64,000 nucleotides of DNA from Clostridioides sp. ES-S-0054-01 (GTDB lineage Bacteria; Bacillota; Clostridia; Peptostreptococcales; Peptostreptococcaceae). Below are positions 1 through 64,000 of this stretch, piece after piece. Numbering within the stretch: the first letter of the stretch is position 1; every line of letters begins with the position of its first letter. The DNA lies in contig CP067346.1 in assembly GCA_021561035.1 (NCBI GenBank), positions 1,705,001-1,769,000 of the forward strand, written 5' to 3'. Under the pieces are notes generated by a model. It was not told where the DNA came from. It made no database searches and was given only the letters and a program-made list of their open reading frames with translations. A program made the position numbers and the translations under genes.

Positions 1-159
1 ACAGGATGAGCAACTAGTACATCCTGGTATTGCTTCTTTACCTAAATACAATATTTCTGTTTCAATATCATGTTTACTCAATACTTTAGTAATCTCATTT
101 AGTGCTGTATAAGTACATCCATATTGGTTTGGGCTACCGTTTATCAATAAAACTTTCAT
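1..159 (-). CDS. NADPH-dependent FMN reductase / flavodoxin-fold protein (N-terminal part)
   Basis: Only the first 53 codons are inside the window; the gene runs off the left edge. The translation opens MKVLLINGSPNQYGCT, the beta-strand plus GSPN phosphate loop that binds FMN in the NADPH-dependent FMN reductase family, and later has a Cys-x-x-Cys-x-x-Cys-like stretch (PGCTSCSSC) common in iron-sulfur flavoproteins of anaerobes. The ATG is preceded by GGAGG at good spacing. It is divergent from the HxlR regulator at 426, which in this layout often controls the reductase. The exact substrate cannot be told from the fragment. Confidence 0.8.
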   Translation of the reverse strand, partial: MKVLLINGSPNQYGCTYTALNEITKVLSKHDIETEILYLGKEAIPGCTSCSSC

Positions 160-214
160 TATAAATTTCCTCCAATGAACTTTATTTAATAGATTTTCTA
201 AGATACATTATTTT

Positions 215-301
215 TTATAAAGCAGGATTTCCATGAATACCATCAATTTGTATACCAATATTTAATCTTGGAATCCTATTTAAAATAATTTTTTTACCTA
301 T
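215..301 (-). other. possible 28-residue ORF with AUA start
   Basis: A perfect AGGAGGT ribosome site (309-315) is followed after 7 bases by ATA at 301-299 and an open frame of 28 codons ending in TAA at 215-217. The peptide would read IGKKIILNRIPRLNIG and so on, ending GNPAL. No ATG, GTG or TTG lies at a useful distance. It sits just upstream of the flavin reductase on the same strand. It could be a small gene using AUA, a gene that lost its ATG, or a chance frame. No family is recognised. Confidence 0.3.
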
Positions 302-324
302 ATGACACACCTCCTATTATAAAA

Positions 325-353
325 TTGACTTTCAATTATTCTTACACTATAAT
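325..353 (+). promoter_or_regulatory. sigma-A type promoter of the HxlR gene
   Basis: TTGACT at 325-330 and TATAAT at 348-353 are separated by exactly 17 bases. Transcription would run into the HxlR gene at 426. No other near-consensus pair was noted in this divergent spacer. Confidence 0.75.
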
Positions 354-425
354 TTTATTATAAATTATTCTAAAAACAAGTACGCACATTTTTGTTCAAT
401 ACTAACCAAAAGGAGAGTGTAATAC

Positions 426-758
426 ATGGGTATAGATTGTATTTCAAATACAGATTTAAGTGAAACAGGATTTAGTTATACACTTTCACTGATTAGTGGC
501 AAGTATAAAATGATAATTCTCTACTGTCTTGTAGAGTTTGAAGTTGTCAGATATAATGCATTAAAGCGTTATATAAATACTATCTCCTATAAAACTTTGA
601 GTCTATCATTAAAAGAATTAGAAGCAGATAACTTGATTATTCGTACTGAATATCCTCAAATACCTCCTAAGGTAGAATATAGTTTATCAGAAAGGGGAAA
701 ATCTCTGATTCCAATTTTAGATGCAATGTGTGAGTGGGGAGAGAAGAATAGACCTTAA
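426..758 (+). CDS. HxlR-family transcriptional regulator
   Basis: The 110-residue protein is a single winged-helix domain of the HxlR class, the usual length for the family. Diagnostic parts are the dimer/wing segment SGKYKMIILYCL near residues 24-35, the recognition region with ISYKTLSLSLKELEADNLI (about 53-71), and the terminal wing VEYSLSERGKSLIPIL. Many HxlR proteins sense redox or electrophile stress through an N-terminal cysteine; here Cys5 (MGIDC) is present. AAGGAG precedes the ATG. It is divergent from the flavin reductase, which it probably regulates (inference from layout). Confidence 0.85.
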   Translation: MGIDCISNTDLSETGFSYTLSLISGKYKMIILYCLVEFEVVRYNALKRYINTISYKTLSLSLKELEADNLIIRTEYPQIPPKVEYSLSERGKSLIPILDAMCEWGEKNRP

Positions 759-781
759 CTTTATATCTGTATACCATAAAA

Positions 782-822
782 AGACTGTGAGTAAGATTGT
801 TTAAATAATCTACTCACAGTCT
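782..822 (-). terminator. terminator between HxlR gene and pcp operon
   Basis: A 12-bp perfect stem (AGACTGTGAGTA at 782-793 with TACTCACAGTCT at 811-822). On the minus strand it is followed by TTTTTAT, so it ends the pcp operon best; on the plus strand the tail is poorer. Confidence 0.7.
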
Positions 823-875
823 ATATTTAAATAAATAATTTTTATTTGTAATTTATAGAAATGCTCAAAAAATTA

Positions 876-1517
876 TTATGAAATTTCACCACCAATTTCT
901 TTTATATCTTCTTTGTATATGACACAAGCTTCTATAGCTAATTCTAAACCTTTGACTATTTCTTCTAAAGACATGAATGGTGTGTTCTTTTTGTCTATTA
1001 TTTGTGAAGTCATATATGGAATGTGTATAAATCCTCCCCTTAGGTTAGGATATTTTTTGTCTATCATATAAAGAATTCCATACATCACGTGATTACAGAC
1101 AAATGTACCTGCAGTGTTTGAAACACTAGCTGGAATTTTATTTTCATTCATATGTTTTACCATAGCTTTTATAGGTAATTTTGAAAAATATGCAGGTTCA
1201 CCATCTTCTTTTATAACAGTATCTATAACCTGATTGCCTTCATTATCTTTTATTCTAAAATCATCTACATTTATAGCAACTCTCTCAGGTGTAATGTCAA
1301 ATCTACCTCCAGCTTGTCCAACTGATATTACTATATCTGGATTGTGTTTTTGGATAGCTTTATCTATAGCTTCAACAGATTTTGTCATAACTGTTGGTAT
1401 GGTTATTTTTACGATTTCTGCACCATTTATATTATCACTTACCCTTTCAACTGCTTCTTGAGCTGGGTTTATTGGTTCTCCACCAAATGGGTCAAATCCT
1501 GTTAACAAAATTTTCAT
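876..1517 (-). CDS. pcp: pyrrolidone-carboxylate peptidase (pyroglutamyl peptidase I)
   Basis: A 213-residue cytosolic cysteine peptidase of family C15 that removes N-terminal 5-oxoproline (pyroglutamate) from peptides. The catalytic triad is visible: Glu78 in ITPERVAIN, Cys141 in AGTFVCNH, and His165 in GGFIHIP. The N-terminus [13 protein letters not shown] is the family signature, and the length matches (about 215). The start has AGGAGG upstream. It is the last gene of an operon with the DUF979 and DUF969 membrane proteins, 20 bases downstream of the former, which fits a pathway that handles 5-oxoproline. Confidence 0.96.
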
Positions 1518-1537
1518 TATTTTACCTCCTAATTATA

Positions 1538-2470
1538 TTAAAATCCTAAAAAGTACATTACTAATATATGGGCTATAATTAACACCAAAGCAACTGGTGC
1601 TTGATATTTTATAACAATATAATCATTTTTACATTCTAGTAAGGCTGCTGGAACTATATTAAAATTAGCAGCCATTGGAGTAAGTAGAGTGCCACAATAT
1701 CCTGCTGTTAATGCTAATGCTCCAATTATAGCAGGATTTCCGCCTTGAGACAATACAAAAGGAATTCCAATTCCTGCCGTTATGACTGAAAATGCAGCAA
1801 ATGCATTTCCCATTATCATGGTAAATATAACCATTCCCAATACATAAGCTATAACACCAAATAATCTGTTATCAGCAGGGACTACTCCAGATATCATAGT
1901 TGAAATAACTTCACCCACTCCAGCTTGAGTAAACAAAGCACCTAATGCAACTAAAAGTTGTGGTAGCATACTAGCAGGTCCCATTTGTTGAAGTAATCTT
2001 GAACCATCTTGAACTGATGTGGCAGGTTTTGCTTTGGTTATTATAAGAGCTGATATTAATGCGATTACTGAACCTACACCTATTGCAAACTGTGAAGAAT
2101 TGTCAAAATTAGAAAGGCTCATAGCTACTACTACTGCAGCAAATGCTAATATTAAAGATGGTATAAATATTTTGTTTTTAAGTTTATCTGCATGTTCTTT
2201 TCCAAAATTCTCATCTGGTTCTTCATGCTTTGCAAATACAACTTGTTTAGAAAGTGTTAATAAGCTAGATAATATTAGTATTATTCCGATTATATTGGCT
2301 GGAATCAATCTACCCAATATGAATGGTAGTGATATAAGTATCCAAAATAATGATGTACCATATTTCTTATTGTTATTTATGGTAGTAAAAGACCTATATG
2401 CTATGACAATCATTAAAAATCCCATTAATGCGTAAAAGATTTCTAATGAAATGTTTATAAAATTTTGCAT
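1538..2470 (-). CDS. DUF979 family membrane protein (probable 5-oxoproline transporter, large subunit)
   Basis: A 310-residue integral membrane protein with about eight to ten hydrophobic segments and a conserved stretch with TAGYCGTLLTPMAANFN near the C-terminus, typical of DUF979. DUF979 and DUF969 are nearly always paired and often sit beside pcp. Genome-wide fitness work has linked this pair to 5-oxoproline use, and I recall them being called large and small transporter subunits; I cannot check that here. The start follows AGGAGGAATAAAA. It lies between the DUF969 gene and pcp in one operon. Confidence 0.85.
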   Translation of the reverse strand: MQNFINISLEIFYALMGFLMIVIAYRSFTTINNNKKYGTSLFWILISLPFILGRLIPANIIGIILILSSLLTLSKQVVFAKHEEPDENFGKEHADKLKNKIFIPSLILAFAAVVVAMSLSNFDNSSQFAIGVGSVIALISALIITKAKPATSVQDGSRLLQQMGPASMLPQLLVALGALFTQAGVGEVISTMISGVVPADNRLFGVIAYVLGMVIFTMIMGNAFAAFSVITAGIGIPFVLSQGGNPAIIGALALTAGYCGTLLTPMAANFNIVPAALLECKNDYIVIKYQAPVALVLIIAHILVMYFLGF

Positions 2471-2491
2471 TTTTATTCCTCCTAAATAAAT

Positions 2492-3157
2492 CTATTTTTT
2501 ATGACTCTTATTTAATTTTTTATCATATAAGGTAAACTGGATTGTAGCTACTACAAGTGCTATTACTGCCATAATAGTGTTAGCTTTTACAATATTAAGA
2601 CCAGTTACATTGTAGCCAAATTGAGTCAGAGTAGAAGCTATAAGCAATACTCCACTACTACCTGCAAATAGGTTTTGTCCATAAAAGTTTCCATAATTTT
2701 CTGATGCAGCAGATAATGCTTTTATAGTTTCTTCATCAGATTCTTTTAGTTCGTCACTGTTACTTAAACCAGCGGCTTGAGCCATAGGATTAACAAGTGG
2801 TCTTACAAACTGAGGATGACCACTCATTCTAATTGATAAAGCACCAGCTATTTGTCTAGCTATCATGTATATAGTAAGTACTTTTCCTGTTGTGAGTCTC
2901 TTTAATTTTTCTATTAGAGAAACAGCTCTTTGTTTCAATCCATATCTTTCTAATATACCGATTACTGGCAATGTCAATATGAATAATGATACACCTCTGT
3001 TTGAGACAAAAGAGTCTCCTAATATTGTAAAAATTTGATTAAAATCTAACCCTGCAACAATTCCTGTTGCTATTCCTGCTAATAATACAGTAAATAATGT
3101 GTCGGTTTTAAGTATGAAGCCAATTACGACTATCAATATACCAATTAGTTTTATCAT
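2492..3157 (-). CDS. DUF969 family membrane protein (probable 5-oxoproline transporter, small subunit)
   Basis: A 221-residue membrane protein with about five hydrophobic segments. The region GVSLFILTLPVIGILERYGLKQRA and the following RMSGHPQFVRPLVNPMAQAAG (about residues 55-75 and 110-130) are typical of DUF969. It is the first gene of the operon with DUF979 and pcp; gaps are about 20 bases. The partner pattern suggests a two-part permease for 5-oxoproline, with Pcp releasing the same compound from peptides. The function is inference from context and recalled family literature. Confidence 0.82.
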   Translation of the reverse strand: MIKLIGILIVVIGFILKTDTLFTVLLAGIATGIVAGLDFNQIFTILGDSFVSNRGVSLFILTLPVIGILERYGLKQRAVSLIEKLKRLTTGKVLTIYMIARQIAGALSIRMSGHPQFVRPLVNPMAQAAGLSNSDELKESDEETIKALSAASENYGNFYGQNLFAGSSGVLLIASTLTQFGYNVTGLNIVKANTIMAVIALVVATIQFTLYDKKLNKSHKK

Positions 3158-3435
3158 AAATTATTCTCCTTCCATTTCTCTATATTTTTAACTTAAATTC
3201 ACTCAATAGATAAAATTAAACTCTTTTTATAGTATTTGCGTTAATAGGACTATTATTATAAAATTTAAGAAAATTAGAGAAGATATTTTTAAATATCAAA
3301 ATAAATAAAAGTTAAGCAAATGAATTTAGATAAGAATGATTATATTTTAAACTAATATGAATTGATTTTATAAGTACATAATTTAAATGCTAAGGTATAT
3401 TTGAAATAGTAGTTTTAAATTAGATATTAGATTAT

Positions 3436-3480
3436 AAAAAGCCGTAATCAGACTTGAGTTGATTACAGCTTTTTCATTAT
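3436..3480 (-). terminator. terminator of flavodoxin/TetR operon
   Basis: Stem 3436-3450 pairs with 3460-3474 (15 bp, one mismatch, 9-base loop). Read on the minus strand it ends GGCTTTTTATAAT. It lies about 140 bases downstream of the flavodoxin stop codon. The rest of 3158-3618 is AT-rich and holds the DUF969 promoter; no gene was seen there. Confidence 0.75.
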
Positions 3481-3618
3481 AAATTAATAAAATGTATGCT
3501 AATGAATTAGTTTGTATTTTGTTAAAAGTAATAAAACTTTAATAAATATTAAAGACTATTTTTGATAATATTACTCAGAAAATAAAAAGCGTTTATTATA
3601 AAAATAAGTAATTTTATT

Positions 3619-4095
3619 TTAGTTATTAAAATTTATTAAAAAATCGTCTATTTTATCCTGTGATATTCTAAAGTTATCATAATTACCTTTTGTAACAGAT
3701 TTCATGATAAGTTTATCTAGAAAGTTCATTTTTTCTAATCGAGCTTCGCCACCAAAAATCCCAATCGCATTTGCACTCTCTAACAAAGATGATGGAAAAT
3801 TTGATTTTAAATATTTATCTGATTGTTCAGAAAAGCCACAACAAATGAAGATACCAACTTGTTTTTTGTTTAATAATTCTATATTATCGTTACATAGTAC
3901 ACGGATTTTTTTTGAAACTAAACCAGCATATATGGAACTCCCAATAATAATTGCATCAAATTCTGATAATTCAATTTTAGTATTATTATCATTAATATCA
4001 ACAATAGTAACATTATCTGATAGTTTATTTTTTAGTATATTTGCACAGTCTTTTGTACAACCATATTTACTTGAATATATAATAATAGTATTCAT
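3619..4095 (-). CDS. flavodoxin-domain protein (HemG-like)
   Basis: A 158-residue protein with the flavodoxin fold. IIYSSKYGCTKDCA at residues 4-17 is the FMN phosphate loop (S/T-x-x-G-x-T), and DAIIIGSSIYAG (about 48-59) is the second flavin contact, as in the Flavodoxin_5 group that includes protoporphyrinogen dehydrogenase HemG. It is too short and divergent to assign HemG activity. It follows the FMN-binding membrane protein by two bases and shares the operon with a TetR regulator, which suggests an electron carrier for a flavin-based redox module. Confidence 0.82.
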   Translation of the reverse strand: MNTIIIYSSKYGCTKDCANILKNKLSDNVTIVDINDNNTKIELSEFDAIIIGSSIYAGLVSKKIRVLCNDNIELLNKKQVGIFICCGFSEQSDKYLKSNFPSSLLESANAIGIFGGEARLEKMNFLDKLIMKSVTKGNYDNFRISQDKIDDFLINFNN

Positions 4096-4097
4096 AT

Positions 4098-4511
4098 TTA
4101 TTCTCCTTTTCGTAAAGCATTTTCTACGGCTTTTCGTATAGTATCACTACTATAAGTTGCAGAGGTTATAGCATCTACCTCTAAAGATTGTTGCTTAATA
4201 ATATCTTTTATGATTTTTTCAGCAGGTTTACCTAAAAGAGTGTCGTGTTCTAGTATTCTAATATTTTGGATTCTAGCATCATTAACTTCAACAGATACAG
4301 TAGCTTTTACCAGTTTACTATCAGCACTTCCAGTATAAATACCGTCTTTCACATTGACAAGATTTATATTTTTAACTACTAACTTTTCTGGCTTTAAGTT
4401 GCTTGCAATTAAAATAATAATGCATATAAATACAAAACATAGAAGCATTGCTATTTTCAAAATTTTTGAAGATTTTTTCTTTTTACTATAAGTTTCATTA
4501 TGAGTTTTCAT
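4098..4511 (-). CDS. membrane-anchored FMN-binding domain protein
   Basis: A 137-residue protein with a lysine-rich N-terminus, one membrane segment (about residues 19-40) and an external FMN-binding domain. The motif DAITSATYSS (about 114-123) contains the SATxxS signature in which a threonine is flavinylated with FMN by ApbE-type transferases. It overlaps the end of the TetR gene by 14 bases and is followed at once by the flavodoxin. A trans-membrane or surface electron-transfer role is likely (inference). No ApbE gene is in the window. Confidence 0.85.
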   Translation of the reverse strand: MKTHNETYSKKKKSSKILKIAMLLCFVFICIIILIASNLKPEKLVVKNINLVNVKDGIYTGSADSKLVKATVSVEVNDARIQNIRILEHDTLLGKPAEKIIKDIIKQQSLEVDAITSATYSSDTIRKAVENALRKGE

Positions 4512-5115
4512 TGTAAAGTCCTCCCACCAAAATATCTAAGAAATTTTCTATAATTTGAGTAAAATTATGTAAAGAATACAACTGATTTTCAACAATACAT
4601 AAAACAAATCCTAATATTGCACTTATAAGCATCCATGAAGTTTTATCTATATTTTGTTTAAATATTCCTTGTTTAATCCCAGTGGAAAGAAGTTCATCAA
4701 GCATTTTTATACCATTATTACTAGGGGTACCATTTGTATTTTCAGATGCAAATAAAAAATTCATTTTACTATGCATAATAGCTTTTGACATCTCTGGTTC
4801 ACTAGAAAGAGTTTTTATAAAGTTAGTCATAATTTCTATGATTTGCTTATCTATTGGTAGAGATGAATAGTTATGCATAAGATTAATAGTATTGCTTTCT
4901 ATTTTGTTGTAAAGTTTATTGGTCATATCGCTGATAATCTCTGCTTTGTCTTTATAGTAAAGATAAATTGTAGTTGGAGAATAATCTATTTTTGTAGCAA
5001 TTTTTCTTATTGATAAATTTTCATATCCATGTTGATTAATAATTTCGATACTAGCATCCATAATTTTTTTCTTCATTTCTGCTTTTTCATTTTTACGTCT
5101 TTCTTTAATACTCAT
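4498..5115 (-). CDS. TetR/AcrR-family transcriptional regulator
   Basis: A 205-residue regulator. The N-terminal helix-turn-helix is clear: IMDASIEIINQHGYENLSI, then RKIATKIDYSPTTIYLYYKDKAEI, covering about residues 18-62. The C-terminal ligand domain is not assignable to a ligand. It is the first gene of the operon with the FMN-binding protein and flavodoxin, and an imperfect palindrome lies about 20 bases upstream of its start, so autorepression is likely. AAGGGGTGA precedes the ATG. Confidence 0.9.
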   Translation of the reverse strand: MSIKERRKNEKAEMKKKIMDASIEIINQHGYENLSIRKIATKIDYSPTTIYLYYKDKAEIISDMTNKLYNKIESNTINLMHNYSSLPIDKQIIEIMTNFIKTLSSEPEMSKAIMHSKMNFLFASENTNGTPSNNGIKMLDELLSTGIKQGIFKQNIDKTSWMLISAILGFVLCIVENQLYSLHNFTQIIENFLDILVGGLYNENS

Positions 5116-5132
5116 ATAATCACCCCTTTACT

Positions 5133-5161
5133 TAACAGTGTTAATTTAATTGACATTGTTA
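5133..5161 (-). promoter_or_regulatory. probable TetR operator
   Basis: TAACAGTGT (5133-5141) and ACATTGTTA (5153-5161) form an inverted repeat matching at 8 of 9 positions, with an 11-base centre. It sits 18-46 bases upstream of the TetR start, where an autoregulatory operator is expected. Apart from this, 5162-5464 is AT-rich spacer with no gene. Confidence 0.55.
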
Positions 5162-5464
5162 TTATATGCTTTAATTTTAATGTTGTCAATAAACTATTAT
5201 AATATAAGTTAATATATTTTTATAGATAATAAATTAAGGTTATTAATTGTAATATTTGAGATATTGTTGTATAATAATAATCGGTTTAAACGTGCCACAT
5301 TTTGCTAAAGTTAGTTCTTAGTCTTAAACAAACTTTAATAAAATACATCAAAATATGATAAATTCTTTTATACTATAAAATTTATTTTGTAGTTGTCAAA
5401 TCAGATGTTTAAAAATTTTTTGCTAATCTATAATAAAGAGCCGAAAACTATAATTTAACATCTG

Positions 5465-5501
5465 TACTTGTTCGAGAACTCCAAGTATAAAAAACTAAGG
5501 A
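5465..5501 (+). ncRNA. preQ1-I riboswitch aptamer
   Basis: ACTTG (5466-5470) pairs with CAAGT (5482-5486) as P1, the loop holds TTCGAGAACTC, and the A-rich tail ATAAAAAACTAAGGA (5487-5501) is the same as the tail I recall for the Bacillus subtilis queC aptamer. Downstream, CTAAGG (5495-5500) can also pair with CCTTAG near 5530, and CTCCT near 5574 can pair with AGGAG at 5592, so the expression platform may act on translation of queK. The genes that follow salvage queuine to preQ1, the ligand of this class. Confidence 0.85.
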
Positions 5502-5604
5502 ATTATATAGTGGCAGTATATAATTAATACCCTTAGACACACCTTTTTGAAAGTGGAAAAAAGATGTGTAGTTCTCCTCGACCACAAATCAAGGAGGATA
5601 AAAA

Positions 5605-6573
5605 ATGGAAAAGAGAAAAGTAATAATTGATTGTGACCCGGGAATTGATGATTCTTTGGCAATCCTTCTGGCTTTAAACTCACCAGAGCTAGAAGTACTT
5701 GGAATTACCACATGCTGTGGAAATGTTCCAGCAAATATAGGTGCAGAAAATGCACTAAAAACACTTCAAATGTGTTCTTCACTAGATATCCCAGTATATA
5801 TAGGAGAAGAAGCACCACTAAAAAGAAAACTTGTAACAGCTCAAGATACACATGGAGAAGATGGTATTGGAGAAAATTTTTATCAAAAGGTGATAGAAGC
5901 TAAGGCAAAAAATGGAGCAGTAGATTTTATAATAAATACTTTACATAATCATGAAAAAGTATCAATAATAGCACTTGCACCACTTACAAATATAGCTAAA
6001 GCACTTATGAAAGATAAAAAAGCATTTGAAAATCTCGATGAATTTGTATCTATGGGAGGGGCATTTAGAATTCATGGAAATTGCTCTCCAGTAGCAGAAT
6101 TTAACTATTGGGTAGACCCACATGGAGCAGATTATGTTTACAAGAATTTATCTAAAAAAATTCACATGGTATGTTTAGACGTAACTAGAAAAATTGTACT
6201 TACTCCTAATATTATTGAGTTTATAAATAGACTTGATAAAAAAATAGCAAAGTATATAACTGAAATAACTAGATTCTATATTGATTTTCATTGGGAACAG
6301 GAGGGAATAATTGGTTGTGTGATAAATGACCCTCTAGCAGTAGCATATTTTATAGATAGAAGTATATGTAAAGGGTTTGAATCATATGTAGAAATTGTGG
6401 AAGATGGAATAGCTATGGGTCAGTCTATAGTGGATTCTTTCGATTTCTATAAAAAAAATCCTAATGCAATTGTTCTAGATGAAGTTGATGAGAAGAAGTT
6501 TATGTACATGTTTCTAAAGAGGCTTTTTAAAGGTTATGAAGACACTATAGATTCTGTGGAAGGAGTGATATAG
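5605..6573 (+). CDS. queK: queuosine nucleosidase (IunH-type nucleoside hydrolase)
   Basis: A 322-residue member of the inosine-uridine nucleoside hydrolase family. IDCDPGIDDSLAI (residues 8-20) is the calcium-binding Asp cluster; GGAFRIHGN and a late NDPLAVAYF provide further active-site residues. In C. difficile the homologue next to an ECF S-component and a radical SAM enzyme was shown to be QueK, which cuts queuosine to queuine. The same three-gene order behind a preQ1 riboswitch supports that name over a general purine hydrolase. AAGGAGG precedes the ATG. Confidence 0.88.
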   Translation: MEKRKVIIDCDPGIDDSLAILLALNSPELEVLGITTCCGNVPANIGAENALKTLQMCSSLDIPVYIGEEAPLKRKLVTAQDTHGEDGIGENFYQKVIEAKAKNGAVDFIINTLHNHEKVSIIALAPLTNIAKALMKDKKAFENLDEFVSMGGAFRIHGNCSPVAEFNYWVDPHGADYVYKNLSKKIHMVCLDVTRKIVLTPNIIEFINRLDKKIAKYITEITRFYIDFHWEQEGIIGCVINDPLAVAYFIDRSICKGFESYVEIVEDGIAMGQSIVDSFDFYKKNPNAIVLDEVDEKKFMYMFLKRLFKGYEDTIDSVEGVI

Positions 6574-6574
6574 T

Positions 6575-7138
6575 GTGAAAAGAAAGATATGTGTAAAAAC
6601 TATTACACTTATAGCTTTTGGTATTTCTATAAATATAATAGGTGCTTTTATAGCTATGGGATTAAGATTACCTATATACTTAGACTCAATAGGAACTATA
6701 ATGATAGCCTCACTTTTAGGACCTAAATACGCTGTCATTACAGGTGTGTTTGGAAGTCTAATAAGTGGAATTACGTTTGATGTGTATTCTCTCTATTTTG
6801 CACCAGTTCAAATATCAACGGGATTACTTGCTGGAATAGCATTTAAAAAGAATTTTTTAAATGGTTTAAAAACTCCTTTAGGAGTGCTACTATTTGCTAT
6901 TCCAACATCTATAATAAGTTCAATAATTTCAGCTTTTTTGTTTGGAGGTATTACATCATCAGGTTCTTCTTACATAGTACAAATCTTGAAAGTATTAGGG
7001 TTAGGAGATGTTTTTAGTGTATTTGTAACCCAGGTATTTACTGACTATGCAGATAAATTGGTAGCAGTTGTTTTGGTGAATTTAGGATTAAATGCAGTTC
7101 CAAAAACTATAAAAGTGTCATTGACTGAGGGAAGATAG
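6575..7138 (+). CDS. qrtT: ECF transporter substrate-binding subunit for queuine-type precursors
   Basis: A 187-residue membrane protein with about six hydrophobic segments, the size and pattern of an ECF S-component. It starts with GTG one base after the queK stop, with AAGGAGTG 7 bases upstream. In the queuine salvage cluster of C. difficile this gene encodes the S-component that imports queuine, working with the shared ECF ATPases and T subunit encoded elsewhere. The substrate is assigned from gene order and the upstream preQ1 riboswitch, not from residues seen here. Confidence 0.85.
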   Translation: MKRKICVKTITLIAFGISINIIGAFIAMGLRLPIYLDSIGTIMIASLLGPKYAVITGVFGSLISGITFDVYSLYFAPVQISTGLLAGIAFKKNFLNGLKTPLGVLLFAIPTSIISSIISAFLFGGITSSGSSYIVQILKVLGLGDVFSVFVTQVFTDYADKLVAVVLVNLGLNAVPKTIKVSLTEGR

Positions 7139-7145
7139 GAGAAAA

Positions 7146-7835
7146 ATGGATAGATACAGTGAGATAACAAATAAAAATCGAAGAGAAATTGTTTTGCTTA
7201 AAGGATTTCCTTGTATATGGGGAAAGTGTTCTTTTTGCGATTATATAGATGATAATTCTGATTTAGAAGAAGAGATGAATAAATTAAATCTGGAGGTTTT
7301 AAAAAACATAACTGGAAAATATGGAGTTCTTGAGGTCATAAATTCCGGTAGTTGTTTTGAACTACCTAAGGATACTTTAGAAAAAATAAAATGTATTATA
7401 AAAGAAAAGAATATAAAAAAATTATTTTTAGAAAGTCATTGGTCTTATAAAAACAGGCTTAAAGAAATGAGAGAGTATTTTGAAATTCCCATAATATTTA
7501 AAATTGGAGTTGAAACCTTTGACAATGATTTTAGAAATAATATTTTAAATAAAAATGCAAAATTTAAGACTCCACAAGATGTAAAAGACTATTTTGATTC
7601 ACCTTGTATTATGGTTGGAATTAAAGGGCAAACAAAAGAGATGATAGATAAAGATATAGAGATTATCTTAAATACTTTTGAAAAAGCAACGGTGAATGTT
7701 TTTATAAATAATTCTTCTAGTATAAAAAGAGATGAAGAGTTAGTGAAATGGTTTATTAGTAAGTATAAATTTTTGGATGAAAATCCAAATATAGAAGTTT
7801 TATACAATAATACAGACTTTGGTGTAGGGGATTAG
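7146..7835 (+). CDS. queL: queuine lyase, radical SAM enzyme
   Basis: A 229-residue radical SAM protein. The cluster ligands are Cys23, Cys28 and Cys31 (CIWGKCSFC), a CX4CX2C spacing instead of the usual CX3CX2C. Later GVETFDNDFRNNIL and the INNSS strand fit the partial TIM barrel. QueL of C. difficile was described as a new radical SAM subgroup that converts queuine to preQ1 so it can enter tRNA. It ends the operon; 45 bases on is a strong terminator. Confidence 0.87.
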   Translation: MDRYSEITNKNRREIVLLKGFPCIWGKCSFCDYIDDNSDLEEEMNKLNLEVLKNITGKYGVLEVINSGSCFELPKDTLEKIKCIIKEKNIKKLFLESHWSYKNRLKEMREYFEIPIIFKIGVETFDNDFRNNILNKNAKFKTPQDVKDYFDSPCIMVGIKGQTKEMIDKDIEIILNTFEKATVNVFINNSSSIKRDEELVKWFISKYKFLDENPNIEVLYNNTDFGVGD

Positions 7836-7880
7836 CATTAATTTAGTTTAAATTTTAAATTAAAAAATTTAGTTTGTTTT

Positions 7881-7915
7881 AAAAAAAGCTTCTGATATTT
7901 AGAAGCTTTTTTTTT
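7881..7915 (+). terminator. terminator of queuine salvage operon
   Basis: AAAAAAAGCTTCT (7881-7893) pairs with AGAAGCTTTTTTT; the stem runs straight into a run of nine T. It lies just after queL and before the AlkD-like gene. Confidence 0.9.
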
Positions 7916-7961
7916 AGAGTATTATGTTACAATAAGAAAAAAGGAATTAAGGAGTAAATAA

Positions 7962-8690
7962 ATGATGATTAATAGGGTAAAATGGAATAAATTGGATTAT
8001 AATGAATTTTTAGAATATATGAAGTCTATGCAAGATATCAAATATAGAGATTTTAACAAAAAGCTCATACCTGGGACAGAAAATATCATAGGTATTAGAA
8101 TTCCCAATTTAAGAAAGTTATCAAAAGAAATAAGCAAAGGAAATTGGAAAGAATTTTTAGAAGTAGCAGAGGATACATACTATGAAGAAGTTGTACTACA
8201 AGGTATGATAATTGGCAATATAAATAGTAACTTTGAAGAAATTTTATACTATATAAAAAGATTTATATCTAAAATCAATAATTGGTCAGTTTGTGATGGA
8301 TTTTGTTCTGGCTTAAAGTATACGAAGAAATATAATGAAAGCATGTATGATATACTTAAAAAATATGTTTATTCAGAGAATACATGGGAAATTAGATTTG
8401 CATTAGTTATGTTTTTAATATATTATGTTGATGATAAACATATTAAGGAAATATTTGAATGCTGTAATAATATACAAAGTGAAGAATATTATGTTAAAAT
8501 GGGTATGGCATGGTTGCTATCAATTTGTTTTATTAAATATGAAGAAGAAACATTTCTATATATAAAAAACAATAATTTAGATGATTTTACTTATAATAAA
8601 ACGCTACAAAAAATAATTGAATCAAATAGAGTAGATTTAGAAAAGAAGAATATAATAAGAAGTATGAAAAGAAAGACAAGAAGATATTGA
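7962..8690 (+). CDS. AlkD-like DNA alkylation repair protein
   Basis: A 242-residue all-helical HEAT-like repeat protein of the AlkD/AlkC group. The active-site signature WSVCD (Trp108, Asp112) matches the Trp-x-x-x-Asp pair that excises alkylated bases in AlkD. The family normally acts on positively charged N3- or N7-alkyl purines in DNA. The start is one of two adjacent ATG codons after AAGGAG. It opens a run of five closely spaced genes that ends with a two-component system, so co-transcription is possible. Confidence 0.87.
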   Translation: MMINRVKWNKLDYNEFLEYMKSMQDIKYRDFNKKLIPGTENIIGIRIPNLRKLSKEISKGNWKEFLEVAEDTYYEEVVLQGMIIGNINSNFEEILYYIKRFISKINNWSVCDGFCSGLKYTKKYNESMYDILKKYVYSENTWEIRFALVMFLIYYVDDKHIKEIFECCNNIQSEEYYVKMGMAWLLSICFIKYEEETFLYIKNNNLDDFTYNKTLQKIIESNRVDLEKKNIIRSMKRKTRRY

Positions 8691-8703
8691 CGGAGGAATA
8701 TTA

Positions 8704-9378
8704 ATGAATAACAATAAGGAAAGAATTGATAAATTTTTAGAACTTCAAAGCAAAGGAATTAAATTTGCAGAGATAGCTCAAAATTTAAAGATTAGTCAAA
8801 GTACTTTAAGAACTTTTTTAAATAAAAAAGGGTATAAGTCAGAAAAAGGTAAATACATATTAAAAGACGAATTAAATTATAATGAAAACTTAGATAATAG
8901 AAATTTGGAAGAAGAAAAAGCTAGAGAATATGAAAAAAGTAAAAAGAATAATACAAGTAATATAAGAAAAGTAAGCACCAAGAAAAAGGCTTCTAATGAA
9001 AAGATTTTAAGTAAAAATGTCGAACAAATTGAGTTTAATGACACAGATTTAAAAAACACAAAAACCAAAAAAAATGTTAAGCCTAAAAAAGATAGAAAAA
9101 TAAATATAACTCAAGAAGATTTAGACAAGCTTTGTGAAGTGTATGATTGGTATTTAGAGGTAAAAGACCACAATATAAAACCAAAAAAAGTATCTAATAA
9201 AAAAGATGTACATATAGATAATGAACCCTTAAATGAATTAAAAACAACTAGAATACGTATAGATAAAGAAATATGGAATGACTTTGAAAGGTTATGTAGC
9301 AATTCTAGTTTTGAAAAACATCAAATACTTACACAAGCATTGAAAGAATTTATGAAAAAATATAAAAATCTACTATAA
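8704..9378 (+). CDS. putative DNA-binding protein with N-terminal HTH and C-terminal ribbon-helix-helix-like domain
   Basis: A 224-residue protein of no recognised family name. Residues 1-40 (IKFAEIAQNLKISQSTLRTF) look like a helix-turn-helix. Residues 45-135 are highly charged, rich in Lys, Asn and Glu, and probably disordered. The C-terminus, starting KTTRIRIDKEIWNDFE, resembles a ribbon-helix-helix DNA-binding fold with its short beta strand and two helices. GGAGGAATATTA precedes the ATG, 13 bases after the AlkD-like gene. The role is unknown; two DNA-binding ends suggest a regulator or DNA-organising protein. Confidence 0.6.
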   Translation: MNNNKERIDKFLELQSKGIKFAEIAQNLKISQSTLRTFLNKKGYKSEKGKYILKDELNYNENLDNRNLEEEKAREYEKSKKNNTSNIRKVSTKKKASNEKILSKNVEQIEFNDTDLKNTKTKKNVKPKKDRKINITQEDLDKLCEVYDWYLEVKDHNIKPKKVSNKKDVHIDNEPLNELKTTRIRIDKEIWNDFERLCSNSSFEKHQILTQALKEFMKKYKNLL

Positions 9379-9403
9379 AATACTACTATATGAGGTGCTT
9401 AAT

Positions 9404-10240
9404 ATGAATAAAATAGTAAAAAAAACAATTTTTCTAATGATTATATTAACAATATTTATTTTTACGTTGTCAGCATGTGAAAAAGAAGAACAACCTGATT
9501 CAGTTTATATTCAAGCAGAAGATAAAAATGAGGTAAAAATAGATGAGGGAAATGCAAAAGTGTTGAATATAGGAAAATCAGAAATTATAAATATAGATGA
9601 AGGTGATAAAGTAGACACATCCACAAAAATAGAAAATAATTCAACATTTAATATATCGAATGTTGAATTAATATATAATGAATATGATGAGAATAAAAAA
9701 ATTATATCTTCAGATAGTAAGGCTTTGTTGGATATGACTCTAATGCCTGGGAAAGTTGCTTATATAGAGTGTGGGCATAAAACTTTTGTAAAGAGTGTAG
9801 AAGTTTATGCATATGAATATGAGGCAGAGGGTAAGATAGTGTATGTTAATTTAAAAGAAAATACTATTAATATAAGAAATAATAATATTAAGCTAGAAAA
9901 TAGTAGTCAATATGAGGTACTATCTACATCAGAACTTAAAAAAGTAAATGAATCAAACGAGGGAATTACATATCAAGTAAAAGTAAAAAATTCATCATCA
10001 AAAGATTTAGGAAATATTATCCTTAAGACAGCAGAAGTTAATGAAAATGGAGAATATTTAATTGTAAATCGTGTGCCATCATATAAGATTTTAAAGGCTT
10101 CAGAAGAAATCGATATAGATATATTGTGTTCAACAAAAGCAAAAAGTGCTGAAATAGTGGGATATACATATGATGATATAAAAGAAAAAGCCAATGTAGA
10201 TATTGATTTAAAATCTCATAAAGTTAAGATAGACAAATAA
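9404..10240 (+). CDS. lipoprotein of unknown function
   Basis: About 278 residues. A lysine-containing N-terminus, a hydrophobic core and the lipobox LSAC with Cys25 mark a membrane lipoprotein; the mature part starts EKEEQPDS. Two repeated beta-rich segments (FNISNVELIYNEYDEN and SSKDLGNIILKTAEVNENG) look like FxLYD/Ig-type folds that describe the same pattern of contrasted residues. I chose ATG 9404, which has TGAGGTG 6 bases before it, over an in-frame GTG at 9395. It sits just upstream of the response regulator, so it may be part of the signal input (inference). Confidence 0.7.
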   Translation: MNKIVKKTIFLMIILTIFIFTLSACEKEEQPDSVYIQAEDKNEVKIDEGNAKVLNIGKSEIINIDEGDKVDTSTKIENNSTFNISNVELIYNEYDENKKIISSDSKALLDMTLMPGKVAYIECGHKTFVKSVEVYAYEYEAEGKIVYVNLKENTINIRNNNIKLENSSQYEVLSTSELKKVNESNEGITYQVKVKNSSSKDLGNIILKTAEVNENGEYLIVNRVPSYKILKASEEIDIDILCSTKAKSAEIVGYTYDDIKEKANVDIDLKSHKVKIDK

Positions 10241-10255
10241 AGGTAGGGGATACTT

Positions 10256-10927
10256 ATGAAGGTTTTGATAGTTGAAGATAATAAGATACTTTTAGAAAGT
10301 GTAGTAGAAGAACTTAGCAAACATTTTGAAACTGAAAAGTGTGAGGATGGAGAAGAAGCCTTATATTTAGTGAATCAAAATATATACGATTTAGTTATTT
10401 TAGACTTAATGCTTCCTAATATAAATGGAATTGATGTTCTAAAGAAGATGCGAGTTAATAATATAGATACACCTGTACTTATATTGACAGCTAAAGAGGC
10501 ATTAGATGACAAAGTAGAAGCATTTACTATAGGAGCTAATGATTATTTGACAAAACCTTTTTATATGGAAGAATTAGTAGCAAGAGTGTATGCTATACTA
10601 AGAACTAATGGGAAGATAAAAGAAAGAAACGGATTAGAATTTAAATCTTTATATTTAGATACATTAGAAAAAAGAGTGTATGTTGAAAAAGAAGAAATAA
10701 AACTTCAAAATAAACAGTTTAACTTGCTTGAGTATTTTGTATTAAATAAGGGTTCAATTTTATTAAAAGAACAGATTTATGATAGAATATGGGGAATTGA
10801 TTCAGATGCAACCATTGAAATAGTGGAGGTATATGTAAGTAATCTAAGAAAAAAGCTCAGTAAATATGGATATGATAAATACATTAAAACTAAACGTAAG
10901 GTAGGATATATATTCGATGATAAATAA
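10256..10927 (+). CDS. OmpR-family response regulator
   Basis: A 223-residue two-domain regulator. Receiver domain residues 1-115: acidic pocket Glu7-Asp8, phosphoacceptor Asp50 in YDLVILDLMLP, Thr in ILTAKE and Lys in YLTKPF. The C-terminal winged helix (about 125-222) has the OmpR DNA-reading region VEVYVSNLRKKLSK. It overlaps the kinase gene by 11 bases. By gene order, just upstream of trxA-trxB, it would be the C. difficile regulator CD1688, which I recall as a repressor of sporulation; that link is inference. Confidence 0.93.
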   Translation: MKVLIVEDNKILLESVVEELSKHFETEKCEDGEEALYLVNQNIYDLVILDLMLPNINGIDVLKKMRVNNIDTPVLILTAKEALDDKVEAFTIGANDYLTKPFYMEELVARVYAILRTNGKIKERNGLEFKSLYLDTLEKRVYVEKEEIKLQNKQFNLLEYFVLNKGSILLKEQIYDRIWGIDSDATIEIVEVYVSNLRKKLSKYGYDKYIKTKRKVGYIFDDK

Positions 10928-12149
10928 GAATGTATTTACTAGTACCAAAAATCATCTAATAAAAATGTATATTGTTGTAGTAGGTAGCTTTTTAATAATC
11001 TTTTCTATATTTATATATTCATATTTTAGAGGGCTTACATATAGTGGAATTGATAGTGAGATAAATGATGAGCTTGAATATATAGTTTCTCAATTTAAAA
11101 GAACTTCGTTTTTGGACCCAATAAGACTCAAAGACCCTAAAGATATGGTATATGTATACGAGGATGGTAGGATAAGTTACTATACTCAAAATGAATACTT
11201 TGATGAGTTGCTTCCAGATAGAAGACTAGATAAAAACAATTCGTTTTTTAAATACACAGAAAACGGATATACTTTTAGAGAATTAAATGTGGATGTAGGT
11301 AGATACCAAATACAGATAATTAGAAATATAGATTCTGAGATGAATTCTTTAAAACAGCTTACATCTGTTCTTATGATTGGAATCTTAATTTCTGTAATAA
11401 TCACTTACTTTGTTGCTGTATATCTTACTAGAAAGGCTTTAATTCCAATAGAAACAGCATGGAAAAATCAAGCTAAATTTATACAGGATGCTTCTCATGA
11501 ATTAAGAACACCAATAACAATAGTTTCATCAAAATTAGAAAGTATGTTGAAATCTCCAGAAAGTACAGTAAATGATGAAGTTGAAACAATAGCCACTGCA
11601 ATGAAAGAGACTAGAAGACTTAAAAAAATGATAACTGATTTATTGTCTCTTACTAAAGAAGACTCCATTGTCAAAATCAATTTAGAAGAAGTAGACTTAG
11701 AAAAATTACTGGAAGAAATATCAGAAGATTATATTGATATAGCTGAATTTCAGGAAAAAAGGTTTGTATTTAATTCTGAACTGAAGAATAAAATTATAAT
11801 AACAGATAAAAATAAACTAAGACAGCTTATATTGATTTTTATCGATAATGCTTTTAAATATACAAAATTGGGTGATGAGATAGTATTAGAATTAAAAGAA
11901 GATATAGAAGATGAGGTAACTTTACTTATAAGTGATACTGGTATAGGAATAAAAAAAGAAGAGATATCTCTTATATTTGATAGATTTTTTAGAAGTGAAA
12001 ATGTAAGAAATAAAGATTTAGAGGGTTCTGGGATAGGTCTTTCCATAGCACGCATGATTAGCTTAAATTTGTCTATTGAAATAAATGTAACCTCTGATAT
12101 AGGTATTGGAACTACCTTTGAATTATCAATACCAAAAAAGTTAAAATAA
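10917..12149 (+). CDS. sensor histidine kinase
   Basis: A 410-residue kinase with membrane segments at about 15-37 and 148-170 flanking a roughly 110-residue extracellular sensor. The dimerisation domain has DASHELRTPI with phospho-His194; the ATPase domain has the N box at Asn311 (IDNAFKYTK), G1 DTGIGI from Asp340, and G2 GSGIGLSIA. A clear HAMP domain is not evident after the second membrane segment; the linker is short. The overlap with the regulator gene means they are translated together. Confidence 0.93.
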   Translation: MINKNVFTSTKNHLIKMYIVVVGSFLIIFSIFIYSYFRGLTYSGIDSEINDELEYIVSQFKRTSFLDPIRLKDPKDMVYVYEDGRISYYTQNEYFDELLPDRRLDKNNSFFKYTENGYTFRELNVDVGRYQIQIIRNIDSEMNSLKQLTSVLMIGILISVIITYFVAVYLTRKALIPIETAWKNQAKFIQDASHELRTPITIVSSKLESMLKSPESTVNDEVETIATAMKETRRLKKMITDLLSLTKEDSIVKINLEEVDLEKLLEEISEDYIDIAEFQEKRFVFNSELKNKIIITDKNKLRQLILIFIDNAFKYTKLGDEIVLELKEDIEDEVTLLISDTGIGIKKEEISLIFDRFFRSENVRNKDLEGSGIGLSIARMISLNLSIEINVTSDIGIGTTFELSIPKKLK

Positions 12150-12304
12150 TAAAAAAATAAAAATCTGTTTTTACAAATAAAGAATGGGTATACTAATTAG
12201 TATAAAATAAAATATAAAAACACCTTATAAAAGTAAAATTATATTTACAAATATCATAGTATAATTATATAGGGATAATAAAGTTTAATAGGAGGATTTA
12301 AAAA

Positions 12305-12622
12305 ATGGCAAAAGTTATAAATACATCTGAATTTAGAAATATTGTTGAAGGTAGTAAAGGGGTAGTTGTAGTGGACTTCTTTGCAACTTGGTGTGGACCT
12401 TGTAATATGTTAGGTCCTGTATTTGCAGAATTGGGTGAAGAAATGAAAGATGAAGCTAGATTTGTAAAAGTTGATATAGATGAGAGTTTAGAAATAGCTC
12501 AACAGTTTAGTGTGTCTACAGTACCAACTATGATTATATTTAAAGATGGAAAACCAGTAGAAACTTTAATTGGATTCATGCCAAAGAACAAAATTGAAAT
12601 GAAAGTAAAATCATATTTATAA
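12305..12622 (+). CDS. trxA: thioredoxin
   Basis: A 105-residue thioredoxin with the redox motif WCGPC (Cys30, Cys33), the FFATWCGPC strand and the cis-proline loop STVPTMIIF. Length and fold are standard. AGGAGG lies 8 bases before ATG. It is followed after a few bases by a thioredoxin-reductase-like flavoprotein, so the two form a system for reducing cytosolic disulfides. The reductase is not the standard NADPH type (see next gene). Confidence 0.96.
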   Translation: MAKVINTSEFRNIVEGSKGVVVVDFFATWCGPCNMLGPVFAELGEEMKDEARFVKVDIDESLEIAQQFSVSTVPTMIIFKDGKPVETLIGFMPKNKIEMKVKSYL

Positions 12623-12638
12623 AAAATGGGTGAGTATT

Positions 12639-13517
12639 ATGAGATATGATATAGCTATAATAGGTAGTGGTCCAGCTGGATTATCTGCTGCTATAAATGC
12701 AAAAATAAGGAATAAAACAATTATCATGTTTGGTAATGATAATTTAAGTAATAAGCTTGTTAAAGCTCCTTCAATAGACAATTATTTAGGTTTCTATGAT
12801 ATAAGTGGTGATGAATTAAAAGACAAGTTTAAATCACATATAGATAGTATGGATATTTCAATTGAAAATAAAAGAATAAATAATATTTATGCTATGGGAG
12901 AATACTTTGCAATAATGTCTGGAAATGATATGTATGAAGCTACTACTGTAATCCTTGCAACTGGGGTAGAGTATACTAGACCAATCAAGGGTGAAGAAGA
13001 ATTTCTAGGAAGAGGTGTAGGTTATTGTGCTACGTGTGATGCACCACTTTATAGAAATAAAAAGGTAGCAGTTATAGGATATAACGAAGAATCTAAAGAA
13101 GAAGCAAATTTTTTAAGTGAACTCACTTCAAAGACTTATTTTATACCTATGTACAAAAAAGACAATCTTATGAGAAGTTCGGATAACCTAGATGACTCTA
13201 TTGAAGTTATACATGACAGACCAGTACAAATAGATGGAGATAAACTTGTGAACAAAGTATCTTTTAAAGAAAACCACATTGAAGTTGATGGAGTATTCGT
13301 TATAAAAGATAGTACAGCTCCAAGTGCATTGGTTCCTGGAATAGAAATTGATGGTATTCATATTAAAGTTGACAATAATATGAAGACTAGTATAGATGGA
13401 TGCTTTGCTGCTGGAGATTGTGTTGGAAAACCATATTCTTATATAAAAGCAGCTGGGCAAGGTCAAATAGCAGCATTAAATGCTGTTTACTATTTAGATA
13501 AATTAAAGAGGGCTTAA
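12639..13517 (+). CDS. trxB: thioredoxin reductase-like flavoprotein (probably not NADPH-dependent)
   Basis: About 292 residues. The FAD motif GSGPAGLSA (9-17), the redox pair CATC (Cys130, Cys133) and the C-terminal FAD motif AAGDCVG show a low-molecular-weight thioredoxin reductase. The NADPH-binding site is altered: the usual GGGxSAxEEA reads GYNEESKEEA (147-156), and the HRRxxxR stretch that holds the 2'-phosphate is replaced by MYKKDNLM. This is the pattern described for ferredoxin-dependent flavin thioredoxin reductases in clostridia. ATG 12639 was chosen over GTG 12630, with GGGTGA before it. Confidence 0.88.
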   Translation: MRYDIAIIGSGPAGLSAAINAKIRNKTIIMFGNDNLSNKLVKAPSIDNYLGFYDISGDELKDKFKSHIDSMDISIENKRINNIYAMGEYFAIMSGNDMYEATTVILATGVEYTRPIKGEEEFLGRGVGYCATCDAPLYRNKKVAVIGYNEESKEEANFLSELTSKTYFIPMYKKDNLMRSSDNLDDSIEVIHDRPVQIDGDKLVNKVSFKENHIEVDGVFVIKDSTAPSALVPGIEIDGIHIKVDNNMKTSIDGCFAAGDCVGKPYSYIKAAGQGQIAALNAVYYLDKLKRA

Positions 13518-13551
13518 TATTTATATTCATTAACTTTTTAAAAATATTTAT

Positions 13552-13600
13552 AAAAAACTGTCTTGAAATAATTTGATTATTTTAAGACAGTTTTTTATTT
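13552..13600 (+). terminator. terminator of trxA-trxB
   Basis: AAAAAACTGTCTT (13552-13564) pairs with AAGACAGTTTTTT (13584-13596); the inner AAATAAT/ATTATTT extends the stem. It ends in T-rich sequence. Confidence 0.88.
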
Positions 13601-13725
13601 ATAAATTATTATTATTAAAAGTATTTTGAAATGTATATTTAATTACTTTTATTCAAAAAAATCCAACATTATATTGTGAAACATTAGAATTATTCATAAT
13701 ATATTCCAAAATTTATAAATAATGG

Positions 13726-13775
13726 TTGAAAAATATAATTAAGAGTACTATAATTTAATTAAGTAATTACTTAAT
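13726..13775 (+). promoter_or_regulatory. promoter and palindromic operator of the ArsR gene
   Basis: TTGAAA (13726-13731) and TATAAT (13749-13754) are 17 bases apart. Directly downstream of the -10 is the perfect 18-bp palindrome ATTAAGTAATTACTTAAT (13758-13775). An ArsR-type repressor bound there would block transcription start, so autorepression is likely. Confidence 0.75.
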
Positions 13776-13790
13776 CAAAAAGAGGTATTT

Positions 13791-14159
13791 ATGGAAAACT
13801 TGGTCAAAATATTTAAAGCATTGAGTGATGAAACTAGACTTAACATACTCATATTAGTATCCAAGAGAAATATATGTCAAAAGGGGATTTCTAAATATCT
13901 AGGGATTTCAGATTCTGCTGTTTCACAACATATAAAAATATTAAAAGATGTTGGTATAATAACAGGATATAAAGAAGGATACTATGTTTTATATCATATT
14001 AATAAAGAATCATTTAATATATGCGTAGATTTTATAAACTCTATGTTAAGTAATTCTAGTGAAAGCTTTATAGATGTATTTGATATAAATACAATACATC
14101 TAGGATGCAGTAAAGAATGTAAATCTATAAAAAAATGTTGTAAGAGAAGGGAGAAATAA
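13791..14159 (+). CDS. ArsR-family transcriptional regulator with Cys-rich tail
   Basis: A 122-residue winged-helix protein. LFKALSDETRLNIL-type start (residues 6-20) and the recognition helix SDSAVSQHIKILKDVG are family hallmarks. The tail contains LGCSKECKSIKKCCKRREK, with four cysteines and one nearby His (HLGCSK), a probable metal or cluster-sensing site. GAGGT precedes the ATG. It is followed 2 bases on by the NifX-like gene; together they form a small self-regulated operon. The inducer (metal, redox or Fe-S state) is not known. Confidence 0.88.
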   Translation: MENLVKIFKALSDETRLNILILVSKRNICQKGISKYLGISDSAVSQHIKILKDVGIITGYKEGYYVLYHINKESFNICVDFINSMLSNSSESFIDVFDINTIHLGCSKECKSIKKCCKRREK

Positions 14160-14161
14160 TA

Positions 14162-14533
14162 ATGAAAGTATGTATACCAGTAGAAGAGAATAAAGGATTG
14201 GACAGCAAACCATATGGACATTTTGGTTCTGCTCCAATTTTTGTTGTGTGTGATTTAGAAAGTGGAGAAGTTAAATCTTTAGATAATGGAGATTTAAATC
14301 ATGAACATGGAAAATGTCAACCATTAAAAGCATTGTCAGGTACAACTGTAGATGCAGTAGTAGTTGGAGGAATAGGACAAGGAGCTATAGTTAAGTTAAA
14401 TGGCATGGGAATAAAAGTTTACAGAGCAGAAGCTGATACTATAAGTGCTAATTTAGACCTACTTAAAAATGGAAAATTAGTAGAGTTTCCATCAAACCAT
14501 ACTTGTTCACATGATGGATGTGGACATCATTAA
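14162..14533 (+). CDS. NifX/NifB-type dinitrogenase cofactor-binding domain protein
   Basis: A 123-residue protein of the NifX/NifB/MTH1175 family: MKVCIPVEENKG, YGHFGSAPIF (residues 19-28), and the conserved GGIGQGA turn with a C-terminal CSHDGCGHH metal-type tail. Members bind or carry iron-sulfur or iron-molybdenum clusters. In non-diazotrophs the role is usually unknown. It is co-transcribed with an ArsR regulator that has its own Cys-rich tail, which suggests metal or cluster traffic. A NifH-like protein is encoded elsewhere in this window at 60.9 kb, but no link is shown. Confidence 0.82.
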   Translation: MKVCIPVEENKGLDSKPYGHFGSAPIFVVCDLESGEVKSLDNGDLNHEHGKCQPLKALSGTTVDAVVVGGIGQGAIVKLNGMGIKVYRAEADTISANLDLLKNGKLVEFPSNHTCSHDGCGHH

Positions 14534-14537
14534 AAAC

Positions 14538-14580
14538 AAAATAGCTGATGAAATGTGTATTTCATCAGCTATTTTATTCT
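14538..14580. terminator. bidirectional terminator
   Basis: A perfect 17-bp stem (14538-14554 with 14559-14575, loop GTGT). Both flanks are T-rich for the strand leaving them. It separates the NifX-like gene from the convergent 14675 gene. Confidence 0.9.
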
Positions 14581-14674
14581 TTTAATAATATTATTTTGAA
14601 ACTTATAATTTAGGTTTTTGTGATTTTTTGGTAACGCCTTTGGTAAGGTCTAAAGTTTATAAGTTTACTACAAT

Positions 14675-15130
14675 TTAGATTTTTTTTGTATGTTTTTCTA
14701 TATAGTTAATATCATTTAATATGTCGTTAAGTTCATTATTGAGTGTTTTTAAATCATCACTATCTACATTGTAGTTTAAAAATAGTTCTTCTACATTATC
14801 AATGATAGCGTTGACTTTTCTGGTAACTTCAACAAATGTTTTAAAGTTACTACTATTTTTAGCATTTAGAAATTTGTTTAAATCCTTTGATATAAATGAT
14901 ACTATTTCATATTCATCATTAAATAGACCTCTACCAATAGGATATGGTTCAATTCTTTGTAAAAAGTATTGATCTTTAGCATTAATATTATAAGTATAAG
15001 ATATTTCCCAACCGTCTCCTAAATCAAACTTGATAAAATATAAGGTACTACTTACTTTTGATATTTTTGTCGCTCCAAGTTGCCTTAAAAGAACTTCAAT
15101 TGAATCACCTTGAACAGTATTAATATTCAT
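14675..15130 (-). CDS. conserved hypothetical protein
   Basis: About 151 residues, not recognised. The first half is beta-rich (ISKVSSTLYFIKFDLGDGWE), and the last 40 residues are a likely helix with heptad-like spacing (ELNDILNDINYIEKHTK). No catalytic motif, signal peptide or membrane segment is seen. ATG 15130 was chosen over GTG 15136 because AGGGGA lies at the right distance. It ends 100 bases from the bidirectional terminator and its gene faces the permease-free gap. Confidence 0.65.
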   Translation of the reverse strand: MNINTVQGDSIEVLLRQLGATKISKVSSTLYFIKFDLGDGWEISYTYNINAKDQYFLQRIEPYPIGRGLFNDEYEIVSFISKDLNKFLNAKNSSNFKTFVEVTRKVNAIIDNVEELFLNYNVDSDDLKTLNNELNDILNDINYIEKHTKKI

Positions 15131-15166
15131 ATACACATCCCCTTTAGTATTATTATACTATATTTT

Positions 15167-16432
15167 TTAAAATTTTATAATCAAATAAACAGTGGATATA
15201 ATAATAGATATAATCATAAGTGGAAAACCTATTTTGAAATACTCTTTGAAAGATATAGGATGACCATTTTTATTACCTATACCTGCTAGTACAACATTGG
15301 CAGATGCTCCTATTAGTGTTCCGTTTCCTCCAAGACAAGCTCCAAGAGATGTTGCCCACCATAATGGCATCACATTAATTCCTTTAGCTTGCATAGTCAA
15401 AATAAGAGGAATTAGTGTTGCAACAAATGGAATATTATCTAAGAAAGAAGAAACTATTGCTGATAACCATAATATTAATAACATTGTAAATATAAGATGT
15501 CCTTCTGTAAGCCCAATCAATGCCTGAGCTAATTTGTTTATTATGCCAACTTCTACTAATCCACCTACTACTACAAACAATCCCATAAAGAATAAAATTG
15601 TAGACCATTCAATACCTGCCATAATTTCATCTACATCTTGTTTTCCTATCAGAAGCATTATAGATGCTCCTGTTAGTGCTATAACAGAAGAGTCTATATG
15701 GATTGTACTGTGAAACATAAAACCAAAAAGTATGAATGCTATTAAGATAAGACTTTTTATAAGTAGAGGCTTATCTTTAACAGATTTTTTTTCATCGAGT
15801 TTTAATATTGCGTTTTTAGCTTTTTCATTTACAGTAAGTTCTTTTCCATAAATAAATCTAAAGCATATTATAGTTATAGCAAGTATTACTATAACAACAG
15901 GACCTAAATTTATTACAAAGTCCATAAAACTAAGATTGGCAGCACTACCAATCATAATATTTGGAGGGTCTCCTATAAGAGTTGATGTTCCTCCTATATT
16001 TGAAGCTAAAATCTGTGTTATTAAAAATGGAACTGGATTAAGTCCCAATATTTGTGTAATGACTATAGTCATTGGACCAATAAGTAAAACAGTTGTAACA
16101 TTATCTAATACAGCTGATAAAATAGCTGTTATAATAGCAAAGCAAATCATTATCTTCCATGGGTCACCTTTAGCTTTCTTTGCAGTCCAAATAGCTATGT
16201 ATTCAAATAGTCCTGAGTTTTTAACAACAGCTACAAATAGCATCATACCAACTAATACACCAATAGTATTGAAATCTATATGGCTTAATCCTTCATCAAG
16301 TGTAAGTATATTGAATATTATCATTAATAGTGCACCGCCAACAGCTGCTACGGATCTGTTTACCTTTTCTGTAATAATAGCTGCCATAACTATTAAAAAT
16401 ATACATATAGCTATTATTTGTTGAAATTCCAT
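15167..16432 (-). CDS. ArsB/NhaD-type ion transporter (IT superfamily permease)
   Basis: A 421-residue polytopic membrane protein with about eleven to twelve segments. Two repeat signatures are visible: SAVLDNVTTVLLIGP and, in the second half, SSFLDNIPFVATLIP, plus TSTLIGDPPNIMIGS and GTLIGASANVVLAG. These are typical of the ArsB/NhaD/SLC13-like superfamily; substrates in the group include arsenite, Na/H and dicarboxylates. The exact substrate cannot be read from sequence. GGAGGT precedes the ATG. The gene may be co-transcribed with 14675-15130. Confidence 0.85.
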   Translation of the reverse strand: MEFQQIIAICIFLIVMAAIITEKVNRSVAAVGGALLMIIFNILTLDEGLSHIDFNTIGVLVGMMLFVAVVKNSGLFEYIAIWTAKKAKGDPWKIMICFAIITAILSAVLDNVTTVLLIGPMTIVITQILGLNPVPFLITQILASNIGGTSTLIGDPPNIMIGSAANLSFMDFVINLGPVVIVILAITIICFRFIYGKELTVNEKAKNAILKLDEKKSVKDKPLLIKSLILIAFILFGFMFHSTIHIDSSVIALTGASIMLLIGKQDVDEIMAGIEWSTILFFMGLFVVVGGLVEVGIINKLAQALIGLTEGHLIFTMLLILWLSAIVSSFLDNIPFVATLIPLILTMQAKGINVMPLWWATSLGACLGGNGTLIGASANVVLAGIGNKNGHPISFKEYFKIGFPLMIISIIISTVYLIIKF

Positions 16433-16902
16433 AATATAAGTACCTCCATTTGTATTATTTTGTGTCTAATGCTAGTACTATATATAGTATTACTTTTTTA
16501 TTGTTTTTTCAATGGATGTATAAAAGTATATTATTTAACAAAGTTTTTATAAAACTTAACAGAATTTAAAGAAAATTTTTATTGTTTAAATAAATTTTTA
16601 AATTATTCCACTGTTAATAATATTAAACGACAAACGAAAAAATATACTCTTTAAAGTAGAATTTATTGTACCTAATAATAATTATAAAATATTAAATATA
16701 TCTATATTATAAAAGTAATAAAAAAATTGAATTCGAATATAAAACTGCAATATATAAAAAAGATTATTCATTTCAAGCCTTGTAATTTGATTTTATAAAT
16801 ATTATAATTAAATTAATGAATTTTTAATAAGGAATTATTCATTTTTTTGATTTTAAGATTTATTGAGAAAACAAGATTAAATAGGGGAGGGGAATTAATA
16901 TA
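16433..16902. other. 470-bp AT-rich intergenic region between divergent transporters
   Basis: It separates the IT permease (minus) and the alanine symporter (plus) and must hold both promoters. The sequence is very AT-rich with no clear open frame, strong hairpin, riboswitch or repeat. GGGGAGGGG just before 16903 is the ribosome site of the symporter. Confidence 0.6.
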
Positions 16903-18354
16903 ATGGATTTTTTCAATGGTATTTTAACTAGCATTAATAATGCAGTAGTATTTGTAAACAATTACTTATGGTCCTATATCTTAATTATAATGTTAGTTGT
17001 AATTGGTATTTACTTTACTATTAAAACAAATTTTGTACAATTCAGATATTTTATAGAAATGTTTAGACTTCTGGGTGATGGTACAGCAAATAAAAATGCA
17101 AAAAAGGAAGGAAAAATATCTTCATTTCAAGCATTTTGCATAAGTACTTCTTCAAGGGTTGGAACTGGAAATATAGCTGGAATAGCAATTGCAGTAGTAG
17201 CGGGAGGTCCTGGTGCTGTATTTTGGATGTGGCTTATAGCATTGATTGGTTCAGCTTCAAGTTTTGTTGAGAGTACATTAGCTCAGATTTATAAAGTTAA
17301 AAATGGTCAAGCTTTTAGAGGTGGACCAGCATATTATATGGAGCAAGGTCTAAATAAAAAATGGATGGGTGTTTTATTCTCAATACTTATAACTATATGT
17401 TATGGTTTTGTATTTAATGCAGTTCAAGCAAATACTGTTTCACTTGCATTTAATAATGCATTTGGAATAAGTAAAATCGCTATGGGAATAGGTCTTGGAA
17501 TCTTAACTGCAATAGTTATTTTTGGTGGAGTGCATAGGGTTGCAAAAGTTTCTGAAATAATAGTTCCTATATTTGCAGGATTATATATATTAGTTGCTTT
17601 AGCTGTAGTTGTAATGAATATAACAGAGATACCAAGTGTTATAGCATTGATAGTAGAAAGTGCATTTGACTTTAAAGGAATGGCAATTGGTACATTTATG
17701 GGAGTTGTAATGACTGGAGTTAAGAGAGGTCTATTTTCTAATGAAGCAGGTATGGGTAGTGCTCCTAATGCTGCTGCAACAGCACATGTAACTCATCCTG
17801 TAAAGCAAGGTCTAATTCAATCTTTAGGTGTTTTTACAGATACTATAATAATATGTAGTTGTACAGCATTCATGGTATTATTATATTCAGGTTATAGTAG
17901 TAGTGGAGCAACTGGAATTGAATTAGCTCAAGAAGCTTTAGCTCATCATATAGGACCAATTGGAAATGTATTTATAGCAGTTTGTATATTCTTATTTGCA
18001 TTTAGTTCTATAGTTGGTAATTACTATTATGGTGAATCAAATATGGAGTTTATGAGTGAAAGTAAGACTAAACTTAATATATTTAGAGCTTTTGTTGTAG
18101 GTATGGTTTTATTTGGTTCACTTACTCAAGTAGATGTAGTTTGGAATCTAGCAGACTTATTTATGGCATTGATGGCGATAATAAACTTAATAGCAATAGC
18201 ACTTTTAGGAAAATATGCATTCATTGCTTTAAAAGATTATACAAGTCAAAAAAAATCAGGAATAAAAGACCCTGTATTTATTGCAGATGAAATAGAAGGT
18301 CTAGAAAATGTATCAGAGTGGCATAGTGAATTACCTGAGGAACATTTAGGATAA
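16903..18354 (+). CDS. sodium:alanine symporter (AGCS family)
   Basis: A 483-residue membrane transporter with about eleven segments. The family signature GGPAYYMEQGL (about 145) and the GVKRGLFSNEAGMGSAPN block (about 270-290) are intact. AGCS proteins take up alanine or glycine with sodium. The C-terminus ends in a charged cytoplasmic tail (DEIEGLENVSEWHSE). The gene stands alone and is followed by a strong terminator. Confidence 0.95.
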   Translation: MDFFNGILTSINNAVVFVNNYLWSYILIIMLVVIGIYFTIKTNFVQFRYFIEMFRLLGDGTANKNAKKEGKISSFQAFCISTSSRVGTGNIAGIAIAVVAGGPGAVFWMWLIALIGSASSFVESTLAQIYKVKNGQAFRGGPAYYMEQGLNKKWMGVLFSILITICYGFVFNAVQANTVSLAFNNAFGISKIAMGIGLGILTAIVIFGGVHRVAKVSEIIVPIFAGLYILVALAVVVMNITEIPSVIALIVESAFDFKGMAIGTFMGVVMTGVKRGLFSNEAGMGSAPNAAATAHVTHPVKQGLIQSLGVFTDTIIICSCTAFMVLLYSGYSSSGATGIELAQEALAHHIGPIGNVFIAVCIFLFAFSSIVGNYYYGESNMEFMSESKTKLNIFRAFVVGMVLFGSLTQVDVVWNLADLFMALMAIINLIAIALLGKYAFIALKDYTSQKKSGIKDPVFIADEIEGLENVSEWHSELPEEHLG

Positions 18355-18435
18355 AAAATAGTATAAAATTATGAAATTATTTTGAAAGACTAGAGTATGT
18401 ATATACTTTATATAAATATAATATTGAATTAATTT

Positions 18436-18474
18436 ATATTACTGGAATTTTTAATTCCAGTAATATTTTTTTAA
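18436..18474 (+). terminator. terminator of alanine symporter gene
   Basis: A perfect 14-bp stem (18436-18449 with 18453-18466) with a 3-base loop, followed by a T run. Confidence 0.92.
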
Positions 18475-18608
18475 TTACAAGAATATTATGATGACTTAAA
18501 GACTGTGGAATCCACATATACACATTTTATTTTACAGACCCAACGAACCTATTTGGAACATAATCAAAACTCTTTTTTAGTTTTCATTATTAATATTAAC
18601 TGACAAAT

Positions 18609-19250
18609 TTAGTTTTTATTTAAATTTCTTAAGTGCATATAAATCGTATTCTTTGATAATCCCATTAAATCTGCAACTTTAACAACAGAATCCTTAATTT
18701 TAAAAATACCACTTTCATTTAAAATAGAAACAATAGATTTATTTTTATCACTGCTAGATATATTAGAATCATTTTCAACAATTACTTTTGCATCTTGGTA
18801 TGATTTTAAAATTACTTCATCAGTATTTTCTACGATATTTTCTAAAACAGGAGCACTTTGCATAGCATTATGTTCCGGAATATATGAACCAATTATTCTT
18901 GTTAGTGGTGTATTAAGATAAAAATGTATGCAGAGTAGACCGATTATTTTATTATCAACTCCCCTTATCACTATATCTGTTGATTTTAAAGGTTCACCTA
19001 GTTTGTTTCTATTAAAATAACTGATAAAATCTCTATCAGCATCATTTTCGAGTTTATTAATGAGTGCCAAATCAAAATCAGTTATAATATCTCCTTCTTT
19101 TACAGTATTATATTTACCATTAGCTATTTTATTTATTGAATAGTGTACTCCATCAAATTTATATAAAATAAATTCATATCCTTCTCCCAAATACGCAGAT
19201 AATCCATCCACTAGATTGTTATAAGAATCGAAAATATAGTTATCAGTCAT
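18609..19250 (-). CDS. YheO/DauR-type regulator (PAS-like sensor plus HTH)
   Basis: A 213-residue regulator. The N-terminal two thirds resemble the YheO PAS-like domain (GYEFILYKFDGVHYSINKIANG and IVIRGVDNKIIGLLCIHFYLN), and the last 40 residues are a helix-turn-helix (VVKVADLMGLSKNTIYMHLRN). DauR-type members control amino-acid or small-molecule catabolism. It is divergent from the PTS operon, and two palindromes lie in the spacer, so it probably controls that operon. GGAGGTAACAT precedes the ATG. Confidence 0.82.
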   Translation of the reverse strand: MTDNYIFDSYNNLVDGLSAYLGEGYEFILYKFDGVHYSINKIANGKYNTVKEGDIITDFDLALINKLENDADRDFISYFNRNKLGEPLKSTDIVIRGVDNKIIGLLCIHFYLNTPLTRIIGSYIPEHNAMQSAPVLENIVENTDEVILKSYQDAKVIVENDSNISSSDKNKSIVSILNESGIFKIKDSVVKVADLMGLSKNTIYMHLRNLNKN

Positions 19251-19303
19251 ATGTTACCTCCTAAGAAATATCTTAATATCATATTAACATATAAAATGAA
19301 TTT

Positions 19304-19372
19304 AATGAAATATATTTCAGTTAAATAATAAATTGAATGAAAAAAAAACTATTGAATGAAATATATTTTAGT
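19304..19372. repeat. duplicated 18-bp palindromic element (probable operators)
   Basis: AATGAAATATATTTCAGT at 19304-19321 recurs with one change at 19355-19372, 51 bases on (about five helical turns). The core TGAAATATATTTCA of the first copy is a perfect palindrome; the second differs in one base. It lies between the YheO-type regulator and the PTS operon, where a repressor binding to both is expected. The remainder of 19251-19711 shows no gene. Confidence 0.65.
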
Positions 19373-19711
19373 GATATTATTAAAATACAGTAAGGCAAAC
19401 GTATTACTGATAGAATATATAAAAGATTAAAAATAGTATCTAGGAATTAAACAAATTAAAGGACTAGTGATTTGAATTTCTTTAGTATAATATGTGACTT
19501 CCAATTAATATTTATTAAACACCAATAAAATTGTAAATATGCTTAATAATATACTTTAGCGATGAAGTGAAAATATTTTATTTTTATGATTAACCTATAG
19601 GAATTAATTTAGCATACTGTTTAGCTAGTAAATCTAAATAAATTTTAGCTTTAGCTGATATCATGTTGAATAAAGTTTCTATTGGATTTTGTATAACAAA
19701 GGAGTGGGGAG

Positions 19712-21091
19712 ATGGCACAAGATAAAATTGTGGTTGAAATTTTAGAAAGTATTGGTGGTAAGGAAAATATTAAGGAAGCAGCACATTGTATGACTAGACT
19801 GAGAATAAAGGTATATGATAGTTCTCAGGTAAATCAGGAAAAACTAAAGAAAATAAAAGGTGTACTAGGTCTTGTATTAAAAGGTGAGCAATATCAAATT
19901 GTTATAGGTCCTAATGTATCACAAGTGTATAATACTCTTAATGAAATTATAGGAATTATACCTGAGAAGGATAGTAAAAAAACAATATCTGAAGGTAAGC
20001 AAAATAGTATTGCAAAAATATTAGATACTATTGCAGGTATTTTTAATCCTATAGTTCCGGCACTAGCGGGTGCAGGTCTAATAAAAGCGATATTAGCACT
20101 ACTAGTAGCATCAAAGTTTTTATCTGCAGATAGTGAAACCTATATGATATTAAATACAATATCTGATGGTGTATTTTCATTTTTACCATTTATGTTAGCT
20201 TACTCAGCAGCTAAAATATTTAAAATGAACACTTATGTTGCTGTAGCAATAGCAGGAGCAATGCTACATCCTAACTTCACTAATTTAATTCAACAAGGCT
20301 TAACTAAAATATCTTTTATCGGTATTCCGATGTCACTAATCCAGTATAACGGAAGTGTATTTCCGATAGTACTAACTATTTGGTTTGCATCGTATATAGA
20401 AAAAGGAGTAGATAAAATAACACCAAAGGCACTTAAGATAATATTAGTACCTGCATTAACTATTTTATTTGCAGCTCCTATAGCATTAATTGTTATTGGA
20501 CCGATAGCTCAAATACTAGGAAACTATATAGCCGATGGAGCAAGTATCCTATTTGAAAGAGGAGGAATATTTGCAGGGTTAATTTACGGAGGAATTTATT
20601 CATTCATGGTAGTAACAGGATTACATCATGGTATGGTTCCTGTATTAGTAGATGGAATAACAAGATATGGATTTAACTATATAAGTCCTGTGTCAGGTAG
20701 TTCAAATATGGCTCAAGCAGGAGCTGCATTTGGAGTATGGTTAAAAGCAAAAGATAAAGATTTGAAGGCTGTAGCAGCTACAGCTACCATATCAGCATTA
20801 ACTGGAGTTACCGAACCTGCAATATATGGAGTTAATTTAAGATTAAAGAAACCGTTTTTATGCGCTGCTATAGGTGGTGCAGCAGGAGGTGGATTTGCTG
20901 CATATTTCCAATGTAAAGCATTTGCTATGGGAGGTCCATCGTTTTTAACTCTTCCTATGTTTATAGGAGAAGGTGGACATGTAGGATTGGTAGCAATAGC
21001 ATTTATAATAGCATTTATAGTATCTGCAATAGCTACCTATATAGTAGGATTTAAAGAAGATGTAACAGCAGATTCACACGCTAACTTATAA
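19712..21091 (+). CDS. PTS transporter subunit EIIBC (glucose/beta-glucoside superfamily)
   Basis: A 459-residue fusion. The EIIB domain is N-terminal with the phosphoryl cysteine Cys26 in HCMTRLRIKV; the EIIC domain (about 100-450) has around ten membrane segments and the motifs GLHHGMVPVL and ALTGVTEPAIYG typical of the superfamily. No EIIA domain is present, so phosphate must come from an EIIA encoded elsewhere. The deaminase-like and aminotransferase genes that follow suggest an amino sugar or related substrate (inference). GGAGTGGGGAG precedes the ATG. Confidence 0.9.
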   Translation: MAQDKIVVEILESIGGKENIKEAAHCMTRLRIKVYDSSQVNQEKLKKIKGVLGLVLKGEQYQIVIGPNVSQVYNTLNEIIGIIPEKDSKKTISEGKQNSIAKILDTIAGIFNPIVPALAGAGLIKAILALLVASKFLSADSETYMILNTISDGVFSFLPFMLAYSAAKIFKMNTYVAVAIAGAMLHPNFTNLIQQGLTKISFIGIPMSLIQYNGSVFPIVLTIWFASYIEKGVDKITPKALKIILVPALTILFAAPIALIVIGPIAQILGNYIADGASILFERGGIFAGLIYGGIYSFMVVTGLHHGMVPVLVDGITRYGFNYISPVSGSSNMAQAGAAFGVWLKAKDKDLKAVAATATISALTGVTEPAIYGVNLRLKKPFLCAAIGGAAGGGFAAYFQCKAFAMGGPSFLTLPMFIGEGGHVGLVAIAFIIAFIVSAIATYIVGFKEDVTADSHANL

Positions 21092-21134
21092 TAAAGAGAA
21101 ATTATTTAACATATCAAAAAGGAGATTGATTACT

Positions 21135-21869
21135 ATGAAAATTTATTTAACTAAAGATTATGAAGAAATGAGCCAAGTGGCAGCACAAATGGTGTTAAAG
21201 TATATGTACCGCAATGATGATAAAAGAATAAACCTTTCTATAACAGCAGGTCAAACACCAAAAAGAACATACGAAATATTAACTGAATTTGTTAAGAATA
21301 AACCTTATTTTGAAAATGTACATTATTATAACTTCGATGAAATACCAATAAAAGGCGAAAAGGTTGGAGTTACTATAAGAAATTTAACTAATATGTACTT
21401 TAGAGAAGCTCAAATACCAGAAGAAAGAATACATGTGTTAGATGAAAATAATTATCAAGGCTTTGATAGAAAGATAGAAGCTGATGGTGGAATAGACATG
21501 GTATTAATGGGATTAGGTTGGGATGGACACTTCTGTGGAAATCTTAGTGGTACAGTTAACTCTTTTGATGAAGAGACAAGAGCTGTTTCAACTTATATAA
21601 CAGATGATATGGCTAAACTATTAACAAAATCTGTAGGTGGAGATCCAGAAAAATTATTTGATTACTATGTAACATATGGACCTAAAACAATAATGCATTG
21701 TAAAAATATAATAATGATAGTAAACGGAAAACACAAAGCTCAAATATTAAAGCAAACACTATTTGGACCATTAGATTTATTATGTCCATCATCTTTATTG
21801 AGATTACATCCTAACTTCACATTAATAGTAGATGAAGAAGCAGCATCTGAAATAAAAGATTTAATATAA
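21135..21869 (+). CDS. glucosamine-6-phosphate isomerase/6-phosphogluconolactonase family protein
   Basis: A 244-residue protein of the NagB/Pgl fold. SITAGQTPKRTYEIL (about 34-48) is the phosphate-binding loop, and MGLGWDGHFCGNLSGT (about 120-135) is the family loop with catalytic Asp and His. True NagB has GxxxDGHIAFNEP here; the WDGHFCGN version is a side branch of unknown substrate. ATG 21135 was chosen over TTG 21126, since the AAGGAG site is next to the latter. It follows the PTS gene by about 40 bases. Confidence 0.85.
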   Translation: MKIYLTKDYEEMSQVAAQMVLKYMYRNDDKRINLSITAGQTPKRTYEILTEFVKNKPYFENVHYYNFDEIPIKGEKVGVTIRNLTNMYFREAQIPEERIHVLDENNYQGFDRKIEADGGIDMVLMGLGWDGHFCGNLSGTVNSFDEETRAVSTYITDDMAKLLTKSVGGDPEKLFDYYVTYGPKTIMHCKNIIMIVNGKHKAQILKQTLFGPLDLLCPSSLLRLHPNFTLIVDEEAASEIKDLI

Positions 21870-21902
21870 ATAAGTGAGGAATTAAAAATTAAAAATGAAT
21901 TT

Positions 21903-21937
21903 AGGTGCAAAGTAATATTTTATTTTGCACCTTTGTT
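21903..21937 (+). terminator. weak hairpin inside the PTS operon
   Basis: AGGTGCAAA (21903-21911) pairs with TTTGCACCT (21924-21932), then TTGTTTTA. It lies between the deaminase-like gene and the aminotransferase, so it may reduce readthrough or protect the upstream mRNA. Confidence 0.5.
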
Positions 21938-21958
21938 TTAATAAAAAGGAGAATAAAA

Positions 21959-23158
21959 ATGTATAATCATATGAAAAAAGTATTCCAAGGATTAGAGGGT
22001 GGGTTATTTTCAAGTGTAGAGAAAGCTGATGTAGGCGATTCTTATCAAAAATTAGGTGAGCAGGGTGTAAGTTTAATGGGATGGGCAGATCCATTTTTCC
22101 CAGATTACTGTATACCTAAACATATATTAGATGCAGCTACATTAGCGATATCAAGTAATATGTCAACTCATTATACAGCACCTATAGGTAATGATTTATT
22201 AAAAATTGAGATAGCAAAAAAATTAAAAGAAGTAAATAATTTAGATGTTGATTTTAAAAGAAATATATTAATAACTCCTGGGTCAGACTCAGGGCTTTAT
22301 TACTCAATGTTACCGTTTATAAATGAAGGGGATGAGGTTCTTATACCAACACCATGCTATCCAAATAATATACAAAATACTAAATTAATGGGAGGAGTTC
22401 CTATATTTATAGAGTTAAAGAAATCAGATGGATATCAAATAGATATAACAGAATTTGAGAAGAGATTAACTAATAAGACGAAGTTAGTAGTTCTTACTCA
22501 TCCTAATAATCCAACAACTACAGTATTTAATAAAGAATCTTTAGAAAAATTAGCTAAATTTATTATAGACAATGACTTAATATTAATATGTGACCAAGCA
22601 TTTGAAGATTTTACTTTTGAAAATGAATTAATAACACCAGCTTCATTAGAAGGTATGTTTGAAAGAACAGTAACAATATTTTCAACATCAAAAGGTATGG
22701 GATTAAGTGGATTTAGAGTTGCATATATGGTATGTAGCGATAAATTAATGGACAAATACTATGGAGCAGCAGTAACAGTATTAGGTGCTACTAATACAGT
22801 GGCTCAAATGGCAACGATTGAAGCATTTAAAGATAGAAGCTTTATGAGGGATTTTGAAAGAGTTTTTGATAAAAGAAGACAAGAAGCATATAAGATAATC
22901 AATGAAATACCTAATGTATCTATGCAGATGCCGGAGTCAGGATTTTTAGGTTGGATAAATGTATCAAAACTTGGAACATCATCAGAAATACAAAAGTATT
23001 TAGTTGACGAGGCTAAAGTTTGTATTAACGATGGAATTAATTATGGTCCAGGTGGAGAAGGGCATTTGAGAATAATTTTAGGAAGCTATAAAGACGATAG
23101 TAAGGTAATTGGTGCATTAAATAGAATAAAAGATGCTTTAATTAAAAAGCAGCAATAA
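21959..23158 (+). CDS. class I/II pyridoxal-phosphate aminotransferase
   Basis: A 399-residue fold-type I aminotransferase. Key parts are TPGSDSGLYYSM (PLP phosphate region), LTHPNNPTTTVF with the conserved Asn, CDQAFEDF with the Asp that pairs to the ring nitrogen, STSKGMGLSGFRVAY with the Schiff-base lysine, and the C-terminal Arg in GGEGHLRIILG. Its substrate is not clear. Being last in a PTS/deaminase operon, it may move an amino group to or from a phosphorylated sugar (inference). Start ATG 21959 has AAAGGAG at good distance. Confidence 0.88.
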   Translation: MYNHMKKVFQGLEGGLFSSVEKADVGDSYQKLGEQGVSLMGWADPFFPDYCIPKHILDAATLAISSNMSTHYTAPIGNDLLKIEIAKKLKEVNNLDVDFKRNILITPGSDSGLYYSMLPFINEGDEVLIPTPCYPNNIQNTKLMGGVPIFIELKKSDGYQIDITEFEKRLTNKTKLVVLTHPNNPTTTVFNKESLEKLAKFIIDNDLILICDQAFEDFTFENELITPASLEGMFERTVTIFSTSKGMGLSGFRVAYMVCSDKLMDKYYGAAVTVLGATNTVAQMATIEAFKDRSFMRDFERVFDKRRQEAYKIINEIPNVSMQMPESGFLGWINVSKLGTSSEIQKYLVDEAKVCINDGINYGPGGEGHLRIILGSYKDDSKVIGALNRIKDALIKKQQ

Positions 23159-23313
23159 ATAAAAAATAATTGGAGTTGAGTATGTTATCAATTTTTTTGT
23201 TTAGGGTTATATTTGTAATTATTTTAAGCTTTTAAAAGTAGATTTGATGGATAATGTATGATTTTAGAAGGACATGCAATTTGTTTGATAAGAATGTATA
23301 TATGATTAAATTA

Positions 23314-23371
23314 AAAATACTAAGTACCAAAAAGAAGAAAGATAGTTTCTCCCTTTGGTACTTAGTATTTT
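23314..23371. terminator. bidirectional terminator between PTS operon and rib operon
   Basis: Two perfectly complementary 18-base arms (23314-23331 and 23354-23371) with a 22-base loop sit between the convergent PTS operon and ribH, with A and T tracts on either side. Confidence 0.85.
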
Positions 23372-23413
23372 GTATCCTTTACACTAATTTTTAATATTTA
23401 TTAATGATATTAT

Positions 23414-23875
23414 TTAATCTAGAGACTTAAATAGGTTTGCCATTTCTAATGCATTCATAGCACAATCATAACCTTTATTTCCAGCTTTTGTACCTGCTCT
23501 TTCAATAGCTTGTTCAATATTTTCTGTAGTTACAATTCCAAATATAACAGGTAATTCATTGTCTAAAGAGACCTTTGCTATTCCCTTAGAGACTTCACTA
23601 CATACATAATCGTAATGAGAAGTAGCTCCTCTTATAACACATCCTAAGCATATTATAGCATCATACTTACCACTCTTAGCCATTTTTTGAGCAATAAGAG
23701 GAATTTCAAAAGCTCCAGGAACCCAAACTACTTCTATATTTTCTGGAGAAACATCATGTCTTAAAAGGCAGTCTTCAGCTCCTGATAAAAGTTTTGATGT
23801 TATAAATTCATTAAAACGAGAGTTTATTATACCTATTTTTAAATCTTTTCCAATAAGTTTTCCTTCATATATCAT
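23414..23875 (-). CDS. ribH: 6,7-dimethyl-8-ribityllumazine synthase
   Basis: A 153-residue lumazine synthase, which condenses the pyrimidine from RibD with the butanone phosphate from RibB. Signature pieces: [13 protein letters not shown] (residues 18-30), WVPGAFEIP (about 51-59), and [10 protein letters not shown] with the catalytic His. The C-terminal [14 protein letters not shown] is also standard. It is the last gene of the rib operon, 105 bases after ribBA. Confidence 0.97.
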
Positions 23876-23980
23876 TTTTTATTTCCTCCAATTTTCTTTA
23901 TGTTATAGATTTATATTTATAATATTATTTAATAGTAATTGTAAAAATTATTCAGTAGAAAAATATCTTCATAAACTTAT

Positions 23981-25174
23981 TTATATAATATCTAATAGAT
24001 GTCCCATTTTATCTTTCTTAGTTTTTAGGTATAGCTTATTGAAGTCATTAATTTCTTCATTAATAGGGACTCTATTTTCAATCTTTATTCCGTATTTTTC
24101 CAGCTGATTTATCTTATCAGGGTTATTACTTAAAAGGTTTATACTTTTTATGTTTAAATCTTTTAGTATTTGAGCAGCCATATAGAAATCTCTCATATCC
24201 TCTTCAAAACCAAGCATTAAATTTGCTTCAACAGTATCATAACCTTCTTCTTGAAGTTTATAGGCTTTAATTTTATTTAAAAGACCAATACCTCTACCTT
24301 CTTGTTTCATATAAATTAAAACTCCATTTCCATTTTCTACAATTTTCTTCATAGAAGATTCTAATTGCAATCCACAATCACATTTTAAAGAGTGGAACAC
24401 ATCACCTGTTAAACATTCAGAATGAAGTCTAACTAAAGTATTTTCTTCATTTATATTTCCATAAGTAAGGGCAATATGTTCTTCATTTGAATAAATATCT
24501 CTATATCCTATGATTTCAAAATTTCCATATTTTGTTGGAAGAAAAGCACTAGATACTTTTTCTATAGTAGTTTCATTTATTTTACGATACTCTATAAGGT
24601 CTTTTATAGTAATGATTTTTAAATTATGCTTTTCTTTGAAAATCATTAAATCATCAACTCTTGCCATAGTACCATCATCTTTCATTATTTCACAGATAAG
24701 ACCGACCTCTTTAAAACCTGCAAGTCTAGCTAGGTCTACTGAAGCTTCTGTATGTCCATCTCTAACAAGAACTCCACCAGTTTTTGCAATTAAAGGAAAA
24801 ATGTGACCAGGAGTTTTGAAATCTTTACTTGTAGCATTATCATCACAGAATAATTTTACAGTTTCAGCTCTTTCATATGCAGATATACCAGTTAGAGTAT
24901 CTGCACCATCTATAGTAACAGTGAATGCTGTTTGAAATGTATCTGTATTTTCTCTAACCATAAGAGGTATATTCAAACTTTTAAATTTCTTTTCAGTAGC
25001 AGGTAGACAAATTAGACCTCTACCATATGTAGCCATAAAATTTATTGATTCAGGAGTAGCCATTTCAGCTGCCATCAATAAATCTCCTTCATTCTCTCTG
25101 CTTTCATCATCAACCACGATTACCATTTTCCCTTTTTTTATATCCTCGATAGCTTCTTCAATAGTATTAAACAT
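23981..25174 (-). CDS. ribBA: bifunctional DHBP synthase / GTP cyclohydrolase II
   Basis: A 397-residue fusion. The RibB half (1-200) has DDESRENEGD and the RDGHTEASVDLARLAG stretch; the RibA half (205-397) has HSECLTGDVFHSLKCDCG with zinc-binding cysteines and YMKQEGRGIGL. It supplies both branch inputs of riboflavin synthesis. ATG 25174, 12 residues inside the longest frame, was chosen because AAAGGAG sits just before it. It lies between ribE and ribH. Confidence 0.97.
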   Translation of the reverse strand: MFNTIEEAIEDIKKGKMVIVVDDESRENEGDLLMAAEMATPESINFMATYGRGLICLPATEKKFKSLNIPLMVRENTDTFQTAFTVTIDGADTLTGISAYERAETVKLFCDDNATSKDFKTPGHIFPLIAKTGGVLVRDGHTEASVDLARLAGFKEVGLICEIMKDDGTMARVDDLMIFKEKHNLKIITIKDLIEYRKINETTIEKVSSAFLPTKYGNFEIIGYRDIYSNEEHIALTYGNINEENTLVRLHSECLTGDVFHSLKCDCGLQLESSMKKIVENGNGVLIYMKQEGRGIGLLNKIKAYKLQEEGYDTVEANLMLGFEEDMRDFYMAAQILKDLNIKSINLLSNNPDKINQLEKYGIKIENRVPINEEINDFNKLYLKTKKDKMGHLLDII

Positions 25175-25196
25175 GTAATTCACTCCTTTATTATTT

Positions 25197-25862
25197 TTAA
25201 AAACCATTTTTAAATAAAAAATCTTTATCTATATTTGATTTATAGTTATTAGTATTAGAATTTAATTCTTTACAGCTGTTGACCATAAAATTATTAACAT
25301 ACTTTCCAATTACATCACTTTCTAAATTAACAAAGTCCCCAACATTCTTTGTCAAGAGAGTAGTGTTAAATTTAGTGTGAGGTATAATAGAAACCTTAAA
25401 TATTTCATCATCTAAATATGATACGGTTAAACTTACACCATCAATAGCAACAGAACCTTTAAGTATCATTGATGATAAAAGTTTTTTATCAGGTCGTATA
25501 CTTACTAAAACTGCATTTTCGTCTTTTTCAAACTTGCAAATAGTTCCTCTACAATCAACATGACCTGTTACTATGTGACCACCAAATCTTGAAGAAAGAC
25601 TCATAGCTCTTTCGAGATTTACCTTGTCATTTGCATTTAATGAACCTAAATTTGTGGAACGAATTGTCTCCATCATAACATCAGCTGTAAATTCATTTTT
25701 TCCAAGATTTGAAACAGTTAGACAAACTCCATTTACAGCTATACTATCTCCAAGATTTGTGCCATCTAATATTTTGTTTGATAGTATGGTTACTTTTCCA
25801 CTCTTACCATTAGCAGTAATTTTTCTAAGTATCCCAACTTCTTCTACTATGCCAGTAAACAT
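25197..25862 (-). CDS. ribE: riboflavin synthase alpha chain
   Basis: A 221-residue protein with the two tandem lumazine-binding repeats: MFTGIVEEVG with SIAVNGVCLTV (first), and GGHIVTGHVD with GSVAIDGVSLTV (second). It dismutates two lumazines to riboflavin. The last 25 residues are an extra Asn/Lys-rich tail. AGGAGGT precedes the ATG, 32 bases after ribD. Confidence 0.97.
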   Translation of the reverse strand: MFTGIVEEVGILRKITANGKSGKVTILSNKILDGTNLGDSIAVNGVCLTVSNLGKNEFTADVMMETIRSTNLGSLNANDKVNLERAMSLSSRFGGHIVTGHVDCRGTICKFEKDENAVLVSIRPDKKLLSSMILKGSVAIDGVSLTVSYLDDEIFKVSIIPHTKFNTTLLTKNVGDFVNLESDVIGKYVNNFMVNSCKELNSNTNNYKSNIDKDFLFKNGF

Positions 25863-25894
25863 TCTAACCTCCTATATACATGTATTCACAAAAT

Positions 25895-27007
25895 TTAATT
25901 TAAAACATCAGATTCTATCAAAACATCTCCATCTATTAAGGTTACGTTATTGATTACTAACTGTGTTGAATCTGACAAGCGGTTTATTCCTTCTCCAGAA
26001 ACGAATGTAGGTGCATCTTTACCACCTATAATCTTGGGTGATAGAAATAATTTGACTTTATCAACTAACTTATTTCTAAAGAGATTGTCATTAAGAGTAG
26101 CGCCACCTTCAACTAAAACAGAATCAATGTTTAGTTCTCCTAATTTATACATTACAAACTCTAAATCTACTAAGTTATTTTTTGAAGGAGAAATTATAGT
26201 TTCAACATTATTTTCTTTTAAGATAGATAATTTTTTACTATCTTTGCAACATGTGAAAACTATAGTTTTACTGGTTTTATCCTTAACCAAATTACTACTA
26301 ACTGGCAATTTTAGGTGTGTATCTATTACTATTCTTGTAGGATGAGATACTTTTTCTTGATTAAGCCTACAAGTCAGTAAAGGATTATCATTTAAAACTG
26401 TATTTATGCCAACCATTATACTTTGGTACTTATTTCTGTATTTATGAGTTAGATACCTTGATGATTCATTAGATATCCATTTTGATTCTAGTGACTTTGT
26501 AGCAATTTTACCATCTAGGCTTACTGCTGATTTTACAATACAAAGAGGTCTTTTGTTTTTTATGTAATAAAAAAATGCCTCGTTTAAATCCCTTGATTCT
26601 TCTTCTAATATCCCCACAGTAACATCGATGTTGTTATCTTTTAATTTTTTTACTCCATTACCACAAACAAGTGGATTTGGGTCTAATGTAGATATGACAA
26701 CTCTCTTAATCTTATTTTGGATAATTTTATCAACACAAGGAGGCGTTTTTCCATAATGAGAACATGGTTCTAAGTTTACATAAAGAGTAGAGTCTTTTAG
26801 ACTTTGTTTAGCACTGTTTATAGCATTTACTTCAGCATGATTAGAGCCAAATTTCTCATGATATCCTTTGCCTATTATGTAATTATCTTTAACAATTACA
26901 CATCCAACTAACGGATTTGGATTTACAAAACCTTCTCCATTTTTAGCTAATTCAAGGGCTTTTTTCATATAATAAATATCTTTTTCTTTTTGATTCGCAA
27001 AATTCAC
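25895..27007 (-). CDS. ribD: bifunctional riboflavin deaminase/reductase
   Basis: A 370-residue fusion. The zinc deaminase half (1-145) has HAEVNAI and EPCSHYGKTPPC; the reductase half (about 150-365) has SLDGKIAT, WISNESSR and LVEGGATLN. It carries out two steps after GTP cyclohydrolase II. The start is GTG 27007 with AGGAGGTG eight bases upstream. First gene of the operon, behind the FMN riboswitch and its terminator. Confidence 0.97.
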   Translation of the reverse strand: MNFANQKEKDIYYMKKALELAKNGEGFVNPNPLVGCVIVKDNYIIGKGYHEKFGSNHAEVNAINSAKQSLKDSTLYVNLEPCSHYGKTPPCVDKIIQNKIKRVVISTLDPNPLVCGNGVKKLKDNNIDVTVGILEEESRDLNEAFFYYIKNKRPLCIVKSAVSLDGKIATKSLESKWISNESSRYLTHKYRNKYQSIMVGINTVLNDNPLLTCRLNQEKVSHPTRIVIDTHLKLPVSSNLVKDKTSKTIVFTCCKDSKKLSILKENNVETIISPSKNNLVDLEFVMYKLGELNIDSVLVEGGATLNDNLFRNKLVDKVKLFLSPKIIGGKDAPTFVSGEGINRLSDSTQLVINNVTLIDGDVLIESDVLN

Positions 27008-27040
27008 AATATGTACACCTCCTGTTTAAATAGATATTTT

Positions 27041-27075
27041 TTAAACAAAAAACCCTGAGTTAATCCTCAGGGTTT
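27041..27075 (-). terminator. riboswitch-controlled terminator of the rib operon
   Basis: AAACCCTGAG (27050-27059) pairs with CTCAGGGTTT (27066-27075); on the minus strand it is followed by TTTTGTTTAAA. It lies between the FMN aptamer and ribD, as in transcription-attenuating RFN elements. Confidence 0.88.
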
Positions 27076-27136
27076 AGAATAATCTACAATAACTGTTAAA
27101 TAAATGTACAACAAAATTGTTCTACAAAAACACTCA

Positions 27137-27260
27137 TTAAATATCTTCTTCCATCCAGACTTTACTGTCGGCTTTGGAATTTAACCAAATCAACCAAGTT
27201 TTACCTTAGCTCGCGGGCTATACCGCCGATTGGGAATTTCACCCTACCCCGAAGATTAAG
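27137..27260 (-). ncRNA. FMN riboswitch (RFN element)
   Basis: On the minus strand the leader opens with CTTCGGGGTAGGGTGAAATT and closes with GATGGAAGAAGATAT, the conserved ends of the RFN element; the interior ACCGGCGGTATAG-like and GCGAGCT segments fit the multi-stem core. FMN binding would favour the downstream terminator and lower rib expression. Confidence 0.95.
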
Positions 27261-27278
27261 TATTAAATTTATACTTAG

Positions 27279-27307
27279 AATGTATCATAAATTATTTTAA
27301 TTTGCAA
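27279..27307 (-). promoter_or_regulatory. promoter of the rib operon
   Basis: Read on the minus strand, TTGCAA (27307-27302) and TACATT (27284-27279) are 17 bases apart and lead into the FMN riboswitch. Confidence 0.65.
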
Positions 27308-27447
27308 ACTATTTTTTTGAAAATATATGTTAATATATAATATAGAATGTGTATAAACTTTGGAATACCACGATTGTGAATATAACAATAAAAATTTGAA
27401 CATAATCAGAAAAGAAGTCTAATTAATTTAAATTAGGAGAGAAATAT

Positions 27448-29931
27448 ATGAATAAAAAACTTTTAGAAATACTATCAAAATACTATGGATATACAAGTTT
27501 TAGAAAGGGTCAAGAATCTATAATAAACTCTATTCTAAACAAAAAAGATGTCTTAGCTATAATGCCAACAGGAGGAGGAAAATCAATCTGTTATCAGCTT
27601 CCAGCATTGATTTTAGATGGAATAACAATAGTAATTTCTCCACTTATATCTCTTATGAAAGACCAAGTAGATGCTTTAAAAGCTATGGGGATTAGTGCTA
27701 CCTTTATAAATAGTTCATTAAGTAGTAGAGAATTTAATGAAATATTAAATAATATTAGAAAAAATAATTATAAAATACTCTATATTGCTCCAGAAAGATT
27801 AGATGTTCAGGAGTTTCTTGAGCTAATAAATAATAACAATATAAGTCAAATTGCAATAGATGAAGCACATTGTGTATCTCAATGGGGACATGATTTTAGG
27901 TTGAGTTATAGAAGAATTTCTGATTTTATAAAGAGTTTGCCTAAAAGACCTATAATCACAGCATTTACTGCAACAGCATCAGAAGAAGTAAGAACTGATA
28001 TAATAAATTTATTGTGTTTAGAAAATCCAGACTACTATATAACTGGGTTTGATAGAGAGAACTTATCAATAAATATAGTAAAATCATCCAGTAAAAATAA
28101 GTATATTTTAGATTATATTCAAAATCATAAAAATGAGTCTGGAGTTATATATGTTGCAACTAGGAAGGAAGTTGAAAATATATATAATGCGTTATCTAAG
28201 AGAAATATGTCTGTTTCAAAATATCATGCAGGTTTATCTAAAAACGAAAGAAGTAAAAATCAAGAAGACTTTATAAATGATAATGTGGATATAATGGTAG
28301 CGACAAATGCATTTGGAATGGGTATTGATAAACCTAATATAAGATGGGTTATACACTACAATATGCCTCAAAGTATAGAAAATTACTATCAAGAAATAGG
28401 TAGAGCTGGTAGGGACGGAGAAAAAAGTGAGTGTGTGCTTTTATTTTCTCCAGGAGATGTACATATACAAAAATATTTAATTGATATTGGAGTTGAAAAT
28501 CCTGAAAGAAAGTTATTTCAACATAAGAAGCTTCAATATATGATTGACTTAGTTTACAGTAATTCATGCTATAGAAAGGCAATATTAAATTACTTTGGAG
28601 AAAATTATATAGACAATTGTAATAATTGTAGTAATTGTTTAGTAGAGGGTGAAATAGTAGATAAAACTGTAGATGCTCAAAAAGTCATTTCATGTGTAGC
28701 TAGAATGAAAAGAAGTTATGGTGTCACTACTATTGTAGATGTACTTAGAGGTTCTAAGAATAAAAAGATTTTACAGCTTGGATTAAATACTTTATCTACA
28801 TATAACATTATGAGAGACTATTCAAGCGAAGACTTAAAGAATTTTATAAACACATTAGTTTCTCATGGTTTTTTAGATTTAGTTGAGACTCTAGGTAATG
28901 GAAATAGAGGGAGTTTTCCAACTATAAGATTGAATGAGATGTCTATGAAAGTTTTAAAAGGACAAGTGAAAGTAGAATTTAAAGAGATTGTGATGACAAA
29001 ATCATTAGAAGTAGAAGATGAGTTGTATAGTGCTTTAAGAGAACTTAGACACTCAATTGCAAGTGAAGAAAGGATAGCTCCATATATGGTATTTGGAGAT
29101 GGTACACTTAGAGCTATGTCTAGTAGTTATCCAGTTAATAAAGAAGAAATGTTAAATATTTCTGGAGTAGGAGAAATTAAATATCAAAAATATGGTAGAG
29201 ATTTTGAAACAGTAATTAAAGAATATATCGAAAAAAATAATATAAATAAAAAAATGAATGAAAAAAATGTCGATTTGAAGAACGCTAATAGTGACTTCCT
29301 TGAGGTCAATACCGATAAAGCTCTATATGAAAAACTGTTGGTCATTAGAGAAGAGTATGCAACAAAGGAGAAATTGCCTCCATATATGGTTTTAGCCAAT
29401 AAGGCTTTAAAAGAAATAAGTGGGAGGTATCCACTTAATGAAGAACAATTAAAAGATATTTCTGGAATAGGTGGTGTAAAATTTGAAAAGTATGGAGCTA
29501 GTATTTTGGATGTAGTCAAAGAATATGTGAAAGAAAATGATATTAATGTTATTTGGGAGAAAAAGAGTAAAAGGAAGTTGATACTAGATGGAGAAAGTAG
29601 AAAAAATAATGAAATAGCATTAGATTTACTGAATCAAGGAAAAGATATACAAAGTATCAGTCAAGAAATAGAAGTTTCATTATCAACCATTATTGGATAT
29701 GTGCATGATTATGTAAGGGATGGGAATAGCATATCATTTGAATTAGGGTTAGAAAATTTTTATAATGAAGATAAAAAGAAAATGATTTTAGAAGTTTGCG
29801 AAAAAGTAGGCTATGATAATTTAAATAACATAAAAAGAAAACTTCCAGATTCAATAAAGTATGAAAACATAAGGGCTGTGATACTTGACTCTTATCTTGA
29901 AAGCTTAAAAAATAATATTATAGCAGAATAA
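27448..29931 (+). CDS. recQ: RecQ-type ATP-dependent DNA helicase with two HRDC domains
   Basis: An 827-residue helicase, longer than the usual 600. Motif 0/I: FRKGQESIINSIL and MPTGGGKSICYQLPA; motif II: AIDEAHCVSQWGHDFR; motif VI: YYQEIGRAGRDG. The zinc cysteines follow (CNNCSNCL). Two HRDC-like domains are present in tandem (about 520-595 and 625-698), sharing the PYMVxxxxxLxxxxxxYPxxxxxxxxISGxG pattern, and a C-terminal winged helix (about 713-760). It unwinds 3'-to-5' and acts in fork and recombination repair. It stands alone. Confidence 0.95.
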   Translation: MNKKLLEILSKYYGYTSFRKGQESIINSILNKKDVLAIMPTGGGKSICYQLPALILDGITIVISPLISLMKDQVDALKAMGISATFINSSLSSREFNEILNNIRKNNYKILYIAPERLDVQEFLELINNNNISQIAIDEAHCVSQWGHDFRLSYRRISDFIKSLPKRPIITAFTATASEEVRTDIINLLCLENPDYYITGFDRENLSINIVKSSSKNKYILDYIQNHKNESGVIYVATRKEVENIYNALSKRNMSVSKYHAGLSKNERSKNQEDFINDNVDIMVATNAFGMGIDKPNIRWVIHYNMPQSIENYYQEIGRAGRDGEKSECVLLFSPGDVHIQKYLIDIGVENPERKLFQHKKLQYMIDLVYSNSCYRKAILNYFGENYIDNCNNCSNCLVEGEIVDKTVDAQKVISCVARMKRSYGVTTIVDVLRGSKNKKILQLGLNTLSTYNIMRDYSSEDLKNFINTLVSHGFLDLVETLGNGNRGSFPTIRLNEMSMKVLKGQVKVEFKEIVMTKSLEVEDELYSALRELRHSIASEERIAPYMVFGDGTLRAMSSSYPVNKEEMLNISGVGEIKYQKYGRDFETVIKEYIEKNNINKKMNEKNVDLKNANSDFLEVNTDKALYEKLLVIREEYATKEKLPPYMVLANKALKEISGRYPLNEEQLKDISGIGGVKFEKYGASILDVVKEYVKENDINVIWEKKSKRKLILDGESRKNNEIALDLLNQGKDIQSISQEIEVSLSTIIGYVHDYVRDGNSISFELGLENFYNEDKKKMILEVCEKVGYDNLNNIKRKLPDSIKYENIRAVILDSYLESLKNNIIAE

Positions 29932-29969
29932 TTTTTAATATAATAAAAAATAAAATTTGTATTATTGTG

Positions 29970-29998
29970 TTGAACTAATATTTTTGCTATGTTATACT
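29970..29998 (+). promoter_or_regulatory. promoter of the thi operon
   Basis: TTGAAC (29970-29975) and TATACT (29993-29998) are 17 bases apart and sit just ahead of the TPP riboswitch. Confidence 0.7.
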
Positions 29999-30025
29999 GA
30001 ATTTGTAAAAATAATGAAAAATTAG

Positions 30026-30120
30026 AGCTAGGGGCGCTAGAATTGGCTAGCTGAGAGATAAAGCCGTAACTTACAAACCCTAATAACCTGATCAAGATAA
30101 TGCTTGCGAAGGGAAGCTTT
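30026..30120 (+). ncRNA. TPP riboswitch (THI element)
   Basis: The element has GGGGCGCTAGAATT, GCTGAGAGAT, ACCCTAATAACCTGATC, and the 3' motif GATAATGCTTGCGAAGGGA, all in the right order for a TPP aptamer. A Rho-independent terminator follows at 30199-30234, before thiC, so control is likely by premature termination. Confidence 0.96.
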
Positions 30121-30198
30121 TTAATATAATTTTGTTATATAAATAGATAAATTATTCAATATTAGGGGAAATTTGTCTAAATGTATATATAATTATAA

Positions 30199-30234
30199 GA
30201 GTGCTTTCCAAACAAGGAGAAGCACTTTTTTTAT
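30199..30234 (+). terminator. riboswitch-controlled terminator ahead of thiC
   Basis: AGTGCTT (30200-30206) with AAGCACT (30220-30226), extended by TCC/GGA, then seven T. It covers the N-terminal part of a longer in-frame thiC reading frame, so the real thiC start must lie downstream. Confidence 0.88.
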
Positions 30235-30272
30235 TTTCAAAAACTATAACTTTAATCTTGGAGGATTGTAAT

Positions 30273-31574
30273 ATGAATTATACAACACAAATGGATGCTG
30301 CTAGAAAAGGCATAATAACTAAAGAAATGGAAATCGTTTCTCAAAAAGAACAGATAGATGTAAACGAATTAAGGGAATTAATAGCAAATGGACAAGTTGT
30401 TATACCAGCTAATAAAAATCACAAATCTTTAAGTGCAGAAGGTGTAGGTAAGAATTTAAGAACAAAAATAAATGTAAATTTAGGAATTTCAAGAGATTGT
30501 AAGGATATAGAAAAAGAACTTGAAAAAGTTAGAGTAGCAATAGACATGAAAGCTGAAGCTATAATGGATTTAAGTAATTATGGTAAAACTAGAGAATTTA
30601 GAGAAAAGGTGGTTGAAATGTCACCTGCAATGATAGGTTCAGTACCTATGTATGATGCAGTGGGATATTTGGAAAAAGAATTAAAAGACATAACAGAAGA
30701 AGAATTTTTAAATGTAATAAGACAACATGCTATTGATGGAGTGGACTTTATTACTATACATGCAGGTCTTACAAGAAGTGTTTGCCAAAAAATAAAAAAT
30801 CATGAAAGATTAACTCATATAGTATCTCGTGGAGGTTCTTTATTATTTGCATGGATGGAATTAAATAATAAGGAAAATCCTATTTATACTAATTTTGATA
30901 AAATACTGGATATATGTGAGGAATATGATGTTACATTGAGCCTAGGAGATGCTTGTAGACCAGGTTGTATAAAAGATTCTACTGATGGTGTTCAAATTCA
31001 AGAACTTGTAGTATTAGGGGAACTTACTAAAAGGGCATGGGAAAGAAATGTACAGGTAATGATAGAAGGTCCTGGTCATATGGCTATTGATGAAATAGAA
31101 GCAAATGTAGTATTAGAAAAGAGATTGTGCCATGGAGCACCTTTTTATGTTCTTGGACCATTGGTTACAGATATAGCACCAGGTTATGACCACATAACAA
31201 GTGCAATAGGAGGGGCTTTAGCATGTGCTAAAGGAGTAGATTTTTTATGTTATGTAACTCCAGCAGAACACTTAAGATTACCTAATTTAGATGATATGAA
31301 AGAAGGCATAATAGCTGCAAAAATAGCTGCTCATGCAGGAGATATAGCTAAAAATGTTAAGGGTGCTCGTGAATGGGATAATAAGATGAGTAAAGCTAGA
31401 GCTGATTTAGACTGGTGTGAGATGTTTAGACTTGCAATAGACCCCGAAAAGGCTAAGAGATATAGAGATGAATCAACTCCTGCTCATGAGGATAGCTGTA
31501 CTATGTGTGGAAAAATGTGCTCAATGAGAACAGTTAAAAAAATATTAAACAATGAAGAGCTTAATTTAATATAA
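30273..31574 (+). CDS. thiC: phosphomethylpyrimidine synthase
   Basis: A 433-residue radical SAM-type enzyme making the HMP-P pyrimidine of thiamine from AIR. Parts seen: [32 protein letters not shown] and the C-terminal cluster motif CTMCGKMC, which is CX2CX3C, one residue shorter than the CX2CX4C of enterobacterial ThiC; I recall archaeal-type enzymes sharing this. ATG 30273 (GGAGG upstream) is chosen; the longer frame starts inside the terminator. First gene of the thi operon. Confidence 0.97.
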
Positions 31575-31617
31575 TTTGTGACTAGAATAAAAAAATTTGA
31601 AAAGAGGAGGTGGTTTA

Positions 31618-31812
31618 GTGAAGGTTAATGGCAAAGAAATTAAATTTGAAGAAGATTTGACTGTTATAGATTTATTAAATAAATACAATTTAAAGAGTGA
31701 TAGAGTTGTAGTCGAAGTAAATCTAGAGATAATTGAAGAATCTAACTACAATACATATATATTAAAAGATGAGGATATTGTAGAACTTATTAGCTTTATT
31801 GGAGGTGGTTAA
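31618..31812 (+). CDS. thiS: sulfur carrier protein ThiS
   Basis: A 64-residue ubiquitin-like protein ending in Gly-Gly (ELISFIGGG), where ThiF adds AMP and sulfur is loaded as thiocarboxylate. The start is GTG 31618, with GAGGAGGTGG just upstream; the in-frame TTG at 31597 would be too early. Its last codons overlap the ribosome site of thiF. Confidence 0.93.
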   Translation: MKVNGKEIKFEEDLTVIDLLNKYNLKSDRVVVEVNLEIIEESNYNTYILKDEDIVELISFIGGG

Positions 31813-31813
31813 A

Positions 31814-32608
31814 ATAAAAATATTTGTAAATGAGTTATTAACAGATGTTGAGGAAAATACAACTGCTTATAAAGTCAGAGATAGTTATAATAATAAATGC
31901 GATGTATTAGTGTTAAATGGATATCCAATTAAAACGGATATCCGCCTTTGTGAAAATGATAAATTAACACTTATACAAAAGGGAGTTAAGCCGTCGCTTG
32001 ATGAGTTGGAAAGCTTGTTGATTGCTAGACATACTCCAAATATACATAATAAGCTAAAAAAAGGGAAGGTTGCTATATTAGGATTGGGGGGACTTGGCTC
32101 CAATATAGCTATCTCTTTAGCTAGAATTGGAGTAGGAGAACTTTTACTTATAGATTATGATGTTGTAGAACCATCTAACTTGAATAGACAGCAGTATTTT
32201 ATAGATGATATAGGAAAACTAAAAACTGATGCCATGATAGCAAATATAAAAAAAATAAATCCGTTTATAAAATTAAATAAACGGGATATTTTTTTAAACA
32301 AGCATAATATGGACACTATTAAAGATTCAGACTTAATAATTGAAGCTTTTGATGATGCTTCATGTAAGGCACAGGTATGTAACTATGTATTAATAAATTT
32401 AAAAGATAAATACCTAATAGCATCATCAGGTATGGCAGGTTATTATGATTCAAATATAATAACTACTAAGAAGATAAAAGACAGGTTTTATATATGTGGG
32501 GATTTTGTAAATGAAGCTAAATTTGGTGAAGGGCTTATGGCTCCAAGAGTTGCTATCTGTGCAAATCACATGGCAAACTTGGCAACGCAAATACTTATAG
32601 ATATGTAA
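31814..32608 (+). CDS. thiF: ThiS adenylyltransferase ThiF with an N-terminal ThiS-like domain
   Basis: The E1-like domain (about residues 75-260) has the nucleotide loop LGLGGLGSNIA, DYDVVEPSNLNRQQYF, and EAFDDA; it activates the ThiS C-terminus. The first 60 residues (KIFVNELLTDV ... LTLIQKG) look like a second ThiS-type beta-grasp domain without a Gly-Gly end. No ATG/GTG/TTG is placed well: TTG 31799 and GTG 31805 lie in or ahead of the GGAGGTGG site (31801-31808). ATA at 31814, five bases after it, would give MKIFVNE, the usual ThiS-fold start. The start is uncertain. Confidence 0.9.
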   Translation: MKIFVNELLTDVEENTTAYKVRDSYNNKCDVLVLNGYPIKTDIRLCENDKLTLIQKGVKPSLDELESLLIARHTPNIHNKLKKGKVAILGLGGLGSNIAISLARIGVGELLLIDYDVVEPSNLNRQQYFIDDIGKLKTDAMIANIKKINPFIKLNKRDIFLNKHNMDTIKDSDLIIEAFDDASCKAQVCNYVLINLKDKYLIASSGMAGYYDSNIITTKKIKDRFYICGDFVNEAKFGEGLMAPRVAICANHMANLATQILIDM

Positions 32609-32670
32609 ATATTAAAATTAGATACAAAAAAGATTGAATATTAAAAAAATTGAACATGGAGGGAAATAAT

Positions 32671-33441
32671 ATGGATAAATTGATACTTGGTGGGCATGAA
32701 TTTAGTAGCAGATTATTGGTTGGAACAGGTAAATATGGTTCAAATAATATATTGCCTGAGGTAATAAAAGAAAGTGGAAGTGAAATAATAACAATGGCAC
32801 TTAGAAGAGTGGATTTAGATAACAAACAAGAAAACATATTAACATATATTCCAAAAGAAATGACAATACTTCCAAATACATCAGGAGCTACTAATGCAGA
32901 AGAAGCTGTAAGAATAGCTAGAATATCTAGAAAAATGGGATGTGGAGATTTTATAAAAATAGAAGTAATATCAGATACTAGATACCTACTTCCTGACAAT
33001 GAAGAAACTATAAAAGCTACAAAAATACTTGCTGATGAAGGATTTATAGTTCTTCCATATATGACACCAGACCTTTATGCTGGAAGAAGACTTATAGAAG
33101 CTAATGCAGCAGCAGTTATGCCCCTTGGTGCTCCAATTGGTTCAAATAGAGGTCTTCAAATGAAAGAAATGATAAGAATAATGATAGATGAGTTGGATAT
33201 ACCAATAATAGTGGATGCAGGTATTGGAAAGCCATCTCAAGCTATGGAGGCTATGGAAATGGGGGCTGATGCAGTACTTGTCAACACTGCAATAGCTTCA
33301 GCAGGAGACCCTGTACAAATGGCTAGAGCATTCAAACTAGCTGTAGAAGGAGGAAGAGAAGCATATATCGCAAAAACAGGAAGTGTGTCAGAGTTTGCAA
33401 ACGCATCTTCTCCTTTAACAGGTTTTTTAGGGAATTTATAG
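32671..33441 (+). CDS. thiG: thiazole synthase
   Basis: A 256-residue TIM-barrel enzyme that forms the thiazole ring from DXP, dehydroglycine and ThiS-thiocarboxylate. Signatures: [10 protein letters not shown] at the start, [29 protein letters not shown], and [20 protein letters not shown]. The catalytic lysine is in [11 protein letters not shown] 32671 with GGAGGGAA upstream is preferred over an in-frame earlier codon. Confidence 0.97.
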
Positions 33442-33457
33442 AAAGTGGTGATTGGTG

Positions 33458-34561
33458 ATGAGTTTTTATGATGTAATAGAAAAATATAGGGATTTTGATT
33501 TTGATGGATATTTAAGTAATGTTACTGATAATGATGTTTTAAGAAGTTTATCAAAAGATAAGCTTGAAGATTTTGATATATTAAATTTGCTTTCTAAAAC
33601 TGCTGTAAAACATTTAGAAGCTATGGCACAAAAAGCACATAAATTAAGTGTTCAATATTTTGGGAAAACTGTATGTTTATATACGCCAATGTATATAGCA
33701 AATTATTGTGTTAATCAATGTGTTTACTGCAGCTATAATATAAAAAGTGGAATAAAAAGAAAAAAATTAACTATGGATGAAATTAGAGAAGAGGGAGATG
33801 CAATTTCAAAAGAAGGTTTTAAACATCTACTTGTTTTGACTGGAGAAAGTAGTTTTCACTCAAGTGTAGAATATATAGGTGAGGCTGTAGAAATATTAAG
33901 AGAGAAATTTCCCTCTATAGGTATAGAAGTTTATCCAATGGAAGTAGAGGAATATAAGTATATTGTAGATAAAGGTGTTGAAGGGTTAACAGTATACCAA
34001 GAAACTTATGATGAGGAAATATATAAGAGGGTACATATAAAAGGACCAAAATCAAATTATAAATTTAGATTAGATGCCCCTGAAAGAGGGGCAAAAGCAG
34101 GGATGAGAACTTTATCAATAGGTGCGCTTTTAGGGTTAAATGATTTTAGAAAAGAAACTTTCTTTACAATATTGCATGGGAAATACTTAAAAACAAAATA
34201 TCCTCATATTGAGCTTTCGTATTCAACACCAAGAATGAGACCTTTTAAAGGATGTTTTGAAGAATTAGTAGATATAAGTGATACTGATTTAGTTCAAGCT
34301 ATGGTGTGTATGAGACTATTTGACCCTCATGCATCCATAAATATATCGACTAGAGAGAATTTGGAAATGAGAAGCCATATAATACCTCTGGGAGTAACTA
34401 AATTGAGTGCAGGTGTATCTACTGATGTAGGAGGACATTCTCAAGATGAACATGATACTGCTCAATTTAAGATAAATGATGAAAGTACTGTTAAAGATGT
34501 GGAGAAAATGCTAAACTCAATTGGTTATCAACATGTGTTTAAAGATTGGGAAAGATTTTAA
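33458..34561 (+). CDS. thiH: 2-iminoacetate synthase (tyrosine lyase)
   Basis: A 367-residue radical SAM enzyme that splits tyrosine to dehydroglycine and p-cresol, a step typical of anaerobes. The cluster motif is CVNQCVYC, followed by GFKHLLVLTGESS, YPMEVEEY and GLTVYQETYD. Radical SAM and BATS regions are both present. ATG 33458 was chosen over in-frame TTG and GTG codons just upstream. The stop codon is directly followed by the next gene. Confidence 0.96.
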   Translation: MSFYDVIEKYRDFDFDGYLSNVTDNDVLRSLSKDKLEDFDILNLLSKTAVKHLEAMAQKAHKLSVQYFGKTVCLYTPMYIANYCVNQCVYCSYNIKSGIKRKKLTMDEIREEGDAISKEGFKHLLVLTGESSFHSSVEYIGEAVEILREKFPSIGIEVYPMEVEEYKYIVDKGVEGLTVYQETYDEEIYKRVHIKGPKSNYKFRLDAPERGAKAGMRTLSIGALLGLNDFRKETFFTILHGKYLKTKYPHIELSYSTPRMRPFKGCFEELVDISDTDLVQAMVCMRLFDPHASINISTRENLEMRSHIIPLGVTKLSAGVSTDVGGHSQDEHDTAQFKINDESTVKDVEKMLNSIGYQHVFKDWERF

Positions 34562-35251
34562 ATGTATTTGATAACAAACAGAAGGTTATGTAGTGAAGAG
34601 CGATATTTAGAAGTTATTAAAGAGTCTATATTGAGTGGTGTAGAAAATATAATAATAAGAGAAAAGGATTTAGAATATAAAGAGTTAAAAAAATTATATA
34701 TAGAAATAAAAACTAAAATAAATTGTATAGATTTTCAAGAGCAAATGTCAAATGAAAGTTTGAAAACTAATATAAACCAGAAAAAATGTGGAAATAAATT
34801 CAAGGTTAACTTTATAATAAATAGCAACATTGAATTCTTTGAAAAAACGGATTGTCAAGGTATCCATCTTCCTTTTAAATTGTTCTTGAATTTAATTGAA
34901 AATAAGTATGATTTTAATAAAAACAAAATATTGGGATTATCTTTACACAAAATAGAGGAAGTAGAATATTTAGAAAAATTAATAAGAAATAAAAATATAA
35001 AAATAGATTACATAACATTATCACATATATATGAAACTAAATGTAAAGAAGGTTTACATCCAAAAGGGATTGAGTTTTTAAAAGAAGCTAAGAAGATTAC
35101 TGATATTAAAATAGTTGCACTTGGGGGAATTTTACCATCCAATGTCAAAGAAACATTAAAATACTGTGATGATTTTGCTGTAATGTCAACTATAATGAAA
35201 TCTAAAAATATTAAAAAAACCATATCAAATTATAATGAAAAGTTGAATTAG
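34562..35251 (+). CDS. TenI/ThiE-like protein (thiazole tautomerase or divergent thiamine-phosphate synthase)
   Basis: A 229-residue TIM-barrel protein whose ATG directly follows the thiH stop codon. REKDLEY (about 33-39), GIHLPF, LGLSLHKIEEV and IVALGGI match the ThiE/TenI superfamily. Two metal-binding aspartates of ThiE are not seen: INDR is INSN, and HxGQxD is HLPFKLF. That favours TenI, and the LSLH histidine is where TenI has its catalytic one, but ThiE also has a His near here. A 25-residue Asn/Lys-rich insert (about 58-82) is unusual. Confidence 0.75.
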   Translation: MYLITNRRLCSEERYLEVIKESILSGVENIIIREKDLEYKELKKLYIEIKTKINCIDFQEQMSNESLKTNINQKKCGNKFKVNFIINSNIEFFEKTDCQGIHLPFKLFLNLIENKYDFNKNKILGLSLHKIEEVEYLEKLIRNKNIKIDYITLSHIYETKCKEGLHPKGIEFLKEAKKITDIKIVALGGILPSNVKETLKYCDDFAVMSTIMKSKNIKKTISNYNEKLN

Positions 35252-35288
35252 TAAATATATTATGTTGAATTCCTAATTTAAATAAAAA

Positions 35289-35345
35289 AGGGGTTGTCTC
35301 AAAATTGATTTTTTCTAATCAAATTTTAACCTCAACTCCTTTTTT
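35289..35345. repeat. probable terminal inverted repeat of an IS1182-like element / terminator
   Basis: AAAAAAGGGGTTGTCTCAAA (from 35285) with a TTTTTTGAATTT-bounded, CAACTCCTTTTTT arm (about 35333-35345) can fold as a hairpin. GGGGTTGTCTCAAAA resembles ends of IS1182-type elements, and it lies beside a transposase remnant. It could also act as a terminator for the thi operon. Confidence 0.5.
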
Positions 35346-35383
35346 GAATTTTTATATGTTATTCTTTATTACTTCTTTTTTTA

Positions 35384-35641
35384 TTAATATCTTAAACTTT
35401 GATATTGAGGAAATTTGCACATAAGAGATTTCTTAAATTTATAGTATTGTTTTGTAATACCGAAGGCTCTTTCTACTTGAATAAAGTGATTTGTTCTAAG
35501 TAAAATTTCTAATTCATTTTTTATATTGTCTTGATTTTGTTCCCTAAATTTAGTTAAAACTTTGGAACATTCAATTCTTCTATTACTTTTTCCTTTAAAG
35601 TATTTTTTACGCAAAAAGCAATGATTACAACTTTCACACAT
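35384..35641 (-). pseudogene. C-terminal remnant of an IS1182-family transposase
   Basis: An 85-codon frame starts in the middle of a domain: MCESCNHCFLRKKYF is the zinc-ribbon-like CxxC stretch, and LLRTNHFIQVERAFGITKQY is the end of the DDE_Tnp_1_6 domain (usual form RSIQVEGAFGxIK). The catalytic DDE parts are missing and the right side holds no transposase frame. It is therefore a decayed insertion sequence. Confidence 0.8.
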
Positions 35642-36620
35642 ATCACCTTTAATTCAGATGTATGTCTACTTTTATTTGTTCTCTTTTTTAGATATATAAA
35701 TTATCGTCATTATATTCATTTAAAATATATTTATATTTGAACAATACTGACTTATTTAGAATAATAAAATTATCTTTAGGATGTTATCTTGTTGTATTTA
35801 TTGATTGATTAGAATACTAAATAGTAGATAAAGTTATGGTACTGCTTACTATAAAAACACTAAAAAAGGAACTTTTAAAGGATTTATTTGAAAAATTTAT
35901 AGCTTTTATATATATATTATTTTTTCATATTCATGCTTTAATATTTTAGCGTATAATCTGGCTTCATTTTCAATATTTATATTTATACTGCTTTGTTTCT
36001 CATTCAAAATTTAAGATGTAATTTTTATATGTGTAATTATTGATTCTCATACATCTCTTATATGGATTTTAAGTGAAGGTAGTATACTTGCAATAGGTAC
36101 TGGTGTAGGAGTTATAATAAATATGTATATGATAACAAATATACATAAAATCCATAAAGTTCAAAAAAACTCTAAAAAAATGTATTATATTTATAAATAT
36201 TACTGATATTCTTGTAAGTAGTAAAAAAAATTAGATATTTATCTGTTTTTATACACAAAAGAGTTTATACTGAATTTGAAAATAAAGTATTTTATTTTTA
36301 TGTTTAACTGAATTAAAATAGTTTTTAATTAACTTTAGATATGCTCAAATAATTAGATAAAATAATTTTTATAAATAAAATAATATAATAATTATTTTAC
36401 AATAATGTTTTGTATATTATTAAATTCTTAATGAGTATTATAAATCATCTATAATTTATTATTTCTTTTAACCTTTATGTCCATAATAGATGATAAATAA
36501 AAATCTAATGCTATATATAATCATTAGATTTTTATTTATAAAAGTATCATATACTATTGTCATTATTGAATAAGTTAATAATTAAGATGCTAATAATCGA
36601 AATAGATTTTTTATTTAACA
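35642..36620. other. gene-poor AT-rich region with decayed fragments
   Basis: Almost 1 kb without an intact gene. A 64-codon open frame without a start at 36015-36206 encodes a hydrophobic segment (LIWILSEGSILAIGTGVG), probably a piece of a lost membrane protein. Other frames are short. It follows the transposase remnant, so it is likely former mobile or accessory DNA. Confidence 0.55.
36493..36540 (-). terminator. terminator of efflux/lipoprotein operon
   Basis: A perfect 18-bp stem (36493-36510 with 36522-36539). On the minus strand it ends in TTTTTATTTATC. It lies 120 bases after the small lipoprotein gene. Confidence 0.85.
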
Positions 36621-36663
36621 GTGCTTTTTCTCAGACTATTATTAATTAAGATTTTTAACTTAT

Positions 36664-36870
36664 TTAGTTTTGTGTTGAAGGTGTTATTAATTTATCCTCA
36701 TCCTCAGGTTTTAAATCTAGATTTTCAGGAACATCTTGTTCTTTTTGCTGAGTTATGCCAGATTTTTCTTTTTCTGTATTTGATTGGTCTTTGTTACCTC
36801 CACAACCTATTGCAGTTACTGCTACCATAGATATTATTATTGCTATTGATAATTTTTTATTAATTTTCAT
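36664..36870 (-). CDS. small lipoprotein
   Basis: A 68-residue protein with a basic N-terminus, a hydrophobic core and a lipobox VTAIGC (Cys23); the mature part is very polar and rich in Glu, Lys and Asp (KDQSNTEKEK). No fold is recognised. It follows the MacB-like permease by 130 bases on the same strand and may be made from the same mRNA. AAAGGAG precedes the ATG. Confidence 0.65.
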   Translation of the reverse strand: MKINKKLSIAIIISMVAVTAIGCGGNKDQSNTEKEKSGITQQKEQDVPENLDLKPEDEDKLITPSTQN

Positions 36871-36997
36871 ACTCTTCTCCTTTAAGTTAAGTTTATTGTA
36901 TTTCTAGTAATTTTATACTATATATAATTAGTATTTATTAAAAGTTAACCTATTAAAAATTGTTCATTAAATCTTTTTTTATAAGATTAGGTCATTC

Positions 36998-38158
36998 TTA
37001 TTCTGATTTTAAGGCCACTATTGGCTGTAATTTAGATGCTTTGTTTGCAGGTGATATACCAAATATTACTCCCATAAATACTGCAAATCCTACTGCTACA
37101 AATACTACATTCCATGCTATATATGATTCAGCTCCTATAGAATTTAATATTGGCATAGAACCAAATATACCTATTAAGGAACCTATTATACTTCCTATAA
37201 AGCTTATCGTGAGAGATTCTACTAGAAACTGAGTCAATATAAACTTTCTTGGACATCCTAAAGCTTTTCTTATACCTATTTCTTTAGTTCTTTCTGTTAC
37301 GGATACTAGCATCATATTCATTATACCTATACCAGCCACAAATAAAGATACACTTGCTATTGCTCCAACCATTAAGTTCATAATATCATCCATAGACTTC
37401 ATAGATTCTAGCATTTCCTTATTACTTGACATATAAAAGTCAGTTGCTCCCATACCTTTTTTATTGAAATATGTTTTTATCTCACTCATTAATAATTTCA
37501 CAGTATCATTTGAAGAAGCTTTTACATTTATTTTAGATATATCACTTAGACCTAAAATAACTTGTGATGTTTTAAAAGGGATATATATATTGTCATCTTC
37601 TGGACTCTCATAACTTTCATCAATTTTATTCAATACGCCTATAATTTTATAAGGTATAGCTTTTATGTTTATAGTCTTTCCAAGAGCATTTCCTGATGGA
37701 AATAAATCACTAGCAACCTTACTACCTAATACAGCTATTTTTGTTGATTTATCATCGTCAATTGGCATAATAAATCTTCCACTTTGAAGTTCACGATTAT
37801 TTAATTTTGCATAATTTTCATCTGTTCCAACTATATTTCTATTGCTATCTTTTTTATCATAACTAACAGTTGCAGATTCACTTATTTCTGGTGATATTTC
37901 TTTTACATTAGCACTACCTTTTAGAACTTTCAAATCAAATTCGCTTATCTTTTTATCACCGTACACACTTATAGTTATAAGGTCTAAGGGCTTTGATTCA
38001 AAACTCTTATACATACTCTGTTTACTGCCTATAGATATAGTAACAAATAGGATTACACTAGCCGTACCAATCGATATACCCAATATAGTAAGAAATGAAC
38101 GCAATTTATTGGACTTGATTTCTCTTAATGCCATCTTTATTATTGGAAAAAGGTTCAT
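36998..38158 (-). CDS. MacB-type ABC transporter permease
   Basis: A 386-residue FtsX/MacB permease. The first membrane segment (about 20-42), the large outside domain (MacB_PCD, about 43-250) and the C-terminal three membrane segments with ERTKEIGIRKALGCPRKFI are all in place. Such permeases use ATP to push substrates or peptides through an adaptor partner rather than through the membrane themselves. It overlaps neither neighbour but lies 12 bases after the ATPase. Confidence 0.93.
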   Translation of the reverse strand: MNLFPIIKMALREIKSNKLRSFLTILGISIGTASVILFVTISIGSKQSMYKSFESKPLDLITISVYGDKKISEFDLKVLKGSANVKEISPEISESATVSYDKKDSNRNIVGTDENYAKLNNRELQSGRFIMPIDDDKSTKIAVLGSKVASDLFPSGNALGKTINIKAIPYKIIGVLNKIDESYESPEDDNIYIPFKTSQVILGLSDISKINVKASSNDTVKLLMSEIKTYFNKKGMGATDFYMSSNKEMLESMKSMDDIMNLMVGAIASVSLFVAGIGIMNMMLVSVTERTKEIGIRKALGCPRKFILTQFLVESLTISFIGSIIGSLIGIFGSMPILNSIGAESYIAWNVVFVAVGFAVFMGVIFGISPANKASKLQPIVALKSE

Positions 38159-38170
38159 CTACGACACCTC

Positions 38171-38845
38171 CTATTCAAAAATTTCACCATCTTTTATTCT
38201 TATCATTCTTGTAGCATTTCTTGCTATGTCCATGTCATGAGTTATTATAACTATAGTTTTACCTTCTCTGTTTAGACCTTCTAATATATTAATTATTTCT
38301 TCACTCGTTTTACTGTCTAGCGCACCTGTTGGTTCATCAGCTAATAATATCTGTGGATTTGTAGCTAAAGCTCTAGCTATAGCCACCCTTTGTTGTTGAC
38401 CTCCAGATAATTGATTTGGTTTATTGTGTTTTTTATCTTTTAATCCAACTCTACTGAGACAATCTAATGCTATTTTTCTTTGTTCTTTTGGTGTCTTACC
38501 TTGATATATAAGGGGTAATTCCACATTTTCTAAAGCAGATAGTTTACTTAATAAGTTGAAATTTTGAAATATAAATCCTATTGTCCTATTTCTTACTGTA
38601 CTCAGTTCATCTTCATTTAGAGAAGTTATATTCTTACCATCCAATACATATTCCCCTTGTTCAGCTAAATCCAGACATCCTATAATGTTCATAAAAGTTG
38701 ATTTTCCTGAACCTGATGGACCTATTATAGATACAAATTCTCCATGTTTTATATTCAATGAAACTTTTTTTAGAATTGTTATTTTTTCAGTTCCTATACT
38801 ATAAGATTTAACTAAATCTCTGGCCTGTATTACATAATTACTCAT
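38171..38845 (-). CDS. MacB-type ABC transporter ATP-binding protein
   Basis: A 224-residue ATPase. Walker A GPSGSGKST (about 39-47), Q-loop FIFQNFNLL, signature LSGGQQQRVAIARAL, Walker B ILLADEPTG and the His switch THD are complete. It powers the MacB-like permease just downstream. GAGGTGATAATTT precedes the ATG; it lies 14 bases after the adaptor gene. Confidence 0.95.
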   Translation of the reverse strand: MSNYVIQARDLVKSYSIGTEKITILKKVSLNIKHGEFVSIIGPSGSGKSTFMNIIGCLDLAEQGEYVLDGKNITSLNEDELSTVRNRTIGFIFQNFNLLSKLSALENVELPLIYQGKTPKEQRKIALDCLSRVGLKDKKHNKPNQLSGGQQQRVAIARALATNPQILLADEPTGALDSKTSEEIINILEGLNREGKTIVIITHDMDIARNATRMIRIKDGEIFE

Positions 38846-38859
38846 AAATTATCACCTCT

Positions 38860-39942
38860 CTAATCTACTTGCCTATCCATATTTTGGTTTGATTCTGGAT
38901 TTTCATTTGAACTTACAGGTGATTGTATACTTACAATTTCACCATCTGAAAGACCTTTTGTAACCTCTATACTTTCTGAATCACTTTCACCTACCTCTAT
39001 GTATCTTTTTTCATTTGTTTTTACGATAGTTACATAATAACCTTTTTCATCTTTTTGAACTGTAGATATAGGTACTTTTAATATATTTTTACTTTCATGT
39101 ACTAATATTGTACCTGTTACAGACATACCATCTATTAATTTTTGTAATATTAAATCTTCTTCTTGTAACCATCCAGTTGTTTTATCACTCAATTCGACCT
39201 TATACCAATTATATTTTTTATCGATTATATTAACTTTTTCACCTTGAACCAATTTTCTAAGATTTTTACTTCCTGATGAATTACTTTTTCTAAGGATTAC
39301 CTCTTTCTTAGATATGTTTGACTTTATGTTTTCTTTTTCTAAACCTTTTGATTTAACTGTAGCTTTTGATACCCAACCTTCAGTGTTATTTTTTAATCTA
39401 ATTTTGACCCAGTTATTTTTCTTTTCTAATATATAAAATACTTCTCCTTTTTCTATTTTATTTTCTTCCATATACTCTTTAGATGGACCTTTTCTAACAG
39501 TCACGTTTGAATGAGTATTTTCTCCTAATTCCATTACTGGATTATCCACTGATACAGTTATTGTATATGTAGGATTGTTACCTTCATTAGCTTTATTAGA
39601 TACTTCAGTTATTTTACCGATGATATTGTCATCTGGAAATGCCTTTAATTTTACATTAACAGTTTGGTTTATTTGTAACTTAGATATATCATACTGGTTT
39701 GTTGATAATGTTATTATTATTGAATTTGAATTTGTTCCATTTTTATCGCTTAAAGAAACTTTTCCTCCTGCTTCTACAACTGTTTTTATATTTCCTCTTT
39801 GAACTTTTACAGTTTCATTCTCATTTATTATATTTTGCTGTTCGGCTTTTATATTATTGTTTTGGCTTATATATACCTGCAAAGTACCTAATAGACATAA
39901 TGAAACAGCTGATATAACTAAAAATTTTTTTTGCCTTTTCAT
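38860..39942 (-). CDS. HlyD/MacA-type efflux adaptor with tandem SH3b domains inserted
   Basis: 360 residues. One membrane anchor (about 7-25); the beta-barrel part lies at about 45-143 (INQTVNVKLKAFPDD) and 268-340 (DGMSVTGTILVHE, ILKVPISTVQ). The coiled-coil hairpin and lipoyl domain of MacA are absent. Two bacterial SH3 domains fill about 144-194 (NNWVKIRLKNNTEGWV) and 211-264 (YNWYKVELSDKTTGWL), splitting the barrel segment. SH3b domains normally bind cell wall, so the protein may anchor the pump to peptidoglycan (inference). First gene of the operon. Confidence 0.8.
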   Translation of the reverse strand: MKRQKKFLVISAVSLCLLGTLQVYISQNNNIKAEQQNIINENETVKVQRGNIKTVVEAGGKVSLSDKNGTNSNSIIITLSTNQYDISKLQINQTVNVKLKAFPDDNIIGKITEVSNKANEGNNPTYTITVSVDNPVMELGENTHSNVTVRKGPSKEYMEENKIEKGEVFYILEKKNNWVKIRLKNNTEGWVSKATVKSKGLEKENIKSNISKKEVILRKSNSSGSKNLRKLVQGEKVNIIDKKYNWYKVELSDKTTGWLQEEDLILQKLIDGMSVTGTILVHESKNILKVPISTVQKDEKGYYVTIVKTNEKRYIEVGESDSESIEVTKGLSDGEIVSIQSPVSSNENPESNQNMDRQVD

Positions 39943-40021
39943 GAATTTATTCCTCCTTAAATATTATTTATTTTATAATTATATACTAGTAATTTATTTA
40001 TTTTAAACAAATATAACATTT

Positions 40022-40110
40022 CAATGTTAATGCTATGTTTTAAATGTAAGATATTATTTCTACTTCTTAACTTTGATAGTAGCATAGCATTCTAATGTTA
40101 ATCTAATGTT
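40022..40110 (-). promoter_or_regulatory. two pairs of direct repeats at 11-bp spacing (probable response-regulator sites)
   Basis: On the minus strand AACATAG/AACATTG at 40039 and 40028, and AACATTA/AACATTA at 40110 and 40099. Each pair is exactly 11 bases apart, and the pairs are 71 bases apart. That is the usual pattern of OmpR-type regulator sites. They lie upstream of the efflux operon; no regulator gene is next to them. The rest of 39943-40287 is spacer. Confidence 0.55.
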
Positions 40111-40287
40111 TATGTATTTGTATTGTTTATTATAATTAATTTTGAATTGTTTACTCTTTTGAGATATACTCTTTTTTATTTTATATCTTTGCTAATAAAA
40201 AATTGTAAAAAGGGAAAACTTTAGTCAGAGAGATTAAACAATATCCTAGAAAGATTTAAATTTTAGTAAAGTATGGAGGACATTATA

Positions 40288-41682
40288 ATGACTGACAGTA
40301 AAAAGAAACGATTTATTATACCACACACTTTTACAATAATATTTTTACTAATAGTCTTAATGGCAATATTGACTTGGATAGTACCAAGTGGTGAATTTAG
40401 TAGAGAAGATGTAGAAGGCAGAATGGTAGTTGTACCAGGGACTTATCAAAATGTAGAAAGTAATCCTCAAGGATTTGCAGATGTTTTTAAAGCACCAATA
40501 GAAGGTTTTATTGATTCAGCTGAGGTTGTAGGTTTTGTTTTAATAGTTGGAGGTGCTTTTGGTATTGTAAATAGGACTGGAGCTATAGAAGCAGGAATAG
40601 CATCAGTTATATCTAAGTTTAAGGGAAAAGAACTTCTTATAATTCCAATATCAATGATTTTATTTGGACTTGGAGGCACTACATTTGGGATGGCAGAAGA
40701 GACATTACCATTTTATATGATATTTGTTCCGCTTATGACATCCTTAGGATATGATTCTCTAACCGCTATAGCAATCGTATTTATAGGAGCGGCAGCAGGA
40801 GCAGCAGCGTCAACAATAAATCCATTTTCAGTTGGTATTGCACAGGCATTAGCTCAACTTGCTCCTGGTTCAGGAGTAGCTTACAGAGTAGTTATTTTTA
40901 TAGCCTATATATTAATCAGTATAGCATTTGTCATGTACTATGCTAAAAAGGTAAAGGAAAATCCTGAAAGTTCAATAGTATATGAGATAGATAAAAATAA
41001 TAAATCAATACTTAATCAAACTTCAACAGAAATAAAAGAATTTACTTTTAAGGAAGTATCTGTTCTTGCTATATTTGGAATAGGGATGGCAATAATGATT
41101 TGGGGTGTTTTAAGTCAAGGATGGTATATTCCAGAAATATCAATGTGTTTTGCTGCGATAGGTGTACTTTCTGGTTTGGTTGGTAGATTGTCTCAAATTG
41201 AAATTTCAGAAAGTTTTATAGATGGAGCAAAAGATTTAGCATCAGCAGCTCTTGCCATAGCTTTAGCTCGTGGAATCGTAATAATCGCTCAAAATGGATT
41301 TATAATAGATACTATATTAAATTCCGCGGCAGCTTTTTTAGGTGGACTTCCAAAGGTCATATTTGTATATTTATCATTCTTCTTGGAGGCTGCATTGGCA
41401 TTTTTAATACCATCATCTTCAGGTCTTGCTTCACTTACAGTACCTGTGCTTGCTCCTCTTGGTGATTTAGTTAATATATCAGCTCAAGTGATAGTAACCG
41501 CTTATCAATTTGGTGTAGGTCTTACAAACTTCATAACTCCAACTTCAGGAGTACTGATGGGAGCACTTGCAGTGGCTCATATTCCATTTTCAAAATGGGT
41601 AAGATTTATAATGCCTATATTGTTGATTTTAACAGCTGTATCTCTAGTCTTTTTAACAATAGGTATATATATAGGGTTTTAA
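40288..41682 (+). CDS. YfcC/DcuC-family carrier
   Basis: 464 residues with about twelve membrane segments, of the YfcC family (DcuC-like). Typical parts: ILTWIVPSGEF near the start, GLGGTTFGMAEETLPFY, FIGAAAGAAASTINPF and, late, IPSSSGLASLTVPVLAPLGDL with GLTNFITPTSG. These carriers are thought to move dicarboxylates, basic amino acids or peptides; the substrate is not visible here. The start ATG 40288 has GGAGG nearby; the longest frame starts 15 bases earlier, inside that site. It stands alone. Confidence 0.9.
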   Translation: MTDSKKKRFIIPHTFTIIFLLIVLMAILTWIVPSGEFSREDVEGRMVVVPGTYQNVESNPQGFADVFKAPIEGFIDSAEVVGFVLIVGGAFGIVNRTGAIEAGIASVISKFKGKELLIIPISMILFGLGGTTFGMAEETLPFYMIFVPLMTSLGYDSLTAIAIVFIGAAAGAAASTINPFSVGIAQALAQLAPGSGVAYRVVIFIAYILISIAFVMYYAKKVKENPESSIVYEIDKNNKSILNQTSTEIKEFTFKEVSVLAIFGIGMAIMIWGVLSQGWYIPEISMCFAAIGVLSGLVGRLSQIEISESFIDGAKDLASAALAIALARGIVIIAQNGFIIDTILNSAAAFLGGLPKVIFVYLSFFLEAALAFLIPSSSGLASLTVPVLAPLGDLVNISAQVIVTAYQFGVGLTNFITPTSGVLMGALAVAHIPFSKWVRFIMPILLILTAVSLVFLTIGIYIGF

Positions 41683-41743
41683 TTAAGTACAGTTTTATTT
41701 AAGATATTTAGTAATTAATTATATAAAATAATAATATATTTTC

Positions 41744-41785
41744 AATAAATTACCACTAAACTAATTAGTGGTAATTTATTTTTTG
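41744..41785 (+). terminator. terminator of the YfcC-family gene
   Basis: Perfect 16-bp stem (41744-41759 with 41765-41780), then TTTT. The rest of the 41683-42206 spacer is AT-rich and shows nothing else recognisable. Confidence 0.88.
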
Positions 41786-42206
41786 TATTTAGAAATAAAT
41801 ATATTTACTGATGTTTTGAGTTATTACCTAATTGGACATAGTTTTAATTGTTATATTTTTCATTTGGTTAAGTATTAATTTTTTATTTTTATCTATTTCA
41901 TATGATAATATAAAAAATATTTTTTATATAATAAATGACAAAATTTCGTAACAAATGTATATTTTCTCGCTCAATTTCTTGAAGTGTACTCATTTAGTCT
42001 ATTGGTTCTCGTTTTATATGTCAAATTAGTAAAAAAAATAAAATTAAAAGTAAAAAAACTAAATAAATTAATGCTAATTTGAAATATATATGAAGGTTTT
42101 TGGAGAATACTTACTTATGGTAAGAAAAAATGTTAAAATAATAGTGTAATTAAATATAAAGAACTGAAATAACTAACAGTTATTAAATATAGGAGCGTAA
42201 AAATTT

Positions 42207-43574
42207 ATGGGATTAAAAGAATTTGATTTTATTGAAGAGTCTATCGATATGTTGAGGTCAATATCACCAACATTAGAAACCATATCAGATGAAATAGAAG
42301 AGTATTTTGAAAATATTTTGGATGAAAAGAACCAAGAATATATAAATGTAACCTCTAGAATAAAATCAGAATCAAGTTTAAGAGAAAAAATAATTAGAAA
42401 TAGATATTTAAAAAAATATGGTGAAGCAAGTAATCTTGTTCATAATGTTTCTGACTTAATAGGTTTAAGAATTGAGTGCAGATTTATTGAGGATGAAAAC
42501 AAGATATATAGGCTTTTGAGAAGGTATTTTAATAAAACAGATGACAAAATAAACTACTATAATAAAGAAAATAAGAATATTAAATTAAAATTATCTGAAA
42601 GGCAACCTAATAAGCAAAAAAATGGATTTGAAATATATAAAATAGATGGAGTTTTTACGTATTTAGATAGAGAAGTAAAATTTGAACTTCAAATTAAATC
42701 TCTTGTAAATGTGTTTTGGAGCGAAATAGAACATAAAATAATTTATAAAAATAATACATATTTACTTGCTGACAAATTTATAAAGGATATGATGGACTCT
42801 ATAAAGAATAATCTTACTATGATAGACAATCAGCTTTTAAGTATTTATAAAAACTTTCATTCAGGAAAGTCTTTTAATATGAAAGTAAGCAAAAAAGAAA
42901 TTGAAAAATTATTTGCGAAACTAGTATATGATGCTTTTTCTGAAAAGATGAACAAAAGTATAGGTTTTGTTGTGGATTTTAAAAAACCATGTGAGACTAT
43001 ATTAAGCTATTCTTTTAATAAACAGGACATAAGTGATGACGTTCTAGGTAGTTTTATGCTTGATGAGTTTGCAAGATTGAATGAAATTGTAAACAAGGAT
43101 ATAGATTTCAATGAGCAAATAGAATTTGAAAGAGAACCAACATTTGATGACAAATTTTGCAAAAAACTAGGAAATCACTTTAGAAGTAGATTAAACACGG
43201 AATTTCCATGGAATCTGTTTTTTAGAATATTATTTGAAATAGAGCCATGTAACAATACAGAAGACTTTGAAAACTTTGTAGAGTTTATAAAAGAAAATGT
43301 GTTACTAGAGGAAAATAGGGAACAACTACTATGCCAATTTGAAGAAGATAGTAAGTTTATAATTGAAGATATGTATGATTGTATATTTAATAGCATAAGT
43401 GAGATTGATAGTGTTGAAATTTTATATAACTATAATCTTGAAAAAATAAACTTCACATCAAGTGAAATTATAAATTGTATATGTAGAGAATATGAGTTCT
43501 ATGGTGAATATTTAGAAGAAAAAGAAAAGCTTATGAATGCATTTAAAGAAAAGATTATTCAAATCTTTGAGTAA
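42207..43574 (+). CDS. RelA/SpoT-domain protein with altered active site and C-terminal extension
   Basis: 455 residues. Residues about 45-215 align with small alarmone synthetases: VTSRIKSESSLREK, VSDLIGLRIECRFIED (Asp83) and FELQIKSLVNVFWSEIEH (Glu160). The loop that in synthetases reads GYRSYH is NGFEIYKID here, so the tyrosine and arginine that hold GTP are lost. The C-terminal 220 residues are acidic and unlike other families I know. It could be a divergent alarmone enzyme, a related nucleotide enzyme or a regulator. AGGAG precedes ATG. Confidence 0.75.
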   Translation: MGLKEFDFIEESIDMLRSISPTLETISDEIEEYFENILDEKNQEYINVTSRIKSESSLREKIIRNRYLKKYGEASNLVHNVSDLIGLRIECRFIEDENKIYRLLRRYFNKTDDKINYYNKENKNIKLKLSERQPNKQKNGFEIYKIDGVFTYLDREVKFELQIKSLVNVFWSEIEHKIIYKNNTYLLADKFIKDMMDSIKNNLTMIDNQLLSIYKNFHSGKSFNMKVSKKEIEKLFAKLVYDAFSEKMNKSIGFVVDFKKPCETILSYSFNKQDISDDVLGSFMLDEFARLNEIVNKDIDFNEQIEFEREPTFDDKFCKKLGNHFRSRLNTEFPWNLFFRILFEIEPCNNTEDFENFVEFIKENVLLEENREQLLCQFEEDSKFIIEDMYDCIFNSISEIDSVEILYNYNLEKINFTSSEIINCICREYEFYGEYLEEKEKLMNAFKEKIIQIFE

Positions 43575-43584
43575 TAAGTAAATA

Positions 43585-43616
43585 TTGAAGTGGCGCTAAT
43601 GCGCCATTTTTCAAAT
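43585..43616 (+). terminator. terminator after the RelA/SpoT-domain gene
   Basis: TGGCGC (43591-43596), loop TAAT, GCGCCA (43601-43606) with outer TTGAA/TTCAA, then TTTTT. It lies across the ATG at 43590 that would start the longest mobA frame, so that ATG is unlikely to be used. Confidence 0.85.
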
Positions 43617-43658
43617 ATATATAAATTAAATAAAATTATTTTGGAGGAGGCGATTTGT

Positions 43659-44207
43659 ATAGAGAAAACAGGTGTGATTTTGGCTGGAGGAAAAAATTCT
43701 AGAATGGGAAGAGATAAAGCCTTTCTAGAGCTACATGAAAAGCTTTTTATTGAAATTGCAATAGGAGTATTTAAAAATTTTGATGAAGTAATAATAATAT
43801 CTAATAATGAAGAATTATATTCTAAATATGATATTAGAGTTTATAATGATATAGTAAAAGATGTTGGTCCAATTGGAGGTATATATACTGCTCTTGAATA
43901 TGCAAAGTATGATATAGTTACAATTGCATGTGATATGCCATATCTAAACAGTGAAGTTGTCGAAAGAATAGCTAATGAAATGAATGACAAAAGTGTGATT
44001 TCAGTGACAAATGGAAAGTTACAACCATTGTGTTCTGGATATAAAAAGAGTATAATAAATAAAGTATCTTTATGTATAGGGGAAAATGATTTAAAGCTCA
44101 GAAGCTTTATAGACAAAATAGATAAAAGCTATATATACTTTGATGATGAAGGTTTATTTTTAAATGTAAACACTGTTGATGAGTATGAAAAATTAACTAA
44201 AGTTTAA
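43659..44207 (+). CDS. mobA: molybdenum cofactor guanylyltransferase
   Basis: About 182 residues from the probable start. The signature TGVILAGGKNSRMGRDK near the N-terminus binds GTP; VGPIGGIYTALEYA and ACDMPYL carry the metal and substrate residues. It joins GMP to molybdopterin. GGAGGAGG (43643-43650) is followed by ATA at 43659 after 8 bases; the ATG of the longest frame lies inside a terminator. So translation apparently begins at AUA (inference), giving (M)EKTGVILAGG. Confidence 0.88.
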   Translation: MEKTGVILAGGKNSRMGRDKAFLELHEKLFIEIAIGVFKNFDEVIIISNNEELYSKYDIRVYNDIVKDVGPIGGIYTALEYAKYDIVTIACDMPYLNSEVVERIANEMNDKSVISVTNGKLQPLCSGYKKSIINKVSLCIGENDLKLRSFIDKIDKSYIYFDDEGLFLNVNTVDEYEKLTKV

Positions 44208-44254
44208 TTAGCTATAGTTGTAAAATAGAGTAGGATTTATATGGAGGAGAGTTT

Positions 44255-44626
44255 ATGAATTTACTTAAATGCGATTCTTGGGCAGTAATATTAAATAATA
44301 GCGATGAAGAAAGTAAAGCATATAAAATATTAGATGAACTTAGAAAGAATATGTACAAAGTTGTTGCTATAGATGAAGAGAAGAAACCTATTGAAGGTAT
44401 AGACGTGTATGAGTGTTTAAAAGACGTTCCACACAATATTGATGTTGTAGCCATTATTGACAAACAATCCAAGATGGATGTAATTTTAGAAGAAGTAGAG
44501 CTTTTGGATATACAAAATATGTGGTTTGAAAAAGGAAGTTTTAGTGAAATGATGATTAAAAAGACTAAAGATTTAAAATTAAATATAGAATATAATTTAA
44601 GTTTATATGATGAGTTAACTAGATAA
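44255..44626 (+). CDS. CoA-binding-domain-like protein
   Basis: A 123-residue Rossmann-type protein. The start CDSWAVILNNSDEES, then YKVVAIDEEKKPIEG and VVAIIDKQSKMDVIL, matches the CoA_binding_2 family, although the usual GASxxP is lost (NNSDEES). No enzyme role is known. GGAGGAGAG precedes the ATG. It is 47 bases after mobA but its function is likely separate. Confidence 0.65.
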   Translation: MNLLKCDSWAVILNNSDEESKAYKILDELRKNMYKVVAIDEEKKPIEGIDVYECLKDVPHNIDVVAIIDKQSKMDVILEEVELLDIQNMWFEKGSFSEMMIKKTKDLKLNIEYNLSLYDELTR

Positions 44627-44783
44627 ATTTATGTATTTTAATAATAAAAATATAATTAGTTAATAAAACATATTATTTTATAATATAAATTAGTTAATAA
44701 AACGTTAAATTGCAATATTTGTTAAAAAATTGTGAGCTACATGATATAATATATTAAATAGGAGACTAAGGAGTTGATATATT

Positions 44784-45122
44784 ATGTTAATAGTAACTAC
44801 AGAAAAAGTAGAAGGAAAAAAGATATCAGAAGTTCTAGGGTTAGTGAGAGGTAGTACAATAAGAGCAAAACATGTTGGAAAAGATATAGGAGCGAGTTTT
44901 AAAAATCTTGTTGGAGGAGAACTTACTGGATATAATGAAATGCTTACTGAAGCAAGACAAATTGCCATAGGTAGAATGGTTGAGGATGCAGAGGCTAAAG
45001 GTGCAAACGCAGTAATAGCATTTAGACTATCTTCAGCTTCAGTTATGCAAGGTGCAGCAGAAATGCTTGCTTATGGAACAGCAGTTGTTTTAGAAGATGA
45101 TAATGATGTGGTTGAAAAATAA
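44784..45122 (+). CDS. YbjQ/UPF0145 family protein
   Basis: A 112-residue protein of the UPF0145 (DUF74) family: ISEVLGLVRGSTIRAKH (about 14-30), ARQIAIGRMVEDAEAKGANAVI, and RLSSASVMQGAAEMLAYGTAV are its hallmarks. These proteins form pentameric rings; their role is not settled. AAGGAG precedes the ATG, and a terminator-like stem follows at 45135-45177. Confidence 0.9.
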   Translation: MLIVTTEKVEGKKISEVLGLVRGSTIRAKHVGKDIGASFKNLVGGELTGYNEMLTEARQIAIGRMVEDAEAKGANAVIAFRLSSASVMQGAAEMLAYGTAVVLEDDNDVVEK

Positions 45123-45134
45123 AATATAAATAGT

Positions 45135-45177
45135 TAAAAAGAGGTATCTTTTAAAAGTTTTATGGATGCCTTTTTTT
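45135..45177 (+). terminator. terminator of ybjQ-like gene
   Basis: AAAAAGAGGTATC with GGATGCCTTTTTT (with G-T pairs) around a 20-base loop, then T tract. The rest of the 45178-45592 spacer is AT-rich; I looked for a molybdenum-cofactor riboswitch ahead of the moa genes and did not see one. Confidence 0.65.
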
Positions 45178-45592
45178 ATTTGAAAGAACTAATATGAGAA
45201 AGAATTTTAATTATTATGACAATAAAATTAGGATGATATTATATAAATAAGTAAAATTATATTATATAATGTATGGCATAGACTTTAAAAATTTTATTGG
45301 TAGAGAAAAATATGGACAATGTTATAATAATTATAGAAATTGAAAGTACTCGTACATGCGTTATATAAATTACATATATAATTAGTTTTATATTTGATAC
45401 AGTTATGAAGTAATATCTTCATTTTGAGAACGTTGGAATAATAAAAAATGTATGTATTATAGGTGATATAATTAAAAAAATAAATATAATATGTTATATT
45501 ACTGAGAAAAAAGTGAATAAAAGATAGTAGGGTTTATTAAAAGAGATTTTTATTTATAGGGACTTAATCAATGTATAGAGGGGTGAGAATAT

Positions 45593-46096
45593 ATGTTTAA
45601 TGTTGCAATTGTAACACTTAGTGATAAAGGCTATGAAGGAAAAAGAGAAGATATAACAGGAAAAAAATTAACTGAATTTGTTGAAAATACAGGAGCTTAC
45701 AAAGTTACTGAATATGTACTTATAAAAGATGATAAGGAAATGCTAAAAGAAAATATTATAAAACTTTGCAATGGTAATAAAATAGATTTAATTCTTACTA
45801 ATGGTGGAACTGGTTTTTCAAAAAGAGATATAACTCCAGAAGCAACTAAGGAAGTGTTAGAAAAAGAGATACCAGGTCTAAGCGAATACATGAGAATGAA
45901 ATCTACAGAAATTACCAAAAAAGCTATACTAAGTAGGGGTGTGAGTGGAATAAGAAATAATTCTATAATAATAAATTTACCTGGAAGTCCCAAAGGTGCA
46001 GTTGAAAATCTAAGTTTTATAATTGATGTTTTAGACCATGGCATAGAAATATTAAAAGGAGAAGCTACAGAATGTGCCACTAAAAAAAGTAAATAG
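45593..46096 (+). CDS. molybdopterin adenylyltransferase-type protein (MogA/MoaB family)
   Basis: A 167-residue MoaB/MogA fold protein: VAIVTLSDKGYEGKREDITG at the N-terminus, LILTNGGTGFSKRDITPEAT (about 63-82) as the MPT-binding signature, and INLPGSPKGAVENL. It probably adenylates molybdopterin before metal insertion. Which of the mogA/moaB names applies is not clear from sequence. First of four genes in a Moco synthesis run. AGGGGTGAG precedes ATG. Confidence 0.9.
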   Translation: MFNVAIVTLSDKGYEGKREDITGKKLTEFVENTGAYKVTEYVLIKDDKEMLKENIIKLCNGNKIDLILTNGGTGFSKRDITPEATKEVLEKEIPGLSEYMRMKSTEITKKAILSRGVSGIRNNSIIINLPGSPKGAVENLSFIIDVLDHGIEILKGEATECATKKSK

Positions 46097-46142
46097 TATA
46101 TAATCTAGATAGATAAAAAATAGACAAAGAGGTAGATAGAGT

Positions 46143-47102
46143 ATGATTGATAAGTATGGAAGAAAAATAGACTACCTTCGTATTTCACTTACAGATAAGT
46201 GTAATTTAAGGTGTGTCTATTGTATGCCACCAGATGTAAAATTTGATAAAAATTATATAAATGAAAATCTAAGTTTTGAAGATTACAAATTCATTATAAA
46301 GGCTATGGCAGAACAAGGTATAACAAAAGTTAGATTTACTGGAGGAGAACCTCTTTTATATCCTAAATTGAATGAACTTATAAAATTTACAAAAGAAGAA
46401 TGTGGAATAAACAATATAGGAATGACCACTAATGCTATTGGGCTTTCTGATAGAATATTTGAGCTTGAAAAATGTGGTCTAAATAAAGTAAATATAAGTT
46501 TAGACTCTTTGAAGGAATATAAGTATAAATCCGTAACAAGAGGTGGAAACTTAAAAGATGTCTTAAAGTCAATTGAATCTTGTTTAAATTTAGGTATAAA
46601 AGTAAAGTTAAATTGCGTTGCTATAAGTGGGTTTAATGATGATGAGCTTAAAGATTTTATGTTTTTAACAGTTAAATCACCAATCGATGTAAGATTTATA
46701 GAGCTTATGCCATTAGGTGAGGCTAATAGAGTTTATAAAAAGGGTTATTTTAATGTAAAAGAAATGATTGAAAAAATATATGGTTTATATAAAGTTAAAA
46801 ATGATGAAAAAAGTACAGCAGAATATTATATGTTTAAAGGAGCTAAAGGAAGAATAGGAATTATAACTCCGTTAAGCTGTTCATTTTGTAACACTTGTAA
46901 TCGTATTAGACTTACTTCTAGTGGTGCAATAAAATTATGTCTACATTCAAAAGAGGAAATAGATATAAAACCATTTTTACATAAACCATTGTTATTTAGA
47001 GAATCTATGAAAGATATAATAAAACAAAAACCAGAAAAGCATCATTTAATAGAAAACAAATGTAGTGATACAAATAGGCGTATGTATGAAATTGGAGGAT
47101 AA
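46143..47102 (+). CDS. moaA: GTP 3',8-cyclase
   Basis: A 319-residue radical SAM enzyme for the first Moco step. The SAM cluster ligands are Cys20, Cys24 and Cys27 (CNLRCVYC); the second cluster is in CSFCNTCNRIRLTSSG and the later Cys in KLCLHS. RFTGGEPLLYPKL binds SAM. The last residues are Gly-Gly, which are essential in the family. Its final codons form the GGAGG ribosome site of moaC. Confidence 0.97.
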   Translation: MIDKYGRKIDYLRISLTDKCNLRCVYCMPPDVKFDKNYINENLSFEDYKFIIKAMAEQGITKVRFTGGEPLLYPKLNELIKFTKEECGINNIGMTTNAIGLSDRIFELEKCGLNKVNISLDSLKEYKYKSVTRGGNLKDVLKSIESCLNLGIKVKLNCVAISGFNDDELKDFMFLTVKSPIDVRFIELMPLGEANRVYKKGYFNVKEMIEKIYGLYKVKNDEKSTAEYYMFKGAKGRIGIITPLSCSFCNTCNRIRLTSSGAIKLCLHSKEEIDIKPFLHKPLLFRESMKDIIKQKPEKHHLIENKCSDTNRRMYEIGG

Positions 47103-47105
47103 GGA

Positions 47106-47576
47106 ATGTTAACACATATAAATGAAAAAGGGTATGCCAAGATGGTGGATATAAGTGAAAAAGATGATACTAAAAGAACAGCTGTGGCAACAGCTACAAT
47201 TACTCTCAGTCAAGAAGCTTTAGAAAAAGTAAAAAATGGTCAGATAAAAAAAGGAGATGTGTTATCTGTAGCTCAAGTTGCAGGTATAATGGGAGCTAAA
47301 AATACATCTTCAAATATACCGATGTGCCATCAGATTAAATTAGTTGGATGTGATTTAGAATTTGATATAGATGATTCTATGTCTGCTATTAGGATATTCG
47401 CAACTTGTAAATCTCTTGGAAAAACTGGAGTAGAAATGGAAGCTTTAAGTGCATGTTCTTTAGCAGCACTTACAATTTATGATATGTGTAAAGCAGTTGA
47501 TAAAAAAATGGTTATAAGTAATATACATCTTGTGGAGAAAACTGGTGGAAAATCAGGTGATTTTAAGTTTGAATAA
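47106..47576 (+). CDS. moaC: cyclic pyranopterin monophosphate synthase
   Basis: 156 residues. [20 protein letters not shown], then [16 protein letters not shown] (about 72-87) and [24 protein letters not shown] are the known MoaC blocks; the lysine and histidines of the active site are present. It converts the MoaA product to cPMP. Starts 3 bases after moaA. Confidence 0.97.
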
Positions 47577-47609
47577 TTTAAGGATATTGGGTGAAAATTT
47601 GGAGGGAAT

Positions 47610-48044
47610 ATGGCTAAAGTAATATCAATAAATATAAGTGAAAAAAAGGGTGTAGTTAAAGTTCCTGTGCAATGTGCAGAGCTAAAAATAAATCATGGGA
47701 TAGTTGGAGATGCACATGCAGGGAACTGGCATCGTCAGATAAGTTTACTTGGAAAAGAAAGCATAGATAAAATGAAAATGAGAGGTTTTGACCAATTAAA
47801 ATTTGGAGATTTTGCTGAAAATATAACTACAGAGGGAATAGAAGTATTTTCCCTGCCTGTTGGCACAAAGTTAAGAATAGGGCAATGTGAAGTTGAAGTA
47901 ACTCAAATAGGGAAAAAATGTCACAATGGATGTGAAATTAAAAAATTGACAGGTGACTGTGTAATGCCACGAGAGGGAATTTTTGTAAAAGTTATAAAGG
48001 AAGGTATTATAAATGTTGGAGATTCAATAGATATAATTCAATAA
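47610..48044 (+). CDS. MOSC-domain protein
   Basis: A 144-residue single MOSC domain: NHGIVGDAHAGNWHRQISLL (about 29-48), FGDFAENITTEGIE and QIGKKCHNGCEIKKLTG with the conserved cysteine that can bind persulfide or molybdenum. It is related to the C-terminal part of Moco sulfurases. It ends the moa operon, after moaC by 33 bases. GGAGGGAAT precedes the ATG. A terminator follows. Confidence 0.9.
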   Translation: MAKVISINISEKKGVVKVPVQCAELKINHGIVGDAHAGNWHRQISLLGKESIDKMKMRGFDQLKFGDFAENITTEGIEVFSLPVGTKLRIGQCEVEVTQIGKKCHNGCEIKKLTGDCVMPREGIFVKVIKEGIINVGDSIDIIQ

Positions 48045-48069
48045 AAAATTTAATAAAGCATTATACTAT

Positions 48070-48097
48070 GGAACGCCACAAATAAGGTGTTCCTTTT
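48070..48097 (+). terminator. terminator of moa operon
   Basis: GGAACGCC (48070-48077) pairs with GGTGTTCC (48086-48093), with one G-T pair, followed by TTTTAAAAT. Confidence 0.75.
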
Positions 48098-48308
48098 AAA
48101 ATATTCAGATACTATCAATGTTTTTGAGAAAATATTAGGTCCAGAGTTAGAAGGTAGTTTAGGCATGTTTACAGATGGTTATTGGTTATGGTTTATTGGA
48201 AAGTATGTAGAGATGTCTGGTGTTGAAAGACATTTATCTAAATATACAAAGCATATGTTAAATGAATTTTTCATGATACAAATAAATGGATGTATAAGTA
48301 ATGTATAA
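48087..48308 (+). pseudogene. 73-codon open frame, likely a gene remnant
   Basis: The frame would start at a GTG inside the terminator stem, with no ribosome site; the only ATG is at 48165. The peptide, MFTDGYWLWFIGKYVEMSG in the middle, looks like the core of a small cytosolic protein with FTDG and WLWF motifs that I know from several hypothetical or immunity-type families, but it is not assignable. It is probably a fragment. Confidence 0.35.
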
Positions 48309-48505
48309 AGATGTATAAGAATATAAATATGATATAAAATTTGATGAAATTAAAAAAAATACATAATATAAGTATAGTAATAATATAAAAAATTACATAT
48401 AAAACTAAAAAATGTAAGTAATTGACTTTTTAAGTTGACAAAATATTGCATATATATTATGATATAAATCATAAATTAACTACAAATCAATATTATATAT
48501 TCGTA

Positions 48506-48735
48506 GAAGAAGAAAGTAACATGAAGGAATTTTACAGAGAGTTAGGTTTAGCTGAGAACTAATATTGGAATTTATGTGAAAAGAACTTTGGAGAATACTA
48601 TTGTAATTGTATTATAATAGTGGTTTAATTCGCCTTAAGAAAATGAGTGAGTAAAATTAATTTTTACTAATAAGAGTGGTAACACGGATTTATATTCGTC
48701 TCTTGGATTTTTCCAAGAGGCGTTTTTTATTTAGA
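48506..48735 (+). ncRNA. T-box leader, probable arginine (AGA) specifier
   Basis: AAGAGTGGTAACACGG (48672-48687) is the T-box. AGAGAGTTAGG with GCTGAGAACTAA fits the stem I top. In the specifier area GTGAAA-AGA-ACTTTGGAG aligns with the GAAA-GGC-AUUCUUGAG of the well-known glyQS leader, giving AGA (48582-48584), an Arg codon. The terminator (48697-48728) has stem CTCTTGGA/TCCAAGAG and TTTTTT. Uncharged tRNA would allow readthrough into the NCS1 permease. The amino acid is inference; AT-rich 48309-48505 holds no gene. Confidence 0.85.
48697..48728 (+). terminator. T-box terminator
   Basis: CGTCTCTTGGA (48697-48707) pairs with TCCAAGAGGCG (48712-48722), then six T. It competes with the T-box antiterminator. 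Confidence 0.9.
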
Positions 48736-48869
48736 AGCTTATTTCAGAAAATTTAAAACTATATATTAAATGAAAAGTATAAAAATATGATAGTTAATAA
48801 ATTTATAAATTAGAAAATTGTAAAATATGCTAGAGTCTGTGGACTTACGATTTAAATGGAGGGATGAAA

Positions 48870-50159
48870 ATGGAAGAAGAAAAAATTAACTATGCTCTGG
48901 AGCAGGTTCCAGAGAATAAAAAACGTGGTTGGGTAGCTATGTTTTCAGTTTTAGTAGCAATAGGTGTGGATTTATCATCTGTTATTTTAGGGGCTGAGTT
49001 GGCACAGAGTATGCCAATGAAACAAGCAATATTGTCAGTAGTTGTTGGTTCATTTTTTTCTGCAATTTTGTATACTATATGCTCTTTGGTTGGTTCATCT
49101 ACAAGTTTATCTACATCTATGATAACAAAGTATGTATTTGGAGAAGCTGGAGCAAAAATATTTTCTCTAGTTATAGGGGTATCTTTATTAGGGTGGTTTG
49201 GAGTTCAAGTAGGTTTCTTTGCCCAAAATGCACAGATAATAATAAAAGATATATTTAATCTAGATGTGAGTATGCAGATTCTAAGCCTAATAGGTGGTCT
49301 CTTGATGATGAGTACTGCAATTTATGGATATAAGGCAATGGAAAAGTTGAGTGTGTATTCAGTACCATTTTTATTAGTTCTTATGATGTTAACTATATTT
49401 TTAGCTTTTAGAGCTAATGGAATTCCAGTTGATGATAATATGAAATCTACTATGACCTTTGCAGGTGGAGTTTCTTTGTCAATGAGTATAATAATAGTTG
49501 GTGCAATAGTGTCTCCTGATATAAGCCGTTGGGCTAAAAGTAGAAGAGATTGTGCACTTTCAAGTTTTTTAGGAATACAATTTGGAAATGCCTTTATGAT
49601 AATAGTTTCGATAGTATTAGTAAAATGTATGGGAACTTCAGATATTATGAGAATTTTTATTACATTAGGAATTGCTATACCAGGTATAATTGTACTTACA
49701 TTAGCTCAATGGACTACAAATACAAGTAATGTATATTCTGCATCACTAAGTATAGCTCTTGTATTTAAAAAGGCTCCTGAGAAAGTATTAACTATAGTTC
49801 TTGGTATTGTAGCAACGTTATTAGCTGTATTTGGAATATATGAAGGTTTTATAGGATTTTTAAATTTACTTGGAATTGTAATTGCACCTGTTGGTGGTGT
49901 ATATACAGCGGAATATTACATAGTAAAGCAAGAACTTAAAGGTTTTGATAAAGGTGTATTATATAAACCAATAGTTAAACGTTCAATAGTGTCTTGGATA
50001 ATTGGTATATTAATAACCTATCTTTCAACATATGGACTTATAACTCTTACTACTATAGCTCCGTTAGATGGATTTATAGCAGGGTTTGTAGTACAATCTA
50101 TTATTGGAAAAGTGCTCTGTTCAACAGAAAATAAGCAAGAAATAGACGAAGCAGTATAA
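48870..50159 (+). CDS. NCS1-family permease (cytosine permease/allantoin type)
   Basis: A 429-residue transporter with twelve membrane segments. Features: ELAQSMPMKQAILSVVVGSF, the LGWFGVQVGFFAQNA block (about 105-119) and DISRWAKSRRD typical of CodB-like NCS1 proteins, which carry nucleobases, allantoin or hydantoins with Na or H. ATG 48870 was chosen because ATG 48864 is on the ribosome site. It is first in a T-box operon with DUF917 and hydantoinase-type proteins, so a hydantoin-like ligand is plausible. Confidence 0.9.
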   Translation: MEEEKINYALEQVPENKKRGWVAMFSVLVAIGVDLSSVILGAELAQSMPMKQAILSVVVGSFFSAILYTICSLVGSSTSLSTSMITKYVFGEAGAKIFSLVIGVSLLGWFGVQVGFFAQNAQIIIKDIFNLDVSMQILSLIGGLLMMSTAIYGYKAMEKLSVYSVPFLLVLMMLTIFLAFRANGIPVDDNMKSTMTFAGGVSLSMSIIIVGAIVSPDISRWAKSRRDCALSSFLGIQFGNAFMIIVSIVLVKCMGTSDIMRIFITLGIAIPGIIVLTLAQWTTNTSNVYSASLSIALVFKKAPEKVLTIVLGIVATLLAVFGIYEGFIGFLNLLGIVIAPVGGVYTAEYYIVKQELKGFDKGVLYKPIVKRSIVSWIIGILITYLSTYGLITLTTIAPLDGFIAGFVVQSIIGKVLCSTENKQEIDEAV

Positions 50160-50212
50160 TGAAATTTGTTTATAAAGTATAAAATAAATTTGAAATATAA
50201 GGAGAAAGTAAC

Positions 50213-51292
50213 ATGAGATTTTTAACAGAAGAAAGTGTGGATAAAATAGCAGTTGGTGCAGCAGTGCTTGGAACTGGAGGTGGGGGTGACCCATATGTAG
50301 GTAAATTGGTTGCAAAACAAGCAATTAAAAAGTATGGTCCTGTAAAAGTAATAAGCTTGGATGAACTTGATGATGATGCTTTGGTAGTTCCAGTATCTGG
50401 TATGGGTTCTCCTGTAATTACAATAGAAAAATTACTTTCAGAAGTAGAATTAACTACACCTTTAGAGATAATGGAGAAATTATTAAACAGAAAAGTGGAT
50501 GTTATAATTCCTATAGAAATAGGAGGGATAAACTCGCTTATGCCGATAGCAGTTGCTGCCAAAAAAGGGCTCCCTATATTAGATGCAGATTCCATGGGTA
50601 GAGCCTTTCCTGAAGCCCAAATGGTAACTTTTTATCTTGAAGGATATGAGGCATCTCCTGCTGTAATGTCTGATGAAAAAGGTAATTCTGCTATACTTTA
50701 TCCTGTGGATGGAATTTGGTCAGAAAGATTAGCTAGAACTTTAACTGTAGAAATGGGAGGAAGTTCTTCTATCAGTGACTATAATTTAAGTGGAGCTCAA
50801 GTTAAAAAAGCTGCTATAGGTAACACACTTACAATAGCTGAAACTATAGGAGGTTTTTTACTTGAAAATAAATCTGATTCAAAAGGTGCTGTTGAGAATA
50901 TACTAAAAGAATTAAATGGATACAAATTATTTGAAGGGAAAGTAATTGATATTAAAAGAGAATTAAAAGGTGGATTTACTAGAGGACATGCCTTTTTTGC
51001 TGGGATTAATGAATATGATGGAGAGTATTCCATATTATTCCAAAATGAGAACTTAATTGCAAAAAAAGGTGATACACCACTTTGTATTACACCAGATTTA
51101 ATAGCAGTATTAGACTTAGAAACTGGATTTCCAATAACTACAGAAAGAATAAAATATGGTTCTCGTGTTATGGTAGTAGCTTTTCCTTGTAATGAAAAGT
51201 GGAGAACAGAAAAAGGAATTGAGACAGTTGGACCTGGATACTTTGGATATGATGTGGAATATAAAACAGTAGAAGAATTACAAGGAAAATAA
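50213..51292 (+). CDS. DUF917 family protein
   Basis: A 359-residue protein that matches DUF917: LGTGGGGDPYVGKL at the N-terminus (about 20-33), VIIPIEIGGINSLMPIAVAAKKGLPILDADSMGRAFPE (about 100-138), and a C-terminal DVEYKTVEE-type end. DUF917 often sits beside hydantoinase/oxoprolinase genes and is thought to be a subunit or partner of that enzyme, but its own role is not known. AAGGAGAAAG precedes the ATG; the hydantoinase gene follows after 20 bases. Confidence 0.88.
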   Translation: MRFLTEESVDKIAVGAAVLGTGGGGDPYVGKLVAKQAIKKYGPVKVISLDELDDDALVVPVSGMGSPVITIEKLLSEVELTTPLEIMEKLLNRKVDVIIPIEIGGINSLMPIAVAAKKGLPILDADSMGRAFPEAQMVTFYLEGYEASPAVMSDEKGNSAILYPVDGIWSERLARTLTVEMGGSSSISDYNLSGAQVKKAAIGNTLTIAETIGGFLLENKSDSKGAVENILKELNGYKLFEGKVIDIKRELKGGFTRGHAFFAGINEYDGEYSILFQNENLIAKKGDTPLCITPDLIAVLDLETGFPITTERIKYGSRVMVVAFPCNEKWRTEKGIETVGPGYFGYDVEYKTVEELQGK

Positions 51293-51312
51293 AAGTTTAG
51301 GAGGAAATTTTG

Positions 51313-52857
51313 ATGTATCGTGTAGGAATTGACGTTGGAGGAACAAATACAGATGCTTGTATACTGGATGGGGAATTAAAAGTAATTCATTCAGTTAAGG
51401 TAGCAACTACAAAAGATGTTGAAACTGGTGTTTACAATGCCTTAAAAAAAGTTATAGATGAAAGTAAAATTGACCATTCTTTAATAAAATATGCTATGCT
51501 TGGAACAACTCATTGTACAAATGCTATCGTAGAAAGAAAAAGACTTAATAATGTAGCTATGATAAGAATAGGGAAACCAGCAACTACTGCTATTCTTCCT
51601 TTTATAGATTGGCCAGAAGATTTAAGAGAAAAAATAGAGTTAGATTCAATATTGGTATCTGGTGGATATGAGTTCGATGGTAGAAAGATAAATGAACTTT
51701 GTAAGGATGAAGTTGTAGAATTTTGTAATAGAATAAAAGACAAAGTGGAAAGTGTTGCAATAAGTGGAGTATTTGCTCCAGTAAATAAACAACAAGAAGA
51801 AGAAGTTGCAAAGTGGGTTAGAGAAATTTTAGGGGATATTCCTATATCCTTATCAAATGAAATAGGCAATATAGGTATATTAGAAAGAGAAAATGGAGCT
51901 ATTTTAAATTCTGCATTATCTCAAGTAGGAAAAGCTGTATCTTTAGGATTTGAAAAAGCACTTAAAGATTTAGGTATAGATGCTCAAATATATTTTAGTC
52001 AAAATGATGGAACATTAATGAATTTAGAGTATACAATGAAATACCCAATTTTTACAATTGGATGTGGAATAACAAATTCTATAAGAGGGGCTTCTTTCTT
52101 ATCAGAAGTAAAAAATGCAATAGTACTAGATGTTGGAGGAACTACAAGTGACTTAGGTGTACTATACAATGGATTCCCTAGAGAATCATCAATTCCAGTT
52201 ACAATTGGAGGAGTACATACAAACTTTAGAATGCCAGATGTTTTAACTATTGGTCTTGCTGGTGGGACATGTGTAAAAGGGGAGAAAGATAATATAAAGA
52301 TAGGTCCTGAAAGTGTAGGATATAAAATAACTGAAGATGCAATAATATTTGGTGGAGATACTTTAACTTTATCAGATGTTGTTACAAAGCTAGATATGGC
52401 ATTTGAAGATAGAAAAAGTAATGTTGAAAATTTAGATAAGGAGTATTGTAGTGAGGTATATAAAAAGGTGGTTTTAAAACTAGAAGATGCTGTAGACCAA
52501 ATGAAAACTAGTCAAGAGGATGTTGAATTGGTTTTAACTGGTGGAGGAAGTATAATTGTTCCTGAAAAACTAAAAGGTATAAGTAATGTTATAAGACCTC
52601 CTCACTATACTGCTGCAAATGCTATTGGTGCAGCTTTGGGTCAAATAAGTGGAGATGTAGAAAAAGTATACAGTTTAGATAAAATGTCTAGAGAAGATGC
52701 TATAGAAGATGCAAAAAAAGAGGCTGTAAATAAAGCTCTAAAAGCTGGTGCTAAAGAAGATACTATAGAAGTATTAAATATAGAAGATGTTCCGCTTGCA
52801 TACCTTCCTGGTAATGCACTTCTTATAAAAGTAAAAGTTGTTGGTGATTTAATTTAA
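51313..52857 (+). CDS. hydantoinase/oxoprolinase family protein (HyuA-like)
   Basis: 514 residues. The ASKHA-type N-terminus YRVGIDVGGTNTDACIL (2-18), LGTTHCTNAIVERK and the VLDVGGTTSDLGVL segment (about 276-289) form the ATP site of the family; the whole has HyuA N- and A-type domains but not the C-terminal HyuB. Members cleave N-substituted hydantoins or oxoprolines with ATP. ATG 51313 has AGGAGG before it, whereas TTG 51310 is too close. Last gene of the T-box operon. Confidence 0.88.
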   Translation: MYRVGIDVGGTNTDACILDGELKVIHSVKVATTKDVETGVYNALKKVIDESKIDHSLIKYAMLGTTHCTNAIVERKRLNNVAMIRIGKPATTAILPFIDWPEDLREKIELDSILVSGGYEFDGRKINELCKDEVVEFCNRIKDKVESVAISGVFAPVNKQQEEEVAKWVREILGDIPISLSNEIGNIGILERENGAILNSALSQVGKAVSLGFEKALKDLGIDAQIYFSQNDGTLMNLEYTMKYPIFTIGCGITNSIRGASFLSEVKNAIVLDVGGTTSDLGVLYNGFPRESSIPVTIGGVHTNFRMPDVLTIGLAGGTCVKGEKDNIKIGPESVGYKITEDAIIFGGDTLTLSDVVTKLDMAFEDRKSNVENLDKEYCSEVYKKVVLKLEDAVDQMKTSQEDVELVLTGGGSIIVPEKLKGISNVIRPPHYTAANAIGAALGQISGDVEKVYSLDKMSREDAIEDAKKEAVNKALKAGAKEDTIEVLNIEDVPLAYLPGNALLIKVKVVGDLI

Positions 52858-52967
52858 AGAATAAATATAAATATTTCCAGAATCATATAAATATTTCTAG
52901 ATTCATTTTTAAGCTTATTTTATCAATAAAAACAGCATAACTTTTGACTATCTTCTTATAAGTTTTC

Positions 52968-53017
52968 AAACAGCCGATATATCCCTATTTTTCAGGTTTA
53001 TCGGCTGTTTGCTTTTG
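52968..53017 (+). terminator. terminator of the T-box operon
   Basis: AAACAGCCGATA (52968-52979) pairs perfectly with TATCGGCTGTTT (52999-53010), followed by GCTTTTG. It is 110 bases after the hydantoinase. Confidence 0.7.
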
Positions 53018-53110
53018 ACAGGTACACCGTGCAACTGCACGCAAATCCTTATATTTCCACTCTAAATCCGACTCGCTTTGTCTGTGTAACAATATAGTTC
53101 TATTTGTCTA
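53018..53110. other. GC-richer patch, possible mobile-DNA remnant
   Basis: About 45 percent G+C by hand count over 53011-53090, against the very low G+C of the surrounding spacers. It has ACCGTGCAACTGCACGCAAA and no open frame. It borders a run of accessory and broken genes, so it may be the edge of former mobile DNA. Confidence 0.4.
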
Positions 53111-53169
53111 TTAACCGGATTTTATACTTTTTATACAAAACTATTTTATATAGAATTTTCTGCCTTTTA

Positions 53170-53709
53170 TCACATTCCAACTATTTTTCTTACTGTATTT
53201 GCTGTGCGAATTGTAATCTTATCGCTTACATTTGAACTGGCAGTCTTTGACCACCAATTTGTTTTTTGATAATCTTTACGACTAAAAGACCAAAAAATGG
53301 CATTTTTATAATGATATACTTTTTCATACTCTTCTTTAGGATTTCCAACCTCATCATAAAATTTGTCATAAGATAAGGCAGGAAACATAAAAATAAGGTT
53401 ATCATATATTTCTTTGTTGTTATCTCCCCACCAATTAGGAGCATTATTTAATATATCCTCTAACTCCTCTTGTGAAATAATAAAAACTGGTATCTCCAAT
53501 TCGAACTGTTTTTTTATCATCAATCCTATTGTATTTGAGAGAACCTTGCTATCATCTACTTCACTTAAAAAGATAACATTGCCGCTATTAAGGTATGTAG
53601 AAACTTCTGAATAACCAAGTTCTACAAAGCTTGCTTTTAATTCAGACATAACTATCTTGTTTTTGCCACCTATATTGATACCTCTTAATAATGCGATATA
53701 TTTTTTCAT
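53170..53709 (-). CDS. DUF1697 family protein
   Basis: 179 residues: MKKYIALLRGINIGGKNKI, MSELKASFVELGYSEVSTYLNSGNVIF (about 22-48), and the last third WWSKTASSNVSDKITIRTANTVRK are DUF1697 hallmarks. The family is widespread and of unknown role. The start follows AGAGGTGAAATTAT. It has no obvious partner; a pseudogene lies upstream. Confidence 0.9.
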   Translation of the reverse strand: MKKYIALLRGINIGGKNKIVMSELKASFVELGYSEVSTYLNSGNVIFLSEVDDSKVLSNTIGLMIKKQFELEIPVFIISQEELEDILNNAPNWWGDNNKEIYDNLIFMFPALSYDKFYDEVGNPKEEYEKVYHYKNAIFWSFSRKDYQKTNWWSKTASSNVSDKITIRTANTVRKIVGM

Positions 53710-53772
53710 ATAATAATTTCACCTCTAAACATTCATATTTTTCTCTGTCACACAAACTGGAATTTGTATCTT

Positions 53773-54000
53773 TTAGAATTCTTTCAAAACTTCTTCATAT
53801 GTAATTTCCCCAAGTGTAAACTGTTCTAAAGCAATATATTTTCTTTTGGATTACGTATTAATATGGATACCATCTGGACTTAAAAATAAGGTATCTCCTG
53901 TGACAAAATAACAGTTTTCATGGTTTTCAGCATATTTTTGAAGTTCTTTATTAATCAAGTTATATTCTGCACATCCTGCACCGAATGCAAATTTACATAC
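53773..54000 (-). pseudogene. fragment of an SGNH/acetylesterase-like gene
   Basis: Read on the minus strand the frame gives CKFAFGAGCAEYNLINKELQ, then VTGDTLFLSPDGIHINT, an in-frame TAA at 53853-53851, and SKRKYIALEQFTLGE to the stop at 53773. The DGIHINT with upstream GDTLFLS resembles the C-terminal block of sialate O-acetylesterase/SGNH hydrolases. No intact N-terminus is in the window. Confidence 0.6.
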
Positions 54001-54011
54001 TTTTTTAAATA

Positions 54012-54046
54012 TAAAAAATCGGTGCTTAATTTGTACCGATTTTTGT
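54012..54046 (-). terminator. terminator of the ribbon-helix-helix gene
   Basis: AAAAATCGGT (54014-54023) with ACCGATTTTT (54035-54044); on the minus strand it ends TTTTTTATATTT. It begins a few bases after the RHH stop. Confidence 0.85.
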
Positions 54047-54051
54047 TTTTC

Positions 54052-54336
54052 TTAATAAAGAACTCGTTTTTTTGCTTCTGCTATAGTTCTAGTAGCACTT
54101 TTTGCTTGAATTCTTTTTGCTTCTTCTTTTTTAAATGCATTTATTGTCTCATTTAGATTCTTATCATGTTCATTTTTTTCTTTATCTTCATTTTCTCTGT
54201 ATACTAATACATAATCTATTATTGATTCGTTTATTATCTGGGATATACTTTTATTTTCGTTAATTCCTATTCTCTTAACTTCTTTAAGTAGCGTCTCATC
54301 AATATGAACCGTTGTTTGCTTTGTATTTTTTGCCAC
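54052..54336 (-). CDS. ribbon-helix-helix DNA-binding protein (CopG/antitoxin-like)
   Basis: About 94 residues. The N-terminal half TKQTTVHIDETLLKEVKRIG with SISQIINESI is a classic RHH fold (residues 3-45). The tail is helical and charged, with ATRTIAEAKKR at the end. Such proteins are often antitoxins or plasmid-type repressors; no toxin gene is next to it. GTG 54336, with AAGAGGT seven bases ahead, is the likely start rather than the GTG at 54345. Confidence 0.78.
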   Translation of the reverse strand: MAKNTKQTTVHIDETLLKEVKRIGINENKSISQIINESIIDYVLVYRENEDKEKNEHDKNLNETINAFKKEEAKRIQAKSATRTIAEAKKRVLY

Positions 54337-54398
54337 TTTAATCACCTCTTAAAAAAAATTCTAACATTAAAATTTTTTTTAGTCAATAAATTTTAATA

Positions 54399-55163
54399 TT
54401 AAAATTCTTTAAATGTTTTATTTGATTTTCTAAAATTTTCTATTGTATTTATCATTTTATTTTTTATATTTTCACCTAGTATAGAAGACTTTAGTCTAGG
54501 ATTTTCGATATGGTCATAAATTGGTTCTAAAAATTCGACTTCTACAGGAACAGAATTAATTTTACCAATAGGTTGGTATCCTTCATAAGTATCTTTTGAA
54601 TTTTTTATTACTAATGGAACAATAGGGCATTTTGCTTTATATGCTATTTTTAAAGCTCCACTTCTAAACTCTGAAACCAGTGAATTTGGTTCTTTAATCC
54701 ATGTTAAATCTCCTTCTGGAAATACTGCCATACTTTGACCTGTAAGTATATTTTGAGAGGCTTCAGCAATACTTTTTATACCTTCTCGATTGTTTTTTCT
54801 GTTTACATATACACATCTTAGCAATTTTGACCATTCTTTAAATATAGGTATATTTCTCCAAACTGGTTCGTCTGCAATTACACATCCAATTGGTCTTTCT
54901 ACACTTGCTGTTAGTATAAAGCTATCAAGCATACTAGAATGATTTACAACAAATAGAAGTGGTTCTTTTGGTAGTGTCTCCTTACCAATTATATTAAGTT
55001 CTATATTTACTATATCTAAAGATTTTCTAGCTTGTTTTTGCATAAATTCAAATTTTTCTTTTAAGCTAAATTTATCAGGATTCTTTTTAATTTTAATGAG
55101 CCTAGGTATGGAAGATGTAAAGCCTATAAGTTGATATGTAGCAAATTTTAAGTAATTATTCAT
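54399..55163 (-). CDS. plsC: 1-acyl-sn-glycerol-3-phosphate acyltransferase
   Basis: 254 residues. The catalytic HX4D box NHSSMLD (His75, Asp80) and the FPEGDLTW block are in order; a hydrophobic N-terminus suits membrane attachment. It acylates lysophosphatidic acid to phosphatidic acid. AAGGAG precedes ATG. Acyltransferase paralogues are common, so the symbol reflects the family rather than proven identity. Confidence 0.85.
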   Translation of the reverse strand: MNNYLKFATYQLIGFTSSIPRLIKIKKNPDKFSLKEKFEFMQKQARKSLDIVNIELNIIGKETLPKEPLLFVVNHSSMLDSFILTASVERPIGCVIADEPVWRNIPIFKEWSKLLRCVYVNRKNNREGIKSIAEASQNILTGQSMAVFPEGDLTWIKEPNSLVSEFRSGALKIAYKAKCPIVPLVIKNSKDTYEGYQPIGKINSVPVEVEFLEPIYDHIENPRLKSSILGENIKNKMINTIENFRKSNKTFKEF

Positions 55164-55369
55164 AAAATTATCTCCTTAAAATAAAATTATTTATTACTGT
55201 AAAGATTTTAACATAAAACAAAATTTAAGTCTATTTCAATTCCATTTTATAACATATATTTTAAATAGACAGAAATTAAGATTTTATACTTCTAATTTTA
55301 GTAATTAGACCTAATCAATAGATTAATATTCTATTAAATTAATTAAATAACCTTTAAATTTAATTATAA

Positions 55370-55399
55370 AAACTGTTGCAGATTGTTCTACAACAGTTT
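55370..55399 (-). terminator. terminator of DUF3795 gene
   Basis: AAACTGTTGCAG (55370-55381) with CTACAACAGTTT (55388-55399); minus-strand tail TTTTTATAATT. Confidence 0.82.
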
Positions 55400-55430
55400 A
55401 AAAGTACTTACTTTATAATAAGGGATTATA

Positions 55431-55697
55431 TTATAAGGCTACAACAGCCCATTCTTTACACTGAGCAATTCTTTTTCCATCATCACCTTGTTCTTTATCA
55501 TATGCAAATTGATTAAGCATTTCACATGGAAATGCATCACATAGACCACAATGTGTAAGGTTTTTATCTTCACAACAGGATTTTACAGGACATTCTTCAC
55601 CCCAAAAAGGCTTGTCAATACATGTACATCCTTTACAATTGACTTTTTCCTTGTACTCACATTCATAACACAAAATTCCACATCTTGATTCTATCAT
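55431..55697 (-). CDS. DUF3795 family Cys-rich protein
   Basis: 88 residues, ten cysteines. CGILCYECEYKEKVNCKGC (6-24) and CPVKSCCEDKNLTHCGLCDAFPC (about 36-58) are zinc- or cluster-type motifs characteristic of DUF3795. Role unknown. AAGGAGTGAC precedes the ATG. A broken AraC-type gene lies just upstream. Confidence 0.85.
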   Translation of the reverse strand: MIESRCGILCYECEYKEKVNCKGCTCIDKPFWGEECPVKSCCEDKNLTHCGLCDAFPCEMLNQFAYDKEQGDDGKRIAQCKEWAVVAL

Positions 55698-55738
55698 TCT
55701 AAGTCACTCCTTAAATATAAATTTTATATGATTGTATA

Positions 55739-55855
55739 TCAAAATTTATACTTTTCATTGTAAAAATCGGACAAATTTTTTATATAAGTTGTTGGATTAA
55801 CACCACAAATAGATTTAAAATCATTTATAAAATGAGATTGGTCATAAATTATAGA
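55739..55855 (-). pseudogene. C-terminal fragment of an AraC-family regulator
   Basis: On the minus strand about 38 codons read IYDQSHFINDFKSICGVNPT and then TYIKNLSDFYNEKYKF to a stop at 55741-55739. This is the second HTH of AraC regulators (usual GYYDQSHFxxxFKxxxGxxP). No upstream part is found; the following bases are AT-rich. A truncated gene. Confidence 0.8.
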
Positions 55856-56003
55856 TATTCATCAAATAAATATATTGAAGAAGAATAGATATAAACCAAA
55901 ATTAGAAAATAATAGTATTACTTTCATAATAAATACATATAAATATATTTTTAAGAATAAAATTTATTATTAAATAAAAAATAAAGGGGAGTGATTTAAT
56001 AGC

Positions 56004-56285
56004 ATGGCATCAAAACAAACACCAAGAAACAATTTAGAAAAGTTTTTAAGAATAAGAGTCTTATCACATACAGGCGATAAAATACATATAAAGTTACCTG
56101 TAAATTTTGCAAAGAGAATGATTGAGAATAATGCTTTGGATTTATTTAATGGAAAAGATGATGTAGTAGATGGTAAAAAGGTTACTGAAATATTAGTCAA
56201 AGCATTTGACTATGATTTAACTGGAGAAGTAGTTCACTTGGAGAGAAAAAATGGAGACATTATTAAAGTTTCAATCGTACAATAG
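56004..56285 (+). CDS. SHOCT-like / YvlB-type small protein
   Basis: 93 residues: FLRIRVLSHTGDKIHIKLPVNFAKRMIE (about 14-41), then VTEILVKAFDYDLTGEVVHLERKNGDIIKVSIV. This arrangement matches the SHOCT-like domain seen in YvlB/LiaX-type proteins, which end in a G-xx-V-x-x-x-x-x-DG-x-x-V-x-I strand. No membrane segment. Function unknown. AGGGGAGTG lies about 13 bases ahead of ATG, a little far. Confidence 0.65.
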   Translation: MASKQTPRNNLEKFLRIRVLSHTGDKIHIKLPVNFAKRMIENNALDLFNGKDDVVDGKKVTEILVKAFDYDLTGEVVHLERKNGDIIKVSIVQ

Positions 56286-56373
56286 AACTATTTTATATGA
56301 AATTTATTTTTTAATAGTTATAAATAACTAGAAATTGGTAAAAAAGTATAACCTATTATTAGTAGTGGTACAG

Positions 56374-56407
56374 AATACACATTTATAATTTATAGATGTG
56401 TATTTTT
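56374..56407 (+). terminator. terminator of SHOCT-like gene
   Basis: ATACACAT (56375-56382) pairs with ATGTGTAT (56396-56403), followed by TTTTATG. Confidence 0.6.
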
Positions 56408-56547
56408 ATGTGAAAATTTAAATATATAAGAACTATAAGGGTTACAATTTTGGAAATAGATGTAAATATATGTTCTATAGTATAATAAGAGTAATATATC
56501 ATCTAGTAAAAATAATCAAATAAATTTAACTTATGAGAGGGATAACT

Positions 56548-56802
56548 ATGTAGAATAAGGATTTTAAATTAACAATATGTATATTTGCCTTTATAATTGG
56601 GTTAGTAGTATTGTTTTGCTGTACAGGTTTAGGTGAATTTAGTGCAGAGCATATTATTCAACAAAATGGAGGAACTATGGATACTAACCAATATAATATT
56701 TATCTAGACCAATCTATTTCTCAATATAAAAATTTTGGTTCTATATTAGCTCTATTAGGAGGAATAGGGATATTGTTTGATGAAAATATCAGAAAACACT
56801 AA
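56548..56802 (+). pseudogene. small membrane protein gene with stop at codon 2
   Basis: GAGAGGG precedes ATG TAG AAT AAG at 56548, and the frame then stays open for 82 codons to TAA at 56802. The peptide has a membrane segment (LTICIFAFIIGLVVLFCC) and a second near its end (ILALLGGIGILF). Codon 2 is TAG, so it cannot be made from this start. A single mutation would explain it. Confidence 0.65.
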
Positions 56803-56821
56803 AAATTATGTTTTATTTAAA

Positions 56822-56998
56822 ATGAATTGGTTTTATAACTCTTTATATTGAGATATATCAACTGATGGCATTAAACAGTTAGACTTTATGGAAACTCATG
56901 TACAATTATTATCATCATATGACAAAGATACACTTTCAATTATTGATTCAGCATGTGGTAATGATATTCAGGCAACTGCATTAGCATTAAATGGATAA
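56822..56998 (+). pseudogene. small decayed gene with internal TGA
   Basis: ATG at 56822 opens MNWFYNSLY, then TGA (56849-56851), then 48 codons with DGIKQLDFMETHVQLL and IIDSACGNDIQATALALNG to TAA. Not recognised. It sits between two other broken frames. Confidence 0.5.
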
Positions 56999-57296
56999 AG
57001 TAATTTTAGAAAATAAACATTTCACAGTTTATAATAAATTAAAATACAAAGGTAAAGAATACATCTCTTTATATTATTAGATATTAAATGGCATGTAAAA
57101 AGAGTTAAAAGTGGAAATATTATTTTAAGAGATTAATGAAGATAACAGTGTTAATTTATATGAAAGTGATTTATCATTTACACTATTTACACATGAAAGT
57201 TTAATTAATATATTAAAAGAAAATAAAATGGAAATTACTAAATATACTTTTGAATTAGATAATGATTGGTATTATGTTTATGCAAAACTCAAGTAG
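56991..57296 (+). pseudogene. decayed gene with three internal stops (DUF1292-like)
   Basis: ATG at 56991 overlaps the previous stop. The frame (102 codons, no frameshift) has stops at 57078, 57096 and 57126. The peptide KHFTVYNKLKYKGKEYISLYY and later VEILF, EINEDNSVNLYESD resembles DUF1292 proteins. A clearly dead gene. Confidence 0.6.
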
Positions 57297-57397
57297 AATT
57301 TTACATATTTTAAATATGACAGTTTAAAATTATGAAAGAATGATAAGTTCCAGTTTGTAGGGTAGTTTTGATGAATAATATTAATATAATACGAGCT

Positions 57398-57440
57398 AAA
57401 AGTAGGAGTATATCAATATGATACCCCTACTTTTTTATTA
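57398..57440. terminator. bidirectional terminator
   Basis: AAAAGTAGGAGTAT (57398-57411) pairs with ATACCCCTACTTTT (57421-57434), one G-T pair, followed by T-rich sequence on both strands. Confidence 0.8.
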
Positions 57441-57530
57441 TTAAAATTGTTTATAATATCAACGCTACATTAAAACATAGCCTAAGCTTAAAAAACAAAT
57501 GGTCTAGCAATATGTACTTTTTTCTATTTA

Positions 57531-57725
57531 TTATATTCTTTTAAATTGAATTCTTTCATCTGAACATAAAGTTTCAAATCTATATGCATCTAGCATCTCA
57601 TAAAAACCAAAAAATATAAAACCATCACGAGAAGTAAATTCATATTGTATATTTTCAATTTTTAATGTATTTTCTACCTCGCTTATTTTTTCGTTATATA
57701 TAATTTCTACCATATAATTTATCAT
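57531..57725 (-). CDS. small hypothetical protein
   Basis: 64 residues, not recognised: MINYMVEIIYNEKISEVE, then IQYEFTSRDGFIFFGFYEMLDAYRFE. The alternating beta/alpha pattern suggests a small ferredoxin-like fold. AGGAGGGATTCTACA precedes the ATG, so it is probably translated. It is bounded by a terminator on its downstream side. Confidence 0.6.
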   Translation of the reverse strand: MINYMVEIIYNEKISEVENTLKIENIQYEFTSRDGFIFFGFYEMLDAYRFETLCSDERIQFKRI

Positions 57726-57960
57726 TGTAGAATCCCTCCTATTAATATGAAAATATCCAAGTATATAATAACATATTTAGATTATATAATAGTATCCAAA
57801 TATAAAATAAACTTATTACATTGCTGAATGAAGATAAATAAAGTAAATATTGGTTATTATTGATGTTCTATAAAATAAATCATATATATTTGGAATATTC
57901 TAGACAGGAATTGTTTAATAATAAGAGAATACTATAAAAATTTGAGTATTATATAAAAAA

Positions 57961-58002
57961 TAAGAAGCTATAAATGATATAAGCATTATCTATAGCTTCT
58001 TA
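57961..58002 (-). terminator. terminator of Na/Pi cotransporter gene
   Basis: TAAGAAGCTATA (57961-57972) with TATAGCTTCTTA (57991-58002); on the minus strand followed by TTTTTTATA. Confidence 0.85.
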
Positions 58003-58038
58003 TTTCTTATTAATTAGGATTACATACAAAAGTAATCA

Positions 58039-59658
58039 CTATATTTTTTGTTTAAGTTTTAATACTTGTTTTACTATATTTGTTGAGTGGTCAGAAATTC
58101 TTTCTAAATTAGTAAGTAAGTCAAGATAAAGTACACCAGCATCAATTGTACAATTTCCGTTGTTTAATCTAATCATATGTGAATTTCTAAAAGTTTTTTC
58201 TAAGTAGTTTACTTCATTTTCAACTTCTAAAACTTTATTTGCTAACTCAAAATCTTTAACATCTAAAACTATTAAAGCATCCTTGAAATTAGTAATAGTC
58301 TTATTGTATATTTCATATATTTCTCTTATCGCACTATCAGAGAAACTAATATTCATTTCCTTAACATTCATAGCTAATTCAGCTATATTTTCTGCATGGT
58401 CAGAGACTCTTTCAATGTCATTTACAGTATTAAAAAGTAAATCTGTTCTAAAACGTTCATCATCTCTAAGAGGTTCTTTAGAAAGTTTCAATAGATAGTT
58501 CAATATATCTTTTTGTAATTTATTGACAACTTTTTCTGATTCAAAAGCTTTATTAATATCTTCATTGCTCTTATTTAAAAATCCTGCAATTGAATATTCT
58601 AAAGAGTTTGTAGCTTTATGACCCATTCTTACAACTTCTTGTACAGTATTACCAAGTGCTATAGATGGTGTGCTAAACATCCTTTCATCTAAGTATTTAG
58701 TATTATTTACTATTTCTGATTCAGTTTCTTTAATAGGTATAAGTTTATTTGCTAATTTAACTATGTATTTAGAAAATGGTAATAGTATTATAACATTTGT
58801 AAGATTAAATAAAGTATGTGCGTTTGCTATCTGTCTGGCTGTATCAGTTGGGTCAAAATGAGTAACTATAGCTGATATAGGTTTATTTAAAACAAGCATA
58901 AATATTATTGTACCAATGATATTAAAACTTAAATGCATTACAGCTGCACGTCTAGCATTTCTACTTGCACCAACACTTGATATAAGTGAAGTGACACAAG
59001 TACCTATATTATCTCCATAAAGGATAGGTAAAGCAGATGATAGAGGAAGTATTCCTTGAGAAGCTAATGCTATTAACATACCCATAGATGCACTCGAACT
59101 TTGAACAATACCAGTTATAGCGAATCCTGCTAATATACCTAATATAGGATTTTTACTAAAGTATAAGAGTGCATCAGTAAATGCTTTATATTCAGCAAGT
59201 GGAGCTACTGCATCTTTCATAAATTCCATCCCTGTAAATAATATACCAAAACCTATAAGTATTTCAGATAAATGCTTTGTTTTTTGATTTGATGTAAATA
59301 AATATAATACAATACCTACACCTAGAGCAATTGGTGCTATTCCTTCAAGATTAAATGAAACTAATTGAGCTGTAACTGTAGTACCTATATTTGCCCCCAT
59401 TATTACACCAATAGCTTGACTTAGATTCATTATACCCGCATTTACAAATCCTACAACCATAACGGTAGTAGCACTTGAACTTTGTATAATACCTGTAACA
59501 ACTGTACCTACCAGTACACCCATAACAACATTACTTGTTAAGAGTTCAATAATTTTTTTTAATTTGTTTCCTGCTGATTTTTGTAAACCTTCTCCCATTA
59601 AACTCATCCCATAAAGAAAAAGTCCAAGTCCACCGATAAGGCTAATTACTATATTCAC
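58039..59658 (-). CDS. Na/phosphate cotransporter with C-terminal PhoU-like domain
   Basis: 539 residues. Two Na_Pi_cotrans repeats (GIIQSSSATTVMVVGF at about 60-75, and GIVQSSSASMGMLIALAS at about 180-198) carry the QSS signature; the last 200 residues (about 330-539) are a PhoU-like helical domain (FNTVNDIERVSDHAENIAEL and LTNLERISDHSTNIV). GTG start with GGGAGGAAA upstream. Pho-box-like repeats lie about 120 bases upstream, so phosphate starvation probably induces it. Confidence 0.93.
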   Translation of the reverse strand: MNIVISLIGGLGLFLYGMSLMGEGLQKSAGNKLKKIIELLTSNVVMGVLVGTVVTGIIQSSSATTVMVVGFVNAGIMNLSQAIGVIMGANIGTTVTAQLVSFNLEGIAPIALGVGIVLYLFTSNQKTKHLSEILIGFGILFTGMEFMKDAVAPLAEYKAFTDALLYFSKNPILGILAGFAITGIVQSSSASMGMLIALASQGILPLSSALPILYGDNIGTCVTSLISSVGASRNARRAAVMHLSFNIIGTIIFMLVLNKPISAIVTHFDPTDTARQIANAHTLFNLTNVIILLPFSKYIVKLANKLIPIKETESEIVNNTKYLDERMFSTPSIALGNTVQEVVRMGHKATNSLEYSIAGFLNKSNEDINKAFESEKVVNKLQKDILNYLLKLSKEPLRDDERFRTDLLFNTVNDIERVSDHAENIAELAMNVKEMNISFSDSAIREIYEIYNKTITNFKDALIVLDVKDFELANKVLEVENEVNYLEKTFRNSHMIRLNNGNCTIDAGVLYLDLLTNLERISDHSTNIVKQVLKLKQKI

Positions 59659-59779
59659 GATATTTCCTCCCTTAAGAAATTAATAAATTTTTTATCTGAA
59701 TTATAAACTTTATTAACTAAAATTTATTGTTTCCATAATATAGAATAACAAATTTTGTCAATAAAAATATTAATGTTTT

Positions 59780-59807
59780 GTTAAGTGTACGTTAAGAGAA
59801 TGTTAAA
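59780..59807 (-). promoter_or_regulatory. Pho-box-like direct repeats
   Basis: GTTAAG at 59780, GTTAAG at 59791 and GTTAAA at 59802: three hexamers with exact 11-base period (CTTAAC on the coding strand). This is the arrangement of PhoP/PhoB binding sites. They are about 120 bases upstream of the Na/Pi cotransporter gene. The rest of 59659-59934 shows nothing else clear. Confidence 0.6.
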
Positions 59808-59934
59808 TCTTTAAGTTGTTGTTAACTTTAGAAAATTTATGATATATAGTAATTTAAATACTTGAACTTAGATTTTGAGTATTTTATGTACAATTAATTT
59901 AACAAAGAATTAACTATAATTATAAAAACTATGT

Positions 59935-59968
59935 AAAAAATATCATCCTTTTTAGAACGATATTTTTT
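59935..59968 (-). terminator. terminator of AraC/PocR gene
   Basis: AAAAAATATC (59935-59944) pairs with GATATTTTTT (59959-59968), which touches the stop codon of the regulator. Confidence 0.65.
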
Positions 59969-60707
59969 AGTTATAAATATTCTTATATTCAATTGGTGTA
60001 AGGTTATTAAACTTTTTAAAAACCATGCTATAGTAATTTTGACTATTGAATCCAACTAGTACAGCAACATCTAAAATAGATAAATCTTTTTCTAATAGAT
60101 ATTTTTTACTTTTTTCAACTCTAACTTTATTTAAAAAATTAGTAAAAGTATATCCACTTTCTTTCTTAAACAGAGAACAAAAATAGCTTTTATTAAGTTG
60201 TAGGTCATTACATATGTCGCTTACTGTTATATCTTCTGAGTAGTTTTTATGAATATAATCTATAGTTTTCTTTACATAAAAACTAAGAGCTGGCTTATGT
60301 TTCATTTTATCCTGGCATATTTCTGATAAAAGATTTGATATGTAATCTAAACATGATAAGGGCTTAAGTGGTATATTAGAAAATTCTATATCATTATTTA
60401 TACATGATTTAAAAGGACCTACAATGAAGTAACCACTTGAGACATCAAACTTATGTATAGGCATAACTAAAAAATGTAGGTCATCACAAAAACTTAATAT
60501 TATATAGGATAGATTTTTATTAGATATAAAATCTGTACTGTTTATATTGTTAAATATATTTAAACTTGAGAAATATATTTCTAAAGTAGTGTCATATCCA
60601 ATACTGCAAATCTCTTTTAAATCCTTACTAAATACCTTTGTTGGAATATTACAACAGTCAAAAAAATCGTTGACGATGAGTTTCATATCATCTTTAAAAT
60701 CTTTCAA
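59967..60707 (-). CDS. AraC-family regulator with PocR-type sensor domain
   Basis: 246 residues. Residues about 1-125 look like the PocR ligand domain; it starts IVNDFFDCCNIPTKVFSKDL and has three or more cysteines (Cys18, Cys19, Cys31). The C-terminal 100 residues are two AraC HTH motifs (ITVSDICNDLQLNKSYFCSLFKK, and ILDVAVLVGFNSQNYYSMVFKK). TTG start with GAGGTGA. It is divergent from the NifH-like/FecBCD operon and probably activates it. Confidence 0.85.
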   Translation of the reverse strand: MKDFKDDMKLIVNDFFDCCNIPTKVFSKDLKEICSIGYDTTLEIYFSSLNIFNNINSTDFISNKNLSYIILSFCDDLHFLVMPIHKFDVSSGYFIVGPFKSCINNDIEFSNIPLKPLSCLDYISNLLSEICQDKMKHKPALSFYVKKTIDYIHKNYSEDITVSDICNDLQLNKSYFCSLFKKESGYTFTNFLNKVRVEKSKKYLLEKDLSILDVAVLVGFNSQNYYSMVFKKFNNLTPIEYKNIYN

Positions 60708-60803
60708 AAAATCACCTCATTTAAATTTATACAAATATTTTTATAAAAAAACAAATATAGTTAAGAATTAAAAAAATATATCAATTAAAATAGTTATTGC
60801 GAA

Positions 60804-60818
60804 TGATAATTAATTTCG
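60804..60818 (+). promoter_or_regulatory. possible Fur box
   Basis: TGATAATTAATTTCG shares TGATAAT and part of the second half (four of seven bases) with the 7-1-7 Fur consensus. It is 40 bases ahead of the NifH-like gene, in the regulator-to-operon gap. A weak match only, supported by the iron-type transporter. Confidence 0.35.
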
Positions 60819-60855
60819 TTAAATAATATTATGATGTAAGAGAGGTAGAAAGTCA

Positions 60856-61605
60856 ATGAAAAAAATAGCTATTTATGGGAAAGGAGGAATTGGAAAATCA
60901 ACAACAACTTCCAATTTATCGGCAGCACTTTCTCATTTAGGATATAAGGTAATGCAGATAGGGTGTGACCCAAAATCTGATTCCACAAAAAACTTAATGA
61001 AAGGAAAATTTATACCAACAGTTCTTGATGTAATGAAAGAAAAAAAGGAAGAACTAGAGCTTGATGATATAGTGTTTGAAGGTTATAAGGGAGTGTTATG
61101 TATTGAAGCTGGAGGGCCAACTCCGGGTGTAGGTTGTGCAGGAAGAGGTATAATAGCAGCTTTTGAAAAATTGGAAGAATTAAAAGCATTTGAAATATAT
61201 AATCCAGATGTAGTAATTTATGATGTTCTAGGAGACGTTGTTTGTGGAGGTTTCTCAATGCCAATAAGAAATGGATTTGCAAAGGACGTGTACATAGTAA
61301 CTTCTGGAGAAATGATGTCAATGTACGCTGCAAGTAATATATCTTTGGCTGTAGAACAATTTAAAAATAGGGGATATGCTTCTTTAAAAGGTCTTATATT
61401 AAATGCAAAAAACGTTGAAAATGAAAGGGAATTAGTTGACAAATTGGCTGATGAAATAAAAAGTGAAGTTTTTCATTACATACCAAGAAATAAAATTGTA
61501 CAGCAGTCTGAGAATAATGGACGAACTGTTATAGAAGAAGATAAAAACAATGAAATGTCAGAAGTATATATAGAACTTGCAAATAAAATTATGCAAAATA
61601 ACTAA
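60856..61605 (+). CDS. NifH/BchL-like iron-sulfur ATPase
   Basis: 249 residues, like nitrogenase iron proteins. P-loop [14 protein letters not shown] (Lys14 in the loop); switch [10 protein letters not shown] (about 36-44); cluster cysteines Cys94 in [13 protein letters not shown] and Cys130 in [15 protein letters not shown]; then [15 protein letters not shown]. All residues needed for ATP-driven electron transfer from a [4Fe-4S] dimer are present. NifD/NifK-type partners are not in the window. GAGAGGT precedes the ATG. It leads a FecBCD-type transporter. Confidence 0.9.
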
Positions 61606-61646
61606 AAATTTATGTTTAAAATTAAGTTTATTATGGAGGAAATTTT

Positions 61647-62537
61647 ATGAAATTAAAAAAGTTATGTTCCGTATTTTTGTTTAGCTCATTAATATTAACA
61701 GGATGCTCAAAGCCATCAGATGGTGAGGTTAAAAAGACAAATAATAACGTAAATGTGGTTTCAGCTACAGTGGCAGCTACACAAGTATTAGATAAATTGG
61801 ATGCTACATTGGTAGGAATACCAACTACTAAATCTGATTTACCAGAAAAATATAAAAACTTACCAGAAGTAGGTCAGGCTATGAATCCAGACCTAGAGAT
61901 TGTAGCATCTCTAAAACCAGATGTATTTATAGTTGATAGTATGTTTAAAGAAAATGTTGAAAAAAGTATGAAAGAATATAACCTAGATACTTTTTATTTT
62001 GAGACTGGTACATATACAAAATTCCTTAAAAGTATAGAGAATTTAGGTGAAAAAATAAATAAACAGAGTGAAGCAAAAAAACTTATAGATGAATTAGAGG
62101 GAGTAGAACAATCTGTAGCAGAAAAGGCAAAGAAACAAGATAAAAAGCCAAAAGTGGCAATCTTATTTGGTGGTGGAAATAATTTTATGCTAGCTACAAA
62201 AAGTTCATATCTTGGAGATTTAGTAAAAACAGTAGGTGCTGAAAATATAGCTGATAACCTAACAGATAATGTGGAATCAGATTATATACAATTTAGTTTA
62301 GAACAAATTTTGAAAGAAAATCCAGATTATATACTTAGATTTGCACATGGAAATATTGAAGAGACTAAAAAAGCATTTGATGATTCTTTTGATAAAAACC
62401 CTGTATGGGCTACATTAGATGCAGTAAAAAATGGGAAAGTTATAGATTTAGATTCAAGTATATTTAATGTATCTGCAAATATACATGTTAAAGATTCAAT
62501 AAATAAATTGGGAGATATCTTGTATGGAGATAAATAA
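61647..62537 (+). CDS. FecB/BtuF-type substrate-binding lipoprotein
   Basis: 296 residues. Signal peptide with lipobox LILTGC (Cys20), then the periplasmic-binding-protein fold: VSATVAATQVLDKLDATLVGIPTTK, EVGQAMNPDLEIVASLKPDVFIVDS and the long linking helix. Members bind siderophores, haem or cobalamin. GGAGGAAATTTT precedes the ATG. It follows the NifH-like gene by 40 bases and goes with the permease and ATPase next to it. Confidence 0.92.
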   Translation: MKLKKLCSVFLFSSLILTGCSKPSDGEVKKTNNNVNVVSATVAATQVLDKLDATLVGIPTTKSDLPEKYKNLPEVGQAMNPDLEIVASLKPDVFIVDSMFKENVEKSMKEYNLDTFYFETGTYTKFLKSIENLGEKINKQSEAKKLIDELEGVEQSVAEKAKKQDKKPKVAILFGGGNNFMLATKSSYLGDLVKTVGAENIADNLTDNVESDYIQFSLEQILKENPDYILRFAHGNIEETKKAFDDSFDKNPVWATLDAVKNGKVIDLDSSIFNVSANIHVKDSINKLGDILYGDK

Positions 62538-62553
62538 ACTTTAGGTGAATAAT

Positions 62554-63534
62554 ATGGATAACAAAAAAATTTTATTAATAGTTACAGGTATGATAACTGT
62601 AATTGCTTTGCTAATTCTTTTTTCTACTATAGGTAGTGTAAACTTAAGCCTTAGAGAAATATTTGATGCATTGATAAATGAAAATAATCCAATGGTTACT
62701 ACAATTGTATATAAGATGAGACTACCTAGAAATATATTATCAGCATTGGTTGGAGCAAATTTAGCTGTTTCTGGTCTATTATTACAAGCTGTTATGAAAA
62801 ACCCATTAGCAGACCCTGGAATAACAGGGATATCAACTGGTGCAAGTGTAGCTGCTATTATAATATTGCTTCTATTTCCACAATACACAAGTATGCTACC
62901 AATAGTTGCTTTTATAGGAGGTCTTATATCTTGTGTAGTAGTATATCTAATGGCGTATAAAAATGGTCTTAGACCAGAAAGAATTATACTAGCTGGAGTA
63001 GCTGTAAACACTATATTAGGTGGTGTGATATCGTATTTATCAACCATGTATAGTGAAAGAATTCAAAGTGCAATGTTGTGGTTAAATGGGAGTCTGGCAA
63101 CAAAGACATGGTCTGATGTAAATATGCTGATATGGTATTCCATAATAGGTCTGATAGGAGCAATTTTTCTTATTAGAAGTGCAAATGTGCTACAATTGGG
63201 AGATGATGCAGCTACAAATCTAGGTTTTAATGTAAACAAAAGCAGGTTCATAATATCATTAGTGGCAATATTTTTAGCTGGAGTTTCTACTTCTATAGTA
63301 GGTGTTATTAGTTTTGTAGGTCTAATCGTACCACATATAACACGTATGTTACTTGGTAGTGACCATAAATATACAATCCCATTTAGTATAATACTAGGAA
63401 GCATAGTTTTATTAATTGCAGATACGTTAGCTAGGACAATCGGTGGGTCAATAGAGATTCCAGTGGGCGTTATCATGTCCATAATAGGAGGTCCATTCTT
63501 CTTATATTTATTAAGAAAGAGAGGAAGTTATTAA
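62554..63534 (+). CDS. FecCD/BtuC-type ABC permease
   Basis: 326 residues with about ten membrane segments. Signatures: RLPRNILSALVGANLAVSGLLLQAVMKNPLADPGI (about 52-86), GVAVNTILGGVISYL and the C-terminal GVISFVGLIVPHITRMLLG. Typical of iron-siderophore, haem or vitamin B12 permeases. ATG 62554 was chosen (GTG 62545 lies on the AGGTGA site). Its stop overlaps the ATPase start (TAATG). Confidence 0.95.
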   Translation: MDNKKILLIVTGMITVIALLILFSTIGSVNLSLREIFDALINENNPMVTTIVYKMRLPRNILSALVGANLAVSGLLLQAVMKNPLADPGITGISTGASVAAIIILLLFPQYTSMLPIVAFIGGLISCVVVYLMAYKNGLRPERIILAGVAVNTILGGVISYLSTMYSERIQSAMLWLNGSLATKTWSDVNMLIWYSIIGLIGAIFLIRSANVLQLGDDAATNLGFNVNKSRFIISLVAIFLAGVSTSIVGVISFVGLIVPHITRMLLGSDHKYTIPFSIILGSIVLLIADTLARTIGGSIEIPVGVIMSIIGGPFFLYLLRKRGSY

Positions 63535-64000
63535 TGTTCAATGTAAAAAATATTAAGATAGGTTATGAAGATAAGATTATCATAGACAACTTAAGTGTAA
63601 GTATTAAAAAAAGTGAAGTAGTATCTATATTAGGACCAAATGGTTCAGGAAAGTCTACACTTCTTAAATCATTGTCTAGAATTCTAAAAATCAGACAAGG
63701 TGACATATACATTGGTAAAAAAAATATGAAAGTTATGAGTAATAAAGAGATTTCAAGGCAAGTGGCATTATTAGCTCAACACAATGTATCTTTAAGAGAT
63801 ATAAAGGTAAAAGACTTAATATATTATGGAAGAATACCACATAAAGGTTTTTTTGAAGGCAAAAATAAGAATGATGATGAGATAGTGACTTGGGCAATGA
63901 GAAATACAGGTCTTGAAACGTATAAAGATAAGTTGGTGAGTAATCTATCTGGAGGTGAAAGACAAAGAGTATGGTTGGCAATGGCTCTTTGCCAAAAACC
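63534..64000 (+). CDS. FecE/BtuD-type ABC ATPase (cut by window end)
   Basis: The first 155 codons: Walker A LGPNGSGKST (about 34-43), VALLAQHN (Q-loop) and the signature LSGGERQRVWLAMAL. Walker B is beyond the edge. ATG 63534 overlaps the permease stop codon. It powers the permease encoded just upstream. Confidence 0.93.
   Translation, partial: MFNVKNIKIGYEDKIIIDNLSVSIKKSEVVSILGPNGSGKSTLLKSLSRILKIRQGDIYIGKKNMKVMSNKEISRQVALLAQHNVSLRDIKVKDLIYYGRIPHKGFFEGKNKNDDEIVTWAMRNTGLETYKDKLVSNLSGGERQRVWLAMALCQK

Follow-up and report, generated by a model that had tools for sequence, protein, structure and literature searches.

What does a nitrogenase-type reductase do at the head of an importer operon? 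The window, a 64,000-nt stretch of Clostridioides sp. ES-S-0054-01, a gut anaerobe of the C. difficile type (GCA_021561035.1, contig CP067346.1, positions 1,705,001 to 1,769,000 of the forward strand), ends inside such an operon. The original prediction, made from the window alone, had an intact nifH-like gene heading importer genes of the iron, haem or cobalamin type and suspected NifD and NifK partners just outside. Both claims were borne out: the nifH-like ORF is intact, and two component-1 genes, D and K, lie 0.4-2.9 kb past the window end, directly downstream of the in-window part of the operon. The features are as follows.

59967..60707, minus strand: AraC-family regulator, 246 aa, divergent from the operon (HTH_AraC and HTH_18, 63.9 bits each).
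60799..60817, plus strand: Fur-box-like site in the gap that separates the regulator from H, agreeing with the Fur-box consensus at 14 of 19 bases.
60856..61605, plus strand: H, NifH-like ATP-dependent [4Fe-4S] reductase, 249 aa (Pfam Fer4_NifH, 334.7 bits).
61647..62537, plus strand: B, predicted IsdE-like haem-binding lipoprotein, 296 aa (Peripla_BP_2; predicted ligands M79 and H234).
62545..63534, plus strand: C, FecCD-type permease, 329 aa (FecCD, 323.1 bits).
63534..64000, plus strand: A, ABC ATPase of 264 aa that runs past the window edge and ends at 64328 in the genome (complete ORF L007:4534-5328; ABC_tran, 91.4 bits for the in-window part).
64428-65705 (window-equivalent; L007:5428-6705), beyond the window: D, NifD/NifE/BchN-like, 425 aa (Oxidored_nitro, 186.9 bits).
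65707-66918 (window-equivalent; L007:6707-7918), beyond the window: K, NifK/BchB-like, 403 aa (Oxidored_nitro, 221.3 bits).

The full operon is compact and runs in the order nifH-like gene, IsdE-like binding protein, FecCD permease, ATPase, D and K. D and K are adjacent and are the only Oxidored_nitro matches in the genome (cut-off 28.6 bits). Each of the 21 distinct core loci read has importer genes together with D and K. In this count L012/L079 and L020/L070, pairs taken to be the same contig, enter once each; it leaves out the more distant clusters, L023, L076/L078, and three genomes with core K matches whose operons were not read whole (G301, G429, G438). Synteny of the gene set extends over several genera, indicating that the operon association goes far beyond chance. 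Pfam scanning of the operon neighbourhood covered 20 ORFs and 10 further proteins, and more conserved neighbours are possible. An Rfam scan of the 16-kb stretch gave no match at gathering scores, and promoter and terminator scans returned no higher a count than in shuffled sequences. Downstream of the operon lie an opposite-strand Mrp-like gene and one further gene, followed by genes read as corrinoid methyltransferase-like.

As a NifH-type ATPase with a P-loop and two cluster cysteines, H has the hallmark of the nitrogenase superfamily. K9, G10, K14, C94 and C130, which make up these two elements, are present in 21/21 family H proteins, and C94, C130 and R97 are invariant among 15 aligned sequences (one ORF as read lacks the N-terminus). 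The nearest NCBIfam models are CfbC (361.5 bits; cut-off 402) and NifH (353.1 bits; cut-off 394.35); BchL gave 219.8 bits (cut-off 345.15). The original prediction named two findings that would refute it. One, a genome lacking a component-1 partner, does not apply, as D and K are present. The other, placement among MinD/ParA ATPases, was ruled out by score, as was an Mrp assignment: beyond H (334.7 bits), PF00142 matches three more proteins in the genome, at no more than 33.2 bits, and by score H is a NifH/CfbC/BchL-type reductase. In a phylogeny with few references, none of them from CfbC/CfbD, and rooted as we chose (on an Mrp outgroup for H, at the midpoint for D and K), the clade of the whole H family was weakly supported (0.474), and the node also holding Nostoc NifH had a support of 0.999.

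We then compared D and K with the subunits of DPOR (BchL/BchN-BchB), in which the NB-cluster is held by three Cys of BchN and Asp36 of BchB, and Asp274 of BchB is the proton donor. In D, C32, C57, C115 and C149 are invariant among 16 aligned sequences. P-cluster cysteines number three in D, and none stands at the corresponding sites of the core K proteins. The site of BchB Asp36 is Thr in 14/22 K proteins, including the one here; it is His in 7/22 and Cys in 1/22, these being K proteins of more distant relatives. The Asp274 residue is not conserved, in a region where the alignment is loose. The K alignments left out K of L010, which is split over two ORFs, and of L023, a fragment. Structure models were built from L008, a C. 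difficile relative (D 97% and K 95% identical), with D and K as single chains; the modelled fold of K is most like that of BchB, the protochlorophyllide reductase subunit, and the modelled fold of D hardly discriminates (DPOR 30.6, NifEN and Mar 29.6).

H, D and K (HDK) could be assigned to none of three known enzymes. A true N2-fixing nitrogenase was rejected because its full P-cluster takes three Cys per subunit and K has none, because D and K miss the NifD (76.7 bits; cut-off 653.55) and NifK (39.6 bits; cut-off 427.3) cut-offs, and because no protein of the genome matched NifB, which cofactor synthesis requires. Identity with DPOR was rejected as well: the cut-offs of BchL, BchN (D, 49.6 bits; cut-off 419.95) and BchB (K, 101.8 bits; cut-off 490.35) are all missed, and the Asp36 ligand is not kept. 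The likeness to DPOR lies in the predicted BchB fold of K and the three BchN-type Cys of D, whereas the change of Asp36 to Thr, the unconserved Asp274 and the setting in a haem-type uptake operon set HDK apart. The F430 reductase CfbC/CfbD resembles HDK in that H has its highest NCBIfam score on CfbC and that CfbC/CfbD reduce a tetrapyrrole. However, HDK has two different component-1 subunits, and identity was rejected with H below the CfbC cut-off and D (35.1 bits) and K (41.7 bits) far below that of CfbD (268.4).

The importer was predicted correctly as to type, with a Peripla_BP_2 binding protein, a FecCD permease and an ABC ATPase, and can be narrowed from a generic to a haem-type system. 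The binding protein scored 288.1 bits on the IsdE model TIGR03659, 10.6 under the cut-off of 298.65, and its homologue in L020 (Hathewaya) passes that cut-off with 357.7 bits. Among PDB structures it matches IsdE of S. aureus best (2q8p, E 1.6e-56). M79 and H234 align with the Met and His that we take to be the axial haem ligands of IsdE; in the core binding proteins, counted without that of L012 (cut by a contig end), the His is present in 20/20 and the Met in 17/20, with Phe in its place in 3/20. NEAT haem-binding genes adjoin the operon in three core relatives, two of them with sortase. NEAT was rejected as a general marker of carriers: of the 24 carrier genomes tested, only 6 have such genes, and in two of these they lie next to the operon (loci L020 and L071). 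Three of the 24 (G439, G406 and G245) have a better IsdE match elsewhere, beside NEAT genes, and so carry Isd-type loci separate from HDK. Judged from sequence, haem as the importer substrate, and with it the link between operon and haem, appears well supported.

The regulator was predicted to be divergent, of AraC type and equipped with a PocR domain. The first two properties are as predicted; no PocR domain was matched by Pfam in the window regulator at E up to 1, and the same scan of the regulators of five relatives gave one sub-threshold match (L021, 20.7 bits; cut-off 23.9). A similar regulator stands upstream of the operon in several relatives. The predicted weak Fur-like site is present and is indeed weak: when 200 random sequences with a similar dinucleotide composition were scored against the 19-base consensus, 18 did as well. 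Upstream of the operon in 8 of the 25 other loci tested, the site is strong, with 15-17 of 19 bases and no more than 3 of 200 random sequences reaching the same score. Among the 18 core loci, a clear site is present in eight and absent in ten, including that of the window.

That one operon encodes both a haem importer and the three-part HDK enzyme, a relative of nitrogenase and DPOR, suggests oxygen-free reduction of imported haem that frees its iron. We favour, with a little more confidence than doubt, a single operon that couples haem import to ATP-driven ring reduction and serves as an anaerobic stand-in for IsdG. Judging by homology, ligand conservation and neighbours, the IsdE-like lipoprotein would bind haem and the FecCD permease and ATPase would import it. 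Judging by family, fold and cluster ligands, H, a NifH/CfbC-like [4Fe-4S] ATPase, would feed electrons of low potential into a D-K complex whose architecture is that of protochlorophyllide reductase. There, we infer, a single [4Fe-4S] cluster on three D cysteines, its fourth side open or held by K in the Thr36/His38 region, would reduce the haem macrocycle. The reduced ring would hold iron poorly, so that Fe(II) might be freed or the altered ring handed on. Iron lack may switch the operon on via Fur, with tuning by the AraC-type regulator, as the upstream sites partly support.

This arrangement recalls the Isd haem uptake system of staphylococci, which comprises NEAT proteins, IsdE, a permease, sortase and the oxygen-dependent haem oxygenase IsdG. 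The operon shares the IsdE-like binding protein and the FecCD permease, and in some relatives the adjoining NEAT and sortase genes, but HDK would occupy the place of IsdG; no ABM domain was matched in the genome. Anaerobilin synthase systems (ChuW/HutW) likewise encode anaerobic haem processing together with haem uptake, with a flavodoxin partner (PMC12670364), but differ in using radical SAM chemistry. No HutW-type protein above the curated cut-off was found in any of the 24 carrier genomes; all 24 have sub-threshold matches to the HutW model (192.6 bits versus 400 in G000), which are probably HemW-like proteins.

HDK might instead modify haem without degrading it, either to supply a reduced, chlorin-like haem cofactor or to lessen the toxicity of haem, with no role in iron release. 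The importer and the predicted K fold fit this equally well; DPOR, COR and CfbCD work in cofactor making (PMC7242693), and C. difficile is described as having other haem export and storage systems, HatRT and HsmRA (PMC12670364). However, the Fur-box-like sites in eight of the 18 core loci point to iron supply, and we consider modification alone unlikely.

The original prediction had left the substrate between an imported tetrapyrrole and a metallophore. D and K, the haem-type importer and the BchB-like K fold speak for the former. Import of another iron chelate (a siderophore) or a corrinoid, with HDK reducing that ligand or its metal, seems a rather remote prospect here: the window binding protein gave 81.0 bits on the Fe-dicitrate model, 36.8 on BtuF and 28.4 on enterobactin, far from its IsdE score, and haem ligands are kept and NEAT genes adjoin among the core loci. 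A metallophore may suit distant relatives better than the window operon. The binding proteins of more distant HDK clusters lack the haem ligand pair, those of L064 and L073, which belong to FecBCD importers, score best on enterobactin-type models, and one distant cluster has flanking genes with the annotation TonB-dependent receptor, in one case with the word 'siderophore'; the enzyme type may thus not be haem-specific.

Loci with NifEN-like and ABC genes were described in Clostridium botulinum and Alkaliphilus oremlandii by Dos Santos et al. 2012 (PMC3464626), with NifH and an ABC ATPase upstream and three P-cluster Cys in the NifE-like subunit and none in the NifN-like one; by that description they are the same kind of locus. 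Those authors proposed metal transport and cofactor assembly and left the function open. Such a NifEN-like scaffold, coupling metal import to the building of a metal cofactor, has the advantage of being in print and agrees with the NifE scores of D (88.8 bits) and K (94.9 bits). We nevertheless hold it to be very improbable, given the haem-type importer and a genome with neither a NifB match nor a further component-1 protein to receive the cofactor. The haem-type importer, NEAT neighbours and Fur sites seen here go unmentioned for those loci in the sections of that paper available to us.

Finally, a group IV-A methylthio-alkane or isethionate reductase (MarHDK/NflHDK type) belongs to the same superfamily. 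IV-A genes have been reported within or close to certain type 1 mlp methyltransferase gene clusters (PMC10418091), and genes read as methyltransferase-like lie downstream of the operon here. Those genes are set off by the opposite-strand and further genes, the single IV-A reference used (L097, taken for IV-A by its annotation) falls outside the D and K clades, no NifB was matched in the genome, and the importer is of haem type; we give this assignment hardly any credence.

Published statements on haem use by C. difficile bear on the favoured reading of haem import with reductive iron release. Knippel 2018, citing Cernat and Scott 2012, says that haem as the only source of iron apparently does not suffice for the species. 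Berges 2018 takes two points from that work, that haem sustains growth when iron is limiting and that haem fails to restore growth after a chelator. These statements count against the haem-iron reading, as do the binding protein's score under the IsdE cut-off, the Phe-for-Met changes, the rarity of NEAT genes among carriers, the Isd-type loci apart from HDK, the sub-threshold HutW matches, the altered DPOR residues, the poorly discriminating D fold and the ten core loci with no clear Fur site. Anaerobic routes to haem iron described so far include anaerobilin synthase (PMC12670364) and a HmuS-type dechelatase (PMC12583661). Among the open-licence matches listed, titles and abstract openings linked no nitrogenase-like enzyme to haem import, which is not proof of absence, and the available portions of PMC10338468, PMC11574389 and PMC10175255 held nothing bearing on an HDK/importer operon.

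How strict anaerobes get iron from haem is only partly known. We tentatively propose that Clostridioides and other clostridia carry, as an anaerobic equivalent of IsdG, a nitrogenase-superfamily enzyme that reductively dismantles or loosens haem and releases its iron without oxygen and without radical SAM. It would use a site-differentiated [4Fe-4S] cluster with a fourth ligand unlike that of DPOR, and related clusters with other binding proteins would make up a broader family of reductases, driven by ATP, that act on imported iron chelates. If true, a haem-directed member would add further chemistry to the anaerobic routes to haem iron and a new substrate to the nitrogenase-like enzymes, and would be a candidate for the route of haem entry and processing in C. 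difficile, which Knippel 2018 calls unknown.

The window ends inside the operon, and the ATPase gene A and two nitrogenase component-1 genes, D (NifD/NifE/BchN-like) and K (NifK/BchB-like), are complete in the genome continuation, where window-equivalent positions carry on the same numbering:

59967–60707, divergent from the operon, AraC-type regulator
60856–61605, + strand, H, NifH-like gene
61647–62537, + strand, B, substrate-binding lipoprotein
62545–63534, + strand, C, FecCD permease
start in the window, end at window-equivalent 64328, + strand, A, ABC ATPase
window-equivalent 64428–65705, after A, D, component-1 gene
window-equivalent 65707–66918, 1 base from D, K, component-1 gene

The 3.93-Mb genome has no Oxidored_nitro matches other than D and K (Pfam profile search), and the two bear out the original suggestion that NifD/NifK partners may lie just past the window. 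H is the sole convincing NifH of the genome (336.3 bits; the three other matches reach 33.2 at most). Because the gene next after K, read from its sequence as an Mrp-type ATPase, is convergent, the simplest transcription unit is H-B-C-A-D-K. Farther downstream, corrinoid-protein-like and UroD-type methyltransferase-like genes, likewise labeled from sequence reading (L007:10943–13215, window-equivalent 69943–72215), possibly form a methyl-transfer cluster. A small cysteine-rich DUF3795 protein is encoded at 55431–55697 in the window (34.3 bits, Pfam).

The binding protein comes closest to IsdE, scoring 288.1 bits with the IsdE model TIGR03659, 81.0 with the Fe-dicitrate model, 36.8 with BtuF, and 28.4 with enterobactin. 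This is 10.6 bits below the curated IsdE cut-off of 298.65, which a Hathewaya homologue from the same kind of operon exceeds (357.7 bits). Its best solved-structure match was S. aureus IsdE (2q8p, E 1.6e-56), followed by Listeria Lmo2184. M79 and H234, its predicted ligands, align with Met78 and His229, which we take to be the haem ligands of S. aureus IsdE. Among 20 binding proteins of core loci (close-family operons), the ligand His was present in all 20 and the Met in 17, with Phe instead in L013, L015, and L016. Among nine binding proteins of more distant clusters of H, D, and K (HDK), none has both ligands and two have the Met. Four outer-clade loci (L064, L072, L073, and L074) combine HDK with FecCD importers whose binding proteins lack both haem ligands, and the substrates of these clusters may be different iron chelates taken up by the cell.

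Relatives of D were found at 16 loci in the named genome collection, one of them (L023) a fragment; importer genes and D-K occurred together in 15 of the 16. The closest named relatives belong to C. difficile strains (93–97% identity in D), which places the window in Clostridioides. Adding genomes found with the K profile gave 21 distinct core loci; B, C, and A accompany D-K in all of them, and the order H-B-C-A-D-K is kept in 19. H is off the contig in L012, B-C-A precede H-D-K in L020, and in L071 B is found past K and a flavodoxin gene. K of L010 is split over two ORFs (L010:4838–6060), and the binding-protein gene of a Clostridioides relative, G301, matched as two pieces in different frames (C1:2499580–2500445); in some carriers, gene decay or a sequencing error may account for these splits.

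K matches of at least 220 bits, more distant members included, occurred in 10 of 391 genomes of the class sample, with K in two pieces in an eleventh (G024). In the family sample, matches of at least 440 bits occurred in 12 of 60 genomes, with fragments in a thirteenth (G397). The operon is patchily distributed even inside the genus, as one of the five Clostridioides genomes in this sample, G433, has no K match. Its locus (L090) encodes two flanking proteins 98 and 100% identical to those of the window, with their genes 1.1 kb apart. The DNA aligns at 92–94% identity up to breaks at window-equivalents 60331 and 66995; the junction shows an overlap of 17 bases, and part of the regulator gene is still aligned. 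The absence is most simply explained as loss by deletion, and therefore the operon was probably present in Clostridioides previously.

Haem-surface genes adjoin the operon in three relatives. In L020, two NEAT proteins are encoded directly upstream, one with leucine-rich repeats and the other with a cell-wall anchor, and in L022 and L071 NEAT plus sortase lie beside it. NEAT domains were found in 6 of 24 carrier genomes, adjoining the operon in two (G189 and G211, loci L020 and L071). Three carriers (G439, G406, and G245) have a stronger IsdE match elsewhere, beside NEAT genes, and therefore Isd-type loci also occur apart from the operon. Seven loci (L017, L018, L021, L022, L071, L076, and L078), three of them scanned with Pfam, have a flavodoxin gene adjoining the operon or within 2 kb of it. 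Upstream sites were scored against the sequence we assumed for the Fur-box consensus. The window has a weak site (14 of 19 bases; 18 of 200 random sequences were equally good). Eight of the 18 core loci had sites of 15–17 of 19 bases, equaled by at most 3 of 200 random sequences, and strong sites were present in none of eight loci outside the core; random sequences kept dinucleotide frequencies, the first gene was set by the analyst, and counts are uncorrected for multiple tests.

Stand-alone second K-like copies (440–484 bits) were found at three loci:

L060:8019–9257, − strand
L061:8811–10019, + strand
L062:8668–9936, + strand

No H or D was found near them in the stretches read, and some of their cluster and haem-contact residues are changed. 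The surroundings of L060 include a GGGtGRT protein (PF14057) and a gene whose NifU_N match falls slightly below cut-off; the ORFs of L061 and L062 are equal in length and order. Two plasmids carry further clusters. On pSPTER of Sporomusa termitida (L094), which carries a plasmid-borne relative of the system, an AraC regulator, a binding protein, two permeases, and an ATPase precede HDK, and annotated TonB-dependent receptor genes border the cluster. On pTS1 of the spirochaete Treponema saccharophilum (L095, 7560–15216), a divergent HDK set is accompanied by two binding proteins, one permease, and one ATPase, and in its K the position of BchB Asp36 is occupied by Cys.

Searches of the genome at E 0.001 gave no match to NifB, haem oxygenase, or an ABM/IsdG-type domain. 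A HutW-type anaerobilin synthase scored above the curated cut-off in none of the 24 carriers versus 1 of 14 control genomes; sub-threshold matches in all 24 (192.6 bits in G000, cut-off 400) were taken for putative HemW-like proteins. With no NifB match, a FeMo-type cofactor is therefore not expected. Dos Santos et al. 2012 (PMC3464626) describe loci of this type from Clostridium botulinum and Alkaliphilus oremlandii, where NifEN-like genes follow NifH and an ABC ATPase and one subunit has three cluster cysteines and the other has zero, and suggest metal transport coupled to cofactor assembly. As far as the parts of that paper available to us extend, the haem-type importer, the NEAT/sortase neighbors, the Fur sites, and the DPOR-like (dark-operative protochlorophyllide reductase) K fold are additions of the present analysis. 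Among the matches listed, no titles or abstract openings in the open-licence literature linked a nitrogenase-like enzyme with haem import.

Knippel et al. 2018 (PMC6303022) state that the mechanism of haem entry into C. difficile is unknown and that neither IsdG nor HO enzymes were found there; citing Cernat and Scott 2012, they add that haem seemingly cannot serve the species as sole iron source. Berges et al. 2018 (PMC6311696) refer to that same paper for two points: growth on haem when iron is limiting, and the failure of haem to rescue growth following a chelator. These statements come from strains that may or may not carry the operon. In a ribotype-078 coculture expression study (PMC11633334), the iron-related gene table includes 'NifH' (J5O10_08590) and 'iron ABC transporter permease' (J5O10_08600), candidate copies of this operon's genes whose tags fit.

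The kinds of transporter and enzyme are well supported, and we infer the haem reduction reaction and iron release. Besides another imported chelate, rival readings are that HDK modifies haem without releasing iron, that D-K is a cofactor scaffold, or that HDK is a sulfur-type reductase. The best-supported mechanism is haem import with ATP-driven reduction of the haem ring, in which H and D-K would reduce the imported ring, weakening iron binding so that Fe(II) would be freed.
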